Positions 1 to 64,000 of a stretch of 64,000 nt of DNA are shown here, one piece after another. Both the position numbers and the translations under genes were made by a program. The stretch lies in contig JAOTOM010005152.1 in assembly GCA_034440615.1 (NCBI GenBank), positions 843,501-907,500 on the forward strand, written 5' to 3'. Numbering within the stretch: the stretch's first letter is position 1; each line of letters starts with the position of its first letter. The stretch comes from Ashinkailepas kermadecensis. Taxonomy: Eukaryota > Arthropoda > Thecostraca > Neolepadidae. A model generated the notes under the pieces. That model worked only from the letters and a program-made list of their open reading frames with translations, was not told the origin of the DNA and did not search any database.

Positions 1-1014
1 GCCTGCATGATTAGAGCTTCCCAGCTTCAATACCTTCTCAACGACATAATTTACAAAACGGTACAGCACAGCGATAACCATGGGCGTGACGGCGTGGAAT
101 TCGAAGGTTTTGCATTATTTATGCATTGCCATTGTTACATTGTTGCATTGCCATTGATGCATTGTTGTTCAATGCTTGTTCTTGCCGTGAATTTATTCTC
201 AGACGATTAATTATTTTAGCTTCTGTGCCAAGTTCCTTGCAGCCAGCACCAAATGTCATAAAAAATAAATAAATCCCTAAGATGACGATCAGAAAACCAA
301 TTCAATCCACTTCTCGTTGTCACCTTCGCGAAATTGTCGTCCTAGGACTGAGAAATGGTCGTTTAAGCTTGTTTGCGAGATCAAGCTTGTGGGAATGACT
401 AACAGTAGTGATGAACCTAGCTATTGATTCAGTTAAACTTGGTGGACATAGAAGTGGATTGATCAATGGGAGATATCTTTAAGATATGCTCAGCACGAGC
501 CCCACCAGCTCGCTACAATCTAGAGGACAGCGGGAAGATTCTTCTTGTCGATAAAGCATAAAGATATTGGTTTGTTTTGGCACTGACGTATTTATCCACA
601 TTTGCTTATCTATACCCTGGTATGGCTAAGTTCTCAGCGAAAAAAAAGATTCTTCCTATTGCGTTTTGCGTAAATGATGCACCATGCCAAAAAACAAACA
701 AGACATCAATATGAAATCATGTTCCCATTCGGGAACCATACTAAGAGCCTAAAAAGCAATAGGAGGCTCTAACACATCGGAGGCCCCATTTCGGGGAGCA
801 GGAGGCCCCCTATCAACATTGCCCCCCCTGGAAGAATTTCGTGGCGACGCCACTGGTTATGTACCGTACACAGGGCGGATTTGCTCCCAATCCTATCGCT
901 CAGCCCGGCTATGGATTCCGCAGGGGGATGAGGTTAATTTGTGTTTAGTTTTGTGATGAGGTTAAGGTTACATATGAGTAGGTGCATGGACTTAAATCGC
1001 TAATGGAGTAACAC

Positions 1015-1016
<2 letters not shown>
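1..1016. other. Unassigned unique sequence
   Basis: No coding, RNA or repeat feature can be supported here. The only ORF (67 codons near the left edge) has no recognisable domain. A short self-complementary GTGGCGACGCCAC lies near 841-853. Confidence 0.5.

Positions 1017-1049
<33 letters not shown>
1017..1049. repeat. (TA)n microsatellite
   Basis: An uninterrupted TA dinucleotide tract of about 16 units. Confidence 0.95.
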
Positions 1050-1051
<2 letters not shown>

Positions 1052-1302
1052 TGCAGTTCAGTTCATGCAGTGCCCCGCAGCGGTCATCTCTCTGCGGAGC
1101 TCGGCACGGCCAAACACTGATTCTCCGTGTCCAGGACTGACAGAGTGGTGAGACCCTCCTTCTTCGTGGTCGGCTCGATGTCCACTGACACCGCTCTGGC
1201 CACTCGGCGGCCTGCCAACGCCACCCTCCACAAGCAGGACGGAACTGGTGCTGCTGCCAACGGCAGAGGGATGTTGTCTGTGCTCGGTGTCACGGTGTGC
1301 GA

Positions 1303-1533
1303 TCCCACACAGCAGTGCGGTCCCACACAGCAGTGCGGCCCCACACAGCAGTGTGGTCCACACAGCAGTGCGGTCCCACAGCAGTGCGGTCCCACACATC
1401 AGTGCAGTCCCACAACAGTGCGGTCCCACAGCAGTGCGGTCCCACACAGCAGTGCGGTCCCACACAGCAGTGCGGTCCCACACAGCAGTGCGGTCCCACA
1501 CAGCAGTGCGGTCCCACACAGCAGCGCACCACG
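1303..1533. repeat. 18-bp minisatellite (CACACAGCAGTGCGGTCC)
   Basis: About 13 tandem copies of an 18-bp unit, with shortened 15-17 bp variants in the left half and near-perfect 18-bp copies in the right half (1440-1525). Because 18 is a multiple of three and the unit has no stop, several frames on both strands stay open; these are not genes. Confidence 0.95.
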
Positions 1534-2500
1534 GCCGCCGCCCCGCCGCCGCCTCGGTACGGCGGCGGGGCGGTCCGGTCAGGCGCTCAGCCCAGTGTGA
1601 GGCGCACGCCGGTGGCAGCGCCCAACACCGGCGCTCGCGCTCGCGCGGGTGGATTTGCCGCGGCGGGTCTGATGCACCGATCATTGGACTTTGGTGCGTT
1701 TCGTAATCATTGCGTGATGATGAGCCCGAAAGGGAAGACAATCCTACTTTCCCCGCTTCAGGTGTCACGTTACAATCGTCACCCGCTTCAGCGTCACGTT
1801 GCAATTGGGTGGAGCAAGACACTTCAGGAAGGCCGTGCAGGCAATAAGAGCGCACATGTGAGAAGACCTGTGCATCTACCACCATGCGCCTAGGTATCAC
1901 CATGCGCCTAGGTATCTCATCGTGTTTGCATTCATATGCCATCATGCATGGTTGCGATCCAGCCAATATAGAAAGAACTAATCAGTTCAATACTCGCCCA
2001 CCGACGGAAATGACAATTGCTTGACTTCGCGAGGACAAGCATGTAGTTTGACCTTTCTTTGACGTGACCTAGCTTGACTTGGGATTACCATGTGCATGGA
2101 GACATAGCTGCATCTGTTGAACATCTTTCAGAACACACCATGCATCAGTGTGATGATTCTGGGCATGCGTTTTGAATAACTGCCTTGATCTACCAAAATC
2201 GGCGACATTTTATGCTTGAGGCGACCTGCGATGCCACTAGTTGACAATTGGGCTCATGTTGGCATAATCGGAATCGTTTAATCCGGAACTATCAATTGCC
2301 CCGTCCACCACACGGTAATCGGCTATTAATTTCTCGAGATACGAGATAGGATTTAGGCACCCCCGGCAGGAAATTGAAGTGAGCAAATACCGCAGCAGAC
2401 TCTGGGTCAAAGAAGAGCGTCACATATCATGCGAACAACATCGAGTTCTGCGAGTGCAACCCCCTGACCAATGTGACTATTGGTGAGATGAGAGCACAAG
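1534..2500. other. Unassigned unique sequence
   Basis: A short GC-rich block with CGCTCGCGCTCGCG-like sequence near 1630-1650, then AT-richer sequence. I see no gene or mobile element. Confidence 0.4.
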
Positions 2501-2612
2501 TGGTGTCAGCAATAGTCGCAGGTCCGCAGACGAGAACACAAGTTGTGCCAGCAGTAGTTGCACGTCCGCAGACGAGAGCTCAATTGGTGCCAGCAATAGT
2601 CGCGAACAAAAC
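2500..2612. repeat. About 46-bp tandem repeat, 2-3 copies
   Basis: Units of the form GTGCCAGCAATAGTCGC followed by GTCCGCAGACGAGA recur with modest divergence. Confidence 0.8.
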
Positions 2613-2737
2613 TGGTCAGCCCAACTGAATCAGGCAGCTGCCATGGATACCACTCGTCCGCGCCGCCGTACTCCCTACAGGACAGACGCGATTCCAGGCC
2701 AGAGACCAGAGACGCCTGCACGGACGCAACGCTATGA

Positions 2738-2850
2738 AACAGAGCTGGAGCGGGTGGTCCTGTGGTGGTCTGGCTGGACCCACTGACCTACAAGAGCTGG
2801 AGCGGGTGGTCCTGTGGTGGTCTGACTAGACCTACTAACCTATAAGCCAG
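2738..2850. repeat. About 52-bp tandem duplication
   Basis: AGAGCTGGAGCGGGTGGTCC and the following CTGTGGTGGTCTG are repeated head-to-tail, with divergence concentrated at the 3' end of each copy (CTGGACCCACTGACC against CTAGACCTACTAACC). Confidence 0.85.
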
Positions 2851-3781
2851 CCCAGCCGTGAATGACCACCAGCCTCCAATGTCGATCGTCACACACTTCC
2901 TGTCGCCGTCGGCCGGCACGACAGCAGTAGAGGGTGTTTGCTCACACGCCAGCTGAAGCCAGCGGATTGGACGACACGAGACAAGCTTGCAGCGACACTG
3001 AATGCGCCGCGTGAAGGATATAACTTTGCGACAAGTTGTTTCGGAGTGTAGTGAACGAGCCGAAGCATCGGCAGTGTGCCGCAGCGGTCGATGCTGCCGA
3101 CACCACCATCTTTTCCACGTGGTAAACACCGGTCTATCCGAAGTATGTTAGCAGCTGAAGCAACACTTCGAAGACAGATCAAACGACTGAACGAAAACCT
3201 AAGTCTCATTCAACTATCACGGCTCCCCCGTCTTGGAGACCAGACATCACATTGCGCTATGCACAAGGACAATGCAATGCCAGCGGCACCAAAACGGACT
3301 TACGATACAGCAACATTTAATTCCATCAGCACAATGCACGTAATATGGCTCCCATCAGTCAACATTTATTTCAATTCATCATGTTGCAAACCAGCAAGAA
3401 AAAAACACGCCGCCCGCCACCGGAGCAGACACACAGCCATCTGTCAAGACGAGGGAGGAGAAATGACACTGGTGTGGGGATGCCGCCTGCATCTCAATAT
3501 GGTGACGTAAACAAGTTCCTCGGGCAGACTCGACGGGACCCAACAGCCTGCTGTACTGCACGAAACATAACAGTCCAAGGAAGACGTTGCAGATAAATGT
3601 TTCTGAGAAGTCGCTAAATACTGCAGATTACGATTTGAGCTGAGCATATCGTACGACCCCTGATAGCAGCTGGTATGTAACTTGCATACTGCCCAATCTT
3701 CCTGCGGCGCTCCTGTTTTGTCTATTGGAAACATGAGCATTCATTTTAAGGGGTGAAATGTGAAATAACATTTGAATGGAG

Positions 3782-3782
<1 letters not shown>
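2851..3782. other. Unassigned unique sequence
   Basis: Several overlapping ORFs of 80-140 codons occur on both strands, but none shows a recognisable domain or a splice-supported structure. No gene is called. Confidence 0.4.

Positions 3783-3832
<50 letters not shown>
3781..3832. repeat. (TA)n microsatellite
   Basis: A TA dinucleotide tract of about 25 units with one early interruption. Confidence 0.95.
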
Positions 3833-3835
<3 letters not shown>

Positions 3836-4072
3836 TAAATACACATTGTATCCATTCATATTTTCTTAATCCTGAGGAAATCAGGCCAAAGGACACCGTT
3901 TGCTTGCGAAAACAAAACCATTCTTCGAACCATAGCAACGCATAGTTCAGGTCGTGAAACCGGCTATTAACAGGCCGCTTCAGAACCTTTTACAGCATGG
4001 GCTATGAATCACCATAATCTCGGTAAAGATTGATCGACACCAATGCGAGAACACATGGCGAACGACCCGCTG

Positions 4073-4503
4073 GAGGCTACCTCTGGAGGCTACCTCTGGC
4101 GGCTACCTCTGGCGGCTACCTCTGGCGGCTACCTTTGGCGGTTACCTCTAGTGGCTACCTCTGGTGGTTACCTCTAGTGGCTACCTCTGGCGGCTACCTC
4201 TGACGGCTACCTCTGGTGGCTACCTCTGGCGGCTACCTCTGGCGGCTACCTCTGGCAGCTACCGCTGGTGGCTACCTCTGGTGGCTACCTCTGGTGGCTA
4301 CCTCTGGCGGCTACCTCTGGCAGCTACCGCTGGCGGCTACCTCTGGTGGCTACCTCTGGTGGCTACCTCTGGTGGCTACCTCTGGCGGCTACCTCTGGCG
4401 GCTACCTCTGGCAGCTACCGCTGGCGGCTACCTCTGGTGGCTACCTCTGGCGGCTACCTCTGGCGGCTACCTCTGGCAGCTACCGCTGGCGGCTACCTCT
4501 AGT
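4073..4503. repeat. 13-bp minisatellite (TACCTCTGGCGGC)
   Basis: About 33 head-to-tail copies of a 13-bp unit, with CGG/TGG/CAG variants. Some variants recur in a fixed order (TCTGGCAGCTACCGCTGG appears four times), which suggests higher-order duplication. The 13-bp unit has no stop on the + strand, so three frames encode the same 13-residue peptide repeat; this is not evidence of coding. Confidence 0.95.
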
Positions 4504-5920
4504 CGCGTGGTTGATGCATGTCAGCCGTTGGTTCAGAGTGCACTTTGTCAGTCCCGTCACCTGAGGAGGGGCCACTGCACTTGTCCCCCTAGGCTCGTCG
4601 GACAAAAGCAGCGCGCCGCGCGTTGCGAGAAAATCCGATCGTAGCCGACTTCAGTGAACTCAGTCAAACCATGGCCCCTCCGGGGGAAAATGTGAGCATT
4701 CCCGAAGCACTGGTCAATTGAATCCGGTCGTGTGCCAGATCTCTTTAAGATAAAGCCGCAAGCACCCGAGTGACGTTTCGGTTCGCACAATGCGATTGAC
4801 GTCTCATTTGACTTGGTAATTTATTTGGTTGACAGACCGGGTCAGCTTACAGCCCTTCCTCAGACCGTTTAACATGCTAAGCTTAATATGCAATGGCTTT
4901 TAATAGATTTCGAGTGGTCTCTATGGAGTTCCCAGGGGCACAACTGGTTGATGAATTTGGATTCGAATCGTACGATGTCCTATAATAGTGAAGATGACTT
5001 ACGTCGGTGAAGGTCACCCAAGGGCGTTCGAGATCGATGACCTTGCTCGATTAATCGATCATTTGTCGGGACGGAGTTATCTACGAACCTCTAGAATTGG
5101 AACGACGATCGTCTGAGCATGTTGCGTGTGGTAAAGGCCGCCTAAATGAGATTTCAGCAACAGTTCCCGAACATTCCCTGGTGACACAGTAACCTGACAT
5201 CACCTAATCAACTTGAGCAAAAGTTATCGAAGCGGGAAATCAGCAGCGACGCCGAACCGCGGCGTCCACTGGCTGCTGTCTGCTGCCGGTGACTTGAGAA
5301 CGGCCGGTGGTGGCACCCACCCAGCGGTAGAGCCACTGCTACGTCACCCTATCCGTGGAACCTTTCACAGAACTACTGCCCATAATGCCGTAGTAATTTA
5401 CCGAGTAGATTTCAAAACGCAGACGAGGAAGTGATATCCACTCCACTAACGCACGTTGTGACTGGAAAATCGGCTAGGAGCAAAATGCTGGTTTACCACT
5501 AAAAATTGCCCAACATAGGCGGGTGCCAGATCATTGGGCATTTATTGGCAGGCTTAGCGCGGCCGCCATCAGGCGGTTTGGCGGAACATGTCTCTATTGC
5601 GCAGTCTGGTCCAGCGAGCAGACATGCTCGTGTCGGTCAGCGATGCTGCCTAGCCCCGACACCATTTGCTGGGAGCGTGATGTGCCGTGAAATGACCGAG
5701 AAATGCTTAATTAGTGCAGCTACGAGACCATCAGGAGGAGAGGATAACACAGTGAATGGCATTTGAGGGGCGGGACGTCGGCGCTTGGCCGGTCCGTCCA
5801 ATTTGGCCGCTCCAAAGTGCCATCGTGGAATTTTACCAGCGCTTCTCCAACGGCAGAGGAAATCCCGCGGTCAGATGACCTCGTGAAGCAGGAAGATGGC
5901 TGGTGATGTGGAGAGACGTA
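4504..5920. other. Unassigned unique sequence
   Basis: Mixed-composition sequence with no supported gene, RNA or element. ORFs here are short and lack recognisable motifs. Confidence 0.4.
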
Positions 5921-5925
5921 CGCGG

Positions 5926-6432
5926 CCCAATGTCGGGTGCTGGTGGAGAGATGTACGCGGCCCGATGTCGGCTGGTGGTGGTGGAGAGACGTACACGGCT
6001 CGATGTCGGCTGGTGGTGGTGGGCAGACGTACACGGCTCGATGCCGGCTGCTGGTGGTGGAGAGACATACGTAGCGCGATGTCGGCTGGTGGTGGTGGAT
6101 AGACGTACGTAGCGCGATGTCGGCTGGTGGTGGTGGGCAGACGTACACGGTTCGATGTCGGTTGGTGGTGGTGGAGAGACATACGCGACCCAATCTCGGC
6201 TGGTGGTGGTGGAAAGACGTACGTAGCGCGATGTCGGCTGGTGGTTGTGGAAAGACGTTCGCGGCTCAATGTCGGCTGGTGGTGGTGGGCAGACGTACAC
6301 GGCTCGATGTCGGCTGGTTGTGGTGGAGAGGCGTACGTAGCGCGACGTCGGCTGGTGGTGGTGGAGAGACATACGCGACCCAACGTCGGCTGGTGGTGGT
6401 GGGCAGACGTACACGGTTCGATGTCGTCCCGT
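5926..6432. repeat. 38-bp minisatellite
   Basis: About 14 copies of a 38-bp unit with the core GATGTCGGCTGGTGGTGGTG followed by GAGAGACGTACACGGCTC. Unit-to-unit differences fall mainly in the GTACACGG/GTACGTAGCG segment. Long ORFs on both strands over this array are repeat-driven. Confidence 0.95.
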
Positions 6433-6502
6433 ACCAACCAATACTCATCATCACATACCTTACATAATTGCTAAGCTTCGTTTTGGTTTAGAGTTTTGGG
6501 TA

Positions 6503-6577
6503 GCCAGATAGTCGGGTAGTCGGGTAGCCGGGTAGCCGGGTAGCCGGGTAGCCGGGTAGCCGGGTAGCCGGGTAGCC
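6503..6577. repeat. 8-bp array (GGGTAGCC)
   Basis: About nine tandem GGGTAGCC units, preceded by GGGTAGTC variants. The regularly spaced GGG runs make the + strand a G-quadruplex candidate. Confidence 0.9.
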
Positions 6578-6872
6578 GGCAGATGGCCATGGCGGGCGGG
6601 CCACGCGGCTGACTGAAGACAATGTGTGCCGTATAGCATTACATGTGTCATGGGTTTCTTCAAGGTGGATCGTGAGGATCTTGTGTTGTTTTTACAACGC
6701 ATGCACCTGCGCATGTCATGCAGCGTCGTGGCGGAGGGGTCCTGTCGCCAGTCTTTGACGTCGAGAAGTCGCCGGGAAGCCACGAGAAGTCTGGCGGGCA
6801 GCGTGAGTTAAGCCCGGTATCCTGCAAGTATCAGACAGGCATGCTACCCACCAGGATATCGCTCTTCCGGAC
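6578..6872. other. Unassigned unique sequence between two arrays
   Basis: No feature recognised. Confidence 0.4.
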
Positions 6873-7215
6873 TGCCGGGTGTCGGGTGGTAGGGTGGCTG
6901 TGTGGTCGGGTGACCGAGTGTCGGGTGGTCAGGTGACTGTATGGCCAGGTAGCCGGGTGTCGGGTGGCTGTGTGGTCAGATGGCCGGGTGTCGGGTGGTT
7001 GGGTGGCTGTGCGGCCAGGTGGCCGGGTGTCGGGACGTCAGGTGGATGTGTGGCCAGGTGTCCAGGTGGCCGGGTGGCTGTGTGACCAGGTGGTGGGGTG
7101 GTCAGGTGGCTGTGTGGCCAGGTGTCATGTGGCCATGTGGTCGGGTGGCCATGTGGCCGGGTGGCCGGGTGGCCATGTGGCCGGGTGGCCGGGTGGCCGT
7201 GTGGCCGGGTATTGG
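6873..7215. repeat. Degenerate 8-9 bp minisatellite (GGTGGCCGG family)
   Basis: A long GT/GG-rich array built from variants of GTGGCCGG, GTGTCGGG and GTGGCTGT. The units are related to the GGGTAGCC array just upstream, and the right part (7120-7205) is more regular. Confidence 0.9.
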
Positions 7216-7878
7216 GACGTCAGGTAGTCGCCGCCGGCCGGCCACCTGACGAGCCACAGGGCCGATAACGCCAGGTATTTCGGGACGCATTGATTTTACG
7301 CTGAGGCCGGGCCGCCGCGAGAGGATCGCGACTGCTCTAAGCACCAGCCGTCGGCCACAATCTCCTACACTCGTGCATCAGTGCGCAGGGGAGCGGGGCG
7401 GCCCCGAGCACAGCAGACACCGACCACGTCACGAGCCACCGGCGGCCGTGGCGGTCACCGTGCCTTGTGCCTCACCGACTCCGCGCTGTACTGTTTGTTC
7501 CGAGGTCGGAAATGACCGGTGTTGGCGTCAGTCAGTCGCGGTTGGTGACGTCACCTGGCGGGGCGCGGGGCCGTTGTGTTGAGCGCGCGCGTGGATCGAA
7601 GTGGCGTCATTTTCTCTTCGCGCGCGCCTGACAGAAACACCAGGAGTCGCGACGCGGGCAAATTAACTACCGCCGGCTGAAGCTTGACATGCTTGTCGTG
7701 GATTCGTGTCGGCCGATCGATTATGCGGGCTTGAGGGCTCGTCGGACATGGTCGGCATTTGCGTGATGTCGAGGGTGTCGAGGAGAACGGCGGGCTTAAG
7801 GTCAACGCAAGTCATGGCCCGTGCCACGTCGTCGGGCACGTACCGTCGTACCATGCCGATCGTGCCGTCGTACCATGG
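7216..7878. other. CpG-rich unassigned sequence
   Basis: GC-rich and CpG-rich DNA without a recognisable gene. Its right end contains copies of a 22-bp unit (CCGTCGTACCATGCCGATCGTG) that continues after the SINE at 7879-8040. Confidence 0.4.
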
Positions 7879-8040
7879 TTGGTTGGTTATTGGTTTTACG
7901 ACACGTCGACCGTTGAGTCATGTAGCGTCACCAATCTCTCACGCCGATTGGTCGCGGGCGAAGAGTAGCGACAGGTGAGATTCGAACCCACAATCTTTCG
8001 ATTGTGAGACGAGCATCTAACCCCTAGACCACTCGTCCCT
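7879..8040 (-). mobile_element. tRNA-derived SINE inserted in a minisatellite
   Basis: Read on the minus strand, the element starts with a tRNA-like head (8040 to about 7965) and continues into a roughly 90-bp body. It ends in a GTAAAACCAATAACCAACCAA-type simple tail. It is flanked by CCGTCGTACCATG on the left and CCGTCGTACTATG on the right. These look like a 13-bp target duplication with one mismatch, but they are also units of the host minisatellite, so the duplication is not independent evidence. The head plus body plus simple-tail layout is the classic SINE layout. The family name is unknown to me. Confidence 0.75.
7971..8040 (-). tRNA. tRNA-like sequence (SINE head, Val/Glu-like)
   Basis: On the minus strand, an A-box-like TGGTCTAGGGGTTA and a B box GGTTCGAATC are correctly spaced, and the T arm GTGGG-TTCGAAT-CUCAC pairs. 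The D stem GUCU/AGAU pairs as well. The anticodon loop would read CUCACAA (anticodon CAC, Val-like), but the anticodon stem has two mismatches and the acceptor stem pairs poorly. This is therefore a polymerase III promoter-bearing SINE head or tRNA pseudogene rather than a working tRNA. Confidence 0.6.
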
Positions 8041-8098
8041 CCGTCGTACTATGCCGATCGTGCCGTCGTACCATGCCGATCATACCGTCGTACCATGT

Positions 8099-8514
8099 CC
8101 GTAAGGCCGCGCATGACAATCTCCAGCAGTCTGAGCGACGCGTCAAGCTGGCCGAGAGCCGGTTGTTGCAGCAGAATCTGCACGCAACGCAGTGGGAATG
8201 TCCGACGGTGGAACAGCTGGGACCACATTCCGCGATACCCGAGCAACTCCACCGCTGTCGCCGTGCTGTGGCGTCGCCGGACCGCGTTCGGCGACGAGCC
8301 CAGCCGCAGTCGTGCACATCACCGCCAGCCGACAAACTGCCCCAGCACCACCACGAGTTTCTTCCTTCGGCGCAGTGGTGCGCGGCCTTGGCCGGGCCGA
8401 CGTGCGATGTCGAGCCAATCGGGCGCCCGGCAGGACTTTCACGAGACGAGTGGATGCGCTTGGCCGCAGTGCGGCGCCAGCTGTCACTTCCTGGGACAAT
8501 CATCTGGCGCACTC
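8099..8514. other. GC-rich sequence open in several frames, no gene called
   Basis: Five overlapping frames on both strands stay open for 110-170 codons, which is expected of CpG-rich DNA with few TAA/TAG/TGA triplets. None contains a domain I recognise. A real exon cannot be excluded but cannot be supported. Confidence 0.35.
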
Positions 8515-8765
8515 TGACGTGACCTATCACACTCAAATGTGACCTGTCACTCTGAGACGTGAACTGTCACACTCAGACGTGACCTGTCACACTCAGACGT
8601 GACCTGTCACACTCAGACCTGACCTGTCATACTCAGACGTGACCTGTCACACTCAGACGCGACCCGTCACACTCCGACGCTGCCTATCACACTCAGACGT
8701 GACCTGTCACACTCAGACGTGACCCGTCACATTCTGGCGTCACCTGTCGCATTCTGACACGGCCC
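8515..8765. repeat. 20-bp minisatellite (GACCTGTCACACTCAGACGT)
   Basis: About 12 copies of a 20-bp unit. The central copies are nearly identical and the outer copies have diverged. Confidence 0.95.
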
Positions 8766-9002
8766 AGGCCAGTTTCTGTCGTGCTCGAGTGACTTGGATG
8801 CACATCACAAGGGACCACGAGCAAAACATATTGCCAGCGCCGACCACATGTCAGGTCTGGGCGGCTCTGCAGACTCGCGCGACCGAGTGGCGCCTTCCCC
8901 GCACGCCAACCGGGCGCCGGCGTAAGCCGTCGGCATGCGATGGCAGTGCCGTCGGGACCCGCCGGCAGTGCCGTCGGGTACAGGGCCTCGCCGCAGTGAA
9001 CT

Positions 9003-9123
9003 GAGCTGAACTGGGCTGAACTGGACTGGACTGGACTGGACTGGACTGGACTGGACTGGACTGGACTGGACTGGACTGGACTGGACTGGACTGGACTGGA
9101 CTGGACTGGACTGGACTGGACTG
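9003..9123. repeat. (CTGGA)n pentanucleotide array
   Basis: About 22 perfect CTGGA units, preceded by CTGAGCTGAACTGGGCTGAA, which shows the transition from related CTGAG/CTGAA pentamers. A related CTGAG array is at 56829-56871. Confidence 0.95.
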
Positions 9124-9235
9124 TGCTGCATGGTCGCGAATATCACCAGGGTCATTCACAGCACGCAGACTGAATCGTCTAACATCCAGCCACTGCTCTG
9201 CAGGGCACATGCCAATCGGAAGTTCTGCAGAGGCA

Positions 9236-9712
9236 TGTGTGACAATCAGCAGCCGCACAGAGCCATGTGAGACAATCAGCAGCCGCACAGAGCCATGTGT
9301 GACAATCAACAGCCGCACAGAGCCATGTGTGACAATCAGCATCCGTGCAGAGCCATGTGAGACAATCAGCAGCCGCACAGAGCCATGTGAGACAATCAGC
9401 AGCCGCACAGAGCCATGTGAGACAATGAGCAGCCGCACAGAGCCATGTGAGACAGTGGGCAGCCGCACAGAGCCATGTGAGACAATGGGCAGCCGCACAG
9501 AGCCATGTGAGACAATGAGCAGCCGCACAGAGCCATGTGTGACAATCAGCAGCCGCACAGAGCCATGTGTGATAATGAGCAGCCGCACAGAGCCATGTGA
9601 GACAATGAGCAGCCGCACAGAGCCATGTGAGGAAATCAGCAGCCGCACAGAGCATTGTGTGGCAATCAGCAGCCGCATAGAGCATTGTGTGGCAATCAGC
9701 AGCCACACAGCA
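9236..9712. repeat. 30-bp minisatellite, about 16 copies
   Basis: The unit is GACAATCAGCAGCCGCACAG followed by AGCCATGTGA. The period is exactly 30 bp and no indels are visible across the array. Variant positions (AATCAGC/AATGAGC, TGTGA/TGTGT) alternate between copies. Both strands are open throughout, giving ORFs of 175-285 codons that are repeat-driven. Confidence 0.97.
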
Positions 9713-10039
9713 GTGCTGTTTGCAGATACACCGTGAGCCGACGCATCAATGACGCAGGTGAAACTAGCAACAAGTAGTGGAAGGGGAAAATGCGTTTTTT
9801 GTTCGTTCTTTTTACAGGCGATTCGCTGCGTAGGGTACGAGGCGTTGCTATTCTCTCACACATGACGTCACAGGAAAGAAAGCCGAATTCCAAAGCAACA
9901 CATGAAATGTAACCGGAAGACGTTACGCCTCAGATAAGGCAGAGTGAGTCTCACTATGTTCCTGGCTCCGCGGTGCTCACTTCAGGGCACGACACAGCGA
10001 TAATTGAGCTGGCGGATAATAAGGGGAAAGTTCGGAGAT
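9713..10039. other. Unassigned unique sequence
   Basis: No gene or element recognised. Confidence 0.4.
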
Positions 10040-10262
10040 GGCACGTATGTCCACTGTTCTCATGAGATGATGCGAATGTTCAGTGGCCTATATAAGATGA
10101 CGCGAGGGCCTAGTGTTGTCTACAAGCTGACACGAGTGTCTACGGTTCTCTATGAAATGATGCGAGTGCCCAGTGTTCTCTACAAGATGTCACGAGTGTC
10201 CAGTGTTTTCTATAAAATAGCACGAGTGTCCAGTGTTCTGTATATGATTACTCGAGCATCCA
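10040..10262. repeat. Degenerate 30-bp tandem repeat
   Basis: Seven or so diverged copies built around CAGTGTTCTCTACAAGATG followed by CACGAGTGTC. The copies are much more diverged than in the 30-bp array at 9236-9712, and the consensus is unrelated. Confidence 0.85.
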
Positions 10263-10322
10263 GTATTATCTATGATATTCAGTATGTTCAGTATATTCAG
10301 TATATTAGTATATTCAGTGTCC
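10263..10322. repeat. Short TATTCAGTA-type repeat
   Basis: Several 10-bp TTCAGTATAT-like units in tandem. Confidence 0.8.
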
Positions 10323-10373
10323 CTCAGTGGATATGCATCGCCAAGTGAATGCTGATCGACTTTAATCGAGTTA

Positions 10374-10532
10374 TATCCTCTTTCGTCAGCAGCGCTAGGG
10401 CGCGTCATGCTCTAATTGTGACATCACAACGTGTCACTTTCCATCTCTCATCATCCGATATCCTCTGCCATCAGCAGCGCTAGGGCGCGTCATGCCCTAA
10501 TTGTTACGTCACAGCGTCACTCTCCATCTCAG
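10374..10532. repeat. About 87-bp direct duplication
   Basis: TATCCTCTTTCGTCAGCAGC followed by GCTAGGGCGCGTCATG is repeated about 87 bp downstream with small differences. Each copy continues into an ATTGTTACGTCACA-like segment and a CCATCTC tail. Confidence 0.85.
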
Positions 10533-10796
10533 GTCACGACACGCCATGCTATTAGCTACCTCTGCTGTAGGATACGTCGCGCCACGCTGTGTGTGACTCC
10601 GCCGGGTGTCACGATCCCCACACGACATCACGAGACGAGCTGTTTTCCTGTGACGTTAGCGACTAGCCGCGGGCACCATATGAGCGGGGCACTCGATACA
10701 TTCAGGAGAATTTCCGTTGCTCCAGCGCGCGGCGCGCTGGGGATAGCACGACGGCGACTGGCCACCGGCAGTGGCTGGCCCACGTCACACGTCGGC

Positions 10797-10965
10797 ACAC
10801 ACGCCACACTAGCTACACTCGCCACACTCGCCACACTCGCCACACTCGCCACACTCGCCACACTCGCCACACTCGCCACAATCGCCACACTCGCCACACT
10901 CGCCACACTCGCCACACTCGCCACAATCGCCACACTCGCCACACTCGCACCAGCCCTGGCTTCCT
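10797..10965. repeat. 9-bp minisatellite (CTCGCCACA)
   Basis: About 18 copies of a 9-bp unit with occasional CTC to ATC changes. The unit encodes Ala-Thr-Leu in one frame and Val-Ala-Ser on the other strand, so the ORFs here are repeat artefacts. Confidence 0.95.
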
Positions 10966-12602
10966 ATTTAAATGCCCAGTGGCGCGGTCTCCGTTCCCAT
11001 CTCCTGTCGTTCATCACCGGCTCGTCAGCAGATGACCACCTTATCGGCCTTCGATGAGCATTGACGACACCAGTCCTGCTATATATCGCAAGTCATGCAT
11101 TTCGGAGAGGAAGAAGGCGTGAGGAGGCGGGAAAGTGTACGCGGGAATCCGATTAAATAACTAGTGTCATGTAGCCTAGTAAAAATAAATACCGGCAGCC
11201 GCTTGCCTTCACCTGCTCCAAATAACGGACCTCCGTCTGGGAGATATTGGTTCGCCTTAATGCACCCTTGGTGTCACTAGGTCATGGACGAAGATGCATG
11301 TCTAGCGCATCCTAGTGCTTCCTCTGATTTTGAAGGATTTACTCGGGCATGGATTACTTTAAAGAGGAAATATTTACCACTTAAGCGGCTGCTATTTTAT
11401 TTCAGAATGACTTCGATTGGAAGACGTTGGCAAGCCCAGTTCCCAGCGAAAATGTGAGTCACTTTTGTCACAAGTTGTTGGTTTTCAACCCATAAATCTA
11501 GAGAAGCCCACTCACGACTATGCAGAATACGAGATAATAAATTAACAGACATTTCCAACATCCCTGGCGCGAGTCTGGGCCTCGGAATCTTCGAATCCCG
11601 AGAAGGAATGCTTCTACGTTTCTACACTTGCAGACGAACACGATCTTACCAAGCCGAATATGAACGCGAATTGAGTTGAACAATCTACATCAAGCTTATT
11701 GTTTCCGTTTCATGCTATTTCTACGTATGTTTGCGTGTGTGTATACAACACGGCCTCCTATTAGCATCGTATCCTTTGAGCCCGATTATACTGATGACCG
11801 TAGCGCGTGGAGGTATGTGCGGCTGCTGCGCTCGAGGCTGGGAAGCACCTCCCATCTTCAGCACTTCATCCCTACTATTATTATCGCCATAATTAGTCTT
11901 GTTTATTTCTTCCATAACCTGCATGCTCTCAGGTCCTCCACCATTTGAGCACGGCAGCGCGTAAATGGACATTTTGCGGCGTACGAAATGGCAATGCGAT
12001 ACAATACAATGGCTGTGGAAACCTGATGGAAGCGCTGGTCCAAGTGCCGTATGGTGGTTCTGAGCTATTGAATAAGTAATCCCTGAAATCTCCTTCAGAC
12101 CAGCTATTTTATTCACCAGACACGAATCATAATGAACCTAATGACCAATTGAATAATTTCCAGAAGCCCATGAGCTCACTCTCTGGTAAAAGGAAAGTAG
12201 CCTGCGCAGAGAGATGTGATGGAGTCCAACTTGATGGGCCGCATTCCAATTCTCTGCTATTGGTTTGGCATGAACGATACAACTTCCAGCGCAGCCGTAC
12301 GAGCTAATGTTTTGTTCTAGCTGGTTGAAACGATGCCCGTGAACAAGCTAACTACACAGCCACGCGATGTGCCTTGTGCTGATGCCGCGGAGAAACGCGG
12401 ACAAGATCATCGACGGTGAGCAGCGCATGTGTGACGAACATGTGAACATGGATAGATATGCGCTTTGATAACTTTCTACTACAAATTAAGATCATTAACT
12501 TAACCTTGATGGAGCAAAAGTGAATATTTATTCTTCGTTTCAGATACCAATCACCATGGGCAACTCGTTTGTGATAGAAAGAGACAATGCATGCTGCTGC
12601 AC
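10966..12602. other. Unassigned unique sequence
   Basis: A 1.6-kb stretch with no supported gene. ORFs are at most 131 codons and show no domain. AT-rich parts alternate with ordinary composition. Confidence 0.4.
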
Positions 12603-12940
12603 GTGTCAGAGAAAGGATTTTACGCTGAGCTGCCACGCGTGATTACTAATGTACATGACAGTGCATGTCATTTCCAGAGAAAGGATTTCACACTGCGCTG
12701 CTACGCATGATTACTAAGATACATGACAGTTGATGTTATTTCCAGAGAAAAGATGTCACGCTATGATTACCAAGGTAAATTACAGCTCATGTCATTTCTA
12801 GAGAAGAAACTTCACGTTGCGCTGCTACGCATCGTTACTGATGTATATGACAGTTCATATCATTCCCAGAGAAGATACCCCACGTTGCGCTGATACGCAT
12901 GGTTACTAATGCATATGACAGTTCGTGTCATCTCCAAAGC
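12603..12940. repeat. Old 60-75 bp tandem repeat, about 5 copies
   Basis: Copies share TTTCCAGAGAAAGGATTTCAC, GCGCTGCTACGCATG and TTACTAATGTACATGACAGT in that order. Divergence and indels indicate an old array. Confidence 0.85.
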
Positions 12941-13910
12941 GGCCTCCCGGATAGCTGTAAATAATATGCGAGCCCCACTGAACACATTAGGCGAGCATGT
13001 AATGAATTACCACAGATTACGGGGAACTCACCGCATCGGTCTTACCATTTGGCGGCTGCATCGTACAAATGACGTGCTTAGGCTTCCAGCGGGTGTTCGA
13101 GTATTCGAGAAGTCTGCAATTAATCTACGATGCAAAATGTTCGACTACCGAGCGTATCAAAAGTGGGAAAGTTGTTCCCGTTCCACGGCACCCAGTCGCC
13201 GTGTGTGCGGCTCATCACGCCGCTGCACGAAAACAGCCTGCTGCCTGGTCAAGTGGCCAGGGAACGGTAGCTGCGGGCAGCAGAAGCCTGCTTATCTGTC
13301 CGGCTGCGAGGGGTGATAAGACAGAAAACAAACTTACGTATTGTTGCATCCGTTTTGTTTACAAGCCTCTACTTTAAAAAATTAAACTACCGGTAGGTTT
13401 CCCTCTGATAAGGACTTTAGCGACTAGCTGTGTTCTATTCGTATGGGAACTGATTGGGACTCGTTTGAAAAGCACAGAAGACGAATTGAAGGAACAGAGA
13501 CATAAACTTTATTAAGCTGTTATCCGGATGCCATCTTAATCACGAACCATGCGAATCGTACAATTGGCAGTTGATGTGCATTTTCAGGGATCAATAAAGT
13601 CCACATGCCTTAACGTCCCACGTAGTAACATGACACCATACGGCTACGTTTCTGGTGCATCCGAATTCATGTTTATTGGCACTCAGCTTCACCATGATAT
13701 TAAAAGGATATTGGCAACAGTTATCGTGATGTTGCAAGATAATTGTTCATATATGAAGATAACTGTTTACACTTCGAAGATAATTCTGAAAATATATCCC
13801 CCAGCATAATCGTGGGACATCACCCGATACGCACATGCTGGTCAGTGACCCAAGTAGAATATATGCAACATCGATAATCTACATAGTAACACCATTGAGC
13901 TTAGACATCA
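12941..13910. other. Unassigned unique sequence
   Basis: No gene or element recognised. The ORFs at about 12909-13377 lack recognisable motifs. Confidence 0.4.
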
Positions 13911-14073
13911 TCACATACGGATAATACAGTAGGTATCGTGGTCGTATGCAAGGCGCGATGTAGGATACCAGCCCAGATAACATGTCTCATCACATAAGGC
14001 TAATGGGGTAGGTATCGGGGTCGCAGGTAAGGCGCGATGTAGGATGCCAGCCCAGATAACATGTCTCACCACA
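13911..14073. repeat. About 85-bp tandem duplication
   Basis: Two adjacent copies share CATCACATA, GTAGGTATCG, AAGGCGCGATGTAGGAT and CCAGCCCAGATAACATGTCTC, with several substitutions. Confidence 0.85.
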
Positions 14074-14538
14074 GTGAGCGGCTACCCAATGCACTGTATA
14101 TTTCGATCAGGGAGGACGTACGCTTGCTACATGTGCGACTAGCTATTATCTGACATGTGAATAAAACATTTATGGCAGGAGCAATCTAATCATAACACAG
14201 TGCTGATTTACACTAGGCTTTGCAGAAAATAAAGCTTTGTTTGTCGCTTACTGGTAACGGCGCTCATTGGATTCAGCATTCCAAACATGTTTCTTCGGTT
14301 GGATGGGGTGGCCGGAAGAGAGACTTCAAGTGTTCCAGGTCGTCAAGAGATGGCGTTGTGCGTAGCAGGGTGAAGAAGATCCGAAGGTGAAGGGCAACAG
14401 ACGGTGAAAGGATAGTGTCGTGAGAGCACTTTGCAGAGAAAGAACAGATAGGAAGTTTCGGGCGCGTCACTGCATCCTTCTCAACACTGTAACAAAAAGA
14501 AAATGTGGTTATTTATTACAATGAAAAACTCCTCGGAG

Positions 14539-14690
14539 ACTGCAAGCTCAGTGGTTAAGCCGAGCGTGTGGCATGTCAGAGGTACGGGGTTCGATTCCCG
14601 CAGTACCCGTCCTTCTTGCCAGGGTGAGAGGCAGGCGACGTCATATATCCTTGTCTGGTGCGTCGCAAAGCCACACAAACGAAGCGCTAA
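14539..14690 (+). mobile_element. Second tRNA-derived SINE-like element
   Basis: A tRNA-like head at 14539-14604 is followed by about 85 bp of non-tRNA sequence. The head has an A-box-like GCTCAGTGGTTAAG and a B box GGTTCGATTCC. ACTGC at 14539-14543 pairs perfectly with GCAGT at 14600-14604 as an acceptor remnant. I could not identify the 3' tail or a target duplication, so the right boundary is a guess. It differs in sequence from the SINE at 7879-8040. Confidence 0.5.
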
Positions 14691-14768
14691 CATGCATACA
14701 AATTTCATCAACCTGCGTTCTAACCCGTAACCTCACGAACATGGATACACAAGTATATATACGCACAA

Positions 14769-14885
14769 ACAGAGGCACAGACACACAGACACACAGACAC
14801 GCACACACACACACACACGCACAAACACACGCACACACACACACACACACGCACACACACACACATACACACACACACACACACG
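14769..14885. repeat. (CA)n microsatellite
   Basis: A CA/CACG dinucleotide tract, running directly into the TA tract that follows. Confidence 0.95.

Positions 14886-14949
<64 letters not shown>
14886..14949. repeat. (TA)n microsatellite
   Basis: About 30 TA units joined to the CA tract on the left. Confidence 0.95.
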
Positions 14950-14950
<1 letters not shown>

Positions 14951-15082
14951 ACACCGTCGTTAATAGATACGCTTAGCAACATAACAGTTGGGCGATTTTT
15001 CCATGTTCAGGGAAGCAATGGAAAGCAAATTAATACTACGCCTGATAAGTAAGCTCTTGACATTCGAAGTGTATTCACCCAG

Positions 15083-15215
15083 CAGCACACTGGTATTGTG
15101 CAGCATCCAGCAGCCACTGGTATTGTGCAGCATTCAGCACAACACTAGTGTAGTATAGAAAAAAAAAAAAAAATTGTGTTGTATAGAACAAAAAAAAAAA
15201 ATAGTATAGTATAGA
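15083..15215. repeat. Short tandem repeats with two poly-A tracts
   Basis: CAGCAGCCACTGGTATTGTG is repeated at a spacing of about 28 bp. Two A-runs of 12-13 bp follow, each next to a TAGTATAGA/TTGTATAGA motif. Confidence 0.75.
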
Positions 15216-15399
15216 GCAGCCACTAGTATGTACACTTCCAGTTGTGAGACTACCGTGCACCACACTTGCCGTTGTGAGACTCACATACAATTGTTCAAGA
15301 ACAGCCGAACGCCAACCAGCGACTTCCAGTCTCAGGCTCAAAGCTACCTCAGATCGCACTCGGCTCCACACAAGCACTGGTCGGCAATGTGGAGCATCA

Positions 15400-15885
15400 A
15401 ACGCTCGGTCCGTCGGTGCACGGTTTCGTCCATGTCGCGCCATTCTCCTGCGTGCATGTGAGCTGCGAAGTGCTCCTCTAGCGGAGGGGAGCCCAGCCAG
15501 GCTCAGCTGTCGCTCAGGCCAGCCGTGCGGCTCGCCGGCCGGCTCGCCGGCCGTCCGTCGTCGCGGCCGACCGTCGGGCGCGTGCCACGTGACCGCGTGA
15601 CCACGTGACCGCGTGACCCGGCGCGCGGCGGCCGGCGGCCAACCGTCACGACTTTCGTCATACCTAATCAATGTGGCCGGCCGGCCGGCCGCGGACCATC
15701 GACCGTGACGGCCGTCGGCGCCGACGGTCGCGAGCGCGGCGCTGACCGACCGCCGCCCGACGCGGCCGGCGCCGCCGGCGCGTGCTTATGGTCCACGAGG
15801 ACCGGCTCACGCTGGATGCCGTACAACTGCGGTCGATGTCGAGCACGCCAACGCCCCCCGGTGGGCCTGGGGCGAGCTGGCGCGC
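15400..15885. other. CpG-rich block with E-box repeat
   Basis: High CpG content with GCCGGCC-type runs. CCACGTGACCGCGTGA is tandemly duplicated at 15585-15600 and 15601-15616, giving two CACGTG E-boxes. No gene can be supported. Confidence 0.4.
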
Positions 15886-16960
15886 CTGAGGTGGACCCGA
15901 TGGTGGCCCCGCCTGGCAGCCTGAGGCGGACCTGGTGGTGGCCTCGCCTGGCAGGCTGAGGCGGACCTGGTGGTGACCCCGCCTGGCAGCCTGAGGCGGA
16001 CCTGGTGGTGGCCTCGCCTGGCAGCCTGAGGCGGACCTGGTGGTGGCCTCGCCTGGCAGCCTGAGGCGGACCTGGTGGTGACCCCACCTGGCAGGCTGAG
16101 GCGGACCCGGTGGTGGCCCCGCTTGGCAGCATGAGGCGGACCTGGTGGTGGCCCCGCTTGGCAGCCTGAGGCGGACCTGGTGGTGACCCCGCCTGGTAGG
16201 CTGAGGCGGACCTGGTGGTGGCCCCGCCTGGCAGCCTGAGGCGAGCCTGGTGGTGACCCCGCCTGGTAGCCTGAGGCGGACCTGGTGGTGGCCCCGTTGG
16301 CAGCCTGAGGCGGACCTGGTGGTGACCCCGCCTGGTAGGCTGAGGCGGACCTGGTGGTGGCCCCGCCTGGCAGCCTGAGGCGGACCTGGTGGTGACCCCA
16401 CCTGGCAGGCTGAGGCGGACCCGGTGGTGGCCCCGCTTGGCAGCCTGAGGCGGACCTGGTGGTGGCCTCGCCTGGCAGCCTGAGGCGGACCTGGTGGTGG
16501 CCCCGCCTGGCAGGCTGAGGCGGGCCTGGTGGTGGCCCCGTCTGGCAGCCTGAGGCGGACCTGGTGGTGACCCCCCTTGGCAGCCTGAGGCGGACCTGGT
16601 GGTGGCCCCGCTTGGCAGCCTGAGGCGGACCTGGTGGTGGCCCCGCCTGGCAGCCTGAGGCGGACCTGGTGGTGACCCCGCCTGGCAGGCTGAGGCGGAC
16701 CCGGTGGTGGCCCCGCTTGGCAGCCTGAGGCGGACCTGTTGTTAGCACCCGCTTGGCAGCCTGAGGCGGACCTGGTGGTGGCCCGCCTGGCAGCCTGAGG
16801 CGGACCAGGTGGTGGTCCCGCCTGGCAGCCTGAGACAGACCCGGCGGTGGCCCCGCTTGGCAGCCTGAGGCGGACCCGGTGGTGGCCCCACTTGGCAGCC
16901 TGAGGCGGACCTGTTGTTGGCCCCACTTGGCAGCCTGAGGCGGACCTGGTGGTGCCCCCC
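15886..16960. repeat. 35-bp minisatellite, about 30 copies
   Basis: The unit is CTGAGGCGGACCTGGTGGTG followed by (G/A)CCCCGCCTGGCAG(C/G). It is the largest array in the window. A few copies carry 1-bp indels that change the frame. The minus strand is open in every frame, producing 474- and 313-codon ORFs rich in Gly/Pro/Arg. Since 35 is not a multiple of three, each frame reads the same 35-residue peptide cycle. Confidence 0.97.
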
Positions 16961-18094
16961 CACCCCTGGCGGCTGCACCGATCGCGACGAACGTTGCGAT
17001 GGATTTCGATGGACGTGAGGTAACGACGGTGCTCAGCGGGGCCAGAACGTGATGCGGTCAAGAGTCGTCGGCTGGAAAGAGTCACCACCCAGCGGTGAAT
17101 ATCGGCCTAACGTGAATTACCTGATCTGGTGACGCTAGTTAGAACACCCACCTGGCTCAGGTGTCATTCACCGGGTTCACCACATGAGAAGACACATTTC
17201 TTCAGATGTTTTTTGTGGGGGTGTGGGGGGGAGGGAGTAATAAGCTGTCATTCGACCGAAGCGCTCATAGGATAGCTCTTCCAGTTCATAATTTGTGGCG
17301 GCTGCAGCATGCAGCAAGGACGGTCATCAGAGTTATGCATGCTGCCACAACTAACGCTATCTGACTGGAGGACATACGCACATTTGCTTGGATTTTGCTT
17401 GTTCCTCATAGTACTCATACGGTGACATTAATGCATTTCATGAATAATTGATATTCAGCTTATGAGAGCTTCATGTTAAAAGCCCTTGAAATGCATGAAG
17501 CTGAATAGGAAATGTGATTGCATATAGATTGAGACCAGAAGGGCTAACGTAAAACTATGACAAGTATCGGTTTGGTCGTAACATGTGTTGCGACAATCCT
17601 CCTGAACTCGGGACCAGATAACGTGCAGAATGTGTGTTGGGAAAACGAATCCGAGTACACCGAGCTAACGATATTCCGTGGGAAGCCTTCGACATAACGC
17701 AAGCCAATAGAACCCGCCAAAGTCGTTAATTGTCGCCTTCGATTACCCAAGATCTCCATTCACAGAAACATTCCGATCGCCCACGCCACGATCAGAAGCC
17801 ACGCCGATATTGCCCGCAGTACTAGTAAGTTGAGCGGGACAGCCTACCCTGTCTCGAACAGGCGGCAGCAGCCGATGCGCTGAAGCACGCGCACGAGTCG
17901 GACTCTCGGCGGCTGTTGCCCCGGCCCGGCGGCCAGTTTGGTCGATATCGTGTGACAGCTAATTCACGTATTAACGGCTAATATCCCCCGCCCAAATGGT
18001 CGAGGCCGGCGGCCTGATGACCAGCCAATGATGACGTCATGAATCACGGCATGTCGCTGTGCTGCCCCCCCCCCCCAACCGAGCGGACGGTGGG
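16961..18094. other. Unassigned unique sequence
   Basis: No gene or element recognised. A G-run (GTGGGGGTGTGGGGGGGAGGG) lies near 17214-17236 and a C-run near 18065-18077. Confidence 0.4.
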
Positions 18095-18235
18095 CAGTGG
18101 CGTACCTAGGATTTGTGTCAGATTTTTTTGGGATTTTTAGAGGCCCGGCGTAGTTTCTCCGAGCCAAAGCGCGATTCTTCGAGGCCTCACGGCCTCTCAG
18201 ACTGCCGCCCCCCCCCCCCCTTCGGTACGCCACTG
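18095..18235. mobile_element. 141-bp hAT-type MITE
   Basis: Perfect 12-bp terminal inverted repeats CAGTGGCGTACC (18095-18106) and GGTACGCCACTG (18224-18235). They bound a 141-bp AT/GC-mixed body with a C-run near the right end. The CAGTGGCG start fits the hAT terminal pattern (Y-A-R-N-G). The flanking octamers ACGGTGGG and GCGGCCGG match at only five of eight positions, so the target duplication is weak or decayed. No coding capacity. Confidence 0.7.
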
Positions 18236-18431
18236 GCGGCCGGGGACGCGTGACTACACCAGGCCCGCCTTGTTTTCCGACCGGCTGGCGCCGACCTATC
18301 GGCGCGGCACAGGCGTGCCGCGCGGTCCTCGCGCCGGCCGGCCACGTGATGAATCGCGCCGCGTGCCGACAGGTATCGAGCGCTCCGCACAAACAGCACG
18401 GCCGGCCGGGGCATGCCTATGCGGACGGAAT
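18236..18431. other. GC-rich unassigned sequence
   Basis: CpG-rich spacer between the MITE and the next array. Confidence 0.4.
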
Positions 18432-18720
18432 CGGAGTTGTCGGGCAGGTGTCGGAGTTGTCGGGCAGGTGTCGGAGTTGTCTGGCAGGTGTCGGAGTTGT
18501 CTGGTAGGTGTCGTAGTTGTCGGGCAGGTGTCGGAGTTGTCGGGTAGGTGTCGGAGTTGTCGGGTAGGTGTCGGAGTTGGAGTTGTCAGGCATGTATTGG
18601 AGTTGTCGGGCAAGTGTCGGAGTTCCCGATCATGTGTCGAAGTTGTCGGGCAGGTGTCGAAGCTGTCGGGTAGGTGTCGGAGTTGTCCGATAAGCGTTAG
18701 AGTTGTCTAATACCTGTCGC
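18432..18720. repeat. 20-bp minisatellite (GTCGGAGTTGTCGGGCAGGT)
   Basis: About 14 copies of a 20-bp unit. The left half is well conserved and the right half decays progressively; one copy at about 18575 has a small internal duplication. Confidence 0.95.
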
Positions 18721-20060
18721 ATTTTCTGGAGTGTCAGGGGCACCGTCGGAGACGCTTGTAATGGGGCCGTATGACGTCTCCCCACGACACGCATAAGCTA
18801 AACCCAAACAACGTCTGCCAGTGGACAGCGCAGAAACAGCTGCTATCCCAGTATCCGTTGGCATTGCATGACTGAATTCTGATGACGTGTGTCCCTGTTT
18901 ATTCCGATCACTGTCGCAATACATCACGCGGCTTAAATGACACAACCTGCTGAGCATGTCACCTACATGGACAATTCGATTGTTTGGGATAAATTTAATC
19001 GAACTATCTCCACCATCTTTGCTTATGAATGAGCATAGGACACTGCAAGACACATTGTAAGCACCTGTTAGCACAGCGGTACAATATACTTACGGTAGGG
19101 ATGGCACCAATTAATTGTCTTTGCATGTGATAGTGAATAATATTAGTAAGGATTGTTTCGGCATACACATAGCGGCCGTCATACCCAACGGGTGTCATGA
19201 TCAATATATATCTTTCAGCCCCTGGAGCTTGTTTCTTCTCCCTTGTTTGGTTTGCCTCAAGTGTACCGAAAACCTATGGAAAATATATACATTGGCCGTG
19301 CGCTATCGAATTGTGTCCTCAGCTCGTCGATAGGTGTTCGACTATTACGCCCATGCCTCCACAGCGGCGAAACGTTAGGTGGCTCGGCATTCGGATTACT
19401 GTCGCGTCGGCCAGCCTCGGCCATTTCCAGGCCACGGGATGAGAGGAGGAAAATAATGTAGAGAGGAAGATAACTGAGATAGGGTGTGCGGCAGCGCATC
19501 ATGAGTGAAAGCGGTTTGATGCATATGAGGGAGAGTTAAATGAAAGTACTTCAGTGCATTTTCGCTGTGCAACATCACGCGGAGTGATGGTGAATGTCAC
19601 AAATATCGCGAAGGGACGCATTCGTGGTCGGCTGTTGCGGAGCCGACCACGTGACAGGTACGTGACATGTGAAGTGGGTCAGTTTTGCCAGAAATATGTG
19701 GGGCAATGTCAGTTTGACATATGCAGCACGCGAGGGTTACAGATATGTTCCATTTTGTCTGTCATCTGACCGATTGGCTGGTACTGAAAATAGCTATTTG
19801 ATGCCCATCAGAGTATTCTAACCACCATAAGTGCAAGCTTCTGAAAGGAGTGTTTCCCGGGTGGCGGGCACTTGACAGCGACCCCCGGCCGCTCCACACT
19901 GTTTCTTAGTTTTCTCCGGAGCAAGTAAACACCGCAGTTTCATAGTGTGCTTATAGAAATGCGAACCTCTTACCGTGGTTGTGTGATGCCGCCGTGAACT
20001 GTGAGTGTTTTAATAATCTGTAAATCGCCTTATCAAGTTTTGGATAATTCAGCTGTGCTG
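18721..20060. other. Unassigned unique sequence upstream of LINE
   Basis: No gene recognised. The last few hundred bases may be the 5' untranslated part of the LINE that follows. A short motif, CATAAGTGCAAGCTTC, occurs near 19825 and again near 20170. Confidence 0.4.
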
Positions 20061-20064
20061 ATGC

Positions 20065-20469
20065 GTGTATTGTGCGTGGGCAAGCCACATTTTCCGAGAA
20101 AACCTTCGTAAGCGTGTGACAAGATTCTTAATTAAACCAAGTTCCCGGTCCTGTCATCGAAATTTCATCATAAGTGCAAGCTTCCGAGAAACCAGCAAAA
20201 AGTACAGAACTATCGTCATGTCCTCCAGCCGCCGAACAGCCACCAGCCGCAAACGCGCAAGAACACCTCCATCAATCTTTTCGCACCCCTCCACCCCCGT
20301 CAACTTCCCCCTAGGACAGCCGCCACATATGTCTGCGTGTCCGGAAGTCAGTACCGACCCGGGCCAGCCGAGCCCGGCCGCGGCCGGCGCTAACGTCAAC
20401 ATTGCCGAGCCGTCCGCTGGCTTGGTCGCCCCGCCGAATCTGTCCCGGTCGGACGCCGACGGCGGCTGA
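20065..20469 (+). CDS. Short upstream ORF of the LINE (possible ORF1 remnant)
   Basis: This frame is open for 134 codons; the first good ATG is at 20218, giving about 84 residues rich in Ser, Pro, Arg and Ala. I see no CCHC knuckle, coiled coil or RRM that would identify a LINE ORF1 protein. It lies about 30 bp before the frame that carries the endonuclease. It may be the truncated or frameshifted start of the LINE polyprotein, a short ORF1, or simply an open frame in GC-rich leader sequence. Confidence 0.3.
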   Translation: MYCAWASHIFRENLRKRVTRFLIKPSSRSCHRNFIISASFRETSKKYRTIVMSSSRRTATSRKRARTPPSIFSHPSTPVNFPLGQPPHMSACPEVSTDPGQPSPAAAGANVNIAEPSAGLVAPPNLSRSDADGG

Positions 20470-20498
20470 GGAGGCGAGGATGCCGGGGCGGACAGCAG

Positions 20499-23400
20499 GT
20501 GAAGAGGAGAGCCCTGCGACGAGCATTACTATCATCTCAAAGGAGTGCTCCTCTGCATACCACTCCCGGCACTGGGGAAGCCCCCCGTCGTGTAGAGCGT
20601 CGCCCATCTTGCTCGTTCCACTCTCCGTCCACGGGACCGGTGGTAGTACAGGAGACTGCCGGCCAAGAAATCCGCGCCGGATGTCGTGTTCAGCAGCGGC
20701 GACATCGCATGAACCGGGTCACGGATCAACAGTGTTTCCGCGACAGGCTCCCTTCTTCATTCGTCATTCCGTCTCGCCTCACCATCGGTCAGACTCAGCA
20801 TACGCTGCGTGCTGCCACCTGCCCTGAGCCGGTGCGCACCCTGGCGATTGGACATGCTAACGTCCAGTCATTAGTGCCGAAAGTGAACTGTGTTCTTCGC
20901 ACTCTGCAAGAACACAAACTAGACCTTATGTGCTTATCCGAAACTTGGCTCCCTTCCGCCGTGTCCGACAGAATCCTAGTATTTCCAGGCTATAAACTAG
21001 TGCGTCGTGACCGTCCGGCCCAGTCGGGCCGCGGCCGTCCAGCTGCTGCAGCCCGAGGCGGTGGCGTCGCCATCCTATGTAAGGAAAAAATCAATATGAA
21101 GCTGCTGCCTATATCAAGTACCGGTTCGTCCTGCGAGACGCTGTGGGTGTCTGTGAGTGGCGGGGGACGCCGTGCTGTCACTGTGGGGGTGGTTTACCGC
21201 CAGCCATCGGAGCCCGTATCTGACGGCCTGGACGAGCTACAAGACCAGCTGCGTGCCGCCATCAGTCTCGGCAAGCCAACCTTTTGCCTGGGCGATATGA
21301 ACATCAACCTTCTTCGTTCCGACTGCCCCGGTGTTCGTCGCTACGGACAGGTGCTGCAGGATCTCGGCCTCTCTCAGCTTGTCCGGCAGCCGACCCATCT
21401 GTGGCCGACGGCAACACTGCTGGACCATATCATCACCAATGTCCCGGATATTCAGTCGGCCATTCAGCTGCCACTCGTACCGATTGCTGACCATCTGACA
21501 ATCATTGTGCGCGTTCCCTACCGCGGGCTGCGGTGTCGTCGGGCGTCCTTCACCTATCGCCCCTGGCGCAAGATTAACTGGGACGCCTTGTGCCTTCATT
21601 TCTTGTAGGCGGACTGGAGCAGTATGTACCGGGCAGCGGGGGTGGACGCGAAACTAAAGGAGTTCATGCACTTGTGGCATGTGGCGGTGAACGTGTATTG
21701 TCCCCTCAAGACCGTCCACCCCCGCCGGGCATGTTGCCCGTGGGTAGGTGACAGTCCGTACCTGCTGCAGCTCATGCGTGACCGTGACCAGGCTTTTCAG
21801 TCTTGGCGGAGCTATCGCACGGATTATTACTTGGTAGCTTATCGGAGGCTGCGAAACCGTGTGAAATGTGCGTTTGCAAAAGCCAGGCGTGACTTTGTGT
21901 GTGCGCAAATGCCGACAGACCGTGCCAATTTCTGGCGCCACATCCGGGACTTTGCGCTCCGACCGGCCGGGGGAGGGGAGGGGGCCGTGAGGGGCCTGGT
22001 AGCGACGGTGGCGGACGAATTTAATCGTCACTTTGCTTCCGTGGGCCCACGCATTGCCGCTGATCTCGTTGCTGGCAACCGCGGCGTTCCACTCATCCCT
22101 CCGCGACCACCTTGTGTGACTACCACCGGCCTCCGGCTACACCCGGTGACCCTGCCCGAACTATTCAGAGCCATATGTGAGATGTCTTCGTCGAAAGCGG
22201 TTGGCGTCGATGGCGTACCACTGAACGCTCTCCGCAACTGTTTTCCGGTTCTCGGGCCTCACCTACTTCACATCATTAACACTTCTGTCGTCTCCTTCGT
22301 GTTCCCTACCTCGTGGACAACTGTTTCGGTTGTTCCACTTCACAAATCTGGGCCTCGCGATGTCGCCAGTAACTTTCGTCCAATCTCTATTTTGCCAGTC
22401 TTATCCAAGTTATGTGAAAAAGTAGTATGTATCCAGCTGTCCTCTTATCTAGTCACTAATCACATTCTTTCCTCCTCCCAGTATGCATACAGGCCATGCC
22501 ATTCGACGGAGGACGCCCTGGTCGACGCTGTCGAGTGGATCACACGTCGTGTCGACACTGGCCACATCGCTTCGGTCATCTCAATCGACCTAAGCAAAGC
22601 ATTCGACAGCGTCGACCATGATATCCTCCTGCGGAAGCTGCAGTGGTACGGCGTCGACCCGAGGTGGTTTCACAGCTACCTTACTGACCGGCGGCAGGTG
22701 GTGAGGGGCGGCTCTTTATCCCTTCCGCTATCCCATGGTGTTCCTCAGGGATCCCTGGTTGGTCCCTTGCTGTTTAGCATCTTCATGAATGACCTGTCAG
22801 CATACCTTCCATACCGACGTCTGGTATTATATGCCGACGACACCCAGCTGCTAGACTCTGCACATCCTGATGAATTACCCGTTCTTAAATCCCGGCAGGA
22901 GAACACCATCCTTGCTATTCAGTCTTACTTCACATCCAACTCCTTGAAGATGAACCCCACTAAAACTACCCTACTGTTTGTCGGCACGACCCAATCCCTA
23001 AAAAAGCCACATCCTACCAACTGAACATTGGCAGTCACGTCCTAACCCCCTCGCCATTCGTGAAGATGCTGGGAGTCATCATTGACCGCACCCTATCCTG
23101 GGAGGAGCACATATCCCACGTTGTCAAAAAGTGCAACTCCACCTTGTTCTGTCTCCACAATATCCGTCACCATCTCACACCCGAAGCACGCAAACTCCTA
23201 ATTCAGTCTCACGTCTTTCCATACATCCTATACTGCCTCACTGTCTGGGGCGGGGCTGCCCAATGTCACCTTGGACGAGTGCAGAAGGCGATCAATTTCG
23301 GGGCTAGGATCGTCCTAGGGGCTCGTCGTCGTGATCATATCTCGCCGACAGTGGCAACGCTGGGCTGGCGCAGTGTCCGTGACCTCATCACCCACCGCGA

Positions 23401-23662
23401 CAACATCGCCGTGTTCAGAGCCCTGAATGATCCGCGAGCCCCCGAGGCGATCCGTTCTCTGTTCCGCCGGCGGTCGGATGTCTCCCGGCGCTCCACTCGT
23501 GCGACGGTGGCTGGGGCACTGGAGCCACCGCCTTTCCGCCTCAGCATGTCACGTAGAACCTTTTCCTTCCGGACAGCCTCGGCCTGGAACCTACTGCCGC
23601 CGGCCACTTCCGCTTCTCGGACACGGGGCGAGTTCGTCGCGATGCTGAACAACGTCTTATAA
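20499..23662 (+). pseudogene. LINE ORF2: endonuclease-reverse transcriptase, two lesions
   Basis: The endonuclease part (about 20830-21540) shows HANVQSL, the catalytic Glu in SETWL, GDMNINLL, LLDHIITN and the late ADH motif typical of AP-like LINE nucleases. An in-frame TAG at 21606-21608 interrupts the chain, and the same frame resumes at once. The reverse transcriptase (about 22170-23020) shows FRPISILPVLSKLCEK, DLSKAFDSVDHDILL, HGVPQGSLVGPLLF and the YADD catalytic box at 22830-22841. After LLFVGTTQ the frame is lost at an A-run near 22998-23003. It continues one frame over at 23033-23662 with KMLGVIIDRTLSWEEH and the C-terminal SFRTASAWNLLP block. Encodes target-primed reverse transcription of the element's own RNA; not host-related. 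Confidence 0.9.
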
Positions 23663-23809
23663 ATTGACTTCACGTGTTCGGTTTTCCCCTGTATACTGTT
23701 GTCTTGCCGCTTTCATTTTTGCTCATGTTTGTGAAATGTATTTGACTGTATTCTGACACAAACCAAATATTAATCCATTTTATGGAATCGGTTTGTTAAA
23801 TCTCGCAAA

Positions 23810-23985
23810 TACAAAACAAGGTTGTTGGGAGGGCGCAATACATGAAGGCAGCGGGCGGGCACAAATGGATTGGGGGCATACCACATAGGGTGCCATGTCA
23901 AGCGTTGAAATCATTGGGAGGGCAAAGCCAACATGGGGGAGGCAATTGCCCTTGCAAAGCATGCAAAGCCACACCCCTGCAACAC
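23810..23985 (+). repeat. Dispersed unnamed repeat, copy A
   Basis: Shares GGCGGGC(C/A)CAAATGG, TTGGGGGCA, CATAGGGT, CATGT and GGGAGGGCAAAGCCAACAT, in order, with the copies at 29105, 30350 and 32130 (reverse). It ends in CACACCCCTGC next to a CA microsatellite. Confidence 0.8.
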
Positions 23986-24490
<505 letters not shown>

Positions 24491-27400
24491 ACGCATATGC
24501 ATCAGAACAGTGACACCGTCCAATGTACCACAAATGTGAAAATATGGTTGCATTTTGTGGATTTATGTGGAGGCAGGTACATAGTTCACACGGCGGATGT
24601 AGTTTATGGTGGCATTGGACCGCGCCAGGTGCTCGTTATAGCCCGACACCGTCAGGCACTGTGTGTTCCCAGAGTAAATATTGTCCTTCCGGACTACGGC
24701 ACTAGTGTTTGCCAGGTTTGTATGTGCCAATGTGCCACCGTATGCTACCCTACAATTCCCGACGATAATGTACGACTGCAGGAGCCATTTTCCAAGCTAC
24801 CCAATGGCCTGGAAAATTCCTTGAGTTGGTTCATATTCCGACTTTAAAGTGGAATTCCGAAAATAAACACGACAATCCACTCGAAATGTATGCAAATGAA
24901 GCTTCCACGTTTTTCAACCGACTTTGTCGTGTATCCGCTGCACGATAACCAGCTTATCGCAACTTCGTCACGCGCTCCCCTGCGAGATCGACTGCCGCAA
25001 AGCGTCAGCGCGTCGCTTGGCATTCATCAGCCTCGCATCTGCAGGGCTGCTGGCTAACGTGGTCGGAATTACCGGCCAGACCGGGCGGCAGATGTTGACT
25101 ATCGACTGTCCAACAGTCACCTGTTTCGCTTCAATAGCCAAATCGCGTTATTGTGGGTGAAGGAAGCGTTACACGTTCGGGTTGGTGGGGCGGACCAGTG
25201 AGCTGTGTTTCCGAGTAGCCCGAACTCAACTCAAACCAAACGAAGAACAAAGCGTCCATTAACATTCAGTGCACATCCGTCTTAATTTTCATTCTAGGAT
25301 CTGCTAAGGAATAAAAGGCTCACGAACAGTTTTTGAAGACACCAATCCTACTCCATGATATCACGATACATGCGAAGGATTCATTAGCACATCCTTGCCT
25401 ACGCTTGGCACCTCCTTTACCAGCTGTCTGCTACAACTTTGATCATTGAAATTTGGCGTGCTGCGTGATCTCGACTCCGATTTACTTTAGCCGTTCGATC
25501 TCCGTGAGTACGGCTGGACACACCTGGTGAAGGAGACATGCGCGGCAGGTGTGGCTGCCGGGGTGGTGGCGGGTTAGACCAACGCCGCGCTGCCATCGCG
25601 AGGCGGTGGGAGACGTGAGGCACGCTGCATTTCCAGCTGTCAATGCGGCGATTGTGTTTCCGAAGCTCGCTACACGGAGTTGTCAACACTGTGGCAAGCT
25701 GAAGCGGCCGCACATCACATCAAGCATCGAGCGGCTGAACGAGTACATCGTGCTTCGAGGTGACTGTGATGCTGTCGTCTGAATTGAGAGCGGAATTAGT
25801 TTGTATTTGATTGTGACGCTATACTCAAAGATTCGTGCGCCTAGCGTCATATGTCAATACGCTGTGATTGCGCGTGGCGTGCCGGCCCTGATGCTCAGTG
25901 GAGCACCTCTTAGCGCAGCATGAGCTGGACCAGCGGCACCACAGCGCGCCCATGCGGACGGCTAGTATGTTGAGGCCCGGTTCGGTATGTGTGAAATGCT
26001 ATTGCGCTAGCCGAGTGTGGCATGCGCCTAGAAGACGCCAAATTTTCATTTTCTGGATCCACCGCTGTGGAATAGATGATCTTCTCAGATTTTGTAATGG
26101 ATAAATTTCATGTATTATTATCAGACATTAGCAAACATCATCGATTTACCGAATCCGAGGCCTGGTCCACCACCAATCCAACAACGATTACCTAGAAAAG
26201 GCACTCAGAATATTAATATCACGCATTGGCTTCCTGTTACACCACTGACATTGGCTACCGCCGGGTTTTCTTGTGCTCGATTTGATTTAATAACATAAGT
26301 TAAGTTGTGCAGAAAATAGTTCTTCGTATAATGAAATATACTGTGTAATGCCGTTACAAAACTTACTTTACTGTGCCATTTGAGATACTCTTTATGACAT
26401 ACGTTTATTATTATTTTGCAAATAGAATAGTTTTCAAACTGTGGGTCCCGGCGTATGCGCATTTCAAACTCATGGTGATTCTCGGAAAGAATATAGTTGT
26501 AGTGCAAGCTAATTTTGAACTGTTCCGAACTATTGAAGGTGCCTTGTTGATGCCGAACCATAGGTGGCTTGTGGTGTCACCTATCGGCGCCGTTTGGTGC
26601 CACCTTTCGGCACCGTATACTTGGTTCTGACCGGTCGATGGGCCAGTTGTTCGGCCTGATGTTTCTGGTTGCCGGCAGGTTGGGGGCGCTCTGAAATAAT
26701 ATTAAGGCAGTCGCAGACCGATTTCAATCATCATGTCAGCTTCAATATGAATTGTTTCTCTGACGTTATTATTTTGATGTCTTCCCACTCGCGTAGGTTA
26801 GCTGTGTGTACGTTTGTTGTTTCACTTATATCATGCTTGCGGTTGTGGAAAGGCAACATGTGGGGCGGAGACGAGCTTCCGCCGGGAGGATGTTTTGAAG
26901 GCGCCGACTAGAGGCTGTTTCACATCTTTTTGTTGAGCTAAAACAAACTCAAATACAAAACTAGTGCTTCTTCCTGTTTGAGAGAGTGGAACAACACCAA
27001 GATGTCGGAACGACAAGCTGGCCAATCGGCTACCGAATGCCTTCAAATTAACAACATCATGTCATTATGGTCATTATGTCATCATTGGTGGCAGTCATTA
27101 TGCTCTTTGTCTGGTTGCCTTGATTATGCCTTGAGGCCTTTTTGTCTGATTCGTCTTCTTCAACTTTCTATTTCGCGGATTTGGTGTTCAACTAGAATGG
27201 GTTACAGTTATCAAGTTGGCTGCCACTGTGCATTGTACCCGCCGCCTTTGTGTCAGTGCCTGCTCCGCCTGCAGTGTTAGTGTTCTCAAATTAGATTACC
27301 GTATGACCAAATTTGATCCGCATGATGTAGAAATTGTTTTGATGTGAAGGTCAAAACTGCAAGTACCTATATACATCTACCAAGGTTGGTAACATACACA

Positions 27401-29104
27401 TTGTAATGCTGCCGATTCACTTTTTGGCAACAAAAAATAAATGTCTGCACTAGAAACATGAGTTCATTTCTTATCCTTCACCGATTCCCAACACGACCTG
27501 CACAAACTCTTTACAAGAACAAAAGTGAAAACCCTGTGTGATGTTGCAGAATGCATCACTGCCTGATCCTGATAAAGCACAAACTAGGGTTTCTTTGGTA
27601 CACCTATTCATTTATTCTGTCCACATATCCCCAATTGTTTAGGCATGGCATATATTAACGTGCAATTCAGAGGTAGATCAGGTTCTGGAGAAAGTGTATC
27701 ATCTGCATATTTATATTTAACTTTCAGGGTGTTCATTGTTAGCCACCATAGGGCGGCGTTTCACTGAACACAGAAATATTTTACTTGTGCTTTCTCTTCA
27801 TTAAGAGGACAGCATTTCGAAGTTTCTTTTAGCAGATAAGATACTTTCAGAAGCGCAAGTATAAAAAGAAGCACTTTTATTTATGGACCATCTTGGTCAT
27901 GTCGAAAAATAATTATGATGCTAATAAGCCCAAAGATATTGTCATATTTTTATATGCAAAAAAGCAGGCAATGAAATGTAAAATGTTAATGCAAATGCTC
28001 AGAATTACGGCCGACAAAACTTGCGGGCCAAGTCTTGGATCGGTGTCCCATAGGGATGAAGGATGTCCCAGGCTTTAAAGAAATCCATCTGAATGTTTAA
28101 ATATGGTTGACAGGGACTCAGCGTCCTGCCATTCCGGACTCTTCCATAATTATATCGCTAATTGTGCTCCGCATCTTTCCTAAGAACGCACTAAGAACGC
28201 AGAGGAAATTAATTGAGCACTGTATAAATAATGGTATAAAAACAGCTGTCACTTTTTTAAAATCGGCTTGCCCCCCCCCCACCTATTCGATTTGTAAGTA
28301 CGCATACCTACTGCCAACTCAATCAATGCCTGGCTGTAGCACATGCTGATTGGAGGGAAGGGCGGGGGTGCAGCAACTTGGGATTCACACGCAATTCCTT
28401 CCAGCCAAAACTTATCACCCCGCGCTAAATCCCTCAGCAACATTCAGGGTGGGAGGGCAAAGACCTGGATCACTGGTGTGGAACAGAGAGGGCACTTGCT
28501 CAACATCGCAAAATTATCAGCAAGTCAAAAATGTTGCAAAGACCCTGTGACTCTGACTGGAGATAATGAATCAAAATGACTCTAATGATGGACACTTGCC
28601 CACTTAAACATATCAATGCTCCACACGCAGTGGCGGATTCAGGACTTTTGCTCGGGAGGACTTCCTCACAAGTTGCTAATTCGTGTTATAAATTTCTACG
28701 ACCATTCACCAATGATGATATTTTATTTAAAATTACCTTTTTTGCTTGTCTGTCACTGATTCGCCAGAACGAACATAAGCAAAATGAACCGTAACTTGCA
28801 TCTTTTACCTACATTATAATTTGAAATCATGACGGTAGATGGGAACTACGTTTCCGATTATGTTGCTTTGGCTGCTTGGACCCGGTTGCCGACCATTACG
28901 TAGAATGCTGCAGGCATTTCAAAAAGCATCGTCTCAACATTCGACATGATGTACCTCCTTGTAGTATGCGGGTGAAATACAACTACTTTAAATCACATGA
29001 AAAACATCACTTTTGCTTACGATAGTGAAGCAGGTCCCAGGTGTTTAATACACGTTTTATTCCGCTCATGCGCTTCTATTTGTTTATTGACATGACCACC
29101 GGTG
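24491..29104. other. Unassigned 4.6-kb sequence
   Basis: I read through all frames and found no ORF above 118 codons with a recognisable domain. A CAGTGGCGGATTCAGGAC motif at 28628-28645 resembles one end of a hAT-type MITE, but I could not find its partner. A GTGTCACCTATCGGCGCCG / GTGCCACCTTTCGGCACCG near-duplication lies at 26573-26612. Confidence 0.4.
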
Positions 29105-29300
29105 TTGATTTCTGAAGGTTATTGAGGGGAGGGGTGGTAACATATAGGAAGGCAATGGGCGGGCCCAAATGGCTTGGGGGCACACTCCATAGGATCACAT
29201 GTTAAAAGTTGAAATTATTTGGAGGTTGGGAGGTAAAGCCAACATTGAAAGTGCACTTGTCACCTCAAAAGTATATAAAACAACACCCCTGGACATGACG
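29105..29300 (+). repeat. Dispersed unnamed repeat, copy B
   Basis: The fullest forward copy, running from TTTCTGAAGGTTATTGAGGG through GGGCGGGCCCAAATGG, CACTCCATAGGATC, CATGTTAAAAGTTGAAATTA and AAAGCCAACATTGA to CCTCAAAAGTATATAAAACA and CACCCCTG. Confidence 0.85.
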
Positions 29301-29739
29301 TGCATTTCAAACCCTCTCTTTAAGCCGCCTCTGGTGCACTTCCAAAGATTGCTGCAAATGTTTCTCGGCGTCATCTTATCGGATCGGGATCCACACTTAA
29401 GCGGACTTTTATCGGTTCTAAGCCCAATCGCCTGATCAGAGAACTCTGATCTGGGAACACCTAAGGATTACCAAGTTGGCTCAATCTATCGAAAGCATTG
29501 CTAGAGAGTTCACTAAGCTCTGTGTTCCCACCCAAACCGTTCGTAAATGACAAGTGAAGCATCTCCCTGGGGATTCCACTACCTGCTCAATCACTGTCGG
29601 AGAAAACGTGGTCTGACTGTGGAAAAGCCATCTCGAGGTCTGCCATCGCCACAGTCACTGCGATGGTGTTAGTCCTATTCTGCAGGACGTTCCGCACAAC
29701 CGCAAGCACTTACCTAGACATAATTTTCCACATAGACGC
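29301..29739. other. Unassigned unique sequence
   Basis: No feature recognised. Confidence 0.4.
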
Positions 29740-29968
29740 ACCCATACACACACATGCATGCATGCGTGCATACATACATACACACCTGCATATACACATT
29801 CATACATGCATACATACATACATACATACATACATACATACATACATACATACATAAATACATACATACATGCATACATACATGCATACATGCATACATG
29901 CATACATACATACATGCATATATACATACATACATACATACATATATACATACGCACGCACACACCAA
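29740..29968. repeat. (CATA)n microsatellite
   Basis: Long tetranucleotide CATA/CATG tract flanked by CA-rich sequence. Confidence 0.95.
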
Positions 29969-30349
29969 ATCATGTAGACATAGAATCAGTAATATTTCCT
30001 GTTCTCTGGCTCTGTTCAGTACATTAGTGACGCATGTGTGCAGGTTGCAACTCCCCCAGGCTGAAAACCCCAGGTACGTTTACATGTGGCAGAATTCCGG
30101 CGGAATCTGGGCGCCAGCAGAAACCGCCGTCAGCGACGTTCGCGGCGCCGGCGACAGAAAGTGGCACGCGGCGGCAGAAGGTAGCACGAGACGGCAGACA
30201 GCAGCAGACTCTGACGTAATGATTCATTCTGCCAACGTCACACCAGCAGGATGTCACCATCCATCTAATGCGCCATGAAATGTCTCGGTTGTTGGTTTAC
30301 TGCGCCATAAATGATACACTGCAGTATTAATTAACTCAAGCGATACCAC

Positions 30350-30453
30350 TCAGGGTCGCACCCACCAAGCATAGGTGTAGGTTTCTGAAAATTATTGAGA
30401 GGGTACAACACATGAAGGTAATGGGCGGGCCCAAATGGATGGGGTGGAGGAGA
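30350..30453 (+). repeat. Dispersed unnamed repeat, copy C (truncated)
   Basis: Matches the left half of copy B: GGTTTCTGAAAATTATTGAG, ACACATGAAGGTAATGGGCG and GGCCCAAATGGATGGGG. It then diverges. Confidence 0.8.
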
Positions 30454-31252
30454 AATAGAGTTAATTCATCGAAATTTGGTACTAACTCACTACAAGAAGG
30501 GTTCCAGCACGTTGACGGTGATTGCCTTTTCATCTTTTATGGAGGACGTATAACTGAGTACTGAGGTTGTAATAAATAGGGAAGCAGAGAAGAAAATCTT
30601 GCTTCCGAGCTGAAACAAGGTGCCGAAAACTGAAGTATCTCAACTACCAGGATGAGGGGAAAGGCGCGAGAACCGGGAGGGGCTGTGGCAACTTTGGGTG
30701 GATGCAATATAAGCATCTTGAGTAGGGGAGGCTGCACACTGGACCTTTTCTGCTGCAATCATGAAGGGTGATGAAGGTACCGCAAGAGACATGCAAACTT
30801 CTCAAAATTATTTGTACTGCCAAGCCAAATTTTGAGTGAATTATTTCCATATGTCACCAAAGGCCTAGTGTTAAGCCTGGCAATTGGTGCTTCATTGGCA
30901 ACACCAAAAGCACACAAAGTTCCATCCCTGAAGCTGACTCCATTTGGTAGCATGAGCCTCCTTCCAAAAAGCGCGTGATGTATACCATCCTTTGTATTTA
31001 TTTTGATTGCAGAGCAGCGTATATTGCATAAGGCAACGGAAAGCACAATTTACTTACCAATATATCAATTTATGACAGCTGGTATTAAAAAAAAACTAAC
31101 AACTCAAACACCAAACAGCAAAAGTAAATTTATACAGTCATACGTTCATCTGTGACTTGTTTTTTTTTCAGTATCTTATCATGTATAGCCACATAAATCT
31201 GCCCCATAACATTAATTTAGTTGGCCTAGTTGTTTGTAGCCGGAGCTGTCTG
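30454..31252. other. Unassigned unique sequence
   Basis: No supported gene. A minus-strand frame at 30759-31046 is open for 95 codons without a recognisable motif. Confidence 0.35.
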
Positions 31253-31372
31253 CTGGAGCCACCTGCTGTGACAGTTGCCAACTTCAGTTGCCAACTGGAG
31301 CCACCTGCTGTGACAGTTGCCAACTTCAGTTGCCAACTGGAGCCACCTGCTGTGACAGTTGCCAACTTCACG
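31253..31372. repeat. 42-bp tandem triplication
   Basis: Three copies of a 42-bp unit (CTGGAGCCACCTGCTGTGAC then AGTTGCCAACTTCAGTTGCC, AA) that are essentially identical; the third is cut short. The low divergence suggests a recent or slippage-prone array. Confidence 0.95.
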
Positions 31373-32129
31373 GATATCACCGCAGGAGCAACCGTCCGAC
31401 GCCCGCGTCCGACGGCACAACACGACAGACAACTTGAATAATTTCAATTTCTCTGCCGCGGACGTCACCGACGTCCAACAAATCTACTATATCATAATCG
31501 CTGTGGCTAATCTCGCACATCGCGTGACGTGTTCATTCACGTTGTGACGTCAGAGGCTGCGGACGTCGCCAAAGTCCGGTTCTGCTCGATTCTGCTGGGT
31601 TGTGCCCAGTCCCATCAACGCCAGGATTCTTCCCGGAGTTTGCCGGGTTTCTGTCACGTGTTAGCATGTCCTTAGTCTCACTTTGAGAGCGATGTTGACC
31701 ATGAATCGCATTGCGATCTGATTAGCCTGTCAGATGTTGCATGAACGTGTGCCAAAGGCTGGCTTAGCTGAATTAAATCTCAACAAACACCGTTCAACTG
31801 CGCTCCTCGGCTACAACACGTCCGGCATGCATGATGATGCGCGCAGGGGGTCCAAGAACCGTCACGCCGCCTAGCGGCGAAACCGCGAACTGTCTTAGAG
31901 TGCAGAATGCGTTGGTGGCTGTGGTGAAAAACCACGTTAAGCCCAATATCTCACGTAATATTTTGGTTTTAGCAGAAACGATGGTAGATTTGAATGCGAC
32001 TACACGAGACATCACATTACTGACCCAGAAATATTTATCTGGCGGAAACACCGCAATTACTCGAGCTAATATAAAGTAGCATACCTGGAATGACCACCGG
32101 ACTCGGTCCACTCCAGTATCTAGGGCATG
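31373..32129. other. Unassigned unique sequence
   Basis: No supported gene. A + strand frame at 31831-32079 (82 codons) is open but has no recognisable domain. Confidence 0.35.
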
Positions 32130-32312
32130 GATGTTGTTTTGTATGCTTTTGAGGGGATATTTGCCACCTCAACGCTGGCTTTGCCCCTCCCCCCCCCCAT
32201 AATTTTATCCTTTAACATGGGACCCAATATGGAGTGTCCCTAATTCATTTGGCCCCGCCCATGGCCTCTATATTTTCCCTAATTATTTTCAGAATTCGAT
32301 GCCCCTGATCCA
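32130..32312 (-). repeat. Dispersed unnamed repeat, copy D (inverted)
   Basis: On the minus strand it reads TTCTGAAAATAATTAGGGAA, GGCCATGGGCGGGGCCAAAT, GGGACACTCCATATTGGGTC, CCATGTTAAAGG, AAAGCCAGCGTTGAGGTGGC and CCCCTCAAAAGCATACAAAA. This is the same order as copies A-C. Confidence 0.85.
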
Positions 32313-33159
32313 GGGCCTTTTATAGCATGCTAACTGGGAGGGGATTCCACTCACGATCGCCCCCAGTGAAACTGCATTTCCCGTCGCACAGGCATTACTG
32401 CGGGGGGAGGTCGGAAGGCTACATGATATGGCTCCATTGTAGTCAATGGTGCCCCCCCCCCCCAATTCAAATCGTATTCGAGGAGACCCTGACGGCATCC
32501 CATTACTTCAGGTAAGGCAATGCATACGCATGCCTGATGTTGCAAGAACAGTACATTTGCACATTTGCAGCTGAATATATTAACTTAACCGTGAGGTGAA
32601 GGAACAGTTCATGCCCATGGCATATGTCTGGTCTCGTGAGCTACTAAACAGCTACAAGTGATATTACCAGCACTTTTGATTAAAGCAAACGTTTTTGCAT
32701 TTTTAAACCATACCACTCCTGTTAAGCAGTATCTGAATGAGCCGAACTGATAACGGCAAGGCTTCCAAGGAATGCGGATTATGTATGAAGCATGAGAGTC
32801 ACTCCAGCCTTGATCAGGAACTCCGAAATATAATCGATGTTTGAAGAGCTTATTTATTCATGCGAAGGCTGTGTCCTGTATTTTATGGTGAGAATATTGG
32901 GAAAATAGGTTTGTTTACAGTGCTTTAAATTCCTTAGTTTACATTTACAGTAATTGTCTAACAAATATTTATATATGGTAAAACATTTAATGTGTTCGCA
33001 TGCAAATCTACTCCGCTTTTGTGGCGAATGACGTTAGACATTAGCATTGTTTGTAAAATCACCTGTCTGTCTCCAGTGATTAGCCTCGACAGGCCCTGGT
33101 TAGCCCGGACGTCAAACCAACGTTATACTAGCAACTAGTGGGTCCAAGGCCTATCGAGT
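32313..33159. other. Unassigned unique sequence
   Basis: AT-rich, no gene or element recognised. Confidence 0.4.
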
Positions 33160-33638
33160 CAGGTTGGACAATAGTGTCAGCTGCTGGGTTGTCGTTTAGC
33201 TACATATATGACGAGTGTGACGATTGTGATCGATATCAGTTTTCTATCTGTGCGCGCACCAATTGAACCAATTGCAGTGCAGCATTTTTGTGACAATTTG
33301 ACTAAATAGTTTTCGCCAGAACGGCCTTGAAATCCATCGATCAATCGGCGAGTTTGCTTCAGGCAAATTCACCTGCTATAAATTATATAGGGCGCACGTG
33401 CTGCCACGCCAACCGAGATCCCATGGGAGGGATTTCATATGTGTATATAAATACGGCTGTGTTGCATATAGTTGCGTTTCATGAAACCTATTCTTTCTAT
33501 TATCACAACAATTATGCACCGTAACTGGTGAACTTGGCGCGCGCACAGATAAAAAACTGATATAGATCACAATCGCCACATGCGTCATATATGTAGCTAA
33601 ACGACACCCCAGCAGCTGATTGCTACTGTCCGGGGCTG
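33160..33638. mobile_element. MITE-like element with about 105-bp inverted repeats
   Basis: The left arm (about 33166-33270) and right arm (about 33526-33631) are inverted repeats sharing CAGCTGCTGGG, TGTCGTTTAGCTACATATATGACG, CGATTGTGATC and ATATCAGTTTTCTATCTGTG with few mismatches. About 255 bp of unrelated sequence separates them. The arms may start at CAG (33160) and end at CTG (33638). I could not confirm a target duplication beyond AGT on both sides. No coding capacity, so this would be non-autonomous. Confidence 0.75.
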
Positions 33639-33699
33639 AGTTGGTCAACCTTATAAAACGGCCTTAGATGCACGAGTGCTTTCTTTTCGTACCGAATCA

Positions 33700-34910
33700 G
33701 ACGGGTGCATTACCGACTAGGGCTCCTCCACCGGCGGAGATTCCGTAGATTGCACCACATGGCTCAGATAGCGGCGATAGCATGGACACCCGGCGAGGTG
33801 GCTGGGCGACAATGACGCGCCGCTATCGGCGCGCGGACTCACATCGTCCCCAGATAGCCGACCGGCCCGGCCAGTGTCAAATGAGCGTTTCATGTCACGT
33901 GACAGCGGCGCCGCGCCGGCGACGGTCGGGTCTGAAAGTCATCTCGTGTCGGCTCGAGTGCGGTCACCGGCGCCGGTCAACCAGCGACGGTGGCCAAGCA
34001 CGGCTCTCGCCACCGGACCGACTCGGCTAGCCTCGCACGTCGACGTGGCGCGGACTCAAGGGCGACACCAGCAGTGGGAAGGCAAGTCACGCACAATTTT
34101 CCACGCGAGACCGCTTCCTCGACAACAGCCGCGAGTTCCTCGGCTGTGCCTCCATAGCTGCTCCGAGTTTCCACCAGGGATACTTGATTGCCACCCAGCC
34201 TATAACCCTGTTGACGTCACTGCGAGTGACACGCTCCCAGATGCTAAACACGACAGCTGCGCCTCCAATTTCCGACCGAGCCTAGTTACGAGGCAGATAA
34301 CAGTCGTAAAGCGGACCGACTCTATTCGCGAATTAAGCGTATCGGCCTGCCGAGTTCGCCCCGTTGACCCTTAACCGACGTCGGCCATCCATGCTCCTCG
34401 GCCGAGCGGGACTCTCGGATCGCGGCAGATGTCGAGAGGCTGTTTTACGCCGGCCCGGCCGAGTCCGGGCGTCGCTCCTGCCGACCACTTTCCACAGCTC
34501 CACCGCAGCTCCACTTTCCACAGCTCACCAGTCGGCCGGAGTGGGAGTTTCTGTGAACGGCCCCGGTGCGGCGCGCGATTCGCTGTCGCCGGCGACCGGC
34601 GGCCATGCATAGCAATGCGCGTTATTCGCTGCATATCTGGCAGCTGGCGCGCGGGCCACGCGCCGCATCTCGTGGCACGTGCCACGCTGGACGTGACACG
34701 AGACACGTGCCACGTGCGGCCACTGACTCCTGCTGCTCGCCGGTCGACGGCCCGTGCTGTGACCTCATCGTGGGCCACAGGGCTGCTGGGAGAGCCGACT
34801 GCTGGGCGGGTGGTGGACTCGGCGAACAGCAGACATCGACTGGGTGGACCCGTCGCCTTCAGTGTTCCAAACTGCGCCTGGTGGTGTACTGACGTCACAA
34901 GAAAACCGGT
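33700..34910. other. CpG-rich 1.2-kb block with CACGTG palindromes
   Basis: Clearly richer in CpG than its AT-rich surroundings. It holds GTCACGTGAC at 33894-33903 and the perfect 16-bp palindrome CGTGGCACGTGCCACG at 34671-34686. Frames of 100-209 codons are open on both strands, without recognisable domains. It could be a CpG island or a GC-rich repeat; no gene is called. Confidence 0.35.
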
Positions 34911-36728
34911 CTGAAGCTCGTCGCAAAATAGTGACAAAAACCCAGTGTCGGATGCATCGTATCCATTTCGAGAGGATCCATTGTAGCCATTCGTAACCAT
35001 TTCCCAGCACGTTTGTCACTCGGATAGCGGAATGGGTCAAGGCCAGCGTTCAGAATTGCGACTTTTGCCTGAGAGTCACGCGCGTAATATTTTTTAAAGG
35101 ATGTGATTTGGCCAATATCGATGGTACGTGTCCAGGTCTTAGCTCAAGGCTGTCATTACTCCCCTATTATATCTGGTTTTCTGTCCTGATAGGGACGATT
35201 TGACTCCGGTGATAGTGTGTCTGGAACAAAAGCCTGCAGAGGCAATTCGGGGCGAGCCGAATGAGATGAACAGTTCGTTATATTCAGCATCGCTTTATTT
35301 CCGGCAGCACCTCGATGATAAAGTATTGGCGACAATGCCTTGTTATTTTCATCGTGTCATTCCATCGTGACAATTGCTCAGGCAGCTGGTTAACCGCAAT
35401 AGGCAGTGATGTTTTTCTTCTGGTAAACAGATTATTTGAGGAAGCAATTATTTTGAAGCAGTTAGAAGCGCAATAGGTTCTATGCCAATGCCAACGACAT
35501 CGAAGCTAGTAATCATATCAGAATCGTCAGAGGTGCAGTCAAGGGGAAGGCGGAGGCCCGCCCCCGGCCCCTAAAATACGCTAGATCAAACGATAAATCT
35601 TAGATTTTCACCATGCAAAACCCTAATCTGTCGGCACACATAGCGCGCCAGAAGCTTCCTCTGTTCCATCACATTTTCTTTTGTTGGGACCGCTTAGGAA
35701 AATCCGGGCTGCGCCACTGAACATCGCGCATAATATCAACACCAGTTATATCTACTACTAATCTTAATAGGAAAATCACCGGCGAAATATGGCGTCCAAA
35801 TAATCTGCAATTATAATGACTCTATCCACATACGGATACAAGTAAGACCCGTTACATTTACTTTGATGAAATTATTCGGATCCAAAACGGTTACCAGGTA
35901 CATCCAGTATCACATGAGATGGCCTATACTAGGGTCTTGAAGCTCTTAGTACTTTTGCTTCGTAATGGTCGCCACCGGGCTCTAGGTAGATGATGCGACC
36001 TTTTGGCTGCATTACACAGATATCTGCGAGGTCACTCGAGGCTCGGTTCAATAACGCCAAGGTCACATGAATGCAGAAATCCCGCAAAATGCAGGTCAAG
36101 CATGCAAACTCCTGGATGATACTCGTGATGTCCAAGGCAGGTAATCGGCCGGCAACTACCGCCGGCTGGGCTTTGCAGCCCATCTGGGCAGGATCTGTCA
36201 ATCAATTCAGCTGGGAAGCTTCGTCGCATACAAAGGAAAAAGCGGAACTGCGCTTAAAGAGCTAGTCAGTGGTGACTTCCCTCAGCCGGGAGTCTACTGC
36301 TGCAAACTGTTCTGGTGTCTGTCCAGTTCTGCCACTGAAGTGTACTGGCGCAGCGCCATTGTCGCAAATGCCGCAGGTGCTGGTGAGCCAGTATACCCAC
36401 TGCTGTACCTGCAGTGCAGTACAGTGAGTGCCTCACTGCCCTAGTGTTCTGACACGGAGGGTGTTGGAAGGGCACCTCTGTCGTATTTTGAGTCCAGTGG
36501 CTTTTGCAGGAGTGCTTCCATTATATCACACAATTAAGCTTGATACAACTTAGCATGAACTTGCTGACACATTGTGCCATAAATTATAATGTGAAAAATG
36601 CATGCTTGCATCACACAAGGCACATATGACTGGTGAATATAGATCATCAATAGTAGTGGGTTGTATTACACCCATAGCGGCATCTTGCCGCATTGGTGGT
36701 GACGTTTGAGCCGCCGCACGTTCAACCG
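34911..36728. other. Unassigned unique sequence
   Basis: No supported gene. The segment near 35535-35725 begins AGTCAAGGGGAAGGCGGAGG and ends CGGGCTGCGCCACTG. It is reminiscent of a decayed hAT-type MITE, but the ends are not clear inverted repeats. Confidence 0.35.
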
Positions 36729-36731
36729 CAG

Positions 36732-36732
<1 letters not shown>

Positions 36733-36815
<83 letters not shown>

Positions 36816-37074
36816 AGGGAGAGGGAGAGGGAGAGGGAGAGGGAGAGGGAGAGGGAGAGGGAGAGGGAGAGGGAGAGGGAGAGGGAGAGGGAGAGGGAGA
36901 GGAGGGAGAGGGAGAGGGAGAGGGAGAGGGAGAGGGAGAGGGAGAGGGAGAGGGAGAGGGAGAGGGGAGGGAGGGAGAGGGAGGGAGAGGGAGAGGGAGA
37001 GGGAGAGGGAGAGGGAGAGGGAGAGGGAGAGGGAGAGGGAGAGGGAGAGGGAGAGGGAGAGGGAGAGGGAGAAG
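36733..37074. repeat. (GA)n / (GGGAGA)n purine tract
   Basis: About 340 bp of purines only on the + strand: a (GA)n block, then (GGGAGA)n hexamers with two GGAGGG interruptions. It can form triplex (H-DNA) and, in the hexamer part, G-quadruplex structures. Confidence 0.97.
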
Positions 37075-39670
37075 AACCTAAAACATCTCATGGAGGGCTC
37101 AAATCATTTAGGGACACATAGTTAACTTGCCTAACTACTGCCCAACTACTGCTCTGCCTAACTCGGCAAAGCAGTAGTAATTATAATAATCAAAGCTTAA
37201 ATTAATTATGAGCAAAGGAGCCCTCTGTGCAAAATGGTTAGCTCTCCAAGGTACTATGTCACTTAGCTCATCGTCTCTGCGGAAAACCCGAGCTCCGCAA
37301 GCAGTCCCACTGTGCACTGCAGGCGCTCACAATGCACGTGCGCGAATGTTCCGATGCGATCATTGTCGGTCGTGCTAACGGCGTCCCCACGGCCAAGACC
37401 CAGCTTAGCTTGTCAGCTCTCCAAATTCAGGTTGCCTAATGAAGCTGTCCAATTTCAAGGTTGCTCAGTGGCATGCTGATTAAATTGCTTTTCCAGGACA
37501 GGGCAGATGCATGGTATTTGCGTCTGTGATATGTGTGTAGATATAGCGCTATAGGTTATTCAAAAGATTAATTACTTTCCAAATTGGTATACATCGCATG
37601 TGCATGTTGCATCATTGAATCATATGTGGAAAACGCTGCTGTCCAAGATAAACAGATGTAGTGCTGCAAACAAATGATTGAACTAGGCTGTTTCAAGGCA
37701 ATGAAGCAGCGCGGAAATACCGGCTGCGTTCCCTTGCCTGAGCTCAGAATGTTACTAAATTCCTCGCTGGTGAAACCACACGCCGACCGTTCTCGCGTCG
37801 ATACCCAATCTTGGCCTACAAGGGCCCGGGGAATTTCGGCCGCCGCCGCGTAAATAACACTGAGCAACGGTAAGACAGATCAAAAGTCGGGGAGCTGATG
37901 AACGGCCAACAATTTCACAACGGGCGCCACTGCCCAACCGCACCATCACCGGCCACCGCAAAGAATACCAACGGTGCGCACTCGTTTGTAGTCCTTCAGA
38001 GAGCTGCCCACACGCCGCACGCATCCAGCGAAATTCGAGCTTCCCCGGAGGCGGCGTCCCTCCGTCGCCCACACTCCGCACTTCCTCGCTCAAAATACGA
38101 CAAGCCACACTCTGCATACCGCCAGACCGCTGCCCCTTCCGCTTCGACAGGTTCAGCCTAACCTGTCGGTAGACTTGGAATTTGCAGCGGTTTCATGAGA
38201 CGTTAATGAGGCGCCCTCCGCGCAGGGATGGCATCTCTCTCTTAATGAGCTATAGGCTAACGGACAGCTGCCGGTTGGGCTTCTTTCCTTCTCCAGACGA
38301 GGCAAATTGTTCTCGCCAACGATGCTTGGGTGTGCTTGGGTCAGTCGCTAGACGTCTGGGTCGCTAAACTCGGAGAACATGCGACAGGAAACAGGAAACG
38401 CAATCATGCTTTCCAACTGTTGAGGAAAGTGGATGGCGGAGGAAAATTCAGGTGTCATTGATGTTGCATGTGGAAAGCGCAGGAGTACGACACTGGCAGC
38501 GTGTTCTGCTTTCCACAACTGGGGAGCAGGCTGCTTTTTAGATGAAAACAATGAGTCTCTAAGACGACATTGATGTTGTGCCACCTGGTACACTAATGCA
38601 ATGTTGATTACGATACAATGTTTATTGGTTATTATGTCATGCTACAATATAATCTCTTTATGTTATGATTATTTCTTGCTCCTGAGAGCATCGTTCCATC
38701 AGCTGCACATATGTTGTAGCGACATCTGAAGGAGCGACATCTGTTGTAGCGACATCTGCACATATGTTGTAGCGAAATATGAAGGAAAATGTATCTTGTA
38801 ATTCATAAGGCCTGTCTAGTTTTACCACACTTCGTCCGAAATAGGGTCATTTGCTACGTGAGTAAGACCATTATTTCTAGTTTACATGCTAGTTTTATTC
38901 AGCCAGCTTTTCGCATCACAGTATCTGCAGTAATGAACATGAAAATATCGCATGCTGCTTTACTGCCAATATCTGTAGAACGAAATGCGATGCCACAACA
39001 TGGGATTTCTGGTTGAGCCTGCTTGAAGGCTGTATTGAATCACGTCACATGCCACTGTACATTCATGTATGAAAATAATGCCTGCACATGGGGCGAAATG
39101 TCGCAAAGCGGACGGACTGCATCGACATGCATACCAAAACCCTTCCATCTCTGGAAAGGATGCCATCAGCTTGGCTTCGCGCGGAATCCGCTCAACAGGG
39201 AGCCTGATACGTATTAACCCCATAATTGCAGGGGTGGGGCAAGTTCCCTCCACATGTTTTCACAGGATAGCCGCTGAAAGCATAGCCCGATTGCGCTTCA
39301 ATTTGGCATACCTTCTGATGACATATAAGGGATCTTTTGGTGTTTTTTTTGGGGGTCCAGGGTCACAGGAATTCCGAACTAGGTGAGCGCAAAATCAAAT
39401 CGCCGGTTTCTACAATTGTCATTTTGGGGTGCTTTTCTATGAGCTGGCAAAAATAGGATTTCAAGGATGCCTAAAAGCTTTGCAAATCCATATGAAGGCC
39501 CTCATTAAGCGAAACATGGCGGGCTAACTTGGGTGACGTCAGGTCAGAATGTAAGGTTCGGTTAAAATCAAAACTTTTTTGTTTGTTTGTTTCCATGCTC
39601 AGAAATTCCAGCCCAAGAACCATAGCGCAAAACCTGGATTATGTGTGATAGGGTGCATTATTTTCTATAA
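37075..39670. other. Unassigned 2.6-kb sequence
   Basis: No gene recognised. Minor items are a small hairpin around TACTGCTCTGCC...GGCAAAGCAGTA near 37147-37175 and a short GTAGCGACATCTG tandem repeat near 38717-38775. Confidence 0.4.
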
Positions 39671-39678
39671 ATGTGCAG
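39671..39678. repeat. Left 8-bp target-site duplication (ATGTGCAG)
   Basis: Identical to ATGTGCAG at 44192-44199, immediately outside the element's other end. An 8-bp duplication is the hAT superfamily norm. Confidence 0.8.
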
Positions 39679-39697
39679 TAGGGTGTCCCAAAAAACC

Positions 39698-39926
39698 AAC
39701 TTTTTGGCCGTGCAAGCTGCCCAACCAAAACGGGGTGCTCTTTTACACAAAGACTAAGCTGACCAAGTTTGGTCCCCCTCCTTTAAGTTTCCCCCCTCCC
39801 CCAGCCCCTCAAAGGTCAGTGACCCCACCCCAATGTGGTAGAAAATCAATTTCATCGCACAGACCTGGGAGTGGGCTCGTTTAGAAGCTTTCAATGAGTA
39901 GAACAAACTTTTAATCAGACAAAATG
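39698..39926 (+). repeat. Left long inverted repeat of the transposon
   Basis: About 229 bp matching the reverse complement of 43959-44187 at roughly 90 percent by eye. Shared blocks include TTTTTGGCCGTGCAAGCTGC, ACACAAAGACTAAGCTGACC, CCCCTCAAAGGTCAGTGACC and AAAATCAATTTCATCGCACA. The outer 19 bp (39679-39697) are unique to this end. Confidence 0.95.
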
Positions 39927-40136
39927 CACCAAAAGCAATAGTTCATGATGAAAATGGCAAGAAACATAATCATACAACCGATTGGATTGAGCTTTTTGAA
40001 ATTGAACGATATATTGGTCCAAACCTATTGCCTCTAACCAGATTCCTTGTTTCCAGGTTAGTCCTGTGTTTAAGTGGTGATATCATCATGCATAGATTCC
40101 ATGCTCCTTAAGCACAATACCTATACTGCTTTACAA

Positions 40137-40699
40137 TTCCGGCAACTTACTCTAAGAAAAGGCCGAAAGATGACGATGATGAAGAAGAAGTAGATGCAAA
40201 GAAAAAACATGCCGGTGGGCCGCTGAAACGAGCAAGCGGGCGAGCAGAGGAATGGGAAAAGCATGTCGGACCATCATTACACCAACTCCATCTAAATCGG
40301 CTCCCCACAAAGCGGCAAATTATTTAGCGTTATCGGGCACTACGCATTCAAGAACCTCTGGATACCAAGCACAAACTGGCGGAACTGATTGCCGAGGAAG
40401 TGCACAGCATCTGGTATGCTGCCCGAGTTCCCGTAAAGCCCCTGAAGGGCTGCACCAGGAGCGTTGAGGCGGCAGTGGACCTGTGGGCTAGCCACCACAG
40501 GGGGTCGGGCAGTGGATATGCCGACATCCAGAGCCAGTTAGACGAGCTGCTGAACGTAGCACCGGGCAAAGCGGGATCTGCGCGCGGTGATCGAGATGAT
40601 CGGGAAACTTCGCTCCTGGAAGACATGAAGACGCTGATGCGAATCCACAGTAATCCTTCCTGGGAAGAAGACTACGCCTTCTTTGTGGACCAGTTTAAG
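40137..40699 (+). pseudogene. Transposase coding segment 1
   Basis: Opens with a Lys/Asp/Glu-rich stretch, then reads KHKLAELIAEEVHSIWYAAR and ends NPSWEEDYAFFVDQFK at a clean AAG/GTAATG donor. An in-frame TAG at 40325-40327 interrupts it. The true start is not determined; no convincing ATG context is seen. Confidence 0.65.
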
Positions 40700-40965
40700 G
40701 TAATGGAAGACATTTTGTCTGAAAGTGTTGAACTCGTGTATATAATGTTAGCGATATAAAATTATGAAAAGCGTCAGTTTCCCTCCTCAAACATATCAGA
40801 GCCGGTTTATCGGAATATCATCGATGTTGGCAGATGCAAATTTCTTCCAATTGAAGCATATAGTCAAGTAGACAATTGGGGGTAATTGGTGCCCCAATTG
40901 GGGGTACACCCCCATAATCCCAATGGGGCCCCATCACGCTCATAATCGAACGAATCTTTTCACAG

Positions 40966-41099
40966 GGCGAGCGGAAGCAGAAGATGGAGGGCGTTGACAT
41001 GCATCTCACCCAACGAGAGCAACGGACAGCTGAGCGCGCATCGAGACGTGATGCTGCTGAGAAGAGACGGAAATCAGATCTGTCGCTCCAAAGCCAAAG
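40966..41099 (+). pseudogene. Transposase coding segment 2
   Basis: Preceded by a pyrimidine-rich acceptor (CTTTTCACAG). It encodes a Lys/Arg/Glu-rich helical stretch including GERKQKMEGVDMHLTQREQR and ends at AAAG/GTGGGT in phase 2. It is the same type of segment that precedes the catalytic core in the family as I recall it. Confidence 0.7.
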
Positions 41100-41341
41100 G
41101 TGGGTGCATGCAATAGCATCGTATTAAATATCCCTAACCACAGGCCTCTATATACCCTGGTATATAAAGGTCTGTGCCGTAACCAAAATGGCCACAATTA
41201 CCGTAGTCTAAGAACCAAGCCGTTTTACCTATCAAACAGGTTCAATGCTGGCTGGGTAATGCATGACCTATCGCGTCATTAAATCCTCAAACCCGTTCAA
41301 ACTTACAGGAGCGTCAGCATCAACCTTGTGTGTGTCCGCAG

Positions 41342-42114
41342 CATTGATTCGAGCAGAATCGTAACAGAGCACGAAGGGGAGGCTCAAGCAACTGCCAGTA
41401 TGACCCAGCATGCAGAGGACGACGTAGCGGAGGGCGACGAAGCTTACGAACCACCAAAACGTCAGACACAGCAATGGGCATCATCCTCTAGGAAGGAGGT
41501 GATTCATCTTGCCATCCCTAAACGTGCTCTGATGAAGGCAACCACAGATGTGTCAACGCGCTGTAAGCTGAGTCACCGCAAGGTGACTGCCCTTACAGCC
41601 ACGCTTGTGAAGGCTGGTGGAGGCTCGTTAAGTGATGTCACCCTGAGTAAATCGTCCTCACATCGTCACCGCATGGTTCAAATCAACGAGACACATAACG
41701 AGATCGTCACGAAGTTTAAGAGCAGCATGCCAAAGCACATTGTTCTTCACTGGGATGGCAAGCTCATTAAATACACACACCAGAAAACCACTGACGAACG
41801 GCTTGCTGTGGTAGCCAGCTTCCCAGGTGATGATCGCGCACCCCAATTCCTGGACGCACCTCAGCTGCCTGATGGCTCCGGAAGCAGCATGGCGACCGCA
41901 CTGAAAGCAACCCTGGCCGATTGGGGCATCCCTGCAACCGCCATCGTAGGTCTCAGCTGGGACACGACCTCATCAAACACCGGTGCCGTAAAGGGGTCAT
42001 CAGCTTTGCTGGAGAAGGAACTGGGCTCCGCACGACTGTGGCTCGCCTGTCGGCACCACATCTCCGAGCTCCACATCAAGCACGTGGGCCACGAGCTCCG
42101 TGGTGCCACGACGG
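41342..42114 (+). pseudogene. Transposase coding segment 3: RNase H-like core
   Basis: Carries two of the three inferred catalytic residues: HIVLHWDGKLIKY and GLSWDTTSSNTGAVKGSSAL, followed by LWLACRHHISELHIKHVGHE. It has no internal stop over about 257 codons. Two in-phase acceptors, 33 bp apart (ending at 41308 and 41341), are possible. The donor is ACGG/GTGAGT in phase 1. Confidence 0.85.
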
Positions 42115-42331
42115 GTGAGTGTCATGCTTGACGTGCAGCCATATTCTCTCCGAGCAGAACCCAAACCGTTTCCGAATCAAGCGTCTTGTGACTTGTGCAA
42201 CATTATGTTTCTTTCAAAACCATACCTTGCCGAGCTGGATTCATGCATTCCGGTCTCCAGGAGGCAATAATTCCTTGTCTCTCCTCAAGGAATTTATCCA
42301 CATGCCCCTCCATGTCCTTTTCTTTTCGCAG

Positions 42332-42558
42332 GTCCTACAGACCCAGCATTTCGGTGCTTCCGGGAGGCCTTCCAACAATTGTCCTCCGTGCCTCCTCCGA
42401 GCTGCTTCTGCCTCTGGGAGTGGCCAGAGGACGCCCAACGAGTGGCCAGAGCGCTCCAAGTAAAGGAATGGGCGGAGCAAGCGCTTCTCAAGGGGTCATT
42501 CGGTCGCGACGATTATCGCGAGCTCTGCGAACTGATCACCATCTACCTTGGAGGAGAG
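42332..42558 (+). pseudogene. Transposase coding segment 4
   Basis: Preceded by CTTTTCTTTTCGCAG. It encodes GPTDPAFRCFREAFQQL and later SFGRDDYRELCELITIYLGG, and ends at AGAG/GTAACT in phase 0. Phase 1 in and phase 0 out both match the neighbouring segments. Confidence 0.8.
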
Positions 42559-42693
42559 GTAACTTATGCTCTTACAAGAGCGATGTTTACAATTTCCCAT
42601 GAGTAATGTGTGACGACTCTTGGCAAACATTCATGACAATATGACAATATGCAAATTTAGTTTGCATGGTTTGACGCAATTTCTCCTCCACAG

Positions 42694-43511
42694 GTTGTGA
42701 GACCTCGGAAGAAAGGCCCACCAGTCCGAGGCTTCACCATGCGGCGCCCAGGTGCACTTCACCAGGCTCGATTCATGCGCCATGGCCTCTACATCCTGAA
42801 AATGGCACTCCTCCTTGAAGTCGACGAGGCAACAGGGTACATGGCGTCCGAGGAGCGCGACCTGGTGAAGAGGATGGCCGAGTATATCGCGCTCTACCAC
42901 GCCCCCTTCTTCCTACAGGCAAGTCTGCCAGCAGCAGCCCCTCGGCTCGACTTGCTGCTATGGAAAGAGATGCAGGCGTACGCGCTTCATGATCCTGCTG
43001 TGGCTGAGGCGACTCGGCAGAGTCTAACGAGGCATCTGTGGTACCTGACACAGGAGAACGTCATGCTCGCCCTCTTCGACAGTGAAGTCCCGGTAGAGGA
43101 GAAGCTCGCAATGGTGTAAGCTCTCCTGGACCACACACGACCGATGGAGCATCCCCCGGGAAGCCGACCTTCCCGAAGACATCCCTCCTGGACGCGTCAC
43201 ATGATCTAGCACCATTCGTGGGGCCAAGATCTTGGCTGATGTTCAGCCTGCTGGACAACAGTGGGGCTTGGTTGAAAAACCATACCAGCCAGTGGGCAGA
43301 TGACGATGAGTATGTTCGAATGGAGAATGAAATGCAGCAGTTGTCAGTCGTGAATGACGCAGCCGAACGTGGTATTAAGGACATTACCGAGTACGCAGAC
43401 ATGTCTAGAGACGGCAGAGTTAGAAGTCGTATGATCGCAGTGGCGAGTTCACACCGGGCTGCGGTCCCGTCAATGCGGAAAAGTGAGCTAGCTGTGCATC
43501 GTGCATGCTGA
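42694..43511 (+). pseudogene. Transposase coding segment 5, C-terminal, broken
   Basis: Preceded by TTTCTCCTCCACAG. It reads through RRPGALHQARFMRHGLYILK and LTRHLWYLTQENVMLALFD to a TAA at 43117-43119. Family-like sequence continues in the same frame for about 14 codons, then shifts by one base near 43160. In the new frame FVGPRSWLMFSLLD and LSVVNDAAERGIKDITEYA follow, to a TGA at 43509-43511. The final residues RAAVPSMRK also match the family ending I remember. Confidence 0.75.
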
Positions 43512-43937
43512 CGGCATGAGACTACGACTGAGTAGACAGTGCAACGTGGCTGGCACAGATGAAGCGCAGATGAGAAACGGATTGTTTTGCCATAGTATTG
43601 TACATTATCGCGTTAAATGTGCATCTACTTCACTGTCATTGTGCACTCTCATTCTCACAGTTCGACCTGTATCTAACATAGTGATGTTGATTAGCATACT
43701 GATGTTGATGTGCCACTGTGAGTTGTCAATAGGTCAAATATATGTCAATAGGTATATGTCAATAGGTCAAAATAATGGACTGAACGGAAAATAGTATGTT
43801 ACTGTCTCGAAACAACCCTTCTATCATTTCTAAATACATTTCTTCACAGACCAAGTCACGGCGATCACTGCAATGCCTTACTCTGATAACAGCTCGTTAT
43901 TTCCGGTTGCGTTGGATCTGAAATGGCCGCATAGAAC

Positions 43938-43943
43938 AATAAA
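43938..43943 (+). promoter_or_regulatory. Candidate polyadenylation signal (AATAAA)
   Basis: Canonical AATAAA about 430 bp after the transposase stop and just before the right inverted repeat. Confidence 0.5.
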
Positions 43944-43958
43944 TATTGTGATTCGAAC

Positions 43959-44187
43959 ATTTTGTCTGAATTAAAGTTTGTTCTGCTCAATGAAAGCTTT
44001 TAAATAAGCCCACTCCCAGATCTGTGCGATGAAATTGATTTTCCACCCCATTGGGGTGGGGTCACTGACCTTTGAGGGGCTGGGGGGGGGACCAAAACTT
44101 AAAGGAGGGGGACCAAACTTGGTCAGCTTAGTCTTTGTGTAAAAGAGCACCCCGTTTTGGTTGGGCAGCTTGCACGGCCAAAAAGTT
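43959..44187 (-). repeat. Right long inverted repeat of the transposon
   Basis: Reverse complement partner of 39698-39926. Relative to the left end, the outermost 17-18 bp are missing between TAG and AACTTTTTGG. A small indel surrounds the C-run (GGGGGGGGACC). Confidence 0.95.
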
Positions 44188-44191
44188 TCTA

Positions 44192-44199
44192 ATGTGCAG
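44192..44199. repeat. Right 8-bp target-site duplication (ATGTGCAG)
   Basis: Exact match to 39671-39678; both copies are preceded by A or AA, so the duplication could be read as 8 or 9 bp. Confidence 0.8.
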
Positions 44200-46428
44200 A
44201 GGTTCAGATCGTTGTCAGGCGTGGTCAAGGAGGGATGACCCAAAATCTCCGCAAAAACGGTGACTAGTCGAAATGCCATTGGTCGTCCCTTTAAGAGGTC
44301 ACGTTATTTCATCACATGAGTTGACATGTCTTGTCATGCATTTCAGTGTTTGCATCATTCCAAGGCCATCCTAAGTCAATGACTCAGGTGCCCCTGGCTG
44401 GCCTAAATTGATCCTCTGTTTGCTAGTACTCTACTCCCAGGGTAGTCTTAGACACTGGACTCGAAATCAGCACGGCTCTACCACCCAGTGCCATACTTAT
44501 AGGAATCAGACATAGGTCGTCCTAGGTCAATGACCCAGGTCACCTTGTGTGATCCATGTTGAACATTTGCAACCAGTTGCTTTCCAGCGTAGCTTTCGAT
44601 GCTGAGGTCGCATTCACGTATGCCTTTTACTCCAGAAGTGCATACAACATAGAACTAGATGAGGCGTGAAAGTGGGTGACATTGCCCGGTCAAATGTTAC
44701 TTCAAATGTTACAAATGTTACATGATCTTTCATCAAGTCGTTGGGTATGTGGTATGTGCTGCAGCGCCTCATTTCAAATTCACTTGTTTTACCGCTTGTT
44801 TTATTGCTTCAACGCTCGCAAGCCTCCCACATGTGACCTTGACCTTCCAGTTGCGTTTGAATAGCACCATTGGTGTTCGCTGGACGCACAGCTAGCCATT
44901 TGTGCCACGCTTTGCCCGAAAATGCCACTTGATTAGCGGCAATTGTGAAAACCGGCCAAATGGACCCGTCGGTCACCGACACGGCGACCTTGACCTCCTT
45001 GACCCGACCTGGCGGGCCAACGGTCAAAGGTAGACATCTATTAACACCACTGAGCAGATGAAAGGTAGCATTACGCACCGGTGAAAAGCCGGTTTATCTA
45101 AGCATTGTGGAACAGCCGAAGTTCGAGGGTAATAATCCTCCCTTTGGAAGAAGGGGGAGGGGTCGACCGCTGAACGACAGTTCGCGGTGTACTGGTATCA
45201 GCGTGGACATCAATATTAGCATAATGCAGTATTATTTATGTAACATTCAATATGGTTGCACCGTTCGCAACGCCCTGACACAAACCAGCGTCTCCCTTTC
45301 CTGCAAATGTATGAGTAGAGCTTTAAGTAGGCGAGATTACTCTCTCGTATTTTGTCTTCGGTTGGACGGATAAGTTGGCAAATTGCCAATCAAGTTGCGG
45401 ACGCGATGGCGGAACATTAGCGGGATGCTGTGCTGCCTGACATAGTTGTGACCTTTGTCTGAAGTCCTCCGATCAAGTAATGGGTTCCAGGTGCATGCAG
45501 CACACGCTGCTTCACATGATCAAGGATCCTCCTTAAAGCGCTCCGCCGAATGCTTCAATTACATTGATTTCGTAAAACGATGGAAGTTTCAGGCTACATA
45601 ATGGGATCAATGTTAATTGTTCTAAGCATCACCTCCTGCGGAACCTCGCCGATGACGAACATCCCTCGAAGATCCGGGCGCAATCTACGTCAATGCTGGT
45701 ACCGTTCCAATTCGATGCAATAGCTTCAGTGAATCTCTCTAGAAAGTTTGACAAAACCTTGGTTACGAAACTTACTCGATTGAAGCTTGACAAGTCGGTG
45801 AAGGTTTTTTTCTCAGACCCCACATCATAGTCGGACTATCTCCTGCAGCAAGTTAAGTTAAGTTAAGATCGGTAAGATGTTCTCTGCCTACTTTTCCTGC
45901 TCGCAACTCGAGAATCCGGTTTGAAACCAGATATAAAACCTGTGTGCGATATTTCATCGAATCTTAAATCCACGAAACAACTAAGCCAATGTCTTTTATG
46001 CGTGCAGCCTACAGTGAATCAAAATAACTGGGCCAAATGGGCGCCACAAACTTCCTCGTTCGGTTTCCCCAGCACAGAGCAACAGGTTTCGGGATGTGTG
46101 GATCAACATTAGCACTAGTTTGAAAACGACAATCGGCTGTCAATACCCAAGCACACTGTTCTCTGCAGAAGTTGGAAAACTTGGCCACGTCCCCTTGAAG
46201 CAATGCCACACCATCCTACTTCAGTGATAGGCGCGTGCGCCCAACACAACAGTTACCGGCGTACACAGAGACGGCTGGGATCGACCTTTCCATTACTCGG
46301 CCGCCGCCATTGCTCAACTGATGTCACCGAGCCGCAGCCGAGATGCGGTGGCTTCAGACGAGCTAAAGAAAGACAAAAAACGGAGCCCTTTGGGGCTGAC
46401 GTCGGCTACGCGGGCCCTCCCGGCGGCA
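44200..46428. other. Unassigned 2.2-kb sequence
   Basis: No gene recognised. TCCTA(A/G)GTCAATGAC(T/C)CAGGT occurs twice, 150 bp apart (44370 and 44520). A short AAGTTAAGTTAAGTTAAG tract lies at 45850-45868. Confidence 0.4.
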
Positions 46429-46695
46429 GCTCCAGACCCCCAGACCGTCCTCCCAGACCTCACGGCGGCGGCTCCAGACCCAACAAGCGGTCCGTCCTCC
46501 CAGACCTTCCGACGGCGGCTCCAGACCCCAGACCGTCCTCCCAGACCTCTCGGCGACGGCTCCAGACCCAACAAGCGGTCCGTCCTCCCAGACCTTCCGA
46601 CGGCGGCTCCAGACCCCAGACCGTCCTCCCAGACCTCACGGCGGCGGCTCCAGACCCAACAAGCGGTCCGTCCTCCCAGACTCCAACGCATCCTC
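46429..46695. repeat. 88-bp minisatellite, about 3 copies
   Basis: Higher-order unit made of two related halves: CCAGACCCCAGACCGTCCTC then CCAGACC..., and CCAGACCCAACAAGCGGTCC then GTCCTCCCAGACC. The period is 88-89 bp (starts at 46432, 46521 and 46609). Confidence 0.9.
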
Positions 46696-46745
46696 CCAGG
46701 TCCTGGCCGCGAAAGTGGCAAGGGGTCACTTTCCTTCAAAGGCCC

Positions 46746-46824
46746 TTAACCCTTTGGTTTGGGGCCCGTTTGGGTTAACGGGTTCTGGTTGGCGTCACCT
46801 GGCTTGGCGTACCCAAAGGGTTAA
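46746..46824. mobile_element. Possible piggyBac-like mini-element (TTAA-flanked)
   Basis: TTAA at 46746-46749 is followed by CCCTTTGG, and ACCCAAAGGG is followed by TTAA at 46821-46824. This gives a 71-bp body with CCCTTTGG/CCAAAGGG ends. TTAA target sites and CCCT ends are piggyBac hallmarks. The short length and a further internal GTTAAC make chance a real alternative. Confidence 0.3.
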
Positions 46825-46847
46825 CGCTTTTAGGGGTTAACGGTTCC

Positions 46848-47062
46848 CTCCGTATTATTATCGACCTCTCACAGCCCTAGGCCAATTGTGTCAACGAACA
46901 CATCTCCAAGGTTACGTTCACCCTGCGATATACCACCATCGACGACGCCATCGCCACTCTGTTCAGTGCTGACCCACGAGGCGCTGTCCTGGCAAGGGTT
47001 GATCTTCAACACGCCTTTCACTTGCTTCCCGTCCGCCTCGCCCGGTGGCGGCTCCTCGGATT
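46848..47062 (+). pseudogene. DIRS/Ngaro-like reverse transcriptase fragment
   Basis: The + strand frame from 46851 reads RIIIDLSQP, a stop (TAG, 46878-46880), CVNEHISKVTFTLRYTTIDD, AIATLF, then VLARVDLQHAFHLLPV and LLGFKW. The order R-x-I-x-DLS, SVN-like, TxDDAI, A-K/R-VD-xxxAF-xLxPV, LLG-xxW is characteristic of RTs from tyrosine-recombinase (DIRS/Ngaro) retrotransposons, with the Asp in RVDL as the motif A catalytic residue. Similarity stops after LLGFKW, so only the N-terminal part of the RT remains. I see no recombinase nearby. Confidence 0.7.
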
Positions 47063-47356
47063 TAAATGGCACGAGGGCCGCGCGTTACCACGAAGCGTCA
47101 GCAGACTGATGTCTAGTGTTATCAAGCAGTGTTGCGAGTTGTTGAGAGCAGAATGTGTGGCAGCGCCCGCTGCATTCGTCTGATACCCGGGCTGACGCGC
47201 GCGGGAATGCGGCCAACAGAATTGGTTGCTTAAGTTTGCACTTCGAGTGTTTCCGTTTATTATGTTAGGCACTTCGGCCTGCTCAGGCCATTTCGTGCCG
47301 TGAATAGAAGTAGAGAGGAACACAAATATTATGTTCTAAAAGTAAATTTACAAGTC

Positions 47357-48409
47357 CTAAAGTAAGTTGGTTTTTCGGATAAAAATGAAAAGGAGATTGA
47401 TGAGAAAAGGGTGTGTATCTCCTAATAGTGTGGGCAAAGAAAAGGGGGTGTTGTGTGTACGGCAGTAGTTGATAAGTGTTTTTTGATGTTCATGGTATTT
47501 TTGACAGTGTAGGAGAATATGTGAAACGGTAAGGTGAGTGTTGCATGATGGGCATGAAGGTCGTGGTGAAGCAGTGTAAATATATCGATGGGTGGGAAAA
47601 GTGTGACCTATGCGGAGCCGTGATAACTTTTTCTTCTTGTCTGTTTTTTTATATGATGTGGTCCAGTTTTCGATGACAGGTTTGATGAGACGTAATTGTG
47701 TGTAGTTTGTGGTTTCAGTCAATTGGTGGTTCCAAAAATGTCGAATGTTCTGTCGTATTGTTGATTTGATGTCGTCAAAATGTGGTGGGATTTCTGTGAT
47801 GTGTGGTAATTGTAATGATTGTTTTGCGAAATGATCTGCTTCCTCGTTTCCTGGGATGCCACAGTGACTGGGCACCCACAGGAAACGGACCTTCATGCCC
47901 ATCAGATGAAGTGTTTCAAGTGTGTCGTAAATGGAAATATGGCAATGGTGCGAAAAGGAAAGTGAAGAAAGAGATTGAAGAACAGATTTTGAGTCGGAAC
48001 AAATGACGACATGGCGCATGGGGTGACAAATTGAACGGTTGCGGACATAGCGAAGGGCAGTGAGAATGGCGTGTAATTCGGCGATGAAAATGGATGTCCC
48101 GTTTGACAAGCGATGTTGTTTTGTGTGTGTACCTGCAACAATGGTGTTTCCTGCGTAATTTTCGTCTTTAGATTCGTCGGTGAAAACAAAAGGATCATGG
48201 CGATAACGAGAGCGGAACTGGTGGAATTTTTGTTTGACGTATTCTGGACAAAGCTGTGATTTTGGAGTGGTGGTGAGATTACAAAAAAAAATTCGTTCGG
48301 CCATCTGGCACGGTGGTGTAGTTCGTGGAGGAAGAGCAGTAATATGTAGAATATTGTATTGAAGTTGTGTAGAAAATGTTTTGATGCGTGAAGCTATAGT
48401 AAGGCCGGT
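47357..48409 (-). pseudogene. LINE RNase H domain and C-terminus
   Basis: RNase H residues are in order: Asp in FTDESK, Glu in AELHAIL, Asp in CSDSKS, and Asp in WVPSHCGIPGNEEADHFAK. After it comes CPSCNTHLTVSHILLHC, the zinc-binding-like C-terminal motif common in Jockey/I elements. The segment is in the same frame as the upstream RT and is separated from it only by a TGA (48410-48412). RNase H removes the RNA strand after target-primed reverse transcription. Confidence 0.9.
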
Positions 48410-50373
48410 TCATTTTTCGGCAGGACCTAAATAGTCGTGGTGTAGATTTGGGAGAATTTGTAAAGATGTCTGTGTAGGGTGGTGTTCTCTAAATTGAATT
48501 TTTGCGGCATACCTGAGTGTTTGTTCAATTCTTTGGAGAGCTAATAGTGGAATTCCTGATTCGATTTGTAAAGAAGTAATGGGAGAGGTGGTCATTGCAC
48601 CGAGTGCTATGCGAATAAATTTATTTTGTAAGGTGTCCAAAAGTTTGAAAGCGGAGGTACTGCCACTTGCGTAAACTACGGAGCCATATTCTATGATGGG
48701 AAGAACCAAGGATTTGTATAATTGTAATAGCGTGTGACGATCGGAGCCGAATGATGAAGACGTAATACAGCGAAATAAATTGAGTCTGTGAAAACATTTG
48801 GTCTGGATGTGTTTGACGTGCTGGTGCATGGAAAGCTTGCGATCGAAAATAACACCAAGAAATTTGAACGAATTTACAAAATGTATGTCAGTGTTTCCGA
48901 GGTGAAGTGGTATTTCTGGATTTGGGCACGGAGTTGATTTGCTGAATATCATTGTGGCAGATTTTGGAGCTGAAAATGTGAAACCGTATTTGATGGACCA
49001 TTGGTGTATCCGGTCAAGTGCCTTTTGGAGTCTAAATAAGCAATGTGTTTCATTTTTATCTGTGCACCAAATTGCGCTGTCATCTGCAAAAAGGGAGTAT
49101 GATATCTGAGGTGGCATGTCGGTGAAAATATCGTTAATGATGATGTTGAATAAGACTGGTGATAAACACCTTCCCTGTGGTAATCTGTTTTTCATGAAAT
49201 GTAACTCGGAAATCGCTGACCTGCACCGGAGATGAAAATGACGGGAACCAGACAAGAATCCTATCAAATAATGAGCTAAATTTCCTTTGACGCCGAAGTG
49301 AAGAAGTTTGGAAATTAATGCCGGTTTGTATACCATATCATACGCTTTGCTAATGTCTAAAAATACGGCGATGGTGTGTTCATGCTTTTTTATAACCAAG
49401 GAAGATGTCAGTTTTAATCGAATGAGATGATCTATTGTACTGTGGCCATGACGAAAGCCGCATTGAATTGGAGATAAAAGATAATTTGTTTCTAAGTACC
49501 AGGTCAGTCTTTTTACAATCATACGTTCGAAAAGTTTTCCTAGACAACTGGTGAGAGCGATGGGTCGAAAATTGTTGGGGTTGCTGTGGTTTTTGCCGGG
49601 TTTTGGTATAGGAATGATGAGGGCTTCCTTCCAGGATTCAGGGAACGTATGGCCAGACCATAATGCATTAAATGTTTGTAAGATGCAATGTTTTGTGTCG
49701 TTGGATAAATGGCGGAGGAAATTGCAGTATCCAGTTCTGAAACTTGAAAAGGGATATTGTTTGTTTCAGTGTTGTCCGAATCGAATTGTGCCAAATCGGT
49801 GTGAAATTTGTGTTGTGCATTTTGTAAAAATTCCGGTCTGTAGTTGTTGTGAGCCATGGTGTCCGCTATTGTATTTGTTATTGTTTGTGGGTCTGTAATT
49901 GTGGTGTTTGGAATTTTGAGGGCCGGGAGTGATTTAAATAGAGTGCGTCCTGATAATCGGCGGATTAACTGCCAGATTTTGCTTAAAAGTGTTTAAGAGG
50001 TGAGTTGCTGTAAATATAATGACCATGAACGGCGACGAGCTTCGCGAATGATGCGGCGTGTCTTCGCACGTCCATAATTACGGTTGACTAAATTTTGTTG
50101 GTCAGGATGGCGTAAGTATTTTCTAAATGCTCTCTTTCTTGTGGTTTTTGCTCGGGAAACTTCTATCGACCACCAGGGGACTGGTGTTCTTTTTATGAAA
50201 GGTTTTTTTTAGTGGAGTAGCGGTGGAAGCTGCTTCGAAAAGTGTTTTGGTAACTCGGTTGATGTTTTCGACGGGAGAAATGTTGGGGTTGTATTGAATA
50301 TGTGAAAGTTCCTGAAAAGTTGTCCAATCGGCCTTCGAAATTTTCCAGCGGGGATAAAACTGGGTGTGGTATC
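48410..50373 (-). pseudogene. LINE reverse transcriptase
   Basis: Open from 49522 to 48413, with further similarity upstream in shifted frames. Motifs are NNFRPIALTSCLGKLFERM, CGFRHGHSTIDHLIRL, FLDISKAYDMVYKPALISKL, LPQGRCLSPVLFNIIINDIF (Leu-Pro where Val-Pro is usual) and the catalytic SLFADDSAIW. The upstream linker (50373-49523) contains RWKISKADWTTF and at least one frameshift near 49700. The domain ends in a single TGA before RNase H. Encodes the polymerase of the element. Confidence 0.9.
50369..50373. repeat. Left 5-bp target duplication of the Gypsy insertion (GTATC)
   Basis: GTATC here and at 52077-52081. Removing the insertion plus one copy re-joins the host LINE reading frame. Confidence 0.85.
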
Positions 50374-51151
50374 TGTGCTGTGGATAGACTCAGCGCCTGG
50401 CCGTTCGTGTTCCACATCGCCGGAGACGCATCAGCCAGAGCCCTCACGCGGAGCCTCCGCAAGATGTTTTCGGCCACCGGAGTGCCCCAGACTCTGAGAA
50501 CCGACGGCGGCGGACAGTTCTCGGCGCGACACACGCGAGACTTCCTGAAGCGGTGGGGCGTGGAACATCAGATCTCCACCCCTCGCTACCCCCAATCCAA
50601 CGGTCACGCAGAATCCGCTGTAAAAAGCGTCAAGAGGCTCGTCCAGAAGTCACGGCGACCTCGACACGGATGACTTTGCGCACGGCCTGCTGGAGTTGCG
50701 CAATACTCTGCGAGCAGACGGCCATTCACCTGCGCAAACTCTCTACGGCCACCCCATCAGATCAGCCGTACCAGCGCACCACCGCGCGTTCGCCACGCAA
50801 TGGCAGCAGGCTGCCGACGTCTGCGACGCCAAGGCGGTGCTGCTGCAAAAGCGGACCGAGGAGCACTACAACGCGACAGCGCGGCCACATCCGCCTTTGC
50901 GCGTCGGCCAGCACGTCCTGATCCAGGACAGCAAGACCGGTGTGTGGGACCGCACCGGCACCATCACTGCTGTCGGGGAGAGGCGCGACTACATGGTCAA
51001 ACTCCCGAGTGGTCGCCTCCTCTGGCGGAACCGACGGTTCCTGCGGCCTCAGCGTGCCTTCATCGCCGAGACGGCGGCCCCTTCAGCACTATCAGCCGCG
51101 CAGCCGAGCCCACGTACGCGCCAAGCGTCCGAGCCTGCACTGCAGCCGTGA
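50374..51151 (+). pseudogene. Gypsy integrase, C-terminal two thirds, frameshifted
   Basis: The core domain has the first Asp in VDRLSAWPF, the second in LRTDGGGQFS and the Glu in NGHAESAVKSVKRL, i.e. the D-D-35-E set. A one-base frameshift near 50658 moves reading into the frame that continues FAHGLLELRNTLRADG, HSPAQTLYGHP and RVGQHVLIQDSKTGVWDRTG. GERRDYMVKLPSGR and LLWRNRRFLRP follow, the Gypsy GPY/F-like C-terminal module. The zinc-binding N-terminus is missing because of the 5' deletion. The stop is at about 51149. Confidence 0.85.
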
Positions 51152-51792
51152 GTAGCACCACCTGCACTGCCCCGTGAGACGCCCGCAACATCTGGTTCAT
51201 CAGCGCAGTCGGCAGCTGACGTGCCCGCGGCACCGACCCGGACAGAGGGAGCACCAGAGCTGCGGCGCAGCACCCGACGACGGCAGCAAACCAAACAGCT
51301 CTCCGTCAGCTGGGGAACGAAAACCTACCACATGATTCCGGAAGTCTGAACCAGTCTGTTCATAACCGATCCGACTGTGAACTGGTCGGGAGAGACGCGG
51401 CGATTTCATATCGCATGAAGTGCCATTCGAGTGGATGATATCATTCTTTGCATATTTTCTTGTGACTCAGTGAATTACCTATCCGCGATGTTCATCGCTA
51501 CTGTGTCGCAGCGCGATAGTGTTGTCAGCAAGTACGTTAGCTTAAAATTATTCAGTGTGAGCTGATTGTTTTCTGCAGGACATGACTTCATTGCCTCGCT
51601 CACAGTGGTTTCCGTCGATGCCGACGGTGTTTTCGATACGTTTTATGTTTCGTCGGATATAATTTCTGGCACTCAAGATAGCTTTTATTTTGCTTTCATT
51701 CTTTTTCTCTAGGTTCTTGGTCAGGCGTGCGACGTACGAATTAGTAAATTTGCCAGCCACATCTCCCTTGCTCGCCAATGTTCATGTGTCTT
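51152..51792 (+). other. Gypsy 3' untranslated region
   Basis: Between the integrase stop and the polypurine tract. No further ORF (for example env) is recognisable here. Confidence 0.6.
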
Positions 51793-51806
51793 GGGAGGAG
51801 GTGGAA
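51793..51806 (+). promoter_or_regulatory. Polypurine tract (GGGAGGAGGTGGAA)
   Basis: A purine-rich 14-mer directly abutting the LTR start, the expected plus-strand primer site for reverse transcription. Confidence 0.75.
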
Positions 51807-52076
51807 TGTTGTCTTGGGGGGAGATGCTCTGTGTTGGACTTTCGGTCTCCACTTTGACATCACTAGATACTCTGTACTGGATTCGTGGTGTTGCGGTGTT
51901 CAATCTGACACCTCTAAAGCCCGGCGGCTACGCTCGTCTGACCGGCCGGCATGACCGGCCCACTGCCCGGTCACGCTCAGTCTCCAATAGTCACCCGGCG
52001 AGAGCTGCAGCGTTTGTGTCGTGGTACCTCAGCACACGAATCGTATACACACTCCGCACCAAAGAACATCGTAACA
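51807..52076 (+). repeat. Gypsy 3' LTR (270 bp)
   Basis: Starts TGTTG and ends AACA, giving inverted TGTT...AACA ends. It is preceded by the polypurine tract and followed at once by the GTATC target duplication. It is a single copy, since the 5' LTR is deleted. Confidence 0.85.
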
Positions 52077-52081
52077 GTATC
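52077..52081. repeat. Right 5-bp target duplication of the Gypsy insertion (GTATC)
   Basis: Matches 50369-50373. Confidence 0.85.
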
Positions 52082-52761
52082 GGCAGTTGTTGAAATGGTC
52101 GGTATTAATTTAATGGGGTAGTGATCGCTATCATGAATGTCCGTGTCTATTGTCCAATGAAAATCGTTGGCCAGGGCTGGAGAACAAATTGTTAAATCAA
52201 TGGCAGTTTCTGTATTGTGACCGAGGTGGAAAAATGTTGGCTCACCGGTGTTGAGTAATACTAAATTGGTTCTGTCTTGTGTTCAACTATACGTCCGCGA
52301 GTGTCTGGAAGTGTGCGTGTTCTATCCTACGCTGGGCTATGGGCGTTAAAATCGCCAAGTAAAATGAAAGGGTTTTTTAATTGAGCTATGAGGTTTTCTA
52401 AATCTGTCAAAATGTTTGTGTTGTCTGTAGATGGTGGAATATATAATGAACATACATCGATGTTCCTACCATGAAAACGCATAGTACAAGCCACGGCTTG
52501 TAATGGTGAATTGAGTGTAATTTGTGTATGTGTGTAATCATTGTTTATGTAAAGTACGGTACCGCCACTGCGATGAGGACCACGGACCTCGTCGTGACGG
52601 TAGAGCGAGTAATTGAAAAGATTGAAGTTATATGTATCATTTGGCAAAAACCAGGTTTCTTGAAGTGCGATGAGAATCGGAGTTAAGATGCTAAAAAAGG
52701 CTTTCATTTCTGCCCATTTGGAAATGAAACTACGCCAGTTCCATTGTAGAAATATGGACAT
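52082..52761 (-). pseudogene. LINE ORF2 start: AP-type endonuclease
   Basis: The likely ATG is at 52761, 9 bp after the ORF1 stop. Reads FLQWNWRSF, then the catalytic Glu in LIALQETWF, HRSGGTVLYI and FILLGDFNAH. A frame break near 52330 follows, after which the other frame gives LTICSPALANDFHW and DSDHYPIKLI with the late SDH motif. The chain then runs into the Gypsy insertion. The endonuclease nicks target DNA to prime reverse transcription. Confidence 0.85.
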
Positions 52762-52770
52762 TGGTGAAAG

Positions 52771-54557
52771 TCAATATTTGTCGGCACATTTCGGTGCCTG
52801 GCGCAGCCACGATTGCAGCTCGGGCGGGCATGTGGGTTGGGTGCGTCCGGCGGCGGTTGACCCGCCTGAACCGTCCGACCGACCGGTGACCTTGGCGGCC
52901 GGCTCACGGCGGCCGGCCACTGCCGCGGGGGATGCCCGCCGGCTGGGAGTCGGTCGGGTCACGTGGTCGCCGGTCGGCGCTGGACGCGCCGGGCTCGATC
53001 GGCGGCCCGCTGACGGGGAGCGATAATTTGCTCCCGCAGCCGAATGACTGCGGGGCCTATTAGTCCTCGCTGGAGTGGTCCGCTTGTTGGGAGCCGGAGT
53101 GGTCTGCTTGTTGGAAGCCGGAGTGGTCTGTGTGTTGGCGGTCAAGGTGTTTTGTGTCGGTGTGGTCAGTGGTGGGAGTTTTTTTTTAGTGGAGCTAAGC
53201 CGGGAATGATGTCCGTTTGCATCGAAGTAAGAAGTGGTGTTGACGCGATGGGTGGGTGGAGCAATGCTGGTCGCCTGCGCGTACGTTTTGGTGGAGGGGA
53301 GGTGGTCTCGACAGACCGCCGGGCCTGGGGGTAGGACACCCCGGTCGTGGCCTTGGCGGCGCATACTTCTTCCTTTTCCTTGCGCCAAACTGGACATTGA
53401 TTGGAAATGGTGAGGTGATCGGACGTGTTACAGCTGAGGCAGTGGGCAGGCTTGGATCAGGTGGAATCAGAATGGGGTGGCTCTCCGCACTTGGGGCAGC
53501 GGGCGGTTTAGCGACACGTCTTACTGCCATGCCCGAAGCGCTGGCAATTAAAACAGCGGAGAGGATTTGGAATAAATACGCGGACTTGGAATCGGATGTA
53601 GCCGGCGAGGAGGGTCTTGGGAAGAGTTGTAGAGTTGAAGGTAAGGACAAGGAGGCTTGTATCGTGTTTCTGGCCGTCTTTAAATGAGGTAATGCGGTGG
53701 ACGTGGGTCACCCCCTCCGGCCTGAGCTCCGTCTGGATATCCGCTTCGGACATGAAGCGGAGTTCCGGCGCGAAGATGGTGCCCTAAGTGGTGTTGCGGT
53801 TTGAATGTAGGGTAATGGTGACGGATTTACCACAAAATGTGGTGGTACGGAGGAGGGCTTTGGTCTGGGCTCGGGTTTGGGTTTTAATGACGAGGGTATC
53901 CGCTTCGGACATGAAGCGGAGCTCCGGCGCGAAGATGGTGCCCTAAGTGGTGTTGCGGTTTGAATGTAGGGTAATGGTGACGGATTTACCACAAAATGTG
54001 GTGGTACGGAGGAGGGCTTTGGTCTGGGCTCGGGTTTGGGTTTTAATGACGAGGGTTCCGTTGGCAGGGGCTTCGATGTCGGGATTGGTTAAGGAGCAGA
54101 TGGCGAGGAGTTGCTTGGTCGGCCAGAAAACGTTAATACGGCGGAAGGAAACGGATTCCTCGACAGGCTTGACTACTATGTAAGAGCCAGCACTGTCGAG
54201 GTAGGGTTCAATGGGCTGGATGGGTTCAGGTTGGGAGAGCGTGGTCTGGTTCGAGCGTGTGTCAGCGGCGTGGAGAGTGATGGTCTGGTCTGGATCGTGA
54301 GGCGAGGGCGTGGTCTTTGGACCAGCAGGGGTCGGCGAGGCGCATAGGGCTTCCATAGCGTCATCGAGGGGAATAGTTCGGCGCGGGTCATCAACAGTTG
54401 CATCGAGAGATGGGGCATCATGCGCAAGGTCGGTTGTCGAGCGATTGCCAGCAGGCGTGGTCAGTGGAGGGAATTCCGATTCGGAGTTAGGTGACGAGTT
54501 GGGGTCGGTGTCCTTCTTGCGTTTTTTCCCCATCGCGGGGAAAAACCTACCTAACAA
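52771..54557 (-). pseudogene. LINE ORF1: nucleic-acid-binding protein with CCHC knuckles, broken
   Basis: Starts near 54557 (an internal ATG gives MGKKRKKDTD). The N-terminus is Ser/Pro/Thr-rich, followed by an RRM-like region and then CFNCQRFGHGSKTC, CPKCGEPPHSDST and CLSCNTSDHLTISNQCP, three zinc-knuckle units of the Jockey/I type. Lesions are a TAG present in both halves of a 159-bp tandem duplication (53738-54055), a TAA after the first knuckle, a TGA after the second, and a frameshift near 53330. The tail contains KTYAQATS and a TTPA(S/P)NK(Q/R) mini-repeat. ORF1 proteins package the element RNA. Confidence 0.8.
53738..54055 (-). repeat. 159-bp in-frame tandem duplication inside LINE ORF1
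   Basis: 53738-53896 and 53897-54055 are nearly identical; the one difference I see is GAGTTCCGG against GAGCTCCGG. The length is exactly 53 codons, and both copies carry the same TAG. Confidence 0.95.
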
Positions 54558-54740
54558 AATCTAATAAACGCGAAGGACGGACAAAAATCAGGGAACGAAG
54601 GTACGTCGATGAAAAACCCGGTGGGGCGACGGGTGTCACCCCACTGGAAAACGAAAATACGAAAGGAGCGACGGGTGTCACCCCACGAAAATGAAAAATA
54701 ACTGCAAAAACCAGCAGTCAGTCTGGCCAAAAATGGCACG
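54558..54740 (-). other. LINE 5' leader with duplicated GACGGGTGTCACCCC motif
   Basis: GCGACGGGTGTCACCCCAC occurs at about 54628 and 54667. Each contains the palindrome GGGTGTCACCC. It is located where the internal promoter of a LINE would be expected; function unknown. Confidence 0.45.
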
Positions 54741-55062
54741 GCGGAGAGTTCAGTGAGCTTTGGCAGGTATGTATGGCTTAAATAGTACTGAACACTCCAT
54801 GACTTCGAGTGGACTGCGACGATCCTATATATGGCAGGATGTGATTCTTAGTCACCAGGTGTACTCAGCGCCATCCACGGATACGGCACGACACCACGTG
54901 CGCGAGTCACCTCGGCTGCCTTTCGGCGTCATCGGCTGAGAGCAATGGCGGTGCTGTACTCGGTGTGGGTGCGTATGTTGATCCGGTCATGCTCGGTCGA
55001 CGCTAATGACCGTGGCGCTGGACGAACATACTGTTAAGCGTATCCATGCCTCCGCTTTCCGG
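54741..55062. other. Unassigned unique sequence
   Basis: No feature recognised. Confidence 0.4.
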
Positions 55063-55270
55063 CCACATTGTTTGGTTAGTTGTGACGCTGTTTTTGGCGT
55101 GTGGTGGTCACGACTCCTTTTCAGCCGTATGGTCCCTGCGGATGCGGGTGAAAAACACCACGTCATGCCAGGCGTTTTTCGTCCGTATCCGCAGGGACCG
55201 TGTGGCTGAAAAAAGAGTCGAAACTACTGAACGCCAAAAACGTAGCGTCACAACTAAGCAAACAAGGTGG
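55063..55270. mobile_element. 208-bp foldback palindrome (foldback/MITE-like)
   Basis: The two arms of about 100 bp are reverse complements with roughly 80-85 percent identity by eye. Matched blocks include TTAGTTGTGACGCT, GTTTTTGGCG, TTTCAGCC and GGTCCCTGCGGAT. The loop is only a few bases (near 55165). Because of the palindrome both strands read a similar peptide (IRRD...), which is not coding evidence. No target duplication was found. Confidence 0.75.
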
Positions 55271-56065
55271 ACGACGAACGGGGGTAATGATAGGCTAATG
55301 ACACTGAAATGCACCTGATACCTCGAATACAAACATGCACTCCGGCACAAGAGGGAAGGGATGGGGTGATGGATCGCAATATTGCGACATTTATGCAATA
55401 TTACAATTGCGTATGCTACAAAAATAAATTCGAAGGCACCAACATCAAAAACAAAAACAAAAACAACTACTTGTATTAGAGTGATCCATTACATACCCGT
55501 GGTTATTACAGCCCCTCGTCGTAAGCAGAAAAATAGTGCAGCAAGGGAAGGGGTCATGGGTACAAAGTTCGCACACTCAAAGCAAATAGCACAGACATGC
55601 ATCGACAGCAGACAGCAAGCGCATAGCCCCTCACGGTGGTCTCCGCGACACATGGCGCCTCAAGGCATGGCAAACGCCTCAAACTGCGGCAAGGACAGCA
55701 GTCTCCGATCGGGTGCCGGGTGTTGTATTGCACTATTGCCTGGCAGTCGAAACGGCGCTTCGCCATCCCAGTTCTAGACCAGGGCACATGTAGATCTCCG
55801 TCCTGTTTGGCGGGTCTCAGGTGGGTCTCTCCAACAGGTCGAAACTCACGGGCGAGCTCCTCCGGCTCGCCAGTGCACCGCATCTTGTGGGTCACCTTGT
55901 GGGTGTGTTGAACGCCACAAATCCCCCCTCCCCCTCCCAATAGCCAGTCGAGTTTCCGCAGCAGGTCCGATACGTGATCAAACTTGTATGTGATCAAATA
56001 TTACTTCAGATTAAAAGTTCAAAGCTTCTTGTATATGAGAGAGGCTGGTTTCAGCACTGTTACAT
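55271..56065. other. Unassigned unique sequence
   Basis: A minus-strand frame at 55554-55997 is open for 147 codons (THKVTHKMRCTGEPEELARE) but matches nothing I recognise. A short (AAAAAC)n tract lies at 55447-55466. Confidence 0.35.
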
Positions 56066-56560
56066 CATAAATTGCGAAGTAATAACGAACGAAGGCATTC
56101 ACAAGCGTTGTAATTATTCCAGGAGGCAGGCACTGCCTCAGCTGTGATAGAACAGCCGAAATACCGTAGCAACGACGGGTTATAATCAGACATGAGAAGT
56201 ACAGCTGAGAGTGCGATATACCATGAAACCGAGGATTTGTGTGTTTGCTTCCAAACAGGAGATGAGATGATCGGGAAATTTGACACTGTAGGTGGGGACA
56301 ATACGAATGCTAGGTTCACTTCCGAACAGCATCAGCTGAGTCTTATCTGCATTCATTTCGAGGCCGTTAGCTGTAAGCCAAATATTGAGACAGGTCAGGG
56401 CAGGGCACTTTCCATCCACGAGACGGCATTTTGGAGGCGATATTTTGAATCACTGACAACAAGTTGGGTATCATCCCCGTACTGAACCACTACTGCGTCA
56501 TCATCGAACAGACTGAGGTCGGTCGCGAAGCCGCAGCTGCGAACAGACAATTCATACCAA
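56066..56560 (-). pseudogene. LINE reverse transcriptase fragment
   Basis: On the minus strand: VVQYGDDTQLVVS (catalytic xxDD box with Gly-Asp-Asp), LTCLNIWLTANGLEMNADKT and QLMLFGS, then a thumb-like region broken by stops. The layout ADDTQL, WL-x-NGL-x-N-x-x-KT is typical of CR1/L2-like RTs. It is a different, more decayed element than the LINE at 20-23.8 kb and is truncated at both ends. Confidence 0.75.
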
Positions 56561-56828
56561 TATATGGTGCCTTCTGTGTCACTGAGCGAGCGAGAGCAAG
56601 TCCGCCAACCACAATGTATGAGACCATCGCTCCGGGTGTGTCAGGCTTGAGAGTATTGCTTTAGTGTCTCATAGCTAGCTGCACGTCTTGAAACATATCC
56701 AACGAGCTGCAGCGGCTTCAGATGCGGCACATTCACCAGATCGCAACATGAGCAGCGTCAACAAAATGAGCGTCTGTGTTGGATCGGAGCGTCACAGCGC
56801 GGCACCACAACTCCATCACACTGCCAGC

Positions 56829-56871
56829 TGAGCTGAACTGAGCTGAGCTGAGCTGAGCTGAGCTGAGCTGA
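56829..56871. repeat. (CTGAG)n pentanucleotide array
   Basis: About eight CTGAG units, with CTGAACTGAG at the left edge. Confidence 0.9.
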
Positions 56872-57086
56872 CGGCACCGACCGACGGCCGGCCGTGGTGC
56901 CAAGTCCATGCCGAGCTGTGCGGACGCGGCAAGTGACTCCGCAACACACTGCCTCAAGCCAACAATTGTACTGAATGCAAACGAAATATTGTGATGAAAG
57001 CTGGCGGAAATGCCAATGTGGAGGCAGTTCTGGTCGTAATTGCAAAAAGCAGGATTTGTCGGCATGCAGCAGGAAAAAGTATGCCT

Positions 57087-57450
57087 GTCTGATCAGCTGT
57101 GGACTGTCTGATCGGACTGTCTGATCGGACTGTCTGATCGGCTGTGGACTGTCTGATCGGAATATCTGATCGGACTGTCTGATCGGACTGTCTGATCGGC
57201 TGTGGACTGTCTGATCGGACTGTCTGATCGGCTGTGGACTGTCTGATCGGCTGTGGACTGTCTGATCGGCTGTGGACTGTCTGATCGGACTGTCTGATCG
57301 GACTGTCTGATCGACTGTGGACTGTCTGATCGGCTGTGGACTGTCTGATCGGACTGTCTGATCGGACTGTCTGATCGGCTGTGGACTGTCTGATCGGCTG
57401 TGGACTGTCTGATCGGCTGTGGACTGTCTGATCGGACTGTCTGATCTGGA
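57087..57450. repeat. Mixed 13/19-bp minisatellite
   Basis: Built from two interchangeable units, CTGTCTGATCGGA (13 bp) and CTGTCTGATCGGCTGTGGA (19 bp), in irregular order. The long unit equals the short one plus a 6-bp insert. Confidence 0.95.
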
Positions 57451-58469
57451 CGTGTTTGTTTCGCACGCACACCCCAGTAGACCAGCCCGAGGTTCGCTCT
57501 CGCCGCTGATAATGCCAGTGGGGATGGTGTTTGAAGGAAGGTGACAGTCGCACTAACCAATACAATTTGCGCCCGCTTTCCCAAAGACGTCGTATTTGTC
57601 GTCGGTGGCTACGAATTGGAAGAGAATTCGACTACTTTTCTACCCTTAGCCTCCTGGGGAATTAGCTCTGGCTTCCCCGTGTCGAAAGTTGTTGGTATTT
57701 TGCAACCATTTACGTTCGCGCCGCGAAACTTCCAATCCATTATATTCAAGGAATCATAATTAGAACACTGCAGATCACGCCACATGATGCACAGCCGCAT
57801 TTCACATTTCAGGAATATGACGTCAAGTAATGAATCTCAACCTGACATGGATTATGTTTTCCCTTCGACAATTGATTTCATATATACTAATTTATGATCT
57901 ACAAGACAGGAGTAACCGTTCGAAGCCCACGCGAAAGCTAATGATTAACCTGCAGGCTTAGTCATTCCACAAACCATACGATGCAAAATATTTCGATAAC
58001 ATTACAAAGATTAAGTGACCTGTAACGTCATAGCTCATGCAGTGCAAGATAGACCATGTCTACACATGGAAGAAGCAGGCCTGTCAATGCCGCCCGACAT
58101 TGTCCTGAGTAAGTAAGTGCCCTAAGACTAAGTGAACTTATGAAATATAAGTGAGGACGTGATCTTCGGCACGTTCAGCTGACGACGAGTGGTGCTGCAG
58201 TCAACCGGTGGCGACTTTGTCGGTGGCGACTTTATCGGTGGCGCAGCCGCCTCCTTGGCATGCAGGTCCGCGCTCCGCGCACAAATTGATGGATGGCAGC
58301 AGTCCAGCTTCCCGGTAAGCCCACCGTCCGCACTCCACAGCCGTCAATCTTGGTCATGACAGGAACTGAATCCATCAATTAATTAACGCGATCAGGGCGA
58401 TGCGCGATGCACGAAACCGGTGCCAATTATTGATCCCGTGTGTTTGACGGCAGCGATACACATTGTCGC
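57451..58469. other. Unassigned unique sequence
   Basis: No supported gene. GGTGGCGACTTT repeats twice near 58207. Confidence 0.4.
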
Positions 58470-58685
58470 GCATATGTCGCGCAGACGTCGGCCCAGTTCG
58501 GCTGTCGCGCAGACGTCGCGTACAGTTCGGTTGTCGCGCACATGTCGACCCAGTTCGGTCGTTGCGCAGACGTCGGCCCAGTTCGGCTGTCGCGCAGACG
58601 TCAGCCCCAGTTCGGCTGTCGCGCAGACGTCCCAGTTCGGTCGTCGCGCAGACGTCGGTCAAATTCGGCATGCCATTCACGCGGC
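58470..58685. repeat. 28-bp minisatellite
   Basis: About seven copies of GTTCGGCTGTCGCGCAGACG followed by TCGGCCCA, with length variants. Open frames over it are artefacts. Confidence 0.93.
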
Positions 58686-59060
58686 AAACATTCAGAGCCG
58701 TCGCAGACTAGGCCAGCTGCAGCAGACCAGGCCAGCTGCAGCGTGCGCGTCCACTGCGCTGCCGAATCGTCTCTCGATGAGAAATCGTCTCTCCGGGCCC
58801 GTGAAAAATCAGCCGTGGCTGCGTGCGAGAAAATACCGCCTAAAACCGAGCGAAGCTGAAACAGCATGCGTGAATTTAACCATGCGCTGCATTGCCAGCT
58901 TCTGTCCGAGTTTTGACCTTGACGCTGTGTCAAGGCTCAGCAAGTGTCAATAGATCCACTGCCTTGAGTGCAACAATAAAGATAATGCTGACATTATTCT
59001 CAGGATGTCAACGCCGCCACTAAGACTACTGAGAACACACTGCATCTTGATCGCGGGGCC
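58686..59060. other. Unassigned unique sequence
   Basis: Short CAGACCAGGCCAGCTGCAG duplications near 58710-58735; no gene recognised. Confidence 0.4.
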
Positions 59061-59064
59061 ATCC

Positions 59065-59396
59065 GGTCTGAACAGAGATAAAGCGAATCTGCCGAAGGTC
59101 CGGTTTGAGCAGAGTTAAAGCGACACTGCCGAAGGTGCTGCCTGAACAGCGATAAACACGACAATGTGGAAGGTCCGGTCTGAACAGAGATAAAAACGAC
59201 ACTGCCGAAGGTCCGATCTGAGCAGAGTTAAAGCGAAACTGCCGAAGGTCCGGTCTGAGCAGAGTTAAAGCAACATTGCCGAAGGTCCGGTCTGAACAGA
59301 GATAAAGCGAATCTGCCGAAGGTCCGGTTTGAGCAGAGTTAAAGCGACACTGCCGAAGGTCCTGTATGAACAGAGATAAAAACGACGCTGCCGAAG
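59065..59396. repeat. 37-bp minisatellite, about 9 copies
   Basis: The unit is GAAGGTCCGGTCTGAACAGA followed by GATAAAGCGAATCTGCC. Two variants (GAACAGAGATAAA and GAGCAGAGTTAAA) are intermixed. Confidence 0.95.
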
Positions 59397-59836
59397 AAGC
59401 ACTGTACTAGCGCTGGGAGTACACGGTGCATAGTACAGACAGGCCCAAGTCTGGCACCGACTGCCACAAAAAAGGCCACGAGGGGAAACCGTAGGACCCA
59501 ACAGCCGACGGTGGAGCCGCCACGCCTCTCCAACGCGACAGCGAGGACGCCACTGGAACATGTCCGATGGCCGATGGCCGATGGCCGCCACTGGAACATG
59601 TCCGATGGCGTTCAGTGACCAACGTCTACAGTCAGAAGCGCCGCTATCATCGGTGAGAGCCTCCCGGGAATTGTTCCGAGCTTCCATTGAACTTTATCTC
59701 TCGCTATCTGCACCGGCAACTATGAACGACGCGCCAATGGAGCTGACGACCCATCAATCGCAGCTTCCAGTTGCCGGCCACACAGCCGCACGAGGGCCAC
59801 CCGGTGTGCCGTGCCAGGACGCACACACTCTGGCAG

Positions 59837-60290
59837 CATTCCGAGCCGTCTCAGCATCTGGCAGCATTCCGAGCCGTCCCAGCATCTGGCATCATTCTGA
59901 GCCGTCCCCGAATCTGGCAGCGTCCGAAACTGATCATTCTGGCAGCATCCAGGCTATGATCAAACGGATCATTCTGGCAGCATCCAGGCTATGATCAAAC
60001 GGATCATTCTGGCAGCATCCAGGCTATGATCAAAATCGCCGCCATCGGCCTGCGACTCAGCCTGCGGGGATGTACCTCATCTGCGGAGGATGTACCTCAA
60101 ACGGATCATTCTGGCAGCATCCAGGCTATGATCAAAATCGCCTCCATCGGCCTGCGACTCAGCCTGCGGGGATGTACCTCATCTGCGGAGGATGTACCTC
60201 AAACGGATCATTCTGGCAGCATCCAGGCTATGATCAAAATCGCCTCCATCGGCCTGCGACTCAGCCTGCGGGGGATGTACCTCATCGCGT
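59837..60290. repeat. Adjacent 28-bp and 102-bp tandem repeats
   Basis: A GGCAGCATTCCGAGCCGTCC-based short repeat (59837-59925) leads into ACGGATCATTCTGGCAGCAT units. The last part has a 102-bp higher-order period (ACGGATCATT at 60101 and 60203). Both share GGCAGCAT, suggesting one grew from the other. Confidence 0.9.
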
Positions 60291-62930
60291 GTGAGGCTTG
60301 CATGCAGTAATCGCGACCAGTATTTGGAATGTCGAATGAAGACAAGGCACAACATATTCCTAGCAGTCGCGCATCACGATGTCGGAAAAATAATCCTTGC
60401 CGAAAACATTACGAATCTTGTTCCGTGCTTGTGTAAAACCTGCGAGTTCGTACCTCATCGAAACATGTATGCAGCATGTAGCTTCATATATCGTTGGAAA
60501 TTAAAGCGACATATGATGAGGAAATTAAGCAGCTAGATACCGAACCTGAAATCCTGGCATTGCATAATCAGACTACAGCTCAAACCCTATGTAAGTCTCA
60601 GTAATTACCTTCATCTACGGGTTAAAGCAAGAACTGATGACGGCTTAGTTTGCAATCTTGCACGGATTAAATTTATGTTCACAGAGGAATACATGTAGGG
60701 CTGCAAGGGGCGGAGTAAAATCACCCGCCTACGTCTGTCGACCTTACATGACTTCAGCCTGCCGAACAAAACTTGTAGTTTCATGGAAGCACGGTCTTGA
60801 AGTTGTATGATTTAATTGGCATCGTTCACCTTCTCTGAAGTCCTTGTTCCCTCTGTGTTCAGATGCCTACGAGTGTTATCGCTCTTCAATAGCGCAGTGG
60901 ACGATTCGTATTCAGTCTACCGCCAGAGCAACAGTACCGTTTTATAAATTATTATCTAACCGGGATGTGATCGGACAGGAATGGTAAAATGTATGGGTAC
61001 AGCTCACCAATTTGTTGATACTGTTCCTTTATTTAATGTCTTTGAATATGGAGACATCCATGTACGTAAAGTGAACACAAGACGTCGTGAAGGACATGAA
61101 AAATATTAAGAATTAACAAGAGCTACATGGCTCATCTGAGTTGAACCAATAAAGGGACGATATATACCATACAAATATTTTTTTTAACGGTATTTAAACC
61201 TCCTAATCAATGCTATAACATGGGTTCTGGAGCACGTGTTGGTCCAATTGCGCTACCATGAGCCAGTATGTGTAGCATGACATACAGGAAGAGTGGTACT
61301 GAATCCACTGCCATGCACATCTCCTACTAGCATGATTCTCCGTTTATAAGCACGAACGAAGACATAGAAGGTCCAAGATCCAACGAGAACCAGAGAACCA
61401 ATCCTACAGGGAAGCACCATATCGAGCATATCCTATATCCACGTAACTAATGAAAGTTCATATCTTGACTCCAGACGAAAACACCAACCCTACTCTTAAT
61501 CACCCGCAATGGAGGGCTCCTACACCTCCTCCGGAGACTAATTCCAATGTTTGACTACTCTTTGGCTGGCCGTCGCCTGTCACTTACTTCCAAAGTTCTT
61601 TGCAATTTGTAAACATTCTGACCGCTCCGAGCATCCACAGGAGACTTCAATGAAATGCAGACACCGGCTCAGTATCGTTCAATGCGTCACGAATGTTATC
61701 AATTCCTGCAGAAGCGATTATCCACAAACCAAACGACATGGCAAGAGCCACGAGCATCAACGCTCACCTCTGGTCGAAAATTCTTGTTCCCTCTATTATT
61801 ATCTTATCCTTCTATTGTACTACCTGGATACTCTTTCAGATCTCACAGGGTGAAAACTCTGCTTCGTAACAGAGAAATGCTCGGCCTCGAATTTGGTTGG
61901 AAATGGAACTCTGAGAATATCAAACATAGTACTTAACCCTTGGCTCTTTCAAGTCTTCCATGCATAACTCTAGATTATTCGCGTTGCGTTACTGTGACCT
62001 AGCGGACAACAATGTCGCTCTCATACACATTCACACTCCCGAACCCATTCGTATGCATACGGACCTGCCATCTCATTAAATACCGTGCCCGCACAACATG
62101 GTAGCCTAGTAAGAAAGACATCCGGAGCCGATCAAGTTCTGTCCTGTAGCCACTGGCACGTAGCAGCCTGGCACATGCAAATGACATTCGTTAAGCAGCT
62201 GAGCATGGATAGTCATGTACGCGTCCAACCGGATCCTGATGATGTCTTCTATCAACGCATCGAAACCGGTAGTGATAACCGACAAGTAGTGATAACCGAC
62301 CGACACGAGAAATGTCTCTGTTCCATTGCGTTCGCTAGGACCCTACCACCTAGAAGCCAATAGAAAATATGGTCGCTGGAAATACATGATTTTGAGCGAA
62401 GTGACCAGTTGCAGCCATTAAGCACGCGCGCCACAAAAGTGTTACACGTTTGCGTATCACCCCCTCGTTCGAGCGCAAGCACCTCATTCACCGCCCACTG
62501 GGTCGTCGGAGGACGCGGCGTCGCTTGCATTGCAGACACAACGCCAACTTTTGTGCCGCGAATGCCAGCATTCGCTCACTCTATGTTGTTTTACATACGT
62601 GCCTTTGAAAAACTTCCAACGAAGTGCGCATCCTTCTATCACATTTTTGAAACAATTTTCACTTACCTTCGCAACCGATTCTAAAGCCAATTTAGTGATG
62701 TTTGTACGTCAGCACCATTCAGTTAAGCGAATTACTTTTCTTTCCTCAACGTTCTTAAAAGTGATTTTGTTCTAGTGAAATTCAAAACAGTGGTGTTCTC
62801 AGCATGGTCCCAAAATACAATAGAATGCGACAGTTTGCATAATAATATTTTGTGAAACACCGCAGCAGATAAATATATAATGCCTGTTGCCAGTAGAAAT
62901 GTAATTAAATGTCGACCATCGATTAATATA
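60291..62930. other. Unassigned 2.6-kb sequence
   Basis: Ordinary composition without arrays. I see no ORF with a recognisable domain and no tRNA or inverted-repeat element. Confidence 0.4.
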
Positions 62931-63400
62931 ACCGCATACAACCACATATAGTCACATATAGCCACATACAACCACATTTAACTGCATACAACCGCATACA
63001 ACCACATATAGTCACATATACCACATTCAACCACATATAACCACATACAACCACATACAACCACATATAGTCACATATAGTCACATACAACCACATAAAC
63101 TACATACAACCGCATACAACCACATATAGTCACATATACCACATTCAACCACATATAACCACATACAACCACATACAACCACATATAATCACATATAGCC
63201 ACATATAACCACATATAATCGCACATAACCACACATAACCACATATAACCGCAAAACCACATAACACCACACATAACCAGATATAACCACATATAACCAC
63301 GTATGACCACATATAACCACATATAACCATATAACCACATATAACCACATAACCACATAACCTCATAACTCACATATAACCACACATAACCACATCAGCT
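62931..63400. repeat. ACCACATATA-type satellite
   Basis: Half a kilobase of irregular units such as ACCACATATA, ACCACATACA and GTCACATATA. A block of about 110 bp (ACCGCATACAACCACATATA onward) recurs at about 62989 and 63108. Confidence 0.95.
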
Positions 63401-63822
63401 GACACGCACTCTATTGGAAACAACGGCAGGCTGCGTTGGCGACGCGCATCAACCCCTGTCCCTTCCCTCTCCCTGACACCGCAGCGTTGTCGACGGGCAT
63501 CAGCGCATGTCCCCTTCCCTCTCCCAGACACCGCACGCCTTTGACCCAACACCACCCGGACCCGACTCGGCCCGATCCGACCCGACCCGACCTGGCCTGG
63601 CACGTCCGCCGACAGCGGACCGACGGCCCCGGGCGGGCTGGGTCAGTGGGACACGGCGCCGAGCGGAGCGTGCACGTACCTGATCCATGGCGTCGTGGCG
63701 GGTACTGGCGCGCGCGCCGTCGGCGGCGGCGTCCACTCGGCCGGCCCGGCCGCGTCGCCGCCGCCGCCGCCGCCGACGCGCATCGATCTCGACATCAAAC
63801 GTAAATGCGTGCGACAAAATCT

Positions 63823-63863
<41 letters not shown>

Positions 63864-64000
63864 GCGTATGTATGCATAGGGACTTGCGTGGGCGGCCGGC
63901 GTCGCCCGGAGCCGTCGTAATTGGCGTCTGTGCTCGAAATCGCCGGCGGCGGATCGGCACAGCCAGGAGGCCGGCGCGCCGCGAACACCGGCCCGGGAGC
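63401..64000. other. CpG-rich terminal block with (CCG)n
   Basis: Very CpG-rich. It contains a GACCCGACCC pentamer run (63560-63595) and CCG trinucleotide tracts at 63758-63775 and 63821-63863. Poly-Arg, poly-Gly and poly-Ala ORFs are tract artefacts. It could be the edge of a CpG island beyond the window. Confidence 0.5.

Follow-up and report, generated by a model that had tools for sequence, protein, structure and literature searches.

A decayed, intron-bearing hAT transposon, likely of the hATm family, and its predicted Hermes-like transposase

The window analyzed here, a stretch of 64,000 nucleotides, harbors a 4513-bp element (39679-44191) which begins with TAGGGTGTCCC, finishes with AAAGTTTCTA and is enclosed by an exact 8-bp duplication, ATGTGCAG (Table 1). 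Inverted repeats extend inward for approximately 250 bp from either end and include two pairs of arms, 39698-39802/44083-44187 (105 bp, 95% complementary) and 39774-39943/43941-44110 (170 bp, 84%); the 5' repeat region (element coordinates 1-248) was found again in other copies at 92-98%. The long inverted repeats and the duplication had both been described in an initial annotation of this DNA, the boundaries of which were exact. Of the termini, which it had described as TAG-type, the 5' end, TAGGG, is of the Y-A-R-N-G type; the right end, read inward, is TAGAAAC (TAGAA), a shortened form given that 14 of the 15 other loci with two ends read TAGGGTG there, the exception (L049) being TAGAGTG. 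Y-A-R-N-G termini together with 8-bp duplications are the criteria by which hAT elements are recognized, and the assignment to this type is upheld by the 8-bp duplications and the TAGGG ends. The window contains other repeats as well, including non-LTR retrotransposon-like frames on the minus strand (47363-49765), in which a reverse transcriptase (PF00078, E 2.4e-37) precedes an RNase H (PF00075, E 1.1e-11), a second open frame for a reverse transcriptase on the plus strand (21609-23018; PF00078, E 5.9e-31) and, over its whole length (1-64000), many tandem arrays (52 rows with a score of at least 120), for instance at 15884-16959 (35-bp unit) and 4070-4500 (13-bp unit).

Between the repeats, the sequence predicts a gene of five coding segments which are in phase across four GT-AG introns of 266, 242, 217 and 135 bp. 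This model, already put forward in the initial annotation, is supported by aligned relatives that continue in a single frame through the splice points, such as FVDQFK joined at the splice point to GERKQKMEGVD, which aligns with FYLDQRGERKASMGGVD of the relative P0003. The copy in the window is dead and unable to make a full transposase, a circumstance that had been overlooked: ATT stands in place of the start codon at 40136-40138 (Met in the copy on contig C2862), two in-frame stops interrupt the coding sequence (TAG 40325-40327, TAA 43117-43119) and a run of C near 43153-43158 shifts the frame. Exon 5 is covered by seven derivative copies; the TAA is absent from all of them, and five have the shorter C run in common with the window. 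The C2862 copy, 98% identical to the window over element positions 1-2367 (40 mismatches, 5 gap columns), has a stop of its own within exon 3 and terminates in that exon; both long copies observed are thus unable to make the protein.

Table 1. Features of the element and of its flanks, in window coordinates.
Feature	Position	Strand	Remarks
Target-site duplication, left copy	39671..39678	.	ATGTGCAG; site single in paralogous empty sites
5' terminal inverted repeat	39679..39943	+	Starts TAGGGTGTCCC; inverted arms
Coding segment 1	40136..40699	+	Start inferred (ATT here, Met in C2862 copy); in-frame TAG at 40325
Intron 1	40700..40965	+	GT...AG, 266 bp; relatives continuous at splice point
Coding segment 2	40966..41099	+	
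Intron 2	41100..41341	+	GT...AG, 242 bp
Coding segment 3	41342..42114	+	Holds first two predicted catalytic acids and C-x-x-H motif
HWDGK	41748..41762	+	First predicted catalytic Asp; D373 of relative P0003, 78/78 relatives
DTTSSNTG	41961..41984	+	Second predicted catalytic Asp; D441 of P0003, 78/78
ACRHHI	42045..42062	+	C-x-x-H motif; C470 and H473 of P0003, 78/78 each
Intron 3	42115..42331	+	GT...AG, 217 bp
Coding segment 4	42332..42558	+	
Intron 4	42559..42693	+	GT...AG, 135 bp
Coding segment 5	42694..43511	+	Ends at TGA; broken by TAA at 43117 and frame change near 43153-43158
VVNDAAERG	43347..43373	+	Likely catalytic Glu; E794 of P0003, 75/75 ungapped relatives
3' kilobase found as inverted dimer in short non-autonomous copies	43186..44191	.	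Commonest arm limit at element positions 3508-3510
3' terminal inverted repeat	43941..44191	-	Tip shortened
Target-site duplication, right copy	44192..44199	.	ATGTGCAG

The mobility of the element was addressed through its copies, the number of which is a lower bound (40 of 95 and 40 of 57 candidates were scored in two genome searches). Duplications were counted at 16 loci with two ends, namely the window and 15 of 20 loci hand-picked, non-randomly, from the match lists; the remaining five were L039, L042 and L054, with one end in the fetched stretch, and L040 (contig C4178) and L041 (contig C2791), two mutually similar compound arrays of nested family copies. An exact 8-bp duplication was found at 14 of the 16 loci, in 13 distinct sequences because L047 and L048 represent a single insertion; L045 is bounded by an imperfect 9-bp duplication, and the flanks of L050 yielded none. 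At the 13 distinct sites G occupies position 3 without exception, C is found at position 6 in 12, T at position 2 and A at position 7 in 11 each, and the full pattern nTGnnCAn occurs in nine. The insertion target in the window is an older interspersed repeat (39529-39678 and 44192-44349): a genome search with the two flanks joined gave 41 matches, consisting of the flanks themselves and 39 rows of this repeat at 66-93% identity. Ten of these rows were fetched, and all of them are continuous across the site, with no element in it: nine have an ungapped single 8-bp site (in L083 with identical letters), and one, L079, has two extra bases inside the site. The element is thus a real mobile element. 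The surveys of genome copies and of empty sites had been proposed in the initial annotation, and none of the observations it had named as speaking against a transposon was made: the ends are consistent, the 8-bp duplications vary, sites are found empty and more than one copy exists.

A peculiar class of derivatives was encountered among the short copies. All 16 short loci fetched (L043-L058, a non-random choice from the match lists) contain two oppositely oriented copies of the 3' end of the element; the arms measure between about 0.1 and 1.25 kb, and their commonest limit corresponds to window positions 43186-43188. In L050 (289-2327) the palindrome is near-perfect, with two 1-kb arms, a 3-base spacer and unmatched flanks. 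As the short palindromes have spread with duplications of their own, two right ends can presumably serve as a substrate.

A search of protein databases, a step that had also been recommended, retrieved 74 relatives (E <= 0.001); when an alignment was used as the query 53 proteins were obtained (E <= 1e-5), and an intronless relative from the same genome gave 582 (E <= 1e-10). The relatives come from, among other named sources, crab, lobster, ant, brine shrimp, sea louse, limpet and several fishes; one labelled as a cyanobacterial MAG may be a contaminant. These proteins are annotated as 'uncharacterized' or 'Cc8K15.2-like', and a literature search for 'Cc8K15' or '8K15' of Cotesia congregata returned nothing. 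Phage records contained no relative, and 16 pattern matches in viral contigs yielded none that was confirmed. Pfam gave no significant match for the window protein or, among the families listed, for its relatives, nor was any Pfam domain present on a relative among the matches listed (74, 53 and 120 of 582). Sub-cut-off Pfam/NCBIfam matches of the last coding segment to DUF2300 (E 0.0053) and antiphage_GapS6a (E 0.091) were taken as chance, as were adenovirus fiber and other non-transposase chains (E 0.013 or worse) in PDB sequence searches for which exon 3 or the profile served as the query.

More distant relatives are numerous in the same genome, where at least 147 matches to the exon-3 protein were obtained (of 1562 candidates, 147 were scored): the window, the C2862 copy (96%) and at least 145 others at 28-41% identity, many of them in long open frames. 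Two of four distant relatives fetched have TAGGGTGG ends and 8-bp duplications. L060 ends in TAGGGTGGTCC/TAGGGTGGTTC and is flanked on both sides by ATGCGCTT, and L061 has TAGGGTGGCAC ends and the duplication ATATATAT; L062 is 99.8% identical to L061, and its fetched stretch stops short of the left flank. Inverted repeats of about 195 bp were observed in L059, in which no TAGGGT-ended pair with a duplication was found.

The comparison with the Hermes transposase that the initial annotation had called for was made with a predicted fold, modelled on a relative with 47% identity rather than on the window protein itself. The prediction is that of Hermes, a hAT transposase of the house fly (PDB 4d1q, 6dww, 2bw3), and the structural alignment extends to Hermes residue 609; a sequence-profile search of PDB did not find Hermes. 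Fold matches to retroviral integrases, ISCth4, RAG and Argonaute were confined to the common RNase H core or scored lower, and these candidates were set aside. The initial annotation held that the protein is not a classic hAT transposase; sequence models do not recognize it, but the fold predicted is that of Hermes. On this model (P0003 numbering) the conserved D373 lies in strand 1, D441 after strand 4, C470 and H473 after strand 5, and E794 where the first helix following the insertion begins. The topology of the fold suggests E794 as the likely catalytic Glu, which together with D373 and D441 would form the metal-binding triad.

In the proposed mechanism, the transposase would bind the long inverted repeats and excise the element, as in hAT transposition, where a hairpin forms on the flanking DNA. 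The excised element would then be joined to a staggered 8-bp target, preferably nTGnnCAn, and the short palindromic derivatives would be moved in trans by the proteins of other copies.

A fourth hAT family, hATm, was named by Zhang et al. (2018; PMC6004678), and for hATm the link to a mobile element class was as such already in print; the initial claims that the family is unnamed, and that this element would be the first to provide the link, are not supported. It is concluded with considerable confidence that the window element is a decayed DNA transposon, likely a member of hATm, with inverted repeats of approximately 250 bp and a target duplication of 8 bp; its transposase, for which the RNase H-like DDE fold of Hermes is predicted, would act by cut-and-paste. 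Membership is argued from ends and anatomy, hATm having been compared by its published description in place of a reference protein; PF05699 is reported for hATm-6 (PMC6004678) but was unseen among the Pfam families listed for the present relatives, and the element is accordingly filed as likely hATm. It adds a new, well-documented member to a kind of element already known.

The initial proposal of a separate unnamed hAT-like lineage, which would move in the same way and share only the TAGGGTG ends with hATm, is improbable. The likeness to hATm being drawn from a description and not from direct protein comparison speaks for such a lineage, as does the absence of the PF05699 of hATm-6 from the Pfam families listed for 78 relatives, but ends, duplication length and long inverted repeats all match hATm as far as the published text describes it. 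Moreover, Caligus rogercresseyi, which encodes one of the relatives (P0172), is reported to have 10,502 hAT-hATm copies (PMC7878743), and the L061 duplication ATATATAT resembles TATATATA, given for hATm-3 of Hydra (PMC8721813), in which hAT-hATm is also listed (PMC12220107). That the locus is an immobile host gene domesticated from a transposase could be argued from the introns and from the exon-3 protein being present at high identity, among the matches listed, at one other locus only; this reading is rejected as next to impossible, being refuted by the empty paralogous sites and the broken coding sequence, with terminal repeats and target duplication bounding the whole element. Membership in a different superfamily that also makes 8-bp duplications, such as P, was considered and discarded as equally implausible.

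New in the present analysis are the prediction of a Hermes fold and of the residues likely to be catalytic, the bias in target choice, the empty sites and the palindromes formed from right ends. Many animal proteins for which Pfam has no model are tied to a concrete mobile element, and annotators could mask them as transposon genes; the family is easily mistaken for host genes for want of sequence models, which a Pfam model built with the motifs of Table 1 would remedy.

Among known systems, Hermes resembles the present protein in the predicted fold over 355-371 aligned residues, with an RNase H core and a large helical insertion, and in the order of its motifs, which in Hermes is D, D, C-x-x-H, R-W, E. 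The two differ in sequence (approximately 8-10% identity in the structural alignment) and in that the present family has no recognizable Pfam hAT domain; the N-terminal half of its protein lies outside the range compared. To the classic, PF05699-positive hATs of the same genome the profile matches weakly around the two Asp and C-x-x-H (P 87.9); no match to them was obtained for the C-terminal part (P 0.4) or, in one of their sub-groups, for the whole profile (P 0.6). The classic hATs match PF05699, all 150 of the matches listed being over the cut-off, in contrast to the present family, where it is absent among the Pfam families listed for 41 relatives (25 of 33) and for 37 relatives (25 of 27). 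It may be proposed tentatively, at somewhat short of even likelihood, that hATm is a deep hAT branch which kept the Hermes core and replaced the recognizable C-terminal dimerization sequence, and that in this genome the right end alone suffices for movement, spreading inverted 3'-end dimers rather than left-right deletions.

Another of the closest known systems is hATm (class hAT-hATm in Repbase/RepeatMasker); Zhang et al. (PMC6004678) state that Repbase holds more than 74 relatives and describe members from Rhodnius, Cotesia and a bracovirus. From the family so described the present element differs by its four introns, inactivating lesions and shortened right end, by the absence of PF05699 from the Pfam families listed for its relatives and by short copies that are inverted 3'-end dimers. 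It shares with hATm the TAGGGTG/CACCCTA termini (in the window at the 5' end, and at the right end in 14 of the 15 other two-ended loci), the duplications of 8 or 9 bp (here 8 bp, with the imperfect 9 bp of L045), long terminal inverted repeats, although the approximately 250 bp found here are below the 417 and 575 bp of two published members, and the occurrence in invertebrate hosts together with short non-autonomous relatives.
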